A DNA stretch of 39,853 nucleotides from Clostridiales bacterium (GTDB lineage Bacteria > Bacillota > Clostridia > Christensenellales > Aristaeellaceae): contig SVGQ01000014.1 of assembly GCA_015056245.1 (NCBI GenBank), positions 1 to 39,853 of the forward strand. Direction: 5' to 3'. Shown here in pieces: positions 1-39,853 of this stretch. The first letter of the stretch is position 1; every line of letters begins with the position of its first letter. Position numbers and translations under genes: made by a program. A model generated the notes under the pieces. That model did no database searches and was not told the origin of the DNA. It saw only the letters and a list, made by a program, of their open reading frames with translations.

Positions 1-64
1 CCAGAAAGGCAAGGGTGGCTTCGCGGCTGGCGAAGTCGCAGGCAATGATGACGTCTCTGTTCAT
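1..64 (-). CDS. pyrF: Orotidine 5'-phosphate decarboxylase, N-terminal fragment
   Basis: Only the first 21 codons are inside the window; the gene continues past the left edge. The residues MNRDVIIACDF resemble the N-terminal beta strand of OMP decarboxylase, which turns OMP into UMP in the last step of de novo pyrimidine synthesis. The ATG at 64-62 overlaps the pyrD stop as ATGA, and a TAGGAGGAG ribosome site lies just upstream inside the end of pyrD, so translation is probably coupled. The position directly after pyrK-pyrD in a pyr operon supports the call. With so few residues the assignment depends mostly on context. Confidence 0.75.
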   Translation of the reverse strand, partial: MNRDVIIACDFASREATLAFL

Positions 65-975
65 GCGTGTGCTCCTCCTATGATGTCAGTCAGGTTGGTG
101 ATATGGTATTTCGCCATGACGGCGGGGAGATCGTCGATGATTTGTTTACAGGCGCAGGGGTCGATCAGGTTGGCAGCGCCCACCTGTACAGCGGTGGCGC
201 CTGCCAGCATCATTTCGATCACATCTTCGGCGGTGGACACGCCGCCCATGCCGATGATGGGAATCTTGACAGCATCGTACACCTGATACACCATGCGCAC
301 AGCCACCGGGAAGATGGCGCTGCCGGAGAAGCCGCCCATCTTGTTGGCGATGATGGGCTTTTTCCGGTTCAGGTCGATGCGCATGCCCAAAAGGGTATTG
401 ATCAGGCTCAGGCCGTCCGCGCCTGCTTCTTCGCAGGCCTTGGCGATGGAAACGATATCCGTCACGTTGGGGCTGAGCTTGATATAGACCGGCTTCTGGC
501 ACACGGCCTTCACAGCGCGGGTTACTTCGGCGGCAGCCTCAGGGGAGGTGCCGAAGCTCATGCCGCCGCCGTGGACGTTGGGGCAGGACACGTTGACCTC
601 AATGAGGCCTACCTGTTCTTCCTTGTCCAGCTTGCGGGCGCAGTCCACGTACTCTTCCACGGAAAAGCCGCTGATGTTGGCGATGACCGGCTTGTGGAAA
701 CAGGCTTTCAGCTTGGGCAGCTCCTCGGCGATCACCTTGTCCACGCCGGGGTTCTGGAGGCCAACGGCATTGATCATGCCAGCGGAGCATTCCGCAATGC
801 GGGGTGTGGGGTTGCCGAAGCGGGGCTCCCGGGTGGTACCCTTGAAGGAGAAGGAGCCCAGCACGTTGATATCATACCATTCGGTGAACTCGTAACCGTA
901 GCCGAAGGTGCCGCTGGCGGGGATCACCGGGTTATCCATCTGCATACCGGACAGATTTACAGCGGTATTTACCAT
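61..975 (-). CDS. pyrD: Dihydroorotate dehydrogenase B, catalytic subunit
   Basis: A 304-residue FMN enzyme that oxidises dihydroorotate to orotate in the cytoplasm. The sequence begins MVNTAVNLSGMQMDNPVIPASGTFGYG, the usual start of class 1 enzymes, and holds the class 1B active-site cysteine in VNVSCPNVHGGG. Phosphate/FMN-binding segments appear as GMGGVSTAEDVIEMMLAGATAVQVG. The frame is open further upstream, but the ATG at 975 has an AGGAGGAG site six bases away and begins the conserved sequence. Its start overlaps the pyrK stop by 7 nt and its stop overlaps the pyrF ATG. The neighbouring PyrK fits the NAD-linked heterotetrameric class 1B form. Confidence 0.95.
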   Translation of the reverse strand: MVNTAVNLSGMQMDNPVIPASGTFGYGYEFTEWYDINVLGSFSFKGTTREPRFGNPTPRIAECSAGMINAVGLQNPGVDKVIAEELPKLKACFHKPVIANISGFSVEEYVDCARKLDKEEQVGLIEVNVSCPNVHGGGMSFGTSPEAAAEVTRAVKAVCQKPVYIKLSPNVTDIVSIAKACEEAGADGLSLINTLLGMRIDLNRKKPIIANKMGGFSGSAIFPVAVRMVYQVYDAVKIPIIGMGGVSTAEDVIEMMLAGATAVQVGAANLIDPCACKQIIDDLPAVMAKYHITNLTDIIGGAHA

Positions 976-1691
976 ATGATCTCCTCCTTTACCAGCACGG
1001 GGCCATCCTTGCAGATGCGCTTGTTGCCGTACTTGGTTTTGCAGCTGCAACCCATGCAGGCACCGAAGCCGCAGCCCATTCGTTCCTCAAAGGAGAACTG
1101 ACCGCTGGTTTCGGAGGCGTTGTACACGGCTTTCAGCATGGGTTCCGGGCCGCAGGTGTAGATGTGGGTATAGCCGGGCTTCATGGCGTTTGTCACAAAG
1201 CCCTTCACGCCGTAGGAACCATCCACGGTGGTGACGGTCACATCGCAGCCCAGGGCGGCAAACTCCTGCTCGTAGAAGATTTCGTCCTTGGTGTTGAAGC
1301 CCAGGATCACGGACACCTGCTTGCCCTCAGCCCGCAGCAGCTTGGCTGCAAGGTACAGGGGCGGCACGCCCACGCCGCCGCCGATGAGCAGCGGGTGGTC
1401 GCCGGAGGTGGTCAGGTCGTAGCCGTTGCCAAGGCCGGTGAGCACGTCCAGCGTGCCGCCGGTCATCTGGCTCATCTGCTCGGTGCCCTTGCCCACCACT
1501 TTGTAGATCAGGGTCAGGGTATCGCCCTCCACATCGCACACGGAGATGGGGCGGCGCAGGAACAGCCTGTCCAGCTTGATGTTTACAAACTGACCCGTGC
1601 AGATGCCCTCGGTATCGCCGGTGAGCTTCATGCGGTATACGCCTTCAGTGAGGGCGGTATTCTCAATCACTTGGAAAAATGCCTGTTTCAT
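969..1691 (-). CDS. pyrK: Dihydroorotate dehydrogenase B, electron-transfer subunit
   Basis: A 240-residue iron-sulfur flavoprotein that passes electrons from PyrD to NAD. Three parts are visible: the FAD-binding RRPISVCDVEG near residue 48, the pyridine-nucleotide segment GGGVGVPPLYLAAK in the middle, and a C-terminal [2Fe-2S] cluster with cysteines spaced as CGFGACMGCSCKTK plus a later cysteine in RICKDGP. Length is normal for the family. The ATG at 1691 follows the carB stop by 9 nt, with a short GGAG ribosome site. The 3' end overlaps pyrD, which suggests the two subunits are made in equal amounts. Confidence 0.95.
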   Translation of the reverse strand: MKQAFFQVIENTALTEGVYRMKLTGDTEGICTGQFVNIKLDRLFLRRPISVCDVEGDTLTLIYKVVGKGTEQMSQMTGGTLDVLTGLGNGYDLTTSGDHPLLIGGGVGVPPLYLAAKLLRAEGKQVSVILGFNTKDEIFYEQEFAALGCDVTVTTVDGSYGVKGFVTNAMKPGYTHIYTCGPEPMLKAVYNASETSGQFSFEERMGCGFGACMGCSCKTKYGNKRICKDGPVLVKEEIIW

Positions 1692-1700
1692 AAGCGCTCC

Positions 1701-4700
1701 TTATGCGTCGATGGTGGAGATGCACATGGTGGTCTCTTCCAGCACGTCCAGCAGCACGCGGACGGTATCCAGCGCGGTGAACACGCTGACGTTGTTCTCC
1801 GTGGCGCAGCAGCGGATCTTGTAGCCGTCGCTCATCTGATCAGCGGAGCCGATGTCGCGGGTGTTGAGCACGTAGGCCAGGTGACCCTGACGGATGGCAT
1901 CCAGAATCTCTTCGCTGCCGTCCCGGAGCTTCTTGCGCTCGTGGGTGCGGATGCCGTTCTGCTTGAGGAAGGTGGCGGTGCCGGAGGTGGCCTCAATGTT
2001 GAAGCCCAGGTTGTAGAAGCGGCGGATCAGGGGCAGGGCTTCTTCCTTGTCCTTGTCGGCGATGGTGCAGAACACGGTGCCGTAGTTCTGCAGGTGCATG
2101 CCGGAAGCCTCCAGCGCCTTGTACAGGGCACGGTTCAGCTTGTCATCGTAGCCGATGGCTTCGCCGGTGGACTTCATTTCGGGGGAGAGGTAAGCATCCA
2201 GACCGCGGATCTTGCTGAAGGAGAACACGGGCACCTTCACGTACCAGCGCTTTTTCTCTTCGGGGTACAGGTCGAAGTAGCCCTGCTCCTTCAGGCTCTT
2301 GCCAAGGATAACCTCAGTGGCGATATCGGCAAGGCTGTAGCCGGTGGCCTTGGAGAGGAACGGCACGGTACGGGAGGAACGGGGGTTGACCTCGATGATG
2401 TACACATTCTCGTTCTTATCCACGATGAACTGGATGTTGTACAGGCCCACGATGCCGATGCCCAGACCCAGCTGCTTGGCATACTGGAGAATGGTGCCCT
2501 TGACTTTGTTGGAGATGGAGAAGGCGGGGTAGACGCTGATGGAGTCGCCGGAGTGGATACCGGTGCGCTCCACCAGCTCCATGATGCCGGGCACGAACAC
2601 GTCGCGGCCGTCGCAGATGGCGTCCACCTCGACCTCTTTGCCCACGATGTAGTGGTCCACCAGAACGGGCTTGTCCTCGTCGATTTCAACGGCGGTTTTC
2701 AGGTAGTGGCGCAGCTGGCTTTCGTTGCCCACGATCTGCATGGCGCGACCGCCCAGCACGAAGCTGGGGCGCACCAGCACCGGGTAGCCCACCTTCGCGG
2801 CGGCCTTCACGCCGTCCTCAATGTTGGTGACAGCATGGCCTTCGGGCTGGGGAATGCCCAGTTCCTCGAGGATCTTCTCGAAGGAATCGCGGTTCTCGGC
2901 CCGCTCGATGGCATCGCAGTCGGTGCCGATGATCTTCACGCCGCGCTTCATCAGGGGCTCCGCCAGATTGATGGCAGTCTGACCGCCCAGGGAGGCGATG
3001 ACGCCTTCGGGCTTTTCAAACTCGATGATGTTCATCACATCTTCGGGGGTCAGGGGCTCGAAGTAGAGCTTGTCGGCGGTGGTGTAGTCGGTGGAGACAG
3101 TCTCCGGGTTGTTGTTGATGATGATGGCTTCATAGCCGGACTTTTTGATGGTGGAGACGGCATGGACGGTGGAGTAGTCGAATTCCACGCCCTGACCGAT
3201 GCGGATGGGGCCTGCACCCAGCACGATGATCTTCTTCTTGTCGCCCAGACGGCTGTTGTTTTCGCCGGTGTAGGAGGAGTAGAAGTAGGGGATGTAGGCA
3301 CCCGTATGGCAGGTGTCCACCATGCGGTAGGCGGGCATCATATTTTCCTGCTTGCGCAGGTTCCACACGTCGATCTCGCTCACATTCCACAGCTTGGCGA
3401 TGTAGGGATCGCAGAAGCCCATCTTCTTGGCGTCGGCAAGGATGCGGGCATCCAGCCGGTTGGCCTTGAGCAGGATCTCCATGTCCACGATGTTCTGGAA
3501 CGCCTCCAGGAACAGCATGGTGATCTTGGTCACTTCATGGATCTTGTCAAGGCTCACGCCAAGGCGGATCAGCTGCATGATGGCAAACAGGTTGTCGCTC
3601 TTGAAAGTCTTCAGGTAGTCCAGAAGCTCTTCTTCGGTCATGTTGTCAAACTTGGACATGTACAGGTGGTTCACGCCGATTTCCAGGCAACGGACGGATT
3701 TGAGCAGGCTCTCTTCCAGATTGGAGCCGATGCCCATTACCTCGCCGGTGGCCTTCATCTGGGTGCCCAGCTGGTTGGAGGCGCTGGTGAACTTGTCAAA
3801 GGGGAAGCGGGGCAGCTTGGCAACCACATAGTCAAGGCTGGGCTCGAAAGCGGCGTTGGTGTTGGCGATTTCGATCTCTTCCAGCGTCATGCCCACGGCG
3901 ATCTTGGCGGTGACCCGGGCGATGGGGTAGCCGCTGGCCTTGGAAGCCAGGGCGGAAGAGCGGCTCACGCGGGGGTTGACCTCGATGAGGTAGTACTCGC
4001 TGCTTTCGGGGTTGAGGGCAAACTGTACGTTGCAGCCGCCTTCGATCTTCAATTCGCGGATGATCTTGAGGGCGCTGTCGCCCAGCATCTTCAGGTCGTG
4101 GTCGTTGAGGCTCAGGATGGGAGCCACCACGGCGGAGTCGCCGGTGTGCACGCCCACGGGGTCGATGTTCTCCATGCCGCAGATGGTGATGGCATGGTCG
4201 GTGGAGTCGCGCATGACCTCGAACTCGATCTCCTTGTAGCCTTTCACGCTCTTCTCAATGAGCACCTGATGCACAGGGGACAGCTTGAAGGCGTTGTTGC
4301 CGATCTCGATGAGCTCTTCCTCGTTGTCGGCAAAGCCGCCGCCGGTACCGCCCAGCGTGAAGGCAGGACGCAGCACCACGGGATAGCCGATGCGCTCGGC
4401 AGCGGCTTTGGCTTCGTCCAGATTGTAGGTGATTTCAGAGGGGATGGTAGGCTCGCCGATGGACTGGCACAGCTCCTTGAACAGCTCGCGGTCCTCGGCG
4501 CGCTCGATGCTGGCGCTGCTGGTACCCAGCAGTTCCACGTGGCACTCACGAAGCACGCCCTTCTTTTCCAGCTGCATGGCAAGGTTCAGGCCGGTCTGAC
4601 CGCCGATGCCGGGCACGATGGCATCGGGACGCTCGTAGCGCAGGATGCGGGCCACAAATTCCAGCGTCAGGGGCTCCATGTACACCTTGTCGGCGATGGA

Positions 4701-4874
4701 GGTATCGGTCATGATGGTGGCAGGGTTGGAGTTTGCCAGCACCACTTCGTAGCCCTCTTCCTTCAGGGCCAGACAGGCCTGCGTACCGGCATAGTCGAAC
4801 TCTGCCGCCTGACCGATGACGATGGGGCCGGAACCGATGATAAGGATCTTCTTGATGTCTGTGCGCTTTGGCAT
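1701..4874 (-). CDS. carB: Carbamoyl-phosphate synthase large subunit
   Basis: A 1057-residue enzyme that makes carbamoyl phosphate from bicarbonate, two ATP and ammonia supplied by the small subunit CarA. The two homologous ATP-grasp halves are clear: the first starts KRTDIKKILIIGSGPIVIGQ, the second KKIIVLGAGPIRIGQGVEFD near residue 550. Each half carries its GGQT and RPSFVLGG/RPAFTLGG-type motifs, and a methylglyoxal-synthase-like regulatory domain ends the protein. The ATG at 4874 has a CAGGAGG site. Normal length, no lesion. CarA is not encoded next to it, although carA-carB adjacency is usual; 57 nt separate this gene from pyrC and hold no remnant of carA. Confidence 0.97.
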   Translation of the reverse strand: MPKRTDIKKILIIGSGPIVIGQAAEFDYAGTQACLALKEEGYEVVLANSNPATIMTDTSIADKVYMEPLTLEFVARILRYERPDAIVPGIGGQTGLNLAMQLEKKGVLRECHVELLGTSSASIERAEDRELFKELCQSIGEPTIPSEITYNLDEAKAAAERIGYPVVLRPAFTLGGTGGGFADNEEELIEIGNNAFKLSPVHQVLIEKSVKGYKEIEFEVMRDSTDHAITICGMENIDPVGVHTGDSAVVAPILSLNDHDLKMLGDSALKIIRELKIEGGCNVQFALNPESSEYYLIEVNPRVSRSSALASKASGYPIARVTAKIAVGMTLEEIEIANTNAAFEPSLDYVVAKLPRFPFDKFTSASNQLGTQMKATGEVMGIGSNLEESLLKSVRCLEIGVNHLYMSKFDNMTEEELLDYLKTFKSDNLFAIMQLIRLGVSLDKIHEVTKITMLFLEAFQNIVDMEILLKANRLDARILADAKKMGFCDPYIAKLWNVSEIDVWNLRKQENMMPAYRMVDTCHTGAYIPYFYSSYTGENNSRLGDKKKIIVLGAGPIRIGQGVEFDYSTVHAVSTIKKSGYEAIIINNNPETVSTDYTTADKLYFEPLTPEDVMNIIEFEKPEGVIASLGGQTAINLAEPLMKRGVKIIGTDCDAIERAENRDSFEKILEELGIPQPEGHAVTNIEDGVKAAAKVGYPVLVRPSFVLGGRAMQIVGNESQLRHYLKTAVEIDEDKPVLVDHYIVGKEVEVDAICDGRDVFVPGIMELVERTGIHSGDSISVYPAFSISNKVKGTILQYAKQLGLGIGIVGLYNIQFIVDKNENVYIIEVNPRSSRTVPFLSKATGYSLADIATEVILGKSLKEQGYFDLYPEEKKRWYVKVPVFSFSKIRGLDAYLSPEMKSTGEAIGYDDKLNRALYKALEASGMHLQNYGTVFCTIADKDKEEALPLIRRFYNLGFNIEATSGTATFLKQNGIRTHERKKLRDGSEEILDAIRQGHLAYVLNTRDIGSADQMSDGYKIRCCATENNVSVFTALDTVRVLLDVLEETTMCISTIDA

Positions 4875-4931
4875 GTGAACCGCCTCCTGTAATCTATCTG
4901 TAAGGTGAATGGGTTGGTGGGGTTGGTTGGG

Positions 4932-6122
4932 TTACGCTTTGAAAACCAGCTGACCGCCCTTGTAGGTGGCAATGCAGCGTCCAAAGAGCTGCGCGCCTTC
5001 GAAGGGGGTGGCGCGGCCCTTGCTGAGGAAGGTTTCCGGGTCAACGGTGACAGGAGTATCCAGATCCCAGAGGGTGTAGTCGCCGTCCTCCAGCGGGATG
5101 CCGAACCGTTTGCGGGGGGCAAAAACCATCAGGTCCATCAGCTTGTCCATGGTGATGAGACCGGGTTTGACAAAGTGGGTGTACATGACCGCAAAGGCGG
5201 TTTCCAGACCCACCACGCCAAAGGCGCTGCCGGAGAGGCCCTTGCCTTTTTCCTCGGCGGTGTGGGGGGCGTGGTCGGTGGCGATCATGTCGATGGTGCC
5301 GTCCAGCAGGCCTTCCACAAGGGCTTTGCGGTCATCGGCGCTGCGCAGGGGCGGGTTCATCTTGAAACGACCGTGCTCCTGCAGCATGCTGTCGTCCATC
5401 ACCAGATAGTGAGGACCGGTTTCGCAGGTTACGTCCAGCCCTTCCTGCTTGGCTTTGCGGATCAGCTCCACGCTCTCTTTGGTGGAAATGTGGCAAACGT
5501 GGTAGCTGCAGCCGGTTTCCCGCACCAGCTCCAAGTCCCGGGCAATGGGGCCCCATTCGCTTTCAGAGCAGATGCCTTTGTGACCATGAGCTTTGGCGTA
5601 TTCGCCATCGTGGATGTAGCCGCCAAAGAGGAGGCTGTTGTCCTCGCAGTGGGCGGCGATGAGCTTGTTCAGCTTCTTGGCCCGGAGCATGGCTTCTTTC
5701 ATCATCTCCCGGCTCTGCACGCCGCGACCGTCATCGGAGTAGGCGATGGCATCCTTTGCGATGGCTTCCATGTCTACCAGCTCTTCGCCTTTTTCGCCCA
5801 CGGTGATGGCCGCGTAGGGGTAGACAGCGATGGAGGCATCCCTGCGGATGGCGTCCAGCTGGATTTGCAGGTGTCCGGGGCTGTCCGACACGGGATTCAG
5901 GTTGGGCATGGTGCACACGGCGGTGTAACCGCCCGCGGCAGCGGATTGGCTGCCGGTGAGAATGGTCTCCTTCAACAAAAAACCCGGCTCTCTGAAATGC
6001 ACATGCACATCACAGAAACCGGGAAAAACAGCATATTTGGAAGAAGAAACAGCATCCCCTTCGATTTTGAGGCCACTGCGCCAAGCAGCCAACGCGGATT
6101 GGTTGTCCATGTAAGCAGTCAT
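4932..6122 (-). CDS. pyrC: Dihydroorotase
   Basis: A 396-residue zinc amidohydrolase that closes carbamoyl-aspartate to dihydroorotate. Visible motifs are the metal-binding HxH in PGFCDVHVHFREPG (about residue 45), the conserved CETGPHYL segment, and the late catalytic aspartate in ATDHAPHT. The start at 6122 is chosen because AAAGGAGA lies 8 nt upstream; the frame stays open for 38 more codons through the leader hairpins, but those residues look nothing like dihydroorotase. It is the first gene of the operon and sits behind a promoter and two U-tract hairpins, so its expression is probably controlled by premature termination. Confidence 0.96.
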   Translation of the reverse strand: MTAYMDNQSALAAWRSGLKIEGDAVSSSKYAVFPGFCDVHVHFREPGFLLKETILTGSQSAAAGGYTAVCTMPNLNPVSDSPGHLQIQLDAIRRDASIAVYPYAAITVGEKGEELVDMEAIAKDAIAYSDDGRGVQSREMMKEAMLRAKKLNKLIAAHCEDNSLLFGGYIHDGEYAKAHGHKGICSESEWGPIARDLELVRETGCSYHVCHISTKESVELIRKAKQEGLDVTCETGPHYLVMDDSMLQEHGRFKMNPPLRSADDRKALVEGLLDGTIDMIATDHAPHTAEEKGKGLSGSAFGVVGLETAFAVMYTHFVKPGLITMDKLMDLMVFAPRKRFGIPLEDGDYTLWDLDTPVTVDPETFLSKGRATPFEGAQLFGRCIATYKGGQLVFKA

Positions 6123-6145
6123 TCCAGATCTCCTTTCCGCCAATG

Positions 6146-6174
6146 AAAAAACGTCCTGCCGGGATGGCAAGACG
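6146..6174 (-). terminator. Leader terminator ahead of pyrC
   Basis: On the minus strand a 9-bp stem (CGTCTTGCC pairing with GGCAGGACG, one G-U pair) with a 5-nt loop is followed at once by six T. It lies 24 nt before the pyrC start and downstream of the operon promoter, the position of an attenuator rather than of a gene end. Confidence 0.75.
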
Positions 6175-6188
6175 GTACAGACACACAG

Positions 6189-6247
6189 AAAAAAACCGCA
6201 GCGATACCCGTGCGCTGAATCGATCTTGCCGATCACTCGGTATCGGC
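6189..6247 (-). promoter_or_regulatory. Switch-like leader RNA of the pyr operon
   Basis: Read on the minus strand, hairpin A (GCCGAT/ATCGGC, plus positions 6247-6228) is followed by hairpin B (CAGCG/CGCTG, 6217-6199) and seven T (6195-6189). CGATACC inside hairpin A (6245-6239) can instead pair with GGTATCG inside hairpin B (6208-6202), 7 bp without mismatch, which excludes both hairpins. Such competing pairings are the usual form of a transcription attenuator. I could not match the PyrR-binding loop consensus, so the effector is unknown. Confidence 0.5.
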
Positions 6248-6266
6248 TTAAAAATCGTTCTTATAG

Positions 6267-6295
6267 ATGTTATCAAAGGAAGGGTAATTTGTCAA
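6267..6295 (-). promoter_or_regulatory. Promoter of the pyrC-carB-pyrKDF operon
   Basis: On the minus strand TTGACA (6295-6290), a 17-nt spacer and TAACAT (6272-6267) fit a sigma-A promoter. The start point would be near 6260, giving a leader of about 138 nt that contains the hairpins. Confidence 0.65.
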
Positions 6296-6365
6296 TCAAA
6301 ATGTTGGCGAAAATATGCCCGGATTCGACAGCAGGGGAGGTAGATGAATGAGTGGGGTGCAGGGG

Positions 6366-6655
6366 GATCGTTCCGCAACCTCAGTCGGCGTTCTGGGCAC
6401 TAACCGTGCCCAGCCCTTGCTTCGGCCCGCGACTGCGGGTCGCTAACGCCTACGGCGTTGTGTTCCGCAACCTCAATCTTCGTGCAGGCTACTGCCGTAG
6501 CCTACACTTGTTTCGGTTGACGACTTCGGGTCGTTTTGCCCTTCGGGCAAGTGCCCACTGGGCACACACTTCCCTCCGTCGCCACTGGGCACACACTTCC
6601 CTCCGTCTCCCCTGCCGGGTGTGGGCAGAGCCCACAAAGCTGCGCCGCAGCGCAA
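6366..6655. repeat. Tandem array of short palindromes
   Basis: At least nine GC-rich inverted repeats with 2-7 nt loops follow one another in under 300 bp: CTGGGCAC/GTGCCCAG, GCGAC/GTCGC, AACGCC/GGCGTT, AGGCTAC/GTAGCCT, ACGAC/GTCGT, GCCC/GGGC, GTGCCCA/TGGGCAC, GTGGGC/GCCCAC and GCTGCG/CGCAGC. The phrase GTTCCGCAACCTCA also occurs twice (6370 and 6462). Open frames across it have palindrome-driven, low-complexity translations and no ribosome site, so I do not call a gene. It lies between the divergent pyr promoter and the GH3 promoter. Confidence 0.7.
6555..6607. repeat. Direct repeat pair, 26-bp unit
   Basis: The unit CCACTGGGCACACACTTCCC continuing with TCCGTC occurs at 6555-6580 and again without mismatch at 6582-6607, one base apart. 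It lies inside the palindrome array and looks like a recent tandem duplication. Confidence 0.85.
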
Positions 6656-6697
6656 AAGCACAAGCACAGCGAGCGCTCAAAGGGCGCAAGATGTGCG
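6611..6697 (+). repeat. 87-bp dispersed repeat, copy 1
   Basis: This segment matches 10304-10390 over the same length of 87 bp. Shared blocks, in register, are a 28-bp block at the left end (CCTGCCGGGTGTGGGCAGAG and on), TGCGCCGCAGCGC, CAAGCACAGCGAGC and GCAAGATGTGCG at the right end. It includes the GTGGGC/GCCCAC hairpin. No coding potential is credible. Confidence 0.8.
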
Positions 6698-6781
6698 GCT
6701 GAGGAGACAAGTACCGGTCATTTGATAAAGCATCTCAGCACTTTGCCTCTCATAAGCCACCAGTCTCCATATCACTCCCAT

Positions 6782-6811
6782 TTGACATCCCCCCACCCGC
6801 CCATATATAAT
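6782..6811 (+). promoter_or_regulatory. Promoter of the GH3 glucosidase gene
   Basis: Both hexamers are consensus: TTGACA (6782-6787), an 18-nt spacer and TATAAT (6806-6811). Transcription would start near 6818, about 60 nt before the ATG. Confidence 0.8.
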
Positions 6812-6878
6812 GAACCCAACCAATCAACCGCCCACAGGCGGCAATGCGTCGAACAATAAAACAAGGAGACATATACCG

Positions 6879-9146
6879 ATGGATATCAAACAGCTGATTT
6901 CTCAAATGACATTGGAAGAAAAGGCTTCCCTGCTGTCGGGACTGGACTTTTGGCACACCAAGGGCGTGGAGCGTCTGGGCATTCCCAGCGTGATGGTCAG
7001 CGACGGCCCTCACGGCCTGCGCAAGCAGGATCTGGAAGCTGACCATCTGGGCATCAACGAGAGCATCAAGGCGGTGTGCTATCCCACCGCCAGCGCCACC
7101 GCCGCCAGCTTTGACCGGGACGTACTGCGTCAGGTGGGCGAGGGCGTGGGCGATGGTTGCCAGCATGAACAGGTGTCCGTGATTCTGGGCCCGGCGGTGA
7201 ACATCAAGCGCAGCCCGCTGTGTGGTCGCAATTTCGAGTATTTCAGCGAGGATCCCTACCTGACGGCGGAACTGTCCACCAGCTTTATCAAGGCGGTGCA
7301 GGGCAAGAACATCGGCGTGAGCGTGAAGCACTTTGCCGCCAACTCCCAGGAACACCGCCGCATGGCTTCCGACAGCGTGGTGGATGAGCGCACCCTGCGG
7401 GAGATCTACTACCCCGCTTTTGAAAGCGCTGTGAAGAATGGCAAGGCGTGGACGGTGATGTGCTCCTACAACCGGCTCAATGGCGAGTATGCCTCCCAGC
7501 ACCGCCAGCTGCTGACGGATCTGCTTCGCGGCGAGTGGGGCTTTGACGGCTATGTGGTCAGTGACTGGGGCGCGGTGAGCGACCGGGTCAAGGGTGTGCA
7601 TGCGGGGCTGGATCTGGAAATGCCTGCTTCCGGCGGCGAAAACGACCGGCTGGTGGTGGAGGCTGTGCGCAATGGTCAGCTGGACGAAGCGGATGTGGAT
7701 CTGGCGGTGGAGCGCATCCTGACCATCAACCAGCGGTATCTGGACAACGCCAAGCCCGACACTGTGTGGGATAAGGAAGCCCAGCATGCGCAGGCCCGCC
7801 AGCTGGCTGCTGAGTGCATGGTGCTGCTCAAAAACGAGGACAATGTGCTGCCCCTTGCCAAGGGCGAGGAGATCGCCGTGATTGGTAAGTTTGCGGTGAA
7901 GCCCCGCTTCCAGGGCGGCGGCAGCAGCCATATCAACTCCTTCAAGACGGAGAGCCTGATGGATGCCCTTGCTGGCATGCCCGGCATCACCTATGCGCAG
8001 GGCTATGATATCATCACCGAGGAGCCGGACGAAGCCCTTATTGCTGAGGCCTGCGCCGCAGCAGCCAAGGCCCAAAAGGCGGTCATCGTGGCAGGTCTGC
8101 CGGACAGCTTCGAAAGCGAAGGCTATGACCGCAGCCATATGCGCATGCCCAACTGTCAGGTGGAGCTGATCAAGCGCGTGGCAGAAGTCAACCCCAACAC
8201 CATCGTGGTGCTGTATAACGGCTCCCCTGTGGAAATGCCGTGGCTCAGCAGCGCCAAGGCGGTTGTGGAAGCCTATCTGGGCGGTCAGGCCGTGGGCGGG
8301 GCCACCAAGCTGGTGCTGTTCGGCGATGTGAACCCCTGCGGCAGGCTGCCGGAAACCTTCCCCATCAAGCTGGAGGACAACCCCTCCTACCTGACCTACG
8401 GCGGCGAGGGCAATACGGCGGTGTACAGCGAGGGCGTGTTTGTGGGTTACCGCTATTATGACCGCAAGAAGATGGATGTGCTCTTCCCCTTCGGTTATGG
8501 CCTGAGCTATACCACCTTCCAGTACAGCAACCTGACCCTCAGCGCGGACAGCATCAAGGATACGGACACCCTGACCATCTCCGTGGATGTGACCAACACC
8601 GGCAAGGTGGCTGGCAAGGAAGTGGTGCAGCTGTATGTGAGCGACAAGGAAAGCACGGTGTTCCGTCCTGTGCGCGAGCTGAAGGGCTTTGAGAAGATCG
8701 CCCTCCTGCCCGGCGAAACCAAGACCGTCACCTTCAGGCTGGACAAGCGGGCCTTTGCCTACTGGAACACCCAGATCAGTGACTGGCATGTGGAAACCGG
8801 CGCGTTTGCTATCGAGATCTGCTTGTCCAGCCGGGATGTGGCCCTGAGCGCGGAGGTCACCGTGGAGGGCACCGTTCAGCTGCCCACCCATTACACGCTG
8901 GATACCCTGTTCATGGATATTGCCAAGGATCCCCGTGCCATGGCGGTGATCAAGCCCTTCCTGGATGCCCAGCAGCCGGATTTCGGCTGCGAAGCGGAGA
9001 GTGAGACCGCCCGGGAAGCCATCACCCCGGAAATGGCGATGGCAATGATGCAGAACAGCCCCCTGCGCTCCAGCCTGAGCTTCGGCAATGGAGTGGTGAA
9101 GCGGGAGGATCTGCTGAAATTGCTGGATATGATCAACAACGCTTAA
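6879..9146 (+). CDS. Glycoside hydrolase family 3 beta-glucosidase
   Basis: A 755-residue enzyme expected to release glucose (or a related sugar) from the non-reducing end of beta-glycosides. The GH3 N-terminal domain begins MDIKQLISQMTLEEKASLLSG, contains KHFAANSQEHRR, and has the nucleophile aspartate at D229 in VVSDWGAV. The GH3 C-terminal domain and a fibronectin-III-like domain (ELKGFEKIALLPGE) follow, then a helical tail of about 80 residues. No signal peptide is present, so it should act on imported sugars in the cytoplasm. The ATG at 6879 has AAGGAGA 9 nt upstream; the upstream in-frame ATG at 6810 falls in the promoter. Substrate cannot be told from sequence alone. Confidence 0.93.
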   Translation: MDIKQLISQMTLEEKASLLSGLDFWHTKGVERLGIPSVMVSDGPHGLRKQDLEADHLGINESIKAVCYPTASATAASFDRDVLRQVGEGVGDGCQHEQVSVILGPAVNIKRSPLCGRNFEYFSEDPYLTAELSTSFIKAVQGKNIGVSVKHFAANSQEHRRMASDSVVDERTLREIYYPAFESAVKNGKAWTVMCSYNRLNGEYASQHRQLLTDLLRGEWGFDGYVVSDWGAVSDRVKGVHAGLDLEMPASGGENDRLVVEAVRNGQLDEADVDLAVERILTINQRYLDNAKPDTVWDKEAQHAQARQLAAECMVLLKNEDNVLPLAKGEEIAVIGKFAVKPRFQGGGSSHINSFKTESLMDALAGMPGITYAQGYDIITEEPDEALIAEACAAAAKAQKAVIVAGLPDSFESEGYDRSHMRMPNCQVELIKRVAEVNPNTIVVLYNGSPVEMPWLSSAKAVVEAYLGGQAVGGATKLVLFGDVNPCGRLPETFPIKLEDNPSYLTYGGEGNTAVYSEGVFVGYRYYDRKKMDVLFPFGYGLSYTTFQYSNLTLSADSIKDTDTLTISVDVTNTGKVAGKEVVQLYVSDKESTVFRPVRELKGFEKIALLPGETKTVTFRLDKRAFAYWNTQISDWHVETGAFAIEICLSSRDVALSAEVTVEGTVQLPTHYTLDTLFMDIAKDPRAMAVIKPFLDAQQPDFGCEAESETAREAITPEMAMAMMQNSPLRSSLSFGNGVVKREDLLKLLDMINNA

Positions 9147-9168
9147 ATCCTTTGTATATAAGGAACAT

Positions 9169-9206
9169 AGCCCCTGCCGGTGCCCCGTGCGCTGGCAGGG
9201 GCTTTT
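9169..9206 (+). terminator. Terminator of the GH3 gene
   Basis: A 10-bp stem AGCCCCTGCC/GGCAGGGGCT followed by TTTT, 22 nt after the stop codon. Confidence 0.85.
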
Positions 9207-9329
9207 GGATATCCACCAGTCAGGAAACCTCAACAATCGTTGAGAAATGAACAAAACCGTGAGTGTATGTTGCCGGAAAACCTTTTATCATCAGGGAATT
9301 TGCATCTTTGGGTCGCGCACAATGCCCAC

Positions 9330-9358
9330 TTGCAGCCACAAAATGGTTGTGATATAAC
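9330..9358 (+). promoter_or_regulatory. Promoter of the acyltransferase-like gene
   Basis: TTGCAG (9330-9335), 17-nt spacer, TATAAC (9353-9358), about 54 nt before the start codon. Confidence 0.6.
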
Positions 9359-9411
9359 AAAACAGCGGCCCTGCCGCAAAACGCCCTCATGGGGCAATGG
9401 AGTTGATCATC

Positions 9412-10125
9412 ATGGGATTTCTGTATAAGAGCATCAGAGGCGTGATCCGGCTGTTCAGCCGCAAATGGGAAACTGTGTGGGAGGAACCCTACGATGGTCA
9501 GCTGGCGGTGTTCTGCCCCAACCATGCCGGTGCTATGGGTCCTATCAGCATGTGCGCCCATTTTGAACTGACGGACAGCTGCTATTCCTGGATGAACAAC
9601 GGCATGATGGAAGCCAAACTGGTGCCTGCCTATGTGCGTCAGGATTACTGGTGGGAGCCCGGCTGCAAACTGGAGCCCTTCTACAACGCCACCATTCCGT
9701 ATATCGCGGCGGCGATCATCCCGCCCATCCTGCGCAGTGCGCCCGGCGTGCCTGTGTACCACGACAGCCGGGTCATCAAGACCTTCCGGCGCAGCATCGA
9801 GCTGTTGAAGGAAGGCAAGAATCTGATCATCTTCACCGAGCAGCCCTCCGGACACGGGGAAAGCGCAGCGGAGCTGAACAAAGGCTGGCTGCAGATCGGC
9901 CCCATGGCGTGGCGTACCATGAAAGTGGCGCTGAAGTTTTACCCGGTACATATTGATCTGGAAAAGCGGCGCATCACCGTGGCAAAGCCGGTGGCCTATC
10001 AACCGGATGTTCCTTTGAAGGAGCAGGAGGACAGTATTCTGGAGGCTATTAAGCAGGGCATTTCCACCGGACAGTTCGAGAATGAAAAGACTGAAATGCC
10101 GGAGAATGCAGCCTCCGAGCAGTGA
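9412..10125 (+). CDS. PlsC-like acyltransferase family protein
   Basis: A 237-residue protein that resembles 1-acylglycerol-3-phosphate acyltransferases. The segment VFCPNHAGAMGPIS sits where PlsC proteins carry the catalytic H-x4-D motif, but the aspartate position reads glycine. A second block, KNLIIFTEQPSGHGES, corresponds to the usual FPEGTRS acyl-acceptor site. Together they suggest a divergent or altered member, possibly with another acyl acceptor. The ATG at 9412 is preferred over 9397 because GGAG lies 9 nt before it. It is monocistronic between its own promoter and a strong terminator. Family placement is moderately sure, the reaction is not. Confidence 0.6.
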   Translation: MGFLYKSIRGVIRLFSRKWETVWEEPYDGQLAVFCPNHAGAMGPISMCAHFELTDSCYSWMNNGMMEAKLVPAYVRQDYWWEPGCKLEPFYNATIPYIAAAIIPPILRSAPGVPVYHDSRVIKTFRRSIELLKEGKNLIIFTEQPSGHGESAAELNKGWLQIGPMAWRTMKVALKFYPVHIDLEKRRITVAKPVAYQPDVPLKEQEDSILEAIKQGISTGQFENEKTEMPENAASEQ

Positions 10126-10150
10126 TCCGGTTAAGCCGGATGGACAGGAC

Positions 10151-10193
10151 AACACCCCCGGAGCTTGCAGGAAAGGAAGCTCCGGGGGTGTTT
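10151..10193 (+). terminator. Terminator after the acyltransferase-like gene
   Basis: A perfect 16-bp stem (AACACCCCCGGAGCTT and its complement) with a 10-nt loop and short T run, 25 nt past the stop. Confidence 0.85.
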
Positions 10194-10227
10194 CAGCCGG
10201 TCGATAAGCAAGGGTATTTTGGCAATG

Positions 10228-10263
10228 AAAAACCAGTCCGCAGAGATGGATTCTGCGGGCTGG
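10228..10263 (-). terminator. Terminator hairpin facing the M56 protease gene
   Basis: On the minus strand a 12-bp stem (CCAGCCCGCAGA pairing with TCTGCGGACTGG, one wobble) is followed by TTTTT. It would end transcripts coming from the M56 gene, about 220 nt after its stop. A near copy of its 3' half lies at 10440-10457. Confidence 0.65.
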
Positions 10264-10303
10264 CAGGTTGTCAAAAAAGGGGAAGGTGCAGGAAACTCAG
10301 TTT

Positions 10304-10390
10304 CCTGCCGGGTGTGGGCAGAGCCCACAAAACCTTGCGCCGCAGCGCTTTTCAGCAAGCACAGCGAGCACCGTAGGTGCAAGATGTGCG
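10304..10390 (+). repeat. 87-bp dispersed repeat, copy 2
   Basis: Second copy of the element at 6611-6697, same orientation and length. It lies between two similar hairpins (10233-10263 and 10427-10457) that share ATGGATTCTGYGGGCTGG. The gap from 10126 to 10483 holds only these elements and two terminators; I see no gene. Confidence 0.8.
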
Positions 10391-10426
10391 ACTTTTGAAC
10401 AGAAGTATGGGTTTTTCGACAGTCTG

Positions 10427-10457
10427 CCAGCCCGCAGGAATGGATTCTGTGGGCTGG
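10427..10457. repeat. Hairpin related to the 10233-10263 terminator
   Basis: An 11-bp stem CCAGCCCGCAG/CTGTGGGCTGG with a 9-nt loop. Its last 18 bases match 10246-10263 with one difference. The T run after it is imperfect, so terminator activity is uncertain. Confidence 0.6.
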
Positions 10458-10483
10458 TTCAATTTTTGGGAAAACGCGGAGGG

Positions 10484-12037
10484 TTATTCGCCCCATGCCT
10501 CTCTTTCGTACATTACCACCCGCACCTCCGGCTTCACCATCAAAGCCAGACCATCGGTGAGCACCTCGCCATCCATGCCGGTGAGGGTGGTCAGCACCAG
10601 ATGCACGCCGCCATCAGCAGTCAGGTCATCCATGGGAGTGGCGGCAGCTACAGCGCGCCCGGGCAGACAGGCTGCCGCAAAAGCGGCGGCGTACCGGTCC
10701 AGATTGCGGGAGGGCGCGGAACGGGTGTCCAGCCAGCCCATGGAGGTGAGTTGGCCCAAGGCGGGAGAGCCATCGTAGAGCAGCACTTCACCCTCGGGAG
10801 ACAGCAGCAGGGTACAGACGGGACTGGCATCATCGGCAGGGGAGACGCCGGTAACACGCCAGCCTCTTTCGTCAGCTTCGCAGCGGAGGGTCAGGGCATC
10901 GGTATCCACTGCCACAAAGGGAGAGGCCAGAAAACGACGGGCACAGGCCAGCGCGTCATCAACATCGTTCAGGGGCGCGGCAGCAGCCACCCAGCTGGTT
11001 TTCGGAATGGTGTGGATCGTAACGGGTTGGTGGGTCTCCCTTGTGGAAAACGCCGCCAGCAGCACCACCGCGCCCAGAAGAGAAGCCAGCGTAACGCCCC
11101 ATTTCCGGGCTTTCTCGTTGTGCAGTACCCCATTGATGCGCTGCTTGAGCCGTTTGCCGCTGAGCATCAGATGGCTGGCGCCGGTGCAGCAGCGTCCGGC
11201 GGCACCGGCTAAAGCATGGGCATAGCTGAGGCGCTCCAGCCCCGGCAGATGCCCGGTCACCCGGCTGTCGCAGGCCAGCTCTGCATCCTCCCGGCTCAGG
11301 TAGGCCGCCAGCCAGACCAAGGGATTGATCCAGTGAAGCATGCAGCAGATGTTGCGCAGGGCAGACCACCACTGATCTCCGGCTTTCAGGTGGCAGATCT
11401 CATGAGCCAGCATGTGAGGGATGTGGGCAGCCTGAGAGGTTTCCGGGATGGCAATGAAGGGCTTCACCCGCCCAACGATGCAGGGGGCAGGCAGATATTG
11501 CACCAGATAGACCGGCACGGGTTTCAGCTTGTACTGCTGGCAAAGTTCATGATAACGAGCCATGAGAATTTCATCCGGCACGCCGGTACGGTTGCGCAGG
11601 ATGCGGCTCTTGCGGCGGCTGGATTTCAGTACCAGCGCAACGCCCACGCCAGCGCCGGCTGTCCCATAAGCCACCAGCAGCCATTTTCCGGCACGCCCGC
11701 TGCGGGTCTCGTTACCGATGTGGCTCAGGGCAGCAGCGCCCGCGCCGTCGCCGGAGGACAGGGCATCCACCGTATCCAGAAAACGGGTGCGGATTTGATC
11801 GGCAACGGGCCGGGCTTCGCTGTCCACAGACAGGGTGGGCCGCAGGTCATTCATGAGGGGATTGGGCAGGCTGATGGGCAGCAAAAGCCGCAGCGCCACC
11901 ACCAGCCACAGGGCGTAAAGCACCCGGTTGGAGGCCCGCCCCCGCAAAAGGGAGCGCAGCGCCAGCATCACCAGCACCAGCGCCCCGCCGATCAGCGTGG
12001 CTTCCAGCAGAAAATTGAACAGCGTCATGCTTCTCAT
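10484..12037 (-). CDS. M56 family (BlaR1/MecR1-like) membrane metallopeptidase
   Basis: A 517-residue membrane protein. Hydrophobic segments occur near residues 7-30, 38-55, 119-137 and 315-335. Between them is a cytoplasmic zinc-protease domain with HEICH at 212-216 and the further ligand region EDAELACDSRV. Family members sense a signal and cleave a repressor such as BlaI. Here the roughly 180-residue part after the last helix is not a penicillin-binding domain and I do not recognise it. No BlaI-type repressor lies beside it, which is unusual. The start at 12037 has GAGGGGA 10 nt upstream; a second ATG three codons in is possible. Confidence 0.8.
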   Translation of the reverse strand: MRSMTLFNFLLEATLIGGALVLVMLALRSLLRGRASNRVLYALWLVVALRLLLPISLPNPLMNDLRPTLSVDSEARPVADQIRTRFLDTVDALSSGDGAGAAALSHIGNETRSGRAGKWLLVAYGTAGAGVGVALVLKSSRRKSRILRNRTGVPDEILMARYHELCQQYKLKPVPVYLVQYLPAPCIVGRVKPFIAIPETSQAAHIPHMLAHEICHLKAGDQWWSALRNICCMLHWINPLVWLAAYLSREDAELACDSRVTGHLPGLERLSYAHALAGAAGRCCTGASHLMLSGKRLKQRINGVLHNEKARKWGVTLASLLGAVVLLAAFSTRETHQPVTIHTIPKTSWVAAAAPLNDVDDALACARRFLASPFVAVDTDALTLRCEADERGWRVTGVSPADDASPVCTLLLSPEGEVLLYDGSPALGQLTSMGWLDTRSAPSRNLDRYAAAFAAACLPGRAVAAATPMDDLTADGGVHLVLTTLTGMDGEVLTDGLALMVKPEVRVVMYEREAWGE

Positions 12038-12123
12038 GGGTGTATGTCCCCTCTCTTATGTATCGGATGAAAAACCCTCCAATGGAAATAGACGGCTCAG
12101 AAGGGTAAAGTATTGCATTCCGT

Positions 12124-12141
12124 CATGAAAAAATTTTCATG
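12124..12141. promoter_or_regulatory. AT-rich palindrome upstream of the M56 gene
   Basis: CATGAAAA and TTTTCATG flank two A residues. It lies about 90 nt upstream of the M56 start and could be an operator. The rest of 12038-12254 shows no gene and no clear minus-strand promoter. Confidence 0.35.
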
Positions 12142-12254
12142 GCAAGGAAATTGTAAAGCATGGTTCTGTTTGTGGCAAGCGGGATTGATGAATGAAACAT
12201 CGTTAAATCTTTCACGTTTTCATTGAAATTCCTTTCGCCACTTCTCCCGAAAGG

Positions 12255-12283
12255 TTGACAATACCTTGGAGAAATCCTATAAT
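12255..12283 (+). promoter_or_regulatory. Consensus promoter of the pyruvate:ferredoxin oxidoreductase gene
   Basis: TTGACA (12255-12260), exactly 17 nt, TATAAT (12278-12283): a perfect sigma-A match, in keeping with a very highly expressed gene. Confidence 0.85.
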
Positions 12284-12301
12284 AGAATACGTTGGAAACC
12301 T

Positions 12302-12413
12302 CCGTCTGTTTGCTATGCGCATAAGCGACTGCCGCTGTGCCAGGGGATGAAATGAAAGCGCTGCCAAGGCATTCCGTTTTCTGTGCCCCCGAAAAAGCAA
12401 TGCAGACAGACGG
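12302..12413 (+). promoter_or_regulatory. Structured 5' leader of the oxidoreductase gene
   Basis: CCGTCTGT (12302-12309) pairs with ACAGACGG (12406-12413), closing a domain of about 110 nt. The helix continues after a bulge with TTGC/GCAA, and GGGG/CCCC can pair inside. The domain begins about 10 nt after the predicted start of transcription and ends 34 nt before the ATG. I could not match it to TPP, FMN, THF, cyclic-di-GMP or other riboswitch classes I know. Confidence 0.4.
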
Positions 12414-12435
12414 CTTTCAATGATAAATCACTTAG

Positions 12436-13155
<720 letters not shown>

Positions 13156-13170
13156 GCCACTCCCGCCATC

Positions 13171-15948
<2,778 letters not shown>

Positions 15949-16004
15949 TCTGCCTGATTTATCCGCTGGGACTCCTTCGGGAGTCCCGGTCGGATGACAT
16001 AACG

Positions 16005-16041
16005 AAACCCCGGAAAGAGATTCGTCTCTTTCCGGGGTTTT
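16005..16041 (+). terminator. Terminator after the oxidoreductase gene
   Basis: A 15-bp perfect stem AAACCCCGGAAAGAG with its complement, 6-nt loop, then T. A nested hairpin (GGGACTCC/GGAGTCCC inside ATCCG/CGGAT, 15961-15996) precedes it. It may also stop the convergent sugar-kinase operon. Confidence 0.85.
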
Positions 16042-16138
16042 GTCATGGAAAGGTATTGGCTTGTTTTCGTATGTGGGGTTTCAATGGGCTTCCCACGGTT
16101 GGCAGCAGCCAGCAATCATGGGAAACGGCGTTGGCTGG

Positions 16139-17032
16139 CTATGCTTTTTGATTCATAAAGGCAAGAGTCTCATCCGCTGTAGGAATGGATGTGCCTGCGC
16201 CGGGCCGTGTGACTGCCAGCGCCGCTCCGTGGGCGGCAAGAGCCATAGCGAAGGCAGGCGGCTGTCCTGTAAGCACCGCTTGCAAAAAATAACCGGTGAA
16301 GGTATCCCCGGCAGCTGTGGTATCCACGGCCTGTACAGGCACGGCAGGTTGGTGCAGCTGCTGGTGGGCATCCCGGTACCAGGCGCCGTCCCTGCCAAGG
16401 GTCAGCACAATGGCGGCCTTGGGATAGGCGCTGCACAGGGTATCCAGCATGGCCTGCGGGTCGGCAAAGCCCGTCAGATCCTGTCCTTCTACCTCGTTGA
16501 GAATGAGCCAGTCCACCAGTTCCAGAGGCCACTCCTTCAGATCCGGCGAGGCGGGGGAAGGGTTCAGAGCCACCCGCAAGCCCTTTTCCTTTGCCAGCAG
16601 CAGGATGTCTCTGCCGCAGCTGATCTCATTCTGTAACAGTACGCAGTCTCCGGGGACAAAGTGAGAAAGCGTTGCTTGCGCCATTTCCCGGGTGATGCAC
16701 CGGTTGGCCCCGCCAAAGAGCAGGATGGCATTGCCGCCAGCGGTTTCTACCTGTATAATGGCATGCCCGGTGGGGGTGTCCAACAGCTGCAAATGCTGGG
16801 TATCTACATTTGCCTCTTGCAGGGCATCCCGCAGAAACAGGCCATCCTGCCCGATGGCTCCGGCAAAGGCAGTATCCTGCCCAGCCCGGGCCAGCGCAAT
16901 GGCCTGATTGAGTCCCTTGCCACCAGCGTTGCGGCTGTAGGCGGAGGAATCCATGGTCTCACCGGGGCGCAAGAAATGTGGTACCTGATACACATGGTCG
17001 ATATTCAGGGAACCAAACACCAAAGTTTTCAT
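16139..17032 (-). CDS. rbsK: PfkB-family sugar kinase, probable ribokinase
   Basis: A 297-residue kinase. The N-terminal signature GSLNIDHVYQVPHFLRPGE, the substrate loop NAGGKGLNQAIALARAG and the catalytic aspartate in DTTAAGDTFTGYF place it with ribokinases (ribose to ribose 5-phosphate). The ATG at 17032 overlaps the nucleoside hydrolase stop as ATGA, with GGAGG 9 nt upstream. This coupling suggests it phosphorylates the ribose released by that enzyme. Other PfkB substrates such as a deoxysugar cannot be excluded. Confidence 0.85.
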   Translation of the reverse strand: MKTLVFGSLNIDHVYQVPHFLRPGETMDSSAYSRNAGGKGLNQAIALARAGQDTAFAGAIGQDGLFLRDALQEANVDTQHLQLLDTPTGHAIIQVETAGGNAILLFGGANRCITREMAQATLSHFVPGDCVLLQNEISCGRDILLLAKEKGLRVALNPSPASPDLKEWPLELVDWLILNEVEGQDLTGFADPQAMLDTLCSAYPKAAIVLTLGRDGAWYRDAHQQLHQPAVPVQAVDTTAAGDTFTGYFLQAVLTGQPPAFAMALAAHGAALAVTRPGAGTSIPTADETLAFMNQKA

Positions 17033-17955
17033 TTTGAGCTGCCTCCATTCGCCAGCTTGCCAAACAGATCACCCATCAATTCATCCCGGTTGACGTGATA
17101 TACATACCGGCACAGAGGATTCAGCGGCGCGCGGCCCCAATGATGATCATATTCCGGCACAGGGGTAGGGATCAGCCGGGAATGGAGGAAGCGGTGGTCG
17201 TCGTTGAGCAGCCAGCCCACTGCGGTCACATCCCAGAGCACGCGGCTCCACACCTTGCCCTCGGCATAGGTTTTCACTTCGTCCACGGTGTTTTTGACCA
17301 AAAAATCACACAGCGCATTTTTGCCCCGGAGCCAGTGATCTAATTCCGGGCCGGTGGTGGTGAAGGTGCTCACCACGCCAAGGCAGGGCAGCATCACCAG
17401 CGGCGCGCCGCTGCCGTATACCACACGGCCTGCTGCCACATCCTGACTCAGGTTGAACTCCCGGTTTTGAGGCCATTCCAGCGCGTGACCGCCTAAAAAG
17501 ACCACCACGATCCGATCGGCGATCTCCGGGTTGATCAGCAGGGCAGAGGCTACATTGGTGATAGCGCCCAGCGCCACCACATACAGGGGATTTTCAGGAG
17601 TGTAGGCCATAGCCCGCTGGCTCAGATCCTTGGCGGCAGCGGAGACGACGGGCGTTTCTTCGCTGGGCAGATAACCGGTCGCGCCCCGGAAATAGGGGGT
17701 ATCCTTGCCCAGCAAGTCCAACAGCCGCTGGATCTCCTGATAGCTGCGCTCCATGCCGTCCGCAGGGGAGATGGAGCGGTGGTTGAGGAACGGCGCGGCA
17801 TAGATGGCCTGCACCCGGCAGCGTTCCGGGGACAGCAGGGCATAGGAAATGGCGAACTGGTCATCGATCTCGTTGTAGGTGTCGCTGTCGATGACCACAT
17901 CGATCACACCGGTGGGGATCTCCAGCATGTTCAGGCGTTGTTGCAAGCTCAGCAT
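17029..17955 (-). CDS. Inosine/uridine-preferring nucleoside hydrolase family protein
   Basis: A 308-residue calcium-dependent N-ribohydrolase homologue that should split nucleosides to base and ribose. The family metal site is seen as DSDTYNEIDDQFA (residues about 23-35), with VVALGAITNVASAL and the later WDVTAVGWLL region in place of the usual HDPxA. The start at 17955 has AAGGAGA at good spacing. It lies 21 nt after the GH26 gene and overlaps the kinase, so the three form one operon. Base preference is not readable from the sequence. Confidence 0.87.
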   Translation of the reverse strand: MLSLQQRLNMLEIPTGVIDVVIDSDTYNEIDDQFAISYALLSPERCRVQAIYAAPFLNHRSISPADGMERSYQEIQRLLDLLGKDTPYFRGATGYLPSEETPVVSAAAKDLSQRAMAYTPENPLYVVALGAITNVASALLINPEIADRIVVVFLGGHALEWPQNREFNLSQDVAAGRVVYGSGAPLVMLPCLGVVSTFTTTGPELDHWLRGKNALCDFLVKNTVDEVKTYAEGKVWSRVLWDVTAVGWLLNDDHRFLHSRLIPTPVPEYDHHWGRAPLNPLCRYVYHVNRDELMGDLFGKLANGGSSK

Positions 17956-17976
17956 GGTTTCGTCTCCTTTGCAGGG

Positions 17977-18903
17977 TCAGGCTTCGGTTTCGTCGATCAG
18001 ATCGGGCACGGCGTTCAGGTTGATGAAATAGGGGTCGTGGAAGACTTCGTGGAGCTTTTCCTGCGGGTTTTTGTCATTGTTCACAATCCAGCTGGTGTGC
18101 CAGGTCATGAACCAGACCCACGGGGCCTTTTCCTCTTCCATCTGGGTGCGGGTGGGAATCTCGCCGTTTTCATGGTAGCAGATGGGCATGCCCTCTGGAG
18201 CGATGGCAGCGCATTGGGCATACAGGCCGCCCTGCGCGCCGCCCTTGTAGCTGTCGCCGCCAAGGATGTCCACATATTCATCGCCGGGATACCAGGGAGC
18301 CAGATCGGCGGTGGCATCGGAGAAACCCAGCACCCAGATCAGGTTGTGAAGGCTCCAGTGGTTCACGTAGCGGTCATACATCATGCGCCACAGCTTGACG
18401 AACCCTTCCGGGCCGCCTTTGCCCCACCAGAACCATTTGCCGTCCATTTCGTGGAAAGGCCGCCACAGAACAGGAACATGCCGCATCTGCAGCCGTTTCA
18501 GATAGGGGACGGCCCGGTCCATACCGGCGATCAGCGCGTCATAGGCGGGCGTGCCGGGGGTAAGGGCGGTGGCCCAATCAATGTCCTCTTCCTGAGATTG
18601 TTTGTAGGAGGAAGAAAAGTCCGGGCCGGTATGCCAGCAGATGGTCACGATGCCGCCCCGGGCATGCCATTCCATGGCGCGGCGCACCACACCGGCAAAA
18701 TCGTTGTCGATAAAGTCCAGCCCGCGGATGGCAGGCAGGCGGCCTGTCCGGCTGAGCAGATAGTTCATCTCGTGTTCCGGCGTGCCGCACCAGACGGATT
18801 CCATCTGACCCGTCAGGCAGCCATGACCTTGCAGGCTGCAAAGATAATCGTAAAGCCGCCGGGCGGCAGGGGTGGCCTGTGGATTGGAAAGGGCGCGGGT
18901 CAT
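17977..18903 (-). CDS. Glycoside hydrolase family 26, probable beta-mannanase
   Basis: A 308-residue TIM-barrel enzyme expected to cut beta-1,4-mannans or manno-oligosaccharides. The acid/base glutamate is E152 in WRPFHEMDGKWFWWG and the nucleophile is likely E245 in CYHENGEIP; GLDFIDND and TICWHTGPD are other family blocks. No signal peptide or binding module is present, so it probably acts inside the cell on short substrates. AAGGAGGA stands 9 nt before the ATG. It leads an operon with a nucleoside hydrolase and a sugar kinase, an uncommon grouping. Confidence 0.87.
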   Translation of the reverse strand: MTRALSNPQATPAARRLYDYLCSLQGHGCLTGQMESVWCGTPEHEMNYLLSRTGRLPAIRGLDFIDNDFAGVVRRAMEWHARGGIVTICWHTGPDFSSSYKQSQEEDIDWATALTPGTPAYDALIAGMDRAVPYLKRLQMRHVPVLWRPFHEMDGKWFWWGKGGPEGFVKLWRMMYDRYVNHWSLHNLIWVLGFSDATADLAPWYPGDEYVDILGGDSYKGGAQGGLYAQCAAIAPEGMPICYHENGEIPTRTQMEEEKAPWVWFMTWHTSWIVNNDKNPQEKLHEVFHDPYFINLNAVPDLIDETEA

Positions 18904-18938
18904 GCAGTTGTCCTCCTTGATGGGGAAATGTTGCTTGC

Positions 18939-18967
18939 AGTATAGCAGACAAAAGGATTTTGTGCAA
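18939..18967 (-). promoter_or_regulatory. Promoter of the GH26-nucleoside hydrolase-kinase operon
   Basis: On the minus strand TTGCAC (18967-18962), 17 nt, TATACT (18944-18939), about 36 nt before the GH26 start. Confidence 0.6.
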
Positions 18968-19087
18968 TGGAGGAAAGGGTGGGAATGGTGGATTGTGGTT
19001 TGATATGCTGGTATGATAGAATGAAAATGTTAAACTTGAATTTGTCTGTGAAAAGCCCATAAATAAGCGTATGTTAATTTGCGTTGC

Positions 19088-19117
19088 TTGTGGCAACGGC
19101 TCTTTTGAATATATAAT
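19088..19117 (+). promoter_or_regulatory. Weak promoter of the XRE regulator gene
   Basis: A perfect TATAAT (19112-19117) with a poor TTGTGG 18 nt upstream. A GTTGC/GCAAC inverted repeat (19084-19098) overlaps the -35 side and could be an operator, as many XRE regulators control themselves. Confidence 0.4.
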
Positions 19118-19146
19118 TGAGCCATCAAAACAAGGAGGCACAGATT

Positions 19147-19656
19147 ATGCTTAATGAAAATATCAAAAGAATTAGAAAGACAAAAGGGATATCGCAAGAA
19201 GAACTTGCAATTAAACTGAATGTAGTAAGACAGACTGTATCAAAATGGGAGAATGGTATGTCAGTTCCTGACTCCAGTATGCTGATTGTGTTGGCGGATG
19301 AATTGGATACTACTGTAAGTGAATTGCTTGGAGAACCCATAGCAGAACCAACTACCGCTGATTTAAAGACCCTTTCTGAAAAGTTGGAAGTTATTAATTT
19401 GCAACTCGCAAAAAGAAGGATAACAAATGTCAAAACGATTCGATGGATTCTTATTTCATTGTGTGCGGTTATAGTGATAATACTTTTCGCACTTGCATCT
19501 ATGAATAGTTCTTATCTGGATTGGAATTACAATGATCCTGAGTTAGCGGTGGCGGGAACAATAATGCATGGGTTCGAGTTCTTATTTGTAAGAATTGCGC
19601 CGATTACTTTTTTGGCTTTTGTAGTTGGAATTGTAGCGACATATAAGAAAAGATAA
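19147..19656 (+). CDS. XRE-family helix-turn-helix regulator with membrane tail
   Basis: A 169-residue protein. The N-terminal DNA-binding domain (residues 1-65: NIKRIRKTKGISQEELAIKL, then VVRQTVSKWENGMSVPD) is a typical Cro/C1-type HTH. Two hydrophobic segments follow, near residues 98-118 and 138-165, so the regulator is probably anchored in the membrane. AAGGAGG precedes the ATG by 8 nt. The gene is visibly AT-rich and uses AGA for arginine and ATA for isoleucine, unlike the CGC/CGT and ATC of its neighbours, which points to horizontal transfer. No target is evident. Confidence 0.85.
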   Translation: MLNENIKRIRKTKGISQEELAIKLNVVRQTVSKWENGMSVPDSSMLIVLADELDTTVSELLGEPIAEPTTADLKTLSEKLEVINLQLAKRRITNVKTIRWILISLCAVIVIILFALASMNSSYLDWNYNDPELAVAGTIMHGFEFLFVRIAPITFLAFVVGIVATYKKR

Positions 19657-19763
19657 ATTTCAGTTTGACTGTTCGACAAATTCCAATTAAACGAGCAAAT
19701 CCAGAGGTAAACTCGCCCAACGCTCCCCCGAGCGCGAAATTCCCACGGATTACAAAAAAACCG

Positions 19764-19792
19764 TTGGCAGGAAGCTACATTTCGGTTATAAT
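19764..19792 (+). promoter_or_regulatory. Promoter of the GluRS-LeuRS fusion gene
   Basis: TTGGCA (19764-19769), 17 nt, TATAAT (19787-19792). The predicted start, near 19799, falls in the first arm of the hairpin that follows. Confidence 0.7.
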
Positions 19793-19794
19793 AT

Positions 19795-19833
19795 AAGCTT
19801 GAAGGGTTATACGATCCTTCAAGCTTATTTTTT
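19795..19833 (+). terminator. Hairpin with T tract at the 5' end of the fusion-gene transcript
   Basis: An 11-bp perfect stem AAGCTTGAAGG/CCTTCAAGCTT with a 10-nt loop, then A and six T. It may end read-through from the XRE gene, or act on the new transcript as an attenuator, since seven of its base pairs lie after the predicted start. Confidence 0.65.
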
Positions 19834-19854
19834 CATTCATTTAGGAGGCGCCTT

Positions 19855-22800
19855 ATGACTGTTCGCACCCGGTTCGCACCCAGCCCCACGGGCTACCTGC
19901 ATCTGGGCGGTTTGCGTTCCGCCCTGTATACCTACCTGTTCGCCAAGAAGAACGGCGGCAAGTTCATCCTGCGTATCGAAGATACGGATCAGGAACGCGA
20001 GGTCCAGGGCGCTGTTGAAAAGATCTATTCCAGCATGCGTATGGCGGGTCTCCACTACGACGAAGGCCCCGATGTAGGCGGCGAGTACGGCCCCTATATC
20101 CAGTCCCAGCGCAAGGAAACCTACCTGCCCTATGCCATGCAGCTGGTGGAAAGCGGCGCGGCTTACCCCTGCTTCTGCACCAAGGAAGAGCTGCAGGAGC
20201 GCCGTGATGCTGCCACTGCAAACGGCGGTCAGTGGAAGTACGACAAGCACTGCCTGTCCATTCCCAAGGAGGAGGCCCTGCGCCGTATGCAGAGCGGCGA
20301 GCCCTTCGTCATCCGTCAGAACATCCCCACCACTGGCACCGCCAGCTTTGAGGATGCCCTCTACGGTCACGTGGAAGCTCCCTGCGATACGCTGGATGAC
20401 AACGTGCTCATCAAGGCCGATGGTCTGCCCACCTACAACTTCGCCAACGTGATCGACGACCACCTGATGGGCATCACCCACGTGATGCGCGGCACGGAGT
20501 ACCTCTCTTCCACCCCCAAGTACAATCTGCTTTACGAGGCTCTGGGCTGGGAACCCCCGGTCTATATCCACATGAGCCCCGTGATGAAGGATTCCACCCG
20601 CAAGCTGAGCAAGCGTTATGGCGATCCCGGCTTTGAAGACCTGCTGGAGCAGGGCTATGTGCGGGATGCTATCATCAACTTCATCGCTCTGCTGGGCTGG
20701 TGCCCCGATGTGAAGAAGTACGGCGAGAAGGAATTCTTCACCATGGACGAGCTCATCGAGGCTTTCGACCTCAGCGGCCTGAGCAAGTCCCCCGCCATTT
20801 TCAATGTGGAAAAGCTCAACTGGTTCAACCATGAGTACATCATGAAGATGGACTTTGAGGACTATCTCCAGATGGCTACCCCGTGGTTTGACAAGGTTCT
20901 GGCTGGCAAGAACATGGACTACCGCATGCTGGCCAGCCTGATGCACACCCGCACCGAGATCTTCTCTCAGGTGCCCGATCAGGTCAAGTTCCTGGCGGAG
21001 CTGCCGGAGTACAATGTGGGCATTTTCACCCACAAGAAGATGAAGACCGATTCGCCCATCTCCCTGAAAGCCCTGCAGCTGGCCCGCCCTGCACTGGCTG
21101 CGCTGGAGGATTTCAGCGAGGAAAATGTGAAGGCCGCTTTGATGCAGCTGGCTGCCGACAATGGCATGAAGACCGGTCAGATCATGTGGCCTGTGCGCAT
21201 CGCCATCTCCGGTCTGGTATCCACCCCCGGCGGCGCCACCGAGATCGCCTATCTGCTGGGCAAGGAAGAATCCCTGCGCCGCATTGATTTCGGTATCCGC
21301 AAGCTGGAACGCTGCATCGCTACCGCCGCCATGGAAGGCAAGTGGCAGAAGTACTGGGAGGAAAACAACACTTTCGCTACCGATGTGTGGGATTTCTCCA
21401 AGCCCAAGTACTATGTGCTGGATATGTTCCCCTACCCCTCCGGCGTGGGTCTGCACGCAGGCCATCCCGAGGGCTACACCGCCACGGATATCATGTCCCG
21501 CATGAAGCGCATGCAGGGCTACAACGTGCTGCATCCCATGGGTTACGACTCCTTCGGTCTGCCCGCTGAGCAGTACGCCGTGGATACCGGCAACCATCCC
21601 AACGGTTTCACCCAGAAGAACATCGAAACCTTCTCCGGTCAGCTCAAGGAACTGGGCTTCGACTACGACTGGTCCAAGGTGATCGCTACCACCGATCCAG
21701 AGTTCTACAAGTGGACCCAGTGGATCTTCAAGAAGCTGTGGGAAGCCGGCTATGCCAAGCGCATCGAGATGCCCGTCAACTGGTGCGAAGCCCTGGGCAC
21801 CGTGCTTGCCAATGACGAAGTCATCGACGGCAAGTCCGAGCGCGGCGGCTACCCCGTTGAAAAGCGCATGATGATGCAGTGGGTTATCGACCAGCCCGCC
21901 TTTGCTGAAAAGCTGCTGGAAGGTCTGGACGAGATCGAATGGCCTGAATCCACCAAGGAGATCCAGCGCAACTGGATCGGCAAGTCCACCGGTGTGGAAG
22001 TGGACTTCAAGCTGGTGGGCGGCGGCGAGTTCTCCATCTACACCACCTGCATTGAAACCATCTACGGCATCACCTTCATGGTGCTGGCCCCCGACGGCAA
22101 GATCGTTCAGTCCCTGATGGACCGCATCCAGAACAAGGACGAGGTGGAAGCCTACATCAAGGCTGCTGCCAGCAAGAGCGAGATCGACCGTACCGATGCC
22201 ACCAAGACCAAGACCGGCTGCCCCCTGAAGGGCATCTATGCCATCAACCCGGTCAATGGCAAGGAAGTGCCCGTATTCATCGGCGACTTCGTGCTGGGCA
22301 ACTACGGCACCGGCGCTGTGATGGCGGTTCCCAGCCACGACCAGCGCGACTTTGAGTATGCCATCGCCCACAACATCCCCATGCTGCAGGTCATCGAGGG
22401 CCGCGATGTGTCCGAGTGCGCCTTTGAAAAGCAGGATTATCTGGGCAAGGGCTGCAAGCTGATCAACTCCGAGGAGTTCACCGGCCTGACCGTGGAGGAA
22501 GCCAAGGAAGCCATCACCGTCAAGCTGGAAGGCATGGGCGTTGCCCGCCGCAAGGTGAACTACCACTTCCGTGAGTGGATCTTCGCCCGCCAGCGCTACT
22601 GGGGCGAGCCCGTTCCCTGCGTCTACACCGAAAATGGCGAGACCGTCTTCCTGCCCGATGAGGAACTGCCCGTCATCCTGCCCGAACTGCAGGATTACAA
22701 GGGTCGCGGCGGCAAGGCGCCTCTGGAGAACGCCGAGAAGTGGAAGCACTACAACAAGAACGGTATCAAGGGTCTGCGCGAAACCTCCACCATGCCCGGT

Positions 22801-23727
22801 TCCGCCGGTTCCTCCTGGTACTACATGCGCTACATCGATCCCAAGAACAACGACCAGCTCTGCGATCCCGAACTGCTCAAGCACTGGATGCCCGTTGACC
22901 TGTACGTGGGCGGCCCCGAGCACGCGGTGGGTCACCTGATCTACTCCCGTATCTGGAACCGCTTCCTGTACGATCAGGGCATCAGCCCCGTCAAGGAGCC
23001 CTTCAAGAAGCTGGTGCATCAGGGCATGATCCTGGGCGAGAACGGCATCAAGATGGGCAAGCGCTTCCCCAAGTATGTGGTCAACCCCAGCGATATCGTC
23101 CGCGAGTACGGCGCCGATACCCTGCGCCTCTATGAAATGTTCATGGGCCCGCTGGAAGTATCCAAGCCCTGGTCCTCCGCTGCTGTTGCCGGTGCCAGAA
23201 AGTTCATCGACCGCGTGTGGAACTTCTTCACTGTGCCTGAGAACATCACTGAATCTGACGATGGCAAGCTGACCAAGATCTATCACCAGAGCGTGAAGAA
23301 GATCACTTCCGACTTTGAGGTGCTGGGCTTCAATACCGCCATCGCTCAGATGATGACCTTTGTCAACGAGTGCTACAAGAACGGCACCTGCCCCCGTGAG
23401 TATGCTGAGGGCTTCATCAAGATGATGAGCTGTATCACTCCCCATGTGGGCGAGGAAATCTGGCAGCGTCTGGGTCACGATAACACCATCGCCTACGAAG
23501 CATGGCCCACCTATTCCGAGGAAAAGTGCAAGGACACTGAGGTGGAAATCGCTGTGCAGATCAACGGCAAGGTTCGCGCCAAGCTGATGGTCTCCCCCGA
23601 GATGACCCGCGAGGAGGCGGAGGCTCAGCTGCCCCAGCTGGACGAAGTGAAGGCTTTGGTGGGCGACAAGACCATCGCCAAGCTGATCTTCGTGCCTGGC
23701 CGCCTGTGCAATATCATTGTGAAGTAA
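19855..23727 (+). CDS. Glutamyl-tRNA synthetase / leucyl-tRNA synthetase fusion
   Basis: One uninterrupted frame of 1290 codons. Residues 1 to about 482 form a full GluRS (GltX): PSPTGYLHLGG at 9-19 (HIGH site), KLSKR at 250-254 (KMSKS site), and a complete anticodon domain ending SLRRIDFGIRKLE. From about residue 493 the chain is LeuRS (LeuS): GKWQKYWEENNTF, HAGH at 534-537, the CP1 editing domain with TTCIET (730-735) and AVPSHDQRDFEYA, then KMGKR at 1066-1070 and a full anticodon and C-terminal part. Only the first 10 or so residues of a usual LeuRS are replaced by the joint. The internal ATG at 21331 has no ribosome site, so LeuRS is most likely made as part of the fusion. AGGAGG precedes the 19855 ATG. 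Confidence 0.93.
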   Translation: MTVRTRFAPSPTGYLHLGGLRSALYTYLFAKKNGGKFILRIEDTDQEREVQGAVEKIYSSMRMAGLHYDEGPDVGGEYGPYIQSQRKETYLPYAMQLVESGAAYPCFCTKEELQERRDAATANGGQWKYDKHCLSIPKEEALRRMQSGEPFVIRQNIPTTGTASFEDALYGHVEAPCDTLDDNVLIKADGLPTYNFANVIDDHLMGITHVMRGTEYLSSTPKYNLLYEALGWEPPVYIHMSPVMKDSTRKLSKRYGDPGFEDLLEQGYVRDAIINFIALLGWCPDVKKYGEKEFFTMDELIEAFDLSGLSKSPAIFNVEKLNWFNHEYIMKMDFEDYLQMATPWFDKVLAGKNMDYRMLASLMHTRTEIFSQVPDQVKFLAELPEYNVGIFTHKKMKTDSPISLKALQLARPALAALEDFSEENVKAALMQLAADNGMKTGQIMWPVRIAISGLVSTPGGATEIAYLLGKEESLRRIDFGIRKLERCIATAAMEGKWQKYWEENNTFATDVWDFSKPKYYVLDMFPYPSGVGLHAGHPEGYTATDIMSRMKRMQGYNVLHPMGYDSFGLPAEQYAVDTGNHPNGFTQKNIETFSGQLKELGFDYDWSKVIATTDPEFYKWTQWIFKKLWEAGYAKRIEMPVNWCEALGTVLANDEVIDGKSERGGYPVEKRMMMQWVIDQPAFAEKLLEGLDEIEWPESTKEIQRNWIGKSTGVEVDFKLVGGGEFSIYTTCIETIYGITFMVLAPDGKIVQSLMDRIQNKDEVEAYIKAAASKSEIDRTDATKTKTGCPLKGIYAINPVNGKEVPVFIGDFVLGNYGTGAVMAVPSHDQRDFEYAIAHNIPMLQVIEGRDVSECAFEKQDYLGKGCKLINSEEFTGLTVEEAKEAITVKLEGMGVARRKVNYHFREWIFARQRYWGEPVPCVYTENGETVFLPDEELPVILPELQDYKGRGGKAPLENAEKWKHYNKNGIKGLRETSTMPGSAGSSWYYMRYIDPKNNDQLCDPELLKHWMPVDLYVGGPEHAVGHLIYSRIWNRFLYDQGISPVKEPFKKLVHQGMILGENGIKMGKRFPKYVVNPSDIVREYGADTLRLYEMFMGPLEVSKPWSSAAVAGARKFIDRVWNFFTVPENITESDDGKLTKIYHQSVKKITSDFEVLGFNTAIAQMMTFVNECYKNGTCPREYAEGFIKMMSCITPHVGEEIWQRLGHDNTIAYEAWPTYSEEKCKDTEVEIAVQINGKVRAKLMVSPEMTREEAEAQLPQLDEVKALVGDKTIAKLIFVPGRLCNIIVK

Positions 23728-23763
23728 GCGTGGGGACGAATGCGGGGCTCCGCACCGCACCTC

Positions 23764-23820
23764 GCCAAAGGGCCTGAGGCCTTTTGGAATCCCGCTGTCT
23801 GAGCCTGCTTTGCAGGCTCA
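23764..23820. repeat. Two adjacent hairpins after the fusion gene
   Basis: CCAAAGGGCC/GGCCTTTTGG (about 23764-23787) and a perfect TGAGCCTGC/GCAGGCTCA with a TTT loop (23800-23820). No T run follows, so they are not clear terminators. The 261-nt gap to the next gene holds only these and the hairpin at 23938. Confidence 0.6.
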
Positions 23821-23937
23821 GGAGAAGGGGGATTTGTTGGGGGATTGCTGTTCCAAAGGTGAGCGCAGCGAAGTGAAAGCCGCTGTGATCCATGAAGGGT
23901 CAGCAACCAAACCAACGTGTTTTTCACAACCCCATAC

Positions 23938-23967
23938 CATTGCCCACGCCCCTTTGCGTGGGCAATG
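23938..23967 (+). promoter_or_regulatory. Hairpin next to the ABC transporter ribosome site
   Basis: A perfect 12-bp stem CATTGCCCACGC/GCGTGGGCAATG with a 6-nt loop ends 7 nt before AAGGAGG of the next gene. It could end upstream transcripts only weakly, having TGTCTTT after it, or protect or regulate the ABC mRNA. Confidence 0.5.
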
Positions 23968-23988
23968 TGTCTTTAAGGAGGAATCCCT

Positions 23989-24906
23989 TTGCAGAATCCT
24001 GTTACCCCTGCCCTTGAGGTGGAAGGTCTGAGCCACCGCTTTGGCAAAACCCAAGCCTTGGATGGCCTCACCTTTGCCATTGCGCCGGGTCGTATCATGG
24101 GCCTGTTGGGCCGCAACGGTGCAGGCAAAAGTACCCTTCTGCGCATCGTGTCCGGTCAGTTGAAGGCTAAGGAAGGCGATGCGTGGCTCTTCGGTCAGCG
24201 TATTTATAACAACACCGCCGCCCTTTCCAGCCTGTGTATGATCGGCGACACTCCGGATTTCGGCAAGCTGAAGAATGTGAAGCAGCTTCTGTATATCTGC
24301 GATGGTCTGTTCCCCGGCTGGGACCGGGAGAGGGCCATGCAGCTGGTCAAGCTGTTCGAACTGCCCATGACCCGTCCGCTGAAGGGCTTCTCCCGCGGCA
24401 TGCAGACAGCTGCCATGCTGACCATTGGTTTGGCATCCGGTTCACTGATCACCATCTTTGACGAGCCCAGTCTGGGCCTGGATGCAGTGATGCGCGAGAG
24501 GTTCTACGATCTGCTTCTGGAAGAAAAGGAGCGTAATCCGGAGCGTACCTTCATTCTGTCCACCCACCTGATCGATGAAGTGGCCCGCACGCTGGACGGC
24601 GCGGTGATGATCGACAAGGGCCGTCTGCTGTGTCAGGCGGAGCTGTCTGAATTCGGACGCATTTATATGAGCGTTTCCGGCGCACCGGATGTGGTGCGGC
24701 AGGAGACCGACGGCATGACCATCCTCAAGGAAGAATCCATCGCCGGTTCGCTGGTGCGGCATCTGCGGCTGAACAATGTCCGGGAGGGTGAACGCCTGAA
24801 AGAAGAGGGGAAAGTACAGATTGCGCCCATGAATCTGCAGCGGCTGTTTGTGTTTCTGGCACAGGAAAACAGCACGGAACCCGTGGCTGAGGAGGTGGAG
24901 GCATAA
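23989..24906 (+). CDS. ABC transporter ATP-binding protein
   Basis: A 305-residue ATPase of the ABC-2/YtrB type. Walker A is GRNGAGKST (residues about 36-44), the signature is the divergent FSRGMQ, Walker B is LITIFDEPSLGLD, and the H-loop is STHLIDE. It starts at TTG, chosen because AAGGAGG lies 7 nt upstream and no ATG or GTG stands nearby. Its TAA shares one base with the ATG of the permease gene, so the two are coupled. The substrate is unknown; such pairs often export peptides or antibiotics. No GntR regulator, common beside YtrB-like genes, is next to it. Confidence 0.88.
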   Translation: MQNPVTPALEVEGLSHRFGKTQALDGLTFAIAPGRIMGLLGRNGAGKSTLLRIVSGQLKAKEGDAWLFGQRIYNNTAALSSLCMIGDTPDFGKLKNVKQLLYICDGLFPGWDRERAMQLVKLFELPMTRPLKGFSRGMQTAAMLTIGLASGSLITIFDEPSLGLDAVMRERFYDLLLEEKERNPERTFILSTHLIDEVARTLDGAVMIDKGRLLCQAELSEFGRIYMSVSGAPDVVRQETDGMTILKEESIAGSLVRHLRLNNVREGERLKEEGKVQIAPMNLQRLFVFLAQENSTEPVAEEVEA

Positions 24907-25739
24907 TGGAAAACCGTCTGGCTCCTCTGGTGGAGAATCACAACTGGTTTACCCTGTCCCGCTTTGGCGGCTGCATGCGCTTCCATCGTGTAAAGAAGCT
25001 GAAACTGGCAGCGGGTCTTGCCCTGCTGATGCTGGTCGTGCAGGCGCTGGAATTGATCATGGCCTATTTCGGTTTGACCGAATACCGCCTGACGGCGCAG
25101 ATGCCGGACCTGCCCTTCGCGCTGGCGCTGGTGTTCTGCCTTGCCATGCGCACCGCCAAACAGGATACCACCTTCCTGCTCCGCTTCGGTACCCCCCGTA
25201 CCTCCGTGTGGCTGAGCAATGTGCTGTCGCTGTTTTTGTGCGGCGTGATCTATCTGCTTTTGTCCGCAGTAGTCAATGCGCTGACTGGCGCGGCAGCGGT
25301 GGCGCTGGCTCCCCATTGCAGCGCTATCCATTTGGCAGACCGCTACCAGCTGCCGGTGGGGGAATACCTGCTCAATCTGTTTACCGATATGGGCGGGGCG
25401 CTGCCTTGGAATTTGTTGTGGCTGCTGGAATACACCTGCATCTTCTATCTGCTGGCCTGCTGCCTGCGCCGCTGGAAGGCTGCCACCATCATCGTGCTGG
25501 TGGGCGTGCCCGCGCTGCTGTTTACCCTGATTCTGCTGCCTACCATACAGGGCGTGGCGGAAATGCTGGAAAGCGGCAGTGAAGGCGAGCTGATGGTGCT
25601 GTTCTTCCGCTTTATGAGCTGGTTGGAGAAGGTTGCTGATTTCACGGTTGAAAACTGGCAGTGGGTTCAGGGCGCTATGGCGTTTGTATCGCTGGTGCTC
25701 AGCTATCTGGTGATGCGGGGCACCCGTCAGCCGGAATAA
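24906..25739 (+). CDS. ABC transporter permease
   Basis: A 277-residue membrane protein with about six hydrophobic segments (for example residues 34-55, 68-82, 99-120, 160-190, 196-220 and 253-270). I recognise no substrate motif. The start codon overlaps the ATPase stop (TAATG), which makes it the membrane partner of that ATPase. A short cytoplasmic lead precedes the first helix. Confidence 0.78.
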   Translation: MENRLAPLVENHNWFTLSRFGGCMRFHRVKKLKLAAGLALLMLVVQALELIMAYFGLTEYRLTAQMPDLPFALALVFCLAMRTAKQDTTFLLRFGTPRTSVWLSNVLSLFLCGVIYLLLSAVVNALTGAAAVALAPHCSAIHLADRYQLPVGEYLLNLFTDMGGALPWNLLWLLEYTCIFYLLACCLRRWKAATIIVLVGVPALLFTLILLPTIQGVAEMLESGSEGELMVLFFRFMSWLEKVADFTVENWQWVQGAMAFVSLVLSYLVMRGTRQPE

Positions 25740-25804
25740 GAAAGGTATCTCCGCATCCATGCGCAAGGATGCTGCATCATTTTAACAAACAAGGAGGAAT
25801 CTCT

Positions 25805-26557
25805 ATGGTCAATGTGAAAGGCAGATGGGCGCTGATCACCGGCACCAGCCGCGGCATCGGTTACCTGACCGCCATCTTTATGGCCCAACAGGGCTGCAAT
25901 TTGATTCTTCACAGCCGTACGATGGAAGGCACCCAGAAGGTCAAGGCCGAGGTGGAAGCGCTGGGCGTGTCTGCCCATTGCGTCGCCGCTGAACTGAACG
26001 ACTTGGCTGCTGTGGAAACCATGCTCAGCGATATCGACGCGCTGAACGTGCCGGTGGATATCGTGCTGAACAATGCCGGTCTGCAGATTGCTTACCGCAC
26101 CGATTATCTGTCCACCCCCAAGGAGGACTATCTGGTCAGCTTCAATGTGAACACCATCGCTCCCATGATGATCTGCTACCACTTCCTGCCCAAGATGCAG
26201 GCGCGGGGTTTCGGACGCATCCTGAACACCACCAGCGGCATCAATCTGGATCCCCAGCAGGCGGGCTATTCTGCCAGCAAGGCTGCGCTGGATAAGGTGA
26301 CCATCGATCTGGGCATGAAGTACGAAGGCTCCGATGTGCTCATCAACCTGACCGACCCCGGCTGGTGCCGTACCGATCTGGGCGGTCAGCAGGCTCCCAA
26401 CGCTCCCGAAAGCGCCATTCCCGGCATTGTGGTGGGCGCTTTTGTGGATGACGGCAAGTGCGGTCGTTTCCTGGGCGCGCAGAACTTTACCGGCATGACG
26501 CTGGAGGACGCTGTCGCCAAGGCAGAGCGGGAGTTTGACAGCCCCTACGGAAAGTAA
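25805..26557 (+). CDS. Short-chain dehydrogenase/reductase
   Basis: A 250-residue NAD(P)-dependent oxidoreductase of the classical SDR type. The nucleotide-binding TGTSRGIG is at residues 13-20, NNAG near 89, the catalytic serine in NTTSGIN, and the YxxxK pair in YSASKAALDK. AAGGAGG lies about 7 nt before the ATG. It is separated from the permease by 65 nt and has its own terminator. The substrate cannot be named; 3-oxoacyl reductases and sugar or alcohol dehydrogenases share this form. Confidence 0.88.
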   Translation: MVNVKGRWALITGTSRGIGYLTAIFMAQQGCNLILHSRTMEGTQKVKAEVEALGVSAHCVAAELNDLAAVETMLSDIDALNVPVDIVLNNAGLQIAYRTDYLSTPKEDYLVSFNVNTIAPMMICYHFLPKMQARGFGRILNTTSGINLDPQQAGYSASKAALDKVTIDLGMKYEGSDVLINLTDPGWCRTDLGGQQAPNAPESAIPGIVVGAFVDDGKCGRFLGAQNFTGMTLEDAVAKAEREFDSPYGK

Positions 26558-26625
26558 TAAATAAGCGGGGGAGCGCTTCCGCATCCGTGCACCGCAGCAT
26601 GTATTCAAAGCGGAAACAATACGCG

Positions 26626-26661
26626 AGGCTGTTGCCATCTTTCGGCAGCAGCCTTTCTTTT
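26626..26661 (+). terminator. Terminator after the dehydrogenase gene
   Basis: An 11-bp stem AGGCTGTTGCC/GGCAGCAGCCT, one wobble, then TTCTTTT. Confidence 0.7.
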
Positions 26662-26738
26662 GCCAGAGGCACGGGCAGATTCTTCGTCCTTGATGCAGGA
26701 ATTTGCGGCTTCCCCGCGGAACATATATCCTATCAGAT

Positions 26739-26767
26739 GAAAAAACCAATCCATTGCGCAGGATTGG
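26739..26767 (-). terminator. Minus-direction hairpin with T tract
   Basis: CCAATCC/GGATTGG with an 8-nt loop; on the minus strand six T follow. No minus-strand gene precedes it nearby, so it may block antisense transcription into the dehydrogenase gene. Confidence 0.4.
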
Positions 26768-26810
26768 CTGTGAAAAAAGAAAAATGGATCGACCATCGGG
26801 AGGGATTGAT

Positions 26811-27716
26811 ATGGCACAGGAAATCACCATCCGTTCTGTTACCGGACAGGAACTGGAACTGCTTTGCTGGCCCTGTGAGGGGCAGGCCAAGGGCATTGTG
26901 CAGCTGGTGCACGGCATGGCAGAGCACATCCATCGCTATGAGGATACCGCCAAGGCCTTGAATGCAGCGGGGTATCATGTGGTAGGGCATACCCATCTGG
27001 GCCATGGCAAACTGGCGAAGATCCAAGGCTATTTTGCGGATCAGGATGGGTGGGAAGCCGTGCTTGCCGATACCCATAGCGTTCGGGTGTGGGCGCAGGA
27101 GCAATTCCCCGGCTTGAAGTATTTCCTGCTGGGACACAGCATGGGCAGCTTTGTGGTCCGTTGCTATGCCCTGCGTCACAGGGATCTGGATGGCCTGATC
27201 ATCAGCGGTACGGGCCACTTCGAGAAACCCATCCTGACAGCCGGCGGTATGATCGCTGGCCTGCAGGGGCTTTTCGGCGGCGCAGCCAAGCCCTGTAAAC
27301 TGCTGCATACCATGAATTTTGCCGCCAACAACAAGTCGGTGGAAAATCCCAAAACGGAATGCGACTGGCTCAGCCGGGATGAGGCGCAGGTGGCTGCCTA
27401 TGCCGCCGACCCGCTGTGCGGCTTTATGTTCACAGCCAAAGCCTACGGCGATATGTTCGATGGTTTGCGCATGCTTTACCCGGACAAGCTGTCCGCCATG
27501 AATCAGGAGGTTCCTGTGCTGCTGTTCAGCGGTGATCAGGATCCGGTGGGCAAGAACGGCGTGGGCGTGCGGAAGGTGTATGAGGAGCTGAAGGCTGCCG
27601 GAATCAAGGATCTGACGCTGACGCTCTACACAGGAGGCCGCCATGAGATGTTCAACGAAACCAACCGGGAGGAAGTCTGGACAGATCTGACTACTTGGCT
27701 GGATGCCAGAGTATAA
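26811..27716 (+). CDS. Alpha/beta hydrolase, lysophospholipase or monoacylglycerol lipase type
   Basis: A 301-residue serine hydrolase of the Hydrolase_4 group. The oxyanion segment QLVHGMAEHIHRY, the nucleophile elbow LLGHSMGSF, the acid in FSGDQDPVG and the histidine in GGRHEMFNE complete the triad. No signal peptide, so cytoplasmic. The ATG at 26811 is preferred because GGGAGGGA is 6 nt away; the frame is open upstream but lacks a ribosome site. It likely acts on monoglycerides or lysophospholipids, though esterase activity on other substrates is possible. Confidence 0.85.
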   Translation: MAQEITIRSVTGQELELLCWPCEGQAKGIVQLVHGMAEHIHRYEDTAKALNAAGYHVVGHTHLGHGKLAKIQGYFADQDGWEAVLADTHSVRVWAQEQFPGLKYFLLGHSMGSFVVRCYALRHRDLDGLIISGTGHFEKPILTAGGMIAGLQGLFGGAAKPCKLLHTMNFAANNKSVENPKTECDWLSRDEAQVAAYAADPLCGFMFTAKAYGDMFDGLRMLYPDKLSAMNQEVPVLLFSGDQDPVGKNGVGVRKVYEELKAAGIKDLTLTLYTGGRHEMFNETNREEVWTDLTTWLDARV

Positions 27717-27731
27717 AAGGAAAAGCTATGG

Positions 27732-27775
27732 AAAACGCCCCGGGTGCAGTTCAGCAGCTGCATCCGGGGCGTTTT
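27732..27775 (+). terminator. Terminator after the alpha/beta hydrolase gene
   Basis: An 18-bp stem AAAACGCCCCGGGTGCAG with its complement (one wobble) ending in TTTT. Confidence 0.88.
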
Positions 27776-27880
27776 CGTCAACAATCCTTGATGATGAATT
27801 GAGAAACAGGAGAGGCGGGCATCCTACAATACATATCGGAAAGGAGCGGCGGGTATCGAGACTTTGCCTGCCAAAGAATC

Positions 27881-28114
27881 ATGGAAGATATTCGGATGCT
27901 GCTGGAATTTTTGCGCCCCGGTGAAAACTTTGCTGGGCTGTGCCATGCCACCCGTCTGATGGAGGATCTGCAACTGTCCTCCTGCGAATGCCTTGGTCTT
28001 GTGGCGATGATCGAATCGCTGTATGGCCGAGTTTTTGGCTGGGAGGCGGAGTTACGCACCCTTGGCGATCTGCTGGCCTATTTAGCGAACGAAGGCGTGG
28101 AAATACCGGTATAG
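27881..28114 (+). CDS. Small acyl-carrier-protein-like protein
   Basis: A 77-residue acidic helical protein. The pattern LMEDLQLSSCECLGLVAMIESLYGR then LRTLGDLLAYLA parallels the helix II-IV region of acyl carrier proteins, with serine 34 at the phosphopantetheine position of the usual DSL motif (here SSC). The assignment rests on this pattern alone. No strong ribosome site precedes the ATG at 27881 and no fatty-acid or polyketide gene is adjacent. A strong terminator follows it, which supports a real transcript. The gap from 28115 to 28405 holds that terminator and the next promoter only. Confidence 0.5.
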   Translation: MEDIRMLLEFLRPGENFAGLCHATRLMEDLQLSSCECLGLVAMIESLYGRVFGWEAELRTLGDLLAYLANEGVEIPV

Positions 28115-28232
28115 CGCAGACCGCGGGCAGGGAACGGCGCATGTTTGCCATCGCTGCCCGGCTTCTCCTGAGGACTGTTCACGGCAGGAAGGCCGCCTTG
28201 TGCGTTGATTTTTCCCTCTGCCGGACAGTATA

Positions 28233-28275
28233 AGCCCCCGATTCCGGATGAATGACCGGGTCGGGGGCTGTTTTA
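28233..28275 (+). terminator. Terminator after the acyl-carrier-like gene
   Basis: A 9-bp GC-rich stem AGCCCCCGA/TCGGGGGCT followed by GTTTT. Confidence 0.75.
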
Positions 28276-28332
28276 TGGATATGGGTACAGATATATCGGC
28301 TCCAATATCGTTGAACAGCCCATACAGCGAAG

Positions 28333-28361
28333 TTGCGCGATCCTGCCTTTTGTGCTATGAT
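28333..28361 (+). promoter_or_regulatory. Promoter of the phosphodiesterase-like gene
   Basis: TTGCGC (28333-28338), 17 nt, TATGAT (28356-28361), 44 nt before the start codon. Confidence 0.6.
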
Positions 28362-28405
28362 ACCCCAAACCAACCGGTCCTTCCCGGATGCAAGGAGGCG
28401 GCAAC

Positions 28406-29500
28406 ATGCCTGTACAGTATCCCGATTACAGCAACAGCATCGCCAATCTGGCCTGCTCCATTTTGAATCATTACGGCATCACGCCGCCCAACCCCACATT
28501 GCCTGTGGCGGATGAGCTGTTGAACAGCCATCCGGCAAAACATGTGGTGGTACTGCTGCTGGATGGCATGGGCGTTGCGAATATGGAAAAGCACCTCTCG
28601 CCGGATGGCTTTTTCCGCAGCCATTTGATCACGCCATATTCCTCCACCTTCCCGCCTACTACCGTGGCAGCCACCACGGCAGCCCTCAGCGGCCTGACTC
28701 CCAATCAATCTGGCTGGCTGGGCTGGGTGGGGTACTTTCCGCAGTTGGACAGGAATATCGTGTACTACTGGAATGTGGATAATGATACCGGCGAGGACAT
28801 GAAGGACTGTAATGTGCCGTGGACCTACGTGCCCTATCGGAGTTTGCCGGATCAGATCAAGGAAAGAGGCACGGCGGCCCATAGCCTTGCGCCCTTCCTG
28901 CCGCCGTTTCCCAAAACCTTCGATGCTTTCTGCAAGGAGATCCAAACCCTGTGCGCACAGAGGGAGCCTTCCTATGTCTATGCTTACTGGGATGAACCGG
29001 ATCACACCATGCATGAAAGAGGGGTGGACGGGCCGGAAATCGGTGAGCTGATGCGGTCTCTGGAACGCCGTGCGGAAGAAATGGCAGCCGCCCTGCAGGA
29101 TACGCTGTTGATCATTACTGCGGATCATGGGCATATCAACAATCATAATGTGGAGATCCTGCGCTATCCGGAAATCGCGGAGTGTCTTATGCGCATGCCC
29201 TCTATCGAATTACGGGCAGCCAATCTGTTTGTGAAACCCGGCATGGAAAAACAGCTGGAAGCCGCTTTTGCCAAGTATTTCCCGGAGGAGTTCATTCTTC
29301 TTGGCAAAGAGGAAGTGCTGGAAAAACAACTGCTGGGCACTGGCGAAAACCATCCGCTGCTGGACGGTATGCTGGGAGATTATCTTGCCATTGGGGTTGG
29401 CGATATCGGCATCGCACACAATTCCCCGGATCACAAGGGCAACCACGCAGGCATCACCCCTGAAGAGATGACCATCCCGCTGATTGCGGTGAAACGCTGA
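28406..29500 (+). CDS. Alkaline-phosphatase-superfamily phosphodiesterase/nucleotide pyrophosphatase
   Basis: A 364-residue metal-dependent phosphoryl hydrolase. VVLLLDGMG (residues about 47-55) holds the first metal aspartate, SSTFPPTTVAATTAAL the nucleophile threonine, YWDEPDHTMHERG and ITADHGH the other ligands. This matches the type I phosphodiesterase/nucleotide pyrophosphatase group. No signal peptide. AAGGAGG stands 7 nt before the ATG at 28406, so the ATG at 28388, which lies ahead of that site, is not used. The physiological substrate is unknown. Confidence 0.82.
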   Translation: MPVQYPDYSNSIANLACSILNHYGITPPNPTLPVADELLNSHPAKHVVVLLLDGMGVANMEKHLSPDGFFRSHLITPYSSTFPPTTVAATTAALSGLTPNQSGWLGWVGYFPQLDRNIVYYWNVDNDTGEDMKDCNVPWTYVPYRSLPDQIKERGTAAHSLAPFLPPFPKTFDAFCKEIQTLCAQREPSYVYAYWDEPDHTMHERGVDGPEIGELMRSLERRAEEMAAALQDTLLIITADHGHINNHNVEILRYPEIAECLMRMPSIELRAANLFVKPGMEKQLEAAFAKYFPEEFILLGKEEVLEKQLLGTGENHPLLDGMLGDYLAIGVGDIGIAHNSPDHKGNHAGITPEEMTIPLIAVKR

Positions 29501-29517
29501 AATCTGATATCCATACG

Positions 29518-29560
29518 AAAACCCTCCATCAGCCGTTGTATTGGCTGAATGGAGGGTTTT
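29518..29560 (+). terminator. Bidirectional terminator between the phosphodiesterase and hsp20 genes
   Basis: AAAACCCTCCAT pairs with ATGGAGGGTTTT, with an inner AGCC/GGCT stem. T runs stand on both strands, so it serves both convergent genes. Confidence 0.85.
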
Positions 29561-29587
29561 CGCAGCTATTGCTGCCGGACTGTCAGG

Positions 29588-30037
29588 TTATTCGGTCAGT
29601 GCTGTCTGCCCGGAGCCGCCAATGGCGATCTGGCGTGGGGCGGGCTTTTCTGCAGGCTGCTCCTTGGGAAGGGTTACTTTGAGTACACCGTCCACATAAT
29701 CGGCGGCGATGGCAGCAGTATCGATGCCATCCAGTTCAAAGCGGCGCTCCATGCGGTGTTCGCGGCGAGGCGGCTGGTGTTCGTCTTCGGCAGGCTGCGC
29801 GGACTCGGGGCCGCGGCGAAGGGCGGTGATGGTGAGCACATTTCCGTCTACGGACAGGCTGATGTTATCGCGGCCTACGCCGGGCAAATCGCTTTCCAGC
29901 AAGTAGGCAGCATCCGTCTCATGGATGCGCATCTGCATTCCGGGACGGTGGGCACGGCGCTGGGGTTCGCCAAAGAAATCCCGGAAAAAGGGGTCGGAGA
30001 ACATGGGGGTCAGGGGCTTCATCATGGAATACATCAT
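29588..30037 (-). CDS. Small heat-shock protein, Hsp20 family
   Basis: A 149-residue ATP-independent chaperone that holds unfolding proteins. The alpha-crystallin domain covers about residues 35-130, ending with the family motif YVDGVLKVTLPK, and an I-x-I tail motif (IAI) follows. The N terminus is methionine-rich. Several ATG codons are in frame; GAGGAGG touches the one at 30046, so 30037, at 9 nt spacing, is chosen. Two CtsR boxes upstream indicate heat-shock control by CtsR. Confidence 0.9.
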   Translation of the reverse strand: MMYSMMKPLTPMFSDPFFRDFFGEPQRRAHRPGMQMRIHETDAAYLLESDLPGVGRDNISLSVDGNVLTITALRRGPESAQPAEDEHQPPRREHRMERRFELDGIDTAAIAADYVDGVLKVTLPKEQPAEKPAPRQIAIGGSGQTALTE

Positions 30038-30127
30038 ACTGTACATCCTCCTCTGTTATGGTTCGTCTGATCATTGTGATTCGCTCTGTGTTGTGCAGGG
30101 GGAAGGCTTTCTCCCTTGCGCATTGTT

Positions 30128-30156
30128 ATGATAACATTAAGGTCAAAGAAAGTCAA
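30128..30156 (-). promoter_or_regulatory. Promoter of hsp20
   Basis: On the minus strand TTGACT (30156-30151), 17 nt, TATCAT (30133-30128). The -35 box lies inside the first CtsR box. Confidence 0.7.
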
Positions 30157-30157
30157 A
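30141..30157 (+). promoter_or_regulatory. CtsR operator 1
   Basis: GGTCAAAGAAAGTCAAA: two heptads RGTCAAA separated by three bases, the known CtsR consensus. It covers the hsp20 -35 box, so bound repressor would block RNA polymerase. Confidence 0.85.
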
Positions 30158-30177
30158 GTTCGATGATCGACCATGAA

Positions 30178-30194
30178 AGTCAAAGAAAGTCAAA
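30178..30194 (+). promoter_or_regulatory. CtsR operator 2
   Basis: AGTCAAAGAAAGTCAAA, the same heptad pair, 20 bp from operator 1. Two sites suggest tight or cooperative repression. Confidence 0.8.
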
Positions 30195-30216
30195 TACCGA
30201 ACAACAACAAGGGGTT

Positions 30217-30315
30217 TTAACGCATAATCGCCAATTTTCTCATTCTTTTATCTGTTTTTATTGATTTTTGCAATCCGAAACCGCCGTAGGGCAGCAGCAT
30301 CCCGTTTCTTTCCAT
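30217..30315 (-). CDS. Possible 32-residue small protein upstream of hsp20
   Basis: An ATG at 30315 follows AAAGGAGG by 6 nt and begins a frame of 32 codons ending in TAA; the product is basic (MERNGMLLPYGGFGLQ, then lysine/arginine-rich). It lies between the secD promoter and the CtsR boxes, on the hsp20 strand. No homologue is recognised and no convincing promoter stands in front, so this may be a chance frame with a good ribosome site. Confidence 0.3.
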   Translation of the reverse strand: MERNGMLLPYGGFGLQKSIKTDKRMRKLAIMR

Positions 30316-30331
30316 GTATTGCCTCCTTTGC

Positions 30332-30360
30332 TTGACGATGAGAAATCCCGCAGGTATAAT
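30332..30360 (+). promoter_or_regulatory. Promoter of secD-secF
   Basis: TTGACG (30332-30337), 17 nt, TATAAT (30355-30360), about 80 nt before secD. Confidence 0.75.
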
Positions 30361-30443
30361 AATTTAGTATGCGCCAATGGCAGATGTTTGTTTTTCCGTT
30401 TCCGGCGCAATGCAAACCATGATCAGGAAGGATGGTTGACCCA

Positions 30444-31772
30444 ATGAAAGTCAACAATCGCGCCAAGAAGAAAACCGCAGCGATTCTTACCCTGAGCATC
30501 GCGCTGGTGCTGACGCTGCTGGTAGGTTACCTTTCACTCAATGGCATGCCGCTGGACAGCCGTGGTCTGTACCGGTTGCTGCCGTGGGTGCCCAAGCCGG
30601 GCAACTGGCCCCAGAGCGTATCGCTGGGTCTTGACCTCAAGGGTGGCGTATATGTGGAATATGAGGCCGGTCTTTCTCAGGAACAGATCGATGGTGGCGC
30701 GGACTATAACAGCCTGCTGGAAGCCACCCAGAAGGTGATGGTGGAACGCCTTTCCGATAAAGGCTTTTCCGAAGCAACGGTCACCCAGATCGGCAACAGC
30801 GGCATCCGTGTTGAGATTCCCGATGTAAAGGATCCGCAGACCGTGTTGGATCTGATCGGAACGCCTGCCAAGCTGGAGTTTGCCGACCCGCAGGGCAATA
30901 TTTTCATGGATGGCAGCTATGTGCAGACTGCATCCCAGTCCTATGACAACGATAACCGGCCCTGCATCCAGCTGGTGCTGACCGAGGAAGGCGTGCAGCT
31001 CTTTGGCGATATGACCGCCCGGAGCATCGGTCAGGAGATCGCCATCTATCTGGATGATCAGCTGCTGATGAGCCCGGTGGTGGAAGCCGCTATTTATGGC
31101 CCTGTGCTGATCAGCGGCGAATACACGGTGGAAACTGCCGCCAATATGGCGCTGCAGCTGCAGAGCGGCGCACTGCCCATGACGCTCCGTCAGGATAAGC
31201 TGGACACCATCTCTGCTACATTGGGCCAGGATGCGCTGGACAGCAGCGTTACTGCCGCTATGATCGGCATCCTGTTGGTAATGCTGATCATGGTCATCCG
31301 CTACCGCCTGTGCGGTTTGCTGTCCGCTTGGGCACTGTGCATCTATATTATCGCCCTGTTCTTCCTCATCGCCGTGATTCCCGGTATTCAGCTGACCCTG
31401 CCCGGTATTGCCGGCGTGGTGCTGGGCATCGGCATGGCAGTGGATGCCAATGTGGTCATTTTTGAGCGCATCAAGGAAGAAGTCAGCGCAGGACGCCCGC
31501 TGATCCACGGCGTGCGCATCGGCTTCAAAAACGCCATGAGCGCAGTGCTGGATGCCAACATTACCACCATCATTGCTGCTGTGGTGCTGCTGATCTTCGG
31601 TACAGGTTCCGTGCGCGGCTTTGCCATCACACTGCTTTTGGGCGTGCTCACCAGTATGCTGACAGCCATTGTGGTGTCCCGCATGCTGCTTACCAACGCC
31701 TGCCGTCTGGTGAAGAATCCCGCTTTGTTCCTCTGCGCCCCCAAAGCGCAGGTTGAAAAGGAGGTGCAGTGA
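30444..31772 (+). CDS. secD: Protein translocase subunit SecD
   Basis: A 442-residue membrane protein that works with SecF to complete Sec-dependent export using the proton gradient. The first membrane helix is at about residues 12-30, followed by the conserved GLDLKGGVYVEYEA, a large outer domain, and a five-helix C-terminal RND-type region with LGIGMAVDANVVIFERIKEE. The ATG at 30444 is favoured; the ATG at 30432 touches the AGGAAGG ribosome site and leaves no spacing. It is separated from secF by one base, so SecD and SecF are separate chains here. Confidence 0.93.
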   Translation: MKVNNRAKKKTAAILTLSIALVLTLLVGYLSLNGMPLDSRGLYRLLPWVPKPGNWPQSVSLGLDLKGGVYVEYEAGLSQEQIDGGADYNSLLEATQKVMVERLSDKGFSEATVTQIGNSGIRVEIPDVKDPQTVLDLIGTPAKLEFADPQGNIFMDGSYVQTASQSYDNDNRPCIQLVLTEEGVQLFGDMTARSIGQEIAIYLDDQLLMSPVVEAAIYGPVLISGEYTVETAANMALQLQSGALPMTLRQDKLDTISATLGQDALDSSVTAAMIGILLVMLIMVIRYRLCGLLSAWALCIYIIALFFLIAVIPGIQLTLPGIAGVVLGIGMAVDANVVIFERIKEEVSAGRPLIHGVRIGFKNAMSAVLDANITTIIAAVVLLIFGTGSVRGFAITLLLGVLTSMLTAIVVSRMLLTNACRLVKNPALFLCAPKAQVEKEVQ

Positions 31773-31773
31773 C

Positions 31774-32667
31774 ATGAAGAAATCCGCTTTGATCTGTCTG
31801 GCTGTTTCGTTGGCGGTCATGGTAACGGCGCTGATCATGTCCCTGTGCGGCTATGGGATCAACTTCGGCCTTGATTTTGCCGGCGGTTTGATTCTCAAGT
31901 ATGAGATGGGACAGCCCTTTGATACAGGGCTTGTGGAGAAAACGCTCAAGGAGACTGGTATTGAGGAGTGCACCGTCAGCGTGTCTGGCGAGGAAGGCAC
32001 CACCATGCAGGCGCGCATTCCCAGCCTTGGCAGTGAGGACGAAATCCAGCTGCTTCAGGCTGCGCTGGAGGAAAAGCTGCTGGCCCAGTATCCTCAAATG
32101 GAAACGGACACGGCAACCGCCAGCTATGTGGGCCCTGTGGCAGGCCGTACGCTGGTGCGCAACGCGGTCTTCAGCGTGCTGCTGGCTGCTGCGCTGATGC
32201 TGATTTATATCGCTTTCCGGTTTGACTTTGCCAGCGGCGTGGCGGCAGTGGCCGGTCTTGTGCACGATGTGCTGGTCATGCTCAGCTTCATGGTGATCTT
32301 TCGGAATTTCATCCAGATGAATTCCTCCTTCATTGCCGCGATGCTGACCATAGTGGGCTATTCCATCAACAATACCATCGTCATTTTCGACCGCATCCGC
32401 GAGAACCGGAAAAAGCCCGCCAGCTCCGGCATGACCCGTTCGCAGATTGCAGACCTGTCCGTGCAGGAAAGTCTGGGACGCACCATCAATACCACCCTGA
32501 CCACGCTGGTGACCATCGTGAGCCTGTATGTGCTGGGTGTGAGCGCGATCCGGGAATTCAGCCTGCCGATCATTATCGGTATTCTGGCTGGTGTTTACAG
32601 CGCCAATCTGATCAACGGCTATGTATGGGCGGCCTTTGAAGACTGGCGGCTGGGCAAGCGCAAGTAA
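31774..32667 (+). CDS. secF: Protein translocase subunit SecF
   Basis: A 297-residue partner of SecD in the cytoplasmic membrane. The family blocks are GLDFAGGLILKYE near the N terminus, VGPVAGRTLVRNAV, and TIVGYSINNTIVIFDRIREN, then RTINTTLTTL. Six membrane segments fit. AAGGAGG lies inside the end of secD, 9 nt before the ATG at 31774, showing translational coupling. Confidence 0.94.
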   Translation: MKKSALICLAVSLAVMVTALIMSLCGYGINFGLDFAGGLILKYEMGQPFDTGLVEKTLKETGIEECTVSVSGEEGTTMQARIPSLGSEDEIQLLQAALEEKLLAQYPQMETDTATASYVGPVAGRTLVRNAVFSVLLAAALMLIYIAFRFDFASGVAAVAGLVHDVLVMLSFMVIFRNFIQMNSSFIAAMLTIVGYSINNTIVIFDRIRENRKKPASSGMTRSQIADLSVQESLGRTINTTLTTLVTIVSLYVLGVSAIREFSLPIIIGILAGVYSANLINGYVWAAFEDWRLGKRK

Positions 32668-32727
32668 ACATGGCAGCGCTCTGCACCGCAGCGCGTCCCA
32701 TCGCATAATCTGTAGTTCCGGAACCAT

Positions 32728-32756
32728 ACGGGCTGTCCCTTGCAGGCAGCCCGTTT
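32728..32756 (+). terminator. Terminator after secF
   Basis: An 8-bp stem ACGGGCTG/CAGCCCGT with an 11-nt loop, then TTTCCTT. Confidence 0.65.
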
Positions 32757-32801
32757 CCTTCACGGGATTTGTTTTGTACGCTCAAAGGAGGAAATGTTTC
32801 T

Positions 32802-33965
32802 ATGACGAACTGGCTTATCCGCCGTTTTGTCCGCCATGCGGATCAGGTAAATGACCCATCCGTACGCGCTGCCTATGGTACCCTTGGCGCAACGGTGGGC
32901 ATCATTGTCAATGCACTGCTGGCGGCTACCAAATTTCTGCTGGGTGTGCTCAGCGGCTCGCTGGCTGTTACGGCTGATGCTGTCAACAACCTGTCTGATG
33001 CGGGCGGCAGCGTGGTGGCGCTGGTAACGACCCGCATGGCTCAAAAGCCGGTGGATCAGGATCATCCCTTCGGTCATGGGCGCATGGAGTATCTGGGCTC
33101 GCTGGCTGTGGGCGTGATCATCGTGGTGATGGCAATCAGTCTGCTCAGGGACGGCATTGCTGCCATTATGAATCCCCAGCGGCTGGATGTGACCATTGTG
33201 GTGGGCGTGTTGCTGATCCTGTCGGTGCTGATGAAGGGGTGGCTGTTCTTTTTCTACCGAAAAGTGGGCAAAACCACCAGCAATGGTACCCTGATCGCTG
33301 CTGCCAAGGACAGTCTCAGCGATTGCATTGCCACCAGCGCGGTGCTGGTCAGCATGGTTTTGCAGGAGATCTTCGGCTGGCTGATCGATGGCTGGATCGG
33401 CGTTGTAGTAGCGTTGATCGTCCTGAAAGCAGGTTATGAAGTGTGCCGGGGTACGGTGGACAGTCTGCTGGGCGGTAAACCCGACCCGGACAAGATCCGC
33501 CGTATCAAGGAACTGATGCTGAGCTACGACGGCATTCTGGGTGTGCATGATCTGGTGCTGCACGATTACGGCCCAGGCCGGTGTATTGCCTCGGCTCATG
33601 CCGAGGTGAGCGCAGAGGGCAATATTCTGGACATTCACGAGATGATCGACGATGCGGAACGCCACATTGCCCACGAGATGAATATGCCCATCTGTATCCA
33701 CATGGATCCCATCGTTACCGATGATGAGGAAACCAATGCGCTGAAGGGGAAGATTGAAGGTTTTCTCACCCAGACGGATCCTTGCCTGAGCCTGCATGAT
33801 TTCCGCGTGGTGCCGGGACAGGAAAACACCAATGTGATCTTTGACTGCGTGCTGCCTGCCGGTTATCAGAACAAGAACCAGCTGCATCAGGCGCTGAACG
33901 CCTATGTGGCTACCCTTGACCGCCGCTACCGGCTGGTGGTGGTATATGATACCGACTATAGCTGA
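32802..33965 (+). CDS. Cation diffusion facilitator family metal transporter
   Basis: A 387-residue divalent-metal/proton antiporter of the CDF family. The metal-site segment is AVTADAVNNLSDAGG in the second helix, with HPFGHGRMEYL after it, and five or six membrane helices are apparent up to residue 220. The C-terminal cytoplasmic domain (from about 230) is extended by a further 80 residues. AAAGGAGG precedes the ATG at 32802 by 10 nt. Zinc, iron or manganese are all possible cargoes. Confidence 0.9.
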   Translation: MTNWLIRRFVRHADQVNDPSVRAAYGTLGATVGIIVNALLAATKFLLGVLSGSLAVTADAVNNLSDAGGSVVALVTTRMAQKPVDQDHPFGHGRMEYLGSLAVGVIIVVMAISLLRDGIAAIMNPQRLDVTIVVGVLLILSVLMKGWLFFFYRKVGKTTSNGTLIAAAKDSLSDCIATSAVLVSMVLQEIFGWLIDGWIGVVVALIVLKAGYEVCRGTVDSLLGGKPDPDKIRRIKELMLSYDGILGVHDLVLHDYGPGRCIASAHAEVSAEGNILDIHEMIDDAERHIAHEMNMPICIHMDPIVTDDEETNALKGKIEGFLTQTDPCLSLHDFRVVPGQENTNVIFDCVLPAGYQNKNQLHQALNAYVATLDRRYRLVVVYDTDYS

Positions 33966-34037
33966 ACTTGCCGGCAATGAACTGCATGCATGAATCGTTA
34001 TCATCAGCGGTACACTATCCGTATGGAGGGATGCTGA

Positions 34038-34940
34038 ATGAAGAGGATCATGCATCATCACAAAAGAGGGCGCCGGTGGACGGGTTGTCTGCTGGCTGTC
34101 CTGCTGTGCACCCTGCTGCTTGGCGCCGTTTCGCCCGTCGCGCTGGCTGAGCAGGCAGAAACCTTTAACCTGCTGCTGATCGGTGAGGACGCAGCCGGCA
34201 ACAGCGAAAATGGACGCAGCGATGCCATGCTGCTGGCCCAGATCACCCCATCAAGCGGGGATGTAAAGCTGGTTTCCTTTCTGCGGGATCTGTATGTACC
34301 CGTTGAGGGCCATGGGAAGACCCGACTGAATGCCGCGTATTTTTATGGCGGGGAAGAATTGCTGAAGAAGACGCTGTCGGCGTGTTTTGATGTGTGCATC
34401 GACAGAACGCTGGCGGTGGATTTTGCCACCATGGTAAATCTGATCGACCAGATCGGCGGGGTTGAGATCGAATTGACTCCTCAGGAAAGGATGGAGCTGA
34501 ACAGCATTCTGGCAACCTACTGCCGGGATGAAGGCATTGCGGTGGACGGGCAGCTGGTTTCCGAAGGGAATCCCATTGTGCTCAACGGTTTGCAGGCCCT
34601 CAGCTTCAGCCGGATCCGGCAGCTGGACAGCGACTTTGGACGGGTGGGCCGTCAGCAACAGGTGCTGGTAGGCCTGCTGAAGCGCTTGACCACATTGGAT
34701 GCTTTCACCCTGATGCGGCTTGCGATCCAGAATATCCAGCATGTCCGAACGGACATGAGCCTTGGGGATTTATTTGATCTGCTGCCGATTCTGTCCCGGG
34801 AGGGTGGGCTTCATTTGCGCAGCGCACGCGTGCCCTTCGATGATACCTGCCGGGATGTGCAAGTAAACGGCATGTGGGTGCTGGACTGCGATATGGCAAC
34901 CAACACCCGTCTGCTGCATGAATTTTTGGACGCGCCGTAA
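34038..34940 (+). CDS. LytR-CpsA-Psr (LCP) family protein
   Basis: A 300-residue extracytoplasmic enzyme of the family that joins anionic polymers to peptidoglycan. A signal anchor runs over residues 14-38. LCP blocks follow: NGRSDAMLLAQI, VSFLRDLYV, RLNAAYFYGGEELL and LSFSRIRQLDSDFGRVGRQQ, with the arginines and aspartates that bind the lipid pyrophosphate. GGAGGG lies 8 nt before the ATG. It sits alone between the metal transporter and dus genes, and no polymer synthesis genes are near. Confidence 0.88.
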   Translation: MKRIMHHHKRGRRWTGCLLAVLLCTLLLGAVSPVALAEQAETFNLLLIGEDAAGNSENGRSDAMLLAQITPSSGDVKLVSFLRDLYVPVEGHGKTRLNAAYFYGGEELLKKTLSACFDVCIDRTLAVDFATMVNLIDQIGGVEIELTPQERMELNSILATYCRDEGIAVDGQLVSEGNPIVLNGLQALSFSRIRQLDSDFGRVGRQQQVLVGLLKRLTTLDAFTLMRLAIQNIQHVRTDMSLGDLFDLLPILSREGGLHLRSARVPFDDTCRDVQVNGMWVLDCDMATNTRLLHEFLDAP

Positions 34941-34993
34941 AACGGCGGTTCCCCAAAGAGCCGCGAACACCCCAGTACAAAAGGAGCCGACCC

Positions 34994-35923
34994 ATGCAAT
35001 ACACCTTTGCGCCCATGGAGGGCATTACCAATCATCTGTACCGCAACGCCCACAAGGAGTGCTTCACCCCTGCGGACCGGTATTTTATCCCCTTTGTATC
35101 CGCCAAGGGCAAGGGGTTTACCGGGCGGGAAAAGCGGGATATCGCCCCGGAAAACAACCAGGGCATGCATGCAGTGCCTCAGGTGATGAGCAATGATGCG
35201 GATTCTTTCATGTGGGTGGCGAATGAGCTGATCGCCCGGGGATACGAGGAGATCAACCTGAATCTGGGCTGCCCCTCTTCCACAGTGATCTCCAAGGGCA
35301 AAGGCTCCGGTTTCCTTGGCAGGCCGGAAGAACTGGAACGCTTCCTGGGCGAGATCTTTGACCGGTGCCCGGTGCGCATTTCCATCAAAACCCGGCTGGG
35401 CATGAAGGATCCAGCGGAGTTTGAGCGCATTCTGGAGATCTACAACAGCTATCCGGTCAGCGAGCTGATCGTGCACCCCCGCATCCGCGAGGATCTCTAC
35501 CGTCTGCCGGTGCGCCCGGAGTGGTTCCAGTTCGCCAAGGAACATACGGATTTCACCCTTTGCTACAACGGAGACCTGTACACCGCCGAGGATGTACGCG
35601 CCTTTGAGGCCGCCCACCCGGATGTGGATCGGGTGATGATGGGCCGGGGCTTTCTGATGCGGCCCGGCATGGTGGGGCAGCTGCGGGGGCAGGAGCCCAC
35701 AGTGGATCAGCTGCGCCGTTTCCATGAGCGGATGTATCAGGCCTACCGGGATCTGCTGGGCACGGAAGCCTTCGTCATGATGAAAATGAAGGAACTGTGG
35801 GCCTATCTGGGCGTGGGCTACGAGATCGGCGACAAGCTGCTCAAGAAGATCCGCAAGTGCGACCGCTACCGGGATTATGACGCGGTGATGGCGCTGGTGT
35901 TCGCTGCGTTGGAAGAAAAGTGA
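34994..35923 (+). CDS. dus: tRNA-dihydrouridine synthase family protein
   Basis: A 309-residue FMN enzyme that reduces uridine to dihydrouridine in the tRNA D-loop. The chain starts with YTFAPMEGITNHLYRN, carries the catalytic cysteine C93 in LNLGCPSSTVISKGKGSG, and has FMN-binding VHPRIRE and MMGRGFLMRPG segments. Some blocks differ from standard DusB, so it may belong to a divergent clostridial group. AAGGAG stands 8 nt before the ATG; 53 nt after the LCP gene. Confidence 0.88.
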   Translation: MQYTFAPMEGITNHLYRNAHKECFTPADRYFIPFVSAKGKGFTGREKRDIAPENNQGMHAVPQVMSNDADSFMWVANELIARGYEEINLNLGCPSSTVISKGKGSGFLGRPEELERFLGEIFDRCPVRISIKTRLGMKDPAEFERILEIYNSYPVSELIVHPRIREDLYRLPVRPEWFQFAKEHTDFTLCYNGDLYTAEDVRAFEAAHPDVDRVMMGRGFLMRPGMVGQLRGQEPTVDQLRRFHERMYQAYRDLLGTEAFVMMKMKELWAYLGVGYEIGDKLLKKIRKCDRYRDYDAVMALVFAALEEK

Positions 35924-35928
35924 ATGGA

Positions 35929-35975
35929 AAATCCCCTCACCATGGTTTTTTGCCATGGCGAGGGGATTTATTCAG
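35929..35975. terminator. Shared terminator of dus and the convergent kinase gene
   Basis: AAATCCCCTC/GAGGGGATTT outside and CCATGG/CCATGG inside form a long stem. It overlaps the last codon of the minus-strand kinase gene. Confidence 0.75.
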
Positions 35976-36525
35976 TCAGCATGAAGGCATCAATTGCCGC
36001 CAAAACCTGAGGATCCGTTTGGTAGGAAAAGTCATCCGCGTTGATTGCCAGCGTGTTGCCGGGAATGGATTCGCTCCGCAGATATTCTGTGCATTCTTTG
36101 AAATCGCCATAGCGATCCAGCGTGGTGCTCAGGTGTACAGGATGCCTGTTTTCGTACTGCATCCGATGGCAGTATCGCTTGTAAAGCACATCGGTATCTC
36201 CGCGAAGAACAAGGGTCAGGACTTCGTAGTGATATTCGTCTGCAAGGCGGTGCAGCTTTTCCAACTCGGCAGTATGGAAATTGGATTCGAGAATCAGGTC
36301 TTTTCCCATTTTTGCAAATGTCGTAAAGAGAAAAAACAACAATTCCATCGCCGCAGCTGATAGCCTTTTGTTTTCCTCCCGATTGGTAAAACCGATTGTA
36401 TCCCCCAAAACTTCCTTGATGGAATCCTTGAAAAACAGATTGGTATCGTACCGTCTGGACAGGAGGGTGGCAAAAGAGGACTTTCCTGCTGCCAAATCTC
36501 CCGTGATCAATAAGAGCTTTCTCAT
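35968..36525 (-). CDS. Small P-loop kinase-like ATPase
   Basis: A 185-residue protein starting MRKLLLITGDLAAGKSSFA, which contains a Walker A site (residues 9-17). ESNFH, RGDTDVLYKRY and the spacing resemble small-molecule kinases or zeta-toxin-like phosphotransferases. The substrate is unknown. AGAGG lies 7 nt before the ATG at 36525. Codon use is somewhat more AT-rich than the neighbours. It follows the methyltransferase gene on the same strand. Confidence 0.7.
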   Translation of the reverse strand: MRKLLLITGDLAAGKSSFATLLSRRYDTNLFFKDSIKEVLGDTIGFTNREENKRLSAAAMELLFFLFTTFAKMGKDLILESNFHTAELEKLHRLADEYHYEVLTLVLRGDTDVLYKRYCHRMQYENRHPVHLSTTLDRYGDFKECTEYLRSESIPGNTLAINADDFSYQTDPQVLAAIDAFMLTE

Positions 36526-36568
36526 AGAGCACCTCTCATCGTTGGCTGGCAACGCGCCTGTACTATTC

Positions 36569-37357
36569 TTACCCCTTTCCGAACAGTTCCCAGAAGGCCA
36601 CCGCCCCGGCAGCTGCCACATTGAGGGAATTCACCTGATGGTGCATGGGGATGATCACTGCAAAATCGCAGCCATCAATGGTTTCCTGCCGGAGGCCGTC
36701 GCCCTCCGCGCCCAGAAACAGCGCCAGTTTCCCGGCTGCTTTCAGCCGGGGATCGTCAATGGAAACCGCATTGTCCCGCAAGGCCAGCGCGGCGGTCTGA
36801 AAACCTGCCGCTTGCAGCGCAGCCAGTGGGTTTTCGCACACAGCCCAGGGCATGCGCAAAGCCGCCCCCATGCTGACCCGGGCGGCACGCCGCTGCAAGG
36901 GGTCGCAGCAGTCGAGGGTCAGCAGCATGCCATCCGCGCCCAGGGCGGCAGCGGAGCGCAGCAGCGCCCCCACATTGGTGCCATCCACCACGTTTTCCAG
37001 CACCACAATGCGCCGGGAGCCTGCCAGCACTTCTTCCGGTTGCAGAGCAGCAGGCCGTTCCATGGCGCACAGAATGCCCCGGCTCAGCTGGAATCCCGTC
37101 AGATCCTTCAGCAGGGCATCATCGCCGGTGTACACGGGCACAGCGCAGCGTTCCACCAGCCCTTTGCCCTTGCCGGTGATGTGCCGCCGCTCCATCAACA
37201 GCGACAGAGGGCGGCAGCCAGCATCCAAACCCGCCAGAATCACGTTTTCGCTTTCTGCAATAAAGATGCCATCGCCTTGCAGCTGCCTGCCGGTGAGCTG
37301 CCGGTAGGGGATCAGGCCGGGGTCGTTCAGGGAGGTAATGTCAATGATCGTTGCCAT
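36569..37357 (-). CDS. TrmH/SpoU family RNA methyltransferase
   Basis: A 262-residue SAM-dependent enzyme that 2'-O-methylates tRNA or rRNA. The knotted SPOUT domain shows ENVVDGTNVGALLRSAAALGADG, LFLGAEGDGL and IPMHHQVNSLNVAAAGAVAFWEL; an N-terminal RNA-binding part (residues 1-95) precedes it. The ATG at 37357 is chosen for its GGAG at 6 nt, in preference to upstream ATG codons at 37369 and 37393. The exact RNA target cannot be given. Confidence 0.9.
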   Translation of the reverse strand: MATIIDITSLNDPGLIPYRQLTGRQLQGDGIFIAESENVILAGLDAGCRPLSLLMERRHITGKGKGLVERCAVPVYTGDDALLKDLTGFQLSRGILCAMERPAALQPEEVLAGSRRIVVLENVVDGTNVGALLRSAAALGADGMLLTLDCCDPLQRRAARVSMGAALRMPWAVCENPLAALQAAGFQTAALALRDNAVSIDDPRLKAAGKLALFLGAEGDGLRQETIDGCDFAVIIPMHHQVNSLNVAAAGAVAFWELFGKG

Positions 37358-37481
37358 GGTGCGCTCCATCTTCTTTGAATTGATTGCTGCCATCAGTGTA
37401 CCACAGGCAGACGGGTTTGGGAAATAGCGAATTCCATGTCATGCGATTGGATGAGGCCTTCTGCTGTTGCCCCTTCCTTTC

Positions 37482-37511
37482 TTGACAAAGCATTGTTTGG
37501 CATGCTATTAT
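37482..37511 (+). promoter_or_regulatory. Promoter of the 2H phosphoesterase gene
   Basis: TTGACA (37482-37487), 18 nt, TATTAT (37506-37511), 30 nt before the ATG. Confidence 0.7.
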
Positions 37512-37541
37512 CGCCCAAAATCATGAAATGAGGCGATATCC

Positions 37542-38051
37542 ATGGCAGAATCCTTCCTGACCATCATGGCGGAATACCGCCAGGAAGATCAGCAGCGTAT
37601 TTCGGTGTGGTATGACGCGCTTCAGCAGGCGGGTTTCACCGGCAGGCAGACCCCGGGGCTCAAGCATCATATCAGCCTTGCCACTTTTCCGCTGGACAGG
37701 GAAGCCGAGGCTATCGAAGTGGTGAAGCAAGTAGCTGCACGGTTTGCTCCGGTGGATGTGGCGATCCGTCATGTTGGCGTGCTGCCCGGCGGCAAAACGC
37801 TGGTCGCTGCCCCGGACATGAGCCCGGAGCTGACGGCGTTGCAGGCTGCCTGCGGCGACAGAATCGTTCACGGTTACCCATGGCTGCCCCACACCACCAT
37901 GCTCATCGACGAAACCGAGACCATCGCCGCTGCCCTGCCCACACTGATGAAGCACTTTACCCCCATTCCCGCCAAGATTGACCGGCTGCGGCTGTGCGCC
38001 TTCTGGCCTACGAGGGAAATTACCTGCGTGGAACTGACGGGGAAGGAATAG
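37542..38051 (+). CDS. 2H phosphoesterase / 2'-5' RNA ligase family protein
   Basis: A 169-residue protein with the two family motifs H43-I-S-L and H117-T-T-M that form the active site of 2H phosphoesterases. Members act on 2',3'-cyclic phosphates or 2'-5' linkages in RNA. The ATG follows GAGGCG by 8 nt. It is a single gene divergent from the methyltransferase and convergent with the SH3-like gene. The specific substrate is unknown. Confidence 0.85.
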   Translation: MAESFLTIMAEYRQEDQQRISVWYDALQQAGFTGRQTPGLKHHISLATFPLDREAEAIEVVKQVAARFAPVDVAIRHVGVLPGGKTLVAAPDMSPELTALQAACGDRIVHGYPWLPHTTMLIDETETIAAALPTLMKHFTPIPAKIDRLRLCAFWPTREITCVELTGKE

Positions 38052-38060
38052 GGGAGCAGG

Positions 38061-38813
38061 TCATCGGCTGTCGTCCTGATACGCCACAGTTGGAACGGGC
38101 TGTAGCTCATGCTGTTGCAGAAACCCTGTATGCCCATCAATCATCACATGGCACCGACCGTCGGGGCTGATGCCCAGAACGGTAACTTCCGTGCCGTCCG
38201 GGTATGGGGTTGGTACAGGAGTTCCAGAACCTGCCGCATTCTCCAGCATGGCTCCCTCGCCGGAAACGCTCGTAATGACGGCAGCAGGCAGTTCGGAAGC
38301 TTCGCAGCTGTCCCAGGCGAAAAGAGAACCGGTGGGGATGTAGCCCACTGTTTCGCCCATGGCGACACGGCAAAAACCATCGTTTTGCACCTCGTACAGA
38401 TTCATCAGTACGCCCGTGAAGTAGAGGCCGTGTACCTCTGCATCTTCGGAGGGCTCCTGATAGAAAGGGACGGTTTCAGAATCCTCTGGGGCTACAATGC
38501 GTACAACATCCCAGCCAAGGCCATAGTCGTTCATGACTAAAGTTGCGCTCCGTACATAGCCTTCATACAGCGAATCATTCAGGGGTAGGCATACGGAGGC
38601 CCAGCCGGTATCGCTGTAGTCACGCAGGAGCATATCCACACCAGGGCCGACCCTGAAAATAGGTTCTCCGGAGAAAGCAGGTTCTGCATAAAACCCTACG
38701 CCGATTTGCGATAAGGTGGTCACAGGCCCGGGTGTCAGGTCGAAATAGGGATCTGCTGCGGCAGAGGAAACGCTGCAAAGCAGGATAAGGGAAAGAATAA
38801 TCAATCGTCGCAT
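38061..38813 (-). CDS. Secreted SH3-like repeat protein
   Basis: A 250-residue protein with a signal peptide (MRRLIILSLILLCSVSSAAA, likely cut after AAA). After it come what look like two or three bacterial SH3-like units (about 30-85, 95-160 and 185-245), judged from patterns such as WASVCLPLNDSLYEGYV and CRVAMGETVGYIPTG. SH3b units often bind cell-wall peptides. No catalytic domain is present. GGAGGA stands 7 nt before the ATG at 38813. Function unknown. Confidence 0.65.
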   Translation of the reverse strand: MRRLIILSLILLCSVSSAAADPYFDLTPGPVTTLSQIGVGFYAEPAFSGEPIFRVGPGVDMLLRDYSDTGWASVCLPLNDSLYEGYVRSATLVMNDYGLGWDVVRIVAPEDSETVPFYQEPSEDAEVHGLYFTGVLMNLYEVQNDGFCRVAMGETVGYIPTGSLFAWDSCEASELPAAVITSVSGEGAMLENAAGSGTPVPTPYPDGTEVTVLGISPDGRCHVMIDGHTGFLQQHELQPVPTVAYQDDSR

Positions 38814-38892
38814 GGTGCTTCCTCCTGGTATTTTTTGGTTCAGCAATAGAACGTTCAGACAGATGCTTTTCTTGCAAACCTTAATAGTTTTT

Positions 38893-38982
38893 GATGCCGC
38901 AAAGCGGCACCAAAACAGGGATTCTTAAGGGATGAAATCCCTTAAGCGGTGGGTGCAGGGAGGCAGCGCCTCCCTGCGTAAC
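38893..38982. repeat. Three adjacent palindromes before glnS
   Basis: GCCGC/GCGGC, CTTAAGGGAT/ATCCCTTAAG and TGCAGGGAGGC/GCCTCCCTGC lie in about 90 bp with 3-4 nt loops. They recall the array at 6366-6655 in style, not in sequence. No gene is visible in 38814-39080. Confidence 0.65.
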
Positions 38983-39001
38983 GTTTCCCCCTATATTTGT
39001 C

Positions 39002-39030
39002 TTGCCAAAAACCGTTATCCGCTATATAAT
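39002..39030 (+). promoter_or_regulatory. Promoter of glnS
   Basis: TTGCCA (39002-39007), 17 nt, TATAAT (39025-39030). The -10 hexamer is exactly the loop of the hairpin at 39012-39042. Confidence 0.75.
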
Positions 39031-39048
39031 TAGCGGTAACGGTTTTTT
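39012..39048. terminator. Hairpin with T tracts on both strands around the glnS -10 box
   Basis: CCGTTA-T-CCGCTA pairs with TAGCGG-TAACGG around a TATAAT loop, followed by six T on the plus strand and five on the minus strand. TAACGG (39037-39042) can pair instead with CCGTTA at 39051-39056. Confidence 0.7.
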
Positions 39049-39080
39049 CACCGTTAATATGTAAGAAAGAGGGCACTGCA

Positions 39081-39853
39081 ATGGAAACACCCGCAACGAA
39101 AAGCAATTTCATCTGGGAAGCCGTAGAAGAAGATTTACGGAGCGGGCGCTGCCAAAGCGTGCACACCCGTTTTCCCCCGGAACCCAACGGCTATCTGCAC
39201 ATCGGTCACTGTAAGGCGCTGGTGGCGGACTTTCTGACCGCTGAGCGCTACGGCGGCGTGACCAACCTGCGCTTTGACGATACCAACCCCGCCAAGGAAG
39301 AAACCGAGTATGTGGACGGCATCATGGATGACATCCGCTGGCTGGGCTTCGACTGGAAGGGCGGCCTGTTCTTTGCCAGCGAGTACTATCAGAAGTGCTA
39401 CGATATCGCTGTGGACTGGATCAAGCGCGATCTGGCCTATGTGGACGAGCTCAGTCAGGAGCAGATGCGCGAATACCGCGGCACCCTCACCGAGCCGGGC
39501 AAGAACAGTCCCTACCGCGACCGTCCCATGGAGGAGAATCTGCGCCTATTCGAGGAAATGAAGGCTGGCAAGCATCCCGAAGGCAGCATGATCCTGCGCA
39601 TGAAGATCGATATGGCTTCCCCCAACATCAACATGCGCGACCCCGCCATGTACCGCATCCTGTACAAGGAGCATCACCGCACGGGCAAAGAATGGTGCAT
39701 CTATCCCATGTACGACTTCGCCCATCCCATCGGCGACGCGCTGGAAGGCATCACCCACAGCCTGTGCTCCCTGGAGTATGAGGATCATCGCCCCCTGTAC
39801 GACTGGGTGGTGGAAAAATCCGCCGCTATGCTGCCGGGCCGTCCCCGTCAGAT
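39081..39853 (+). CDS. glnS: Glutaminyl-tRNA synthetase, N-terminal part
   Basis: The first 257 residues; the gene runs off the right edge. The HIGH-type site [13 protein letters not shown] (residues 31-43) and [20 protein letters not shown] are diagnostic of GlnRS as opposed to bacterial GluRS. Later blocks, [13 protein letters not shown] and [17 protein letters not shown], continue the match. AAGAGGG lies 8 nt before the ATG. A GlnRS in the genome implies that GluRS need not charge tRNA-Gln. Confidence 0.95.

Follow-up and report, generated by a model that had tools for sequence, protein, structure and literature searches.

The 39,853-nucleotide stretch of Clostridiales DNA analysed here (the window) contains, at positions 19855..23727 of the forward strand, a single stop-free frame of 1290 residues in which a glutamyl-tRNA synthetase (GluRS) is followed by a leucyl-tRNA synthetase (LeuRS). 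Named relatives of the source bacterium come from animal guts. The locus has the following features; G000 denotes the window's own genome and G009 that of a second species of the genus.

19764..19792, + strand: sigma-70-like promoter TTGGCA-17-TATAAT upstream of the fused gene (pattern scan, 11/12 matches)
19793..19828, + strand: stem-loop (16-pair stem) followed by a T-run in the putative 5' leader, resembling an attenuator or a hairpin that stabilises the 5' end
19843..19848, + strand: ribosome-binding site AGGAGG of the fused gene (sequence; anti-SD pairing -10.2 kcal/mol)
19855..23727, + strand: fused gltX-leuS gene, 1290 residues (NCBIfam and Pfam matches; same fusion in G009)
19855..21309, + strand: GluRS half, residues 1-485, with HLGG (16-19) and KLSKR (250-254); TIGR00464; structure 4gri
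21307..21339, + strand: joint, residues 485-495, ERCIATAAMEG (compared with split relatives and G009)
21331..21333, + strand: internal in-frame ATG, no SD pairing; ATC in G009
21340..23724, + strand: LeuRS half, residues 496-1290, with HAGH (534-537), KMGKR (1066-1070) and the editing domain (705-891)
23938..23967, + strand: terminator-like hairpin 3' of the fused gene (terminator-like site scan)

Like ordinary gltX and leuS products, each half scores above the curated NCBIfam cut-off for its enzyme. TIGR00464 (gltX_bact) matches residues 2-478 with 481.7 bits against a cut-off of 289.95 (model positions 1-464 of 470), and TIGR00396 (leuS_bact) matches residues 491-1290 with 953.3 bits against 548.4 (positions 4-843 of 843). 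The Pfam domains follow one another as the E/Q catalytic domain, Anticodon_2, the class I ILMV domain, the LeuRS editing domain (PF13603, residues 705-891) and Anticodon_1. The solved GluRS 4gri aligns with the GluRS half across residues 2-478, and in an alignment to Thermus LeuRS (1h3n) the LeuRS half begins at Thermus residue 8. A complete bacterial GluRS spanning residues 1 to about 485 is thus confirmed at the sequence level, as is a LeuRS that begins at about residue 488-493 without about seven N-terminal residues. Whereas ordinary gltX and leuS are separate genes, here they share one frame, the LeuRS lacking its own start as well as these residues.

The initial annotation placed all signature sites of both enzymes in the frame. 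This holds for GluRS, whose HLGG and KLSKR are the HIGH-like and KMSKS-like class I signatures, and for the LeuRS HAGH, with the nuance that the second LeuRS signature reads KMGKR in place of KMSKS, both lysine positions being retained. KMGKR occurs in 8 of the 15 LeuRS of the genus (own included), the remaining 7 having KMSKS, and in at least 90% of the LeuRS rows of alignment A1. The editing motif TTCIETIYG, which is TTRPDTLFG in Thermus LeuRS, is shared by 30 of the 31 LeuRS sequences in the same alignment. Judging from these sequences, both variants are usual for this LeuRS clade. Alignment A2 was left out because two short GluRS rows, sharing 27 and 26% identity with its first row, were misplaced.

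Across the joint the chain reads RKLERCIATAAMEGK. The stretch ERCIATAAMEG, about ten residues long, comprises the end of GluRS, a few residues belonging to neither half and the start of LeuRS homology. Split relatives have LeuRS N-termini of the form M..Y.P..IEKKW or similar; compared with these starts, about seven residues are absent, and the earlier estimate that the joint replaces some ten N-terminal LeuRS residues was correct to within a few. No WHEP domain or other linker domain was found among the Pfam matches of the chain. Modelling the structure of residues 1-1200 gave a poor result (mean pLDDT 57.7, pTM 0.45) that is no guide to steric compatibility; the single helix modelled over residues 470-504, where pLDDT is about 79, 64 and 51 per ten residues from 471, is a hint only.

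Upstream, the same TATAAT was seen by eye ahead of gltX in G009 and three further genomes (G005, G006 and G008), and the leader hairpin was seen, also by eye, at the same place with changed stem letters in G009, G005 and G006. The number of promoter-pattern sites is no evidence in itself, since 1 was found against 1.9 expected in shuffles. Terminator-like sites, including the leader stem-loop and the downstream hairpin, numbered 3 against 4.4 expected in shuffles, which makes the downstream hairpin a weak candidate. No Rfam family, T-box or other known RNA element, reached its gathering score in the window. Because the frame is preceded by a promoter-like sequence and a single good ribosome site, ribosomes should make one chain of ~145 kDa (size from length), with GluRS N-terminal and LeuRS C-terminal.

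The fused gene is not confined to the window's genome. G009 has the same joint within one open frame that is 94% identical, with no stop and no indel. Between the two genomes dN and dS are 0.029 and 0.268 for GluRS and 0.045 and 0.382 for LeuRS (dN/dS 0.11-0.12), showing that the fused gene is kept in a second species under purifying selection. The compared frames differ by 215 synonymous codons; around the joint, a stretch of 19 codons comprises 11 identical, 4 synonymous and 4 changed ones, and the odd residues RKLERCIAT are common to both. A separate gltX or leuS was sought elsewhere and none was found, either in G000 (81% complete), where five other matches have at most 31% identity, or in G009 (95% complete), where other matches reach at most 33%; both are drafts of more than 100 contigs, 189 in G000. 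With one frame and no separate copy found in either genome, the Glu-Leu fusion initially proposed for this bacterium appears genuine.

Among 17 genomes of the genus, 2 are fused, 14 are split and 1 could be assigned to neither state; close relatives are therefore mostly, though not all, two-gene. Apart from G000 and G009, no GluRS frame above 700 codons occurs among the matches listed for the family sample (148 of 150 genomes matched), the order sample (109 of 121) or the phylum sample (136 of 139). In a named genome collection, which may omit the window's own and very near records, GluRS was found in 2 of the best 80 of 569 relatives, both split. Two long LeuRS frames in members of the family (G278, 1208 codons; G232, 1036 codons) contain LeuRS alone, the 6-6.5 kb examined at each having no match to GluRS, and their extra length is therefore read-through of upstream DNA. 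The GluRS half is 78-98% identical to the GluRS of 16 genus relatives (two sequences cut short), and the LeuRS half is 89-95% identical to the full-length LeuRS of the same type in 7 relatives, including G009, itself fused.

In 13 of the 14 split genus relatives, gltX and leuS, whole or in part, share one contig, with a short gap or a single additional gene between them, so that an in-frame deletion between neighbours would explain the fusion. The ancestor would have had the two genes close together and codirectional, an arrangement that nearly all split members of the genus retain; the deletion would have taken out the gltX stop, any intervening DNA, and the ribosome site of leuS together with about seven of its codons, so that the two frames now meet in phase through a few residues. 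On this sequence evidence, the locus is very probably a real gene fusion that arose by such a deletion and would make a bifunctional class I/class I synthetase. Trees built from DNA rows stitched against the window, bases inserted relative to it being dropped, disagree between the two sides of the joint, which indicates that recombination acted near it. At the joint itself the stitched G004 row does not give the true sequence and was disregarded. For the 3' part of gltX, the tree places G005 with G006 (support 95/95). Either G009 would have received gltX and the joint from a G000/G008 relative, or G005 would have been converted towards G006. The fused allele may have crossed lineages through recombination.

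That two genes were joined only by intergenic bases missing from the assembly or by faulty base-calling might be suspected of a draft in 189 contigs, yet G009 has the same joint and open frame despite its 215 synonymous codon differences, and an artefact would not repeat the same odd residues RKLERCIAT. A contig error is accordingly rejected as scarcely credible. One frame could also yield two enzymes, the chain being cut or the LeuRS half being started internally as well. In-frame ATG and GTG codons do occur at 21331 and further in, and as LeuRS homology resumes directly after the joint, a LeuRS minus about seven residues might still fold. However, a start at the ATG at 21331 is disfavoured: as the initial annotation had observed, no ribosome site precedes it (anti-SD pairing is at best 0.0 kcal/mol, compared with -10.2 kcal/mol ahead of 19855), and the codon is not conserved, G009 having ATC there. 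Between 21331 and 21679, 12 in-frame start codons were listed: as far as 21445 their anti-SD pairing is 0.0 to -0.2 kcal/mol, and starting at any of the later ones (0.0 to -3.3 kcal/mol) would cost LeuRS its HAGH signature. We consider two products quite unlikely.

A fusion that is real and expressed may still be an accident, nearly neutral and with no functional coupling. This reading, compatible with a fusion by in-frame deletion, is one we somewhat favour: the fusion is uncommon (2 of the 17 genus genomes, with no further case among the matches listed for the samples of family, order and phylum), Pfam matched no linker domain in the chain and we know of no Glu-Leu pathway link that would require coupling. 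Persistence over a dS of about 0.3 under purifying selection argues against it, as does the possible passage of the fused allele between lineages. It seems rather doubtful that the gene encodes a covalent two-synthetase enzyme of bacteria which homologous recombination has carried from species to species because the GluRS-LeuRS link is useful; conceivable benefits include, for example, fixed dosage, mutual stabilisation or docking.

Returning to the in-frame fusion itself, we infer from the sequence that ribosomes read through the joint, that the chain is stable and that its two halves are active. Both tRNA-Glu and tRNA-Leu are predicted to be chargeable because the catalytic domain of each half is complete, as is the LeuRS editing domain, and the chain should charge them at a fixed 1:1 enzyme ratio.

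The nearest counterpart is EPRS (GluProRS), which has GluRS at its N-terminus and combines a class I with a class II enzyme. It resembles the present chain in joining GluRS, N-terminal in both, to another synthetase in one gene and one chain. However, its partner is the class II ProRS rather than the class I LeuRS, and it is eukaryotic with WHEP linker domains, whereas the bacterial chain has a joint of few residues and no WHEP. In the passages cited here, EPRS of animals and their unicellular kin is described as two synthetase specificities brought into one chain by gene fusion (PMC4394549, PMC4072531), and this enzyme is the sole two-specificity case that those passages name (PMC4394549, PMC4072531, PMC11580382). 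The double-length TyrRS of parasites and the fused (alpha-beta)2 GlyRS also hold two synthetase units per chain, but as described there these are copies or subunits of one specificity (PMC11580382). LeuRS is likewise partner or scaffold of other synthetases in the archaeal LeuRS-LysRS-ProRS complex, which the cited passage presents as an association of separate proteins, with no GluRS, and not as one chain (PMC4394549).

Calling the fusion a new kind of architecture was too strong, since animal EPRS also joins two synthetases. What is new is the Glu-Leu pair, the domain of life, the class I nature of both halves and the absence of a linker domain. A young bacterial fusion of two class I enzymes beside close split species is a natural experiment, in which the charging, dosage and fitness of fused alleles can be set against those of split ones, and it informs how readily essential, abundant enzymes become joined. 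Should the chain prove useful and spreading, it would be a natural prokaryotic equivalent of the multi-synthetase assembly of animals.

The frame at 19855..23727 on the plus strand is open over 1290 residues, and NCBIfam and Pfam recognize both enzymes in it, which bears out the fusion of glutamyl-tRNA synthetase (GluRS, the gltX product) to leucyl-tRNA synthetase (LeuRS, the leuS product) proposed by the initial annotation. The bacterial GluRS model of NCBIfam matches residues 2-478 and the bacterial LeuRS model residues 491-1290, each far above its curated cut-off and nearly fully covered, and Pfam is in accord domain after domain over the fused chain. The solved GluRS structure 4gri was aligned to the same residues 2-478, while the alignment of the LeuRS half to Thermus LeuRS 1h3n begins at residue 8 of the latter, so that about 7 LeuRS residues are absent from the fused chain. 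The joint, ERCIATAAMEG (residues 485-495), holds only a few residues clearly assignable to neither enzyme. Further long frames of the window are the following:

1701-4874, minus strand: frame bearing domains of the carbamoyl-phosphate synthase large chain over its length
6750-9254, minus strand: long frame with no Pfam match, overlapped by a long plus-strand frame, 6810-9146
12313-15684, minus strand: long frame with no Pfam match, overlapped by a long plus-strand frame, 13171-15948

A search of 17 genomes of the genus, including the window's own (G000), found the fusion in a second genome, G009 (95% complete, 1% contamination), as a single 1290-residue frame of 94% identity with no stop and no indel. 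An artefact of the window's assembly was rejected, since G009 has the same fusion in one open frame. Between the two genomes the GluRS half has dN 0.029 and dS 0.268, the LeuRS half dN 0.045 and dS 0.382. Over the whole frame 215 codons bear a synonymous difference and 77 a residue difference; of the 19 codons in the vicinity of the joint, 11 match exactly, 4 are synonymous variants and 4 encode another residue. In both species the joint has thus stayed within one frame despite many silent changes, as would be expected if the whole chain were translated.

Queried with the whole fused chain, the window's genome (81% complete in 189 contigs, contamination 0.6%) yielded no separate gltX or leuS, and its five further matches were all short and at most 31% identical. 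G009 gave five other matches, all at most 33% identical, and no second gltX or leuS. One of the five in the window's genome is a frame at 39081-39851, cut by the contig end, whose nearest NCBIfam models are those of GlnRS (NF011291, TIGR00440); it falls below their cut-offs, as expected because the gene is truncated. The top NCBIfam match of this truncated GlnRS-like gene is a GlnRS/YqeY fusion model.

The expectation that close relatives would share the joint held in part: it recurs, G000 and G009 being fused, whereas 14 of the 17 genomes (G001-G008, G010-G013, G015 and G016) carry two split genes; G014, whose contig ends inside gltX, falls outside this count. Both genes, or parts of them, share one contig in 13 of the 14 split genomes; in G010 they lie on different contigs, leuS having its own start and upstream DNA. 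The gap between them is below about 100 bases in G002 (36), G003 (58), G004, G011 and G016, and about two to three hundred bases in G013 (194), G005 (302) and G006, the gaps of G002, G003, G013 and G005 being computed and the others read off from the sequence. About 1.7 kb separates the gltX and leuS matches in G008, G007, G001, G012 and G015. By eye, this stretch opens after gltX with a similar hydrophobic coding start in these five genomes. An intergenic ORF of G008 (locus L122, 1764-3434) encodes 556 residues, overlaps the gltX stop when its TTG is taken as the start, and looks by eye like a membrane protein; it had no NCBIfam match and no match in G009, G005, G006, G004 or G011, and its only relative in G000, at 25% identity, lies elsewhere in the genome (G000, G005 and G006 are 80-87% complete). 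With gltX and leuS neighbours in split relatives, an in-frame deletion between the adjoining genes would account for the fusion.

A 67-residue joint query matched 261 of 300 genomes of the family, and among the matches listed (E to ~8e-9) only G000 and G009 aligned from the first residue through the joint. A long-frame scan, using the GluRS C-terminal part as query and an open-frame threshold of >700 codons, found such GluRS frames only in G000 and G009 in the family (148/150 genomes matched), only in G000 in the order sample (109/121 matched) and, among the matches listed, only in G000 in the phylum sample (136/139 matched); these samples partly overlap, have a completeness floor of 80 or 85%, and would miss a GluRS truncated where a contig ends. 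Among the best 80 of 569 named relatives, many others of which are MAGs from gut and rumen, belonging to Oscillospiraceae, Lachnospiraceae and other Clostridia, GluRS lies near LeuRS in only two, both split.

The titles and abstract starts covered, which leave most subscription papers and all preprints outside, report no Glu-Leu fusion and no other bacterial two-specificity synthetase fusion. Known synthetase fusions named in the portions of text consulted are the animal glutamyl-prolyl-tRNA synthetase (EPRS), the double TyrRS of parasites, fused GlyRS subunits and single added domains (PMC4394549, PMC6723311, PMC13215547, PMC7373986, PMC9437257, PMC11580382, PMC4072531, PMC3103580), and synthetase gene fusions are there described as a common mechanism in all domains of life (PMC13215547). 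The Glu-Leu fusion would work like EPRS, but has another partner, another class pairing and another linker, and is not an EPRS member.

The history of the gene differs on the two sides of the joint. The rpoB protein tree (15/17 genomes; G007 had no match and a partial piece of G015 was excluded) joins G000 to G008 (99/96) and, with lower support, G009 to G005 (94/89). DNA 3' of the fused gene (5 genomes) gave the same grouping, with G009+G005 at 100/100, and rejected a G000+G009 clade (p 6e-7; this and the following p values are somewhat optimistic, the clades having been picked once the first protein trees had been seen). In the first part of leuS (8 genomes) G009 again pairs with G005 (99/97), a G000+G009 clade being rejected (p 0.0019), whereas in the gltX 3' part (9 genomes) G009 falls with G000 and G008 (99/98) and it is G009+G005 that is rejected (p 0.00016). 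The gltX 5' part did not reject G009+G005 (p 0.09), and the second part of leuS did not reject G000+G009 (p 0.065). Protein trees of both halves agree in kind with the DNA trees, GluRS pairing G000 with G009 (97/91) and LeuRS pairing G000 with G008 (98/99). Given these contrasting groupings, the history changes across the joint. Because the odd joint residues RKLERCIAT are common to both fused alleles, a single origin of the fusion followed by recombination between lineages would be the simplest reading. G009 may have acquired the fused allele from another lineage; G005 may instead have lost its marks, and its grouping with G006 in the gltX 3' part (95/95) fits this reading too.

The LeuRS clade of the fused chain has KMGKR for KMSKS (window 23050-23064) and, in the editing domain, TTCIETIYG for TTRPDTLFG (22042-22068). 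In an alignment of 30 loci chosen from the 80 named relatives (L038-L117) plus the window, TTCIETIYG occurs in 30 of 31 rows and KMGKR in at least 90%. Two LeuRS types, ~46-48% identical, are found inside one genus (loci L016 and L030-L035 versus L010-L015), KMGKR occurring in 8 and KMSKS in 7 of the 15 genus LeuRS read; this points to in-place replacement of leuS within the genus.

AGGAGG upstream of 19855 pairs with the anti-SD at -10.2 kcal/mol. The internal ATG at 21331 indeed has no ribosome site (0.0 kcal/mol) and is ATC in G009; pairing is 0.0 to -0.2 kcal/mol for other in-frame starts up to 21445 and 0.0 to -3.3 for later starts to 21679. Judged from the sequence, two products from one frame through internal initiation would be unlikely; the finished chain might still be cleaved into two products. 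A structure model of residues 1-1200 was poor (pLDDT 57.7, pTM 0.45) and its one helix spanning the joint (470-504) of medium to low confidence, so that it provides no evidence for rigid coupling of the halves.

A terminator-like hairpin lies at 19793-19828, where the gltX message presumably begins; by eye, G009, G005 and G006 have a hairpin in the same position whose stem letters differ. It had no Rfam match in the window and is possibly an attenuator or an mRNA-stabilising stem. The data show the gene, that it is conserved, and no alternative to it; on the best reading one chain of ~145 kDa would be made from a single promoter-like site (such sites are no rarer in shuffled sequence) and, provided that it is translated, stable and active in both halves, would charge both tRNA-Glu and tRNA-Leu, in a fixed ratio.
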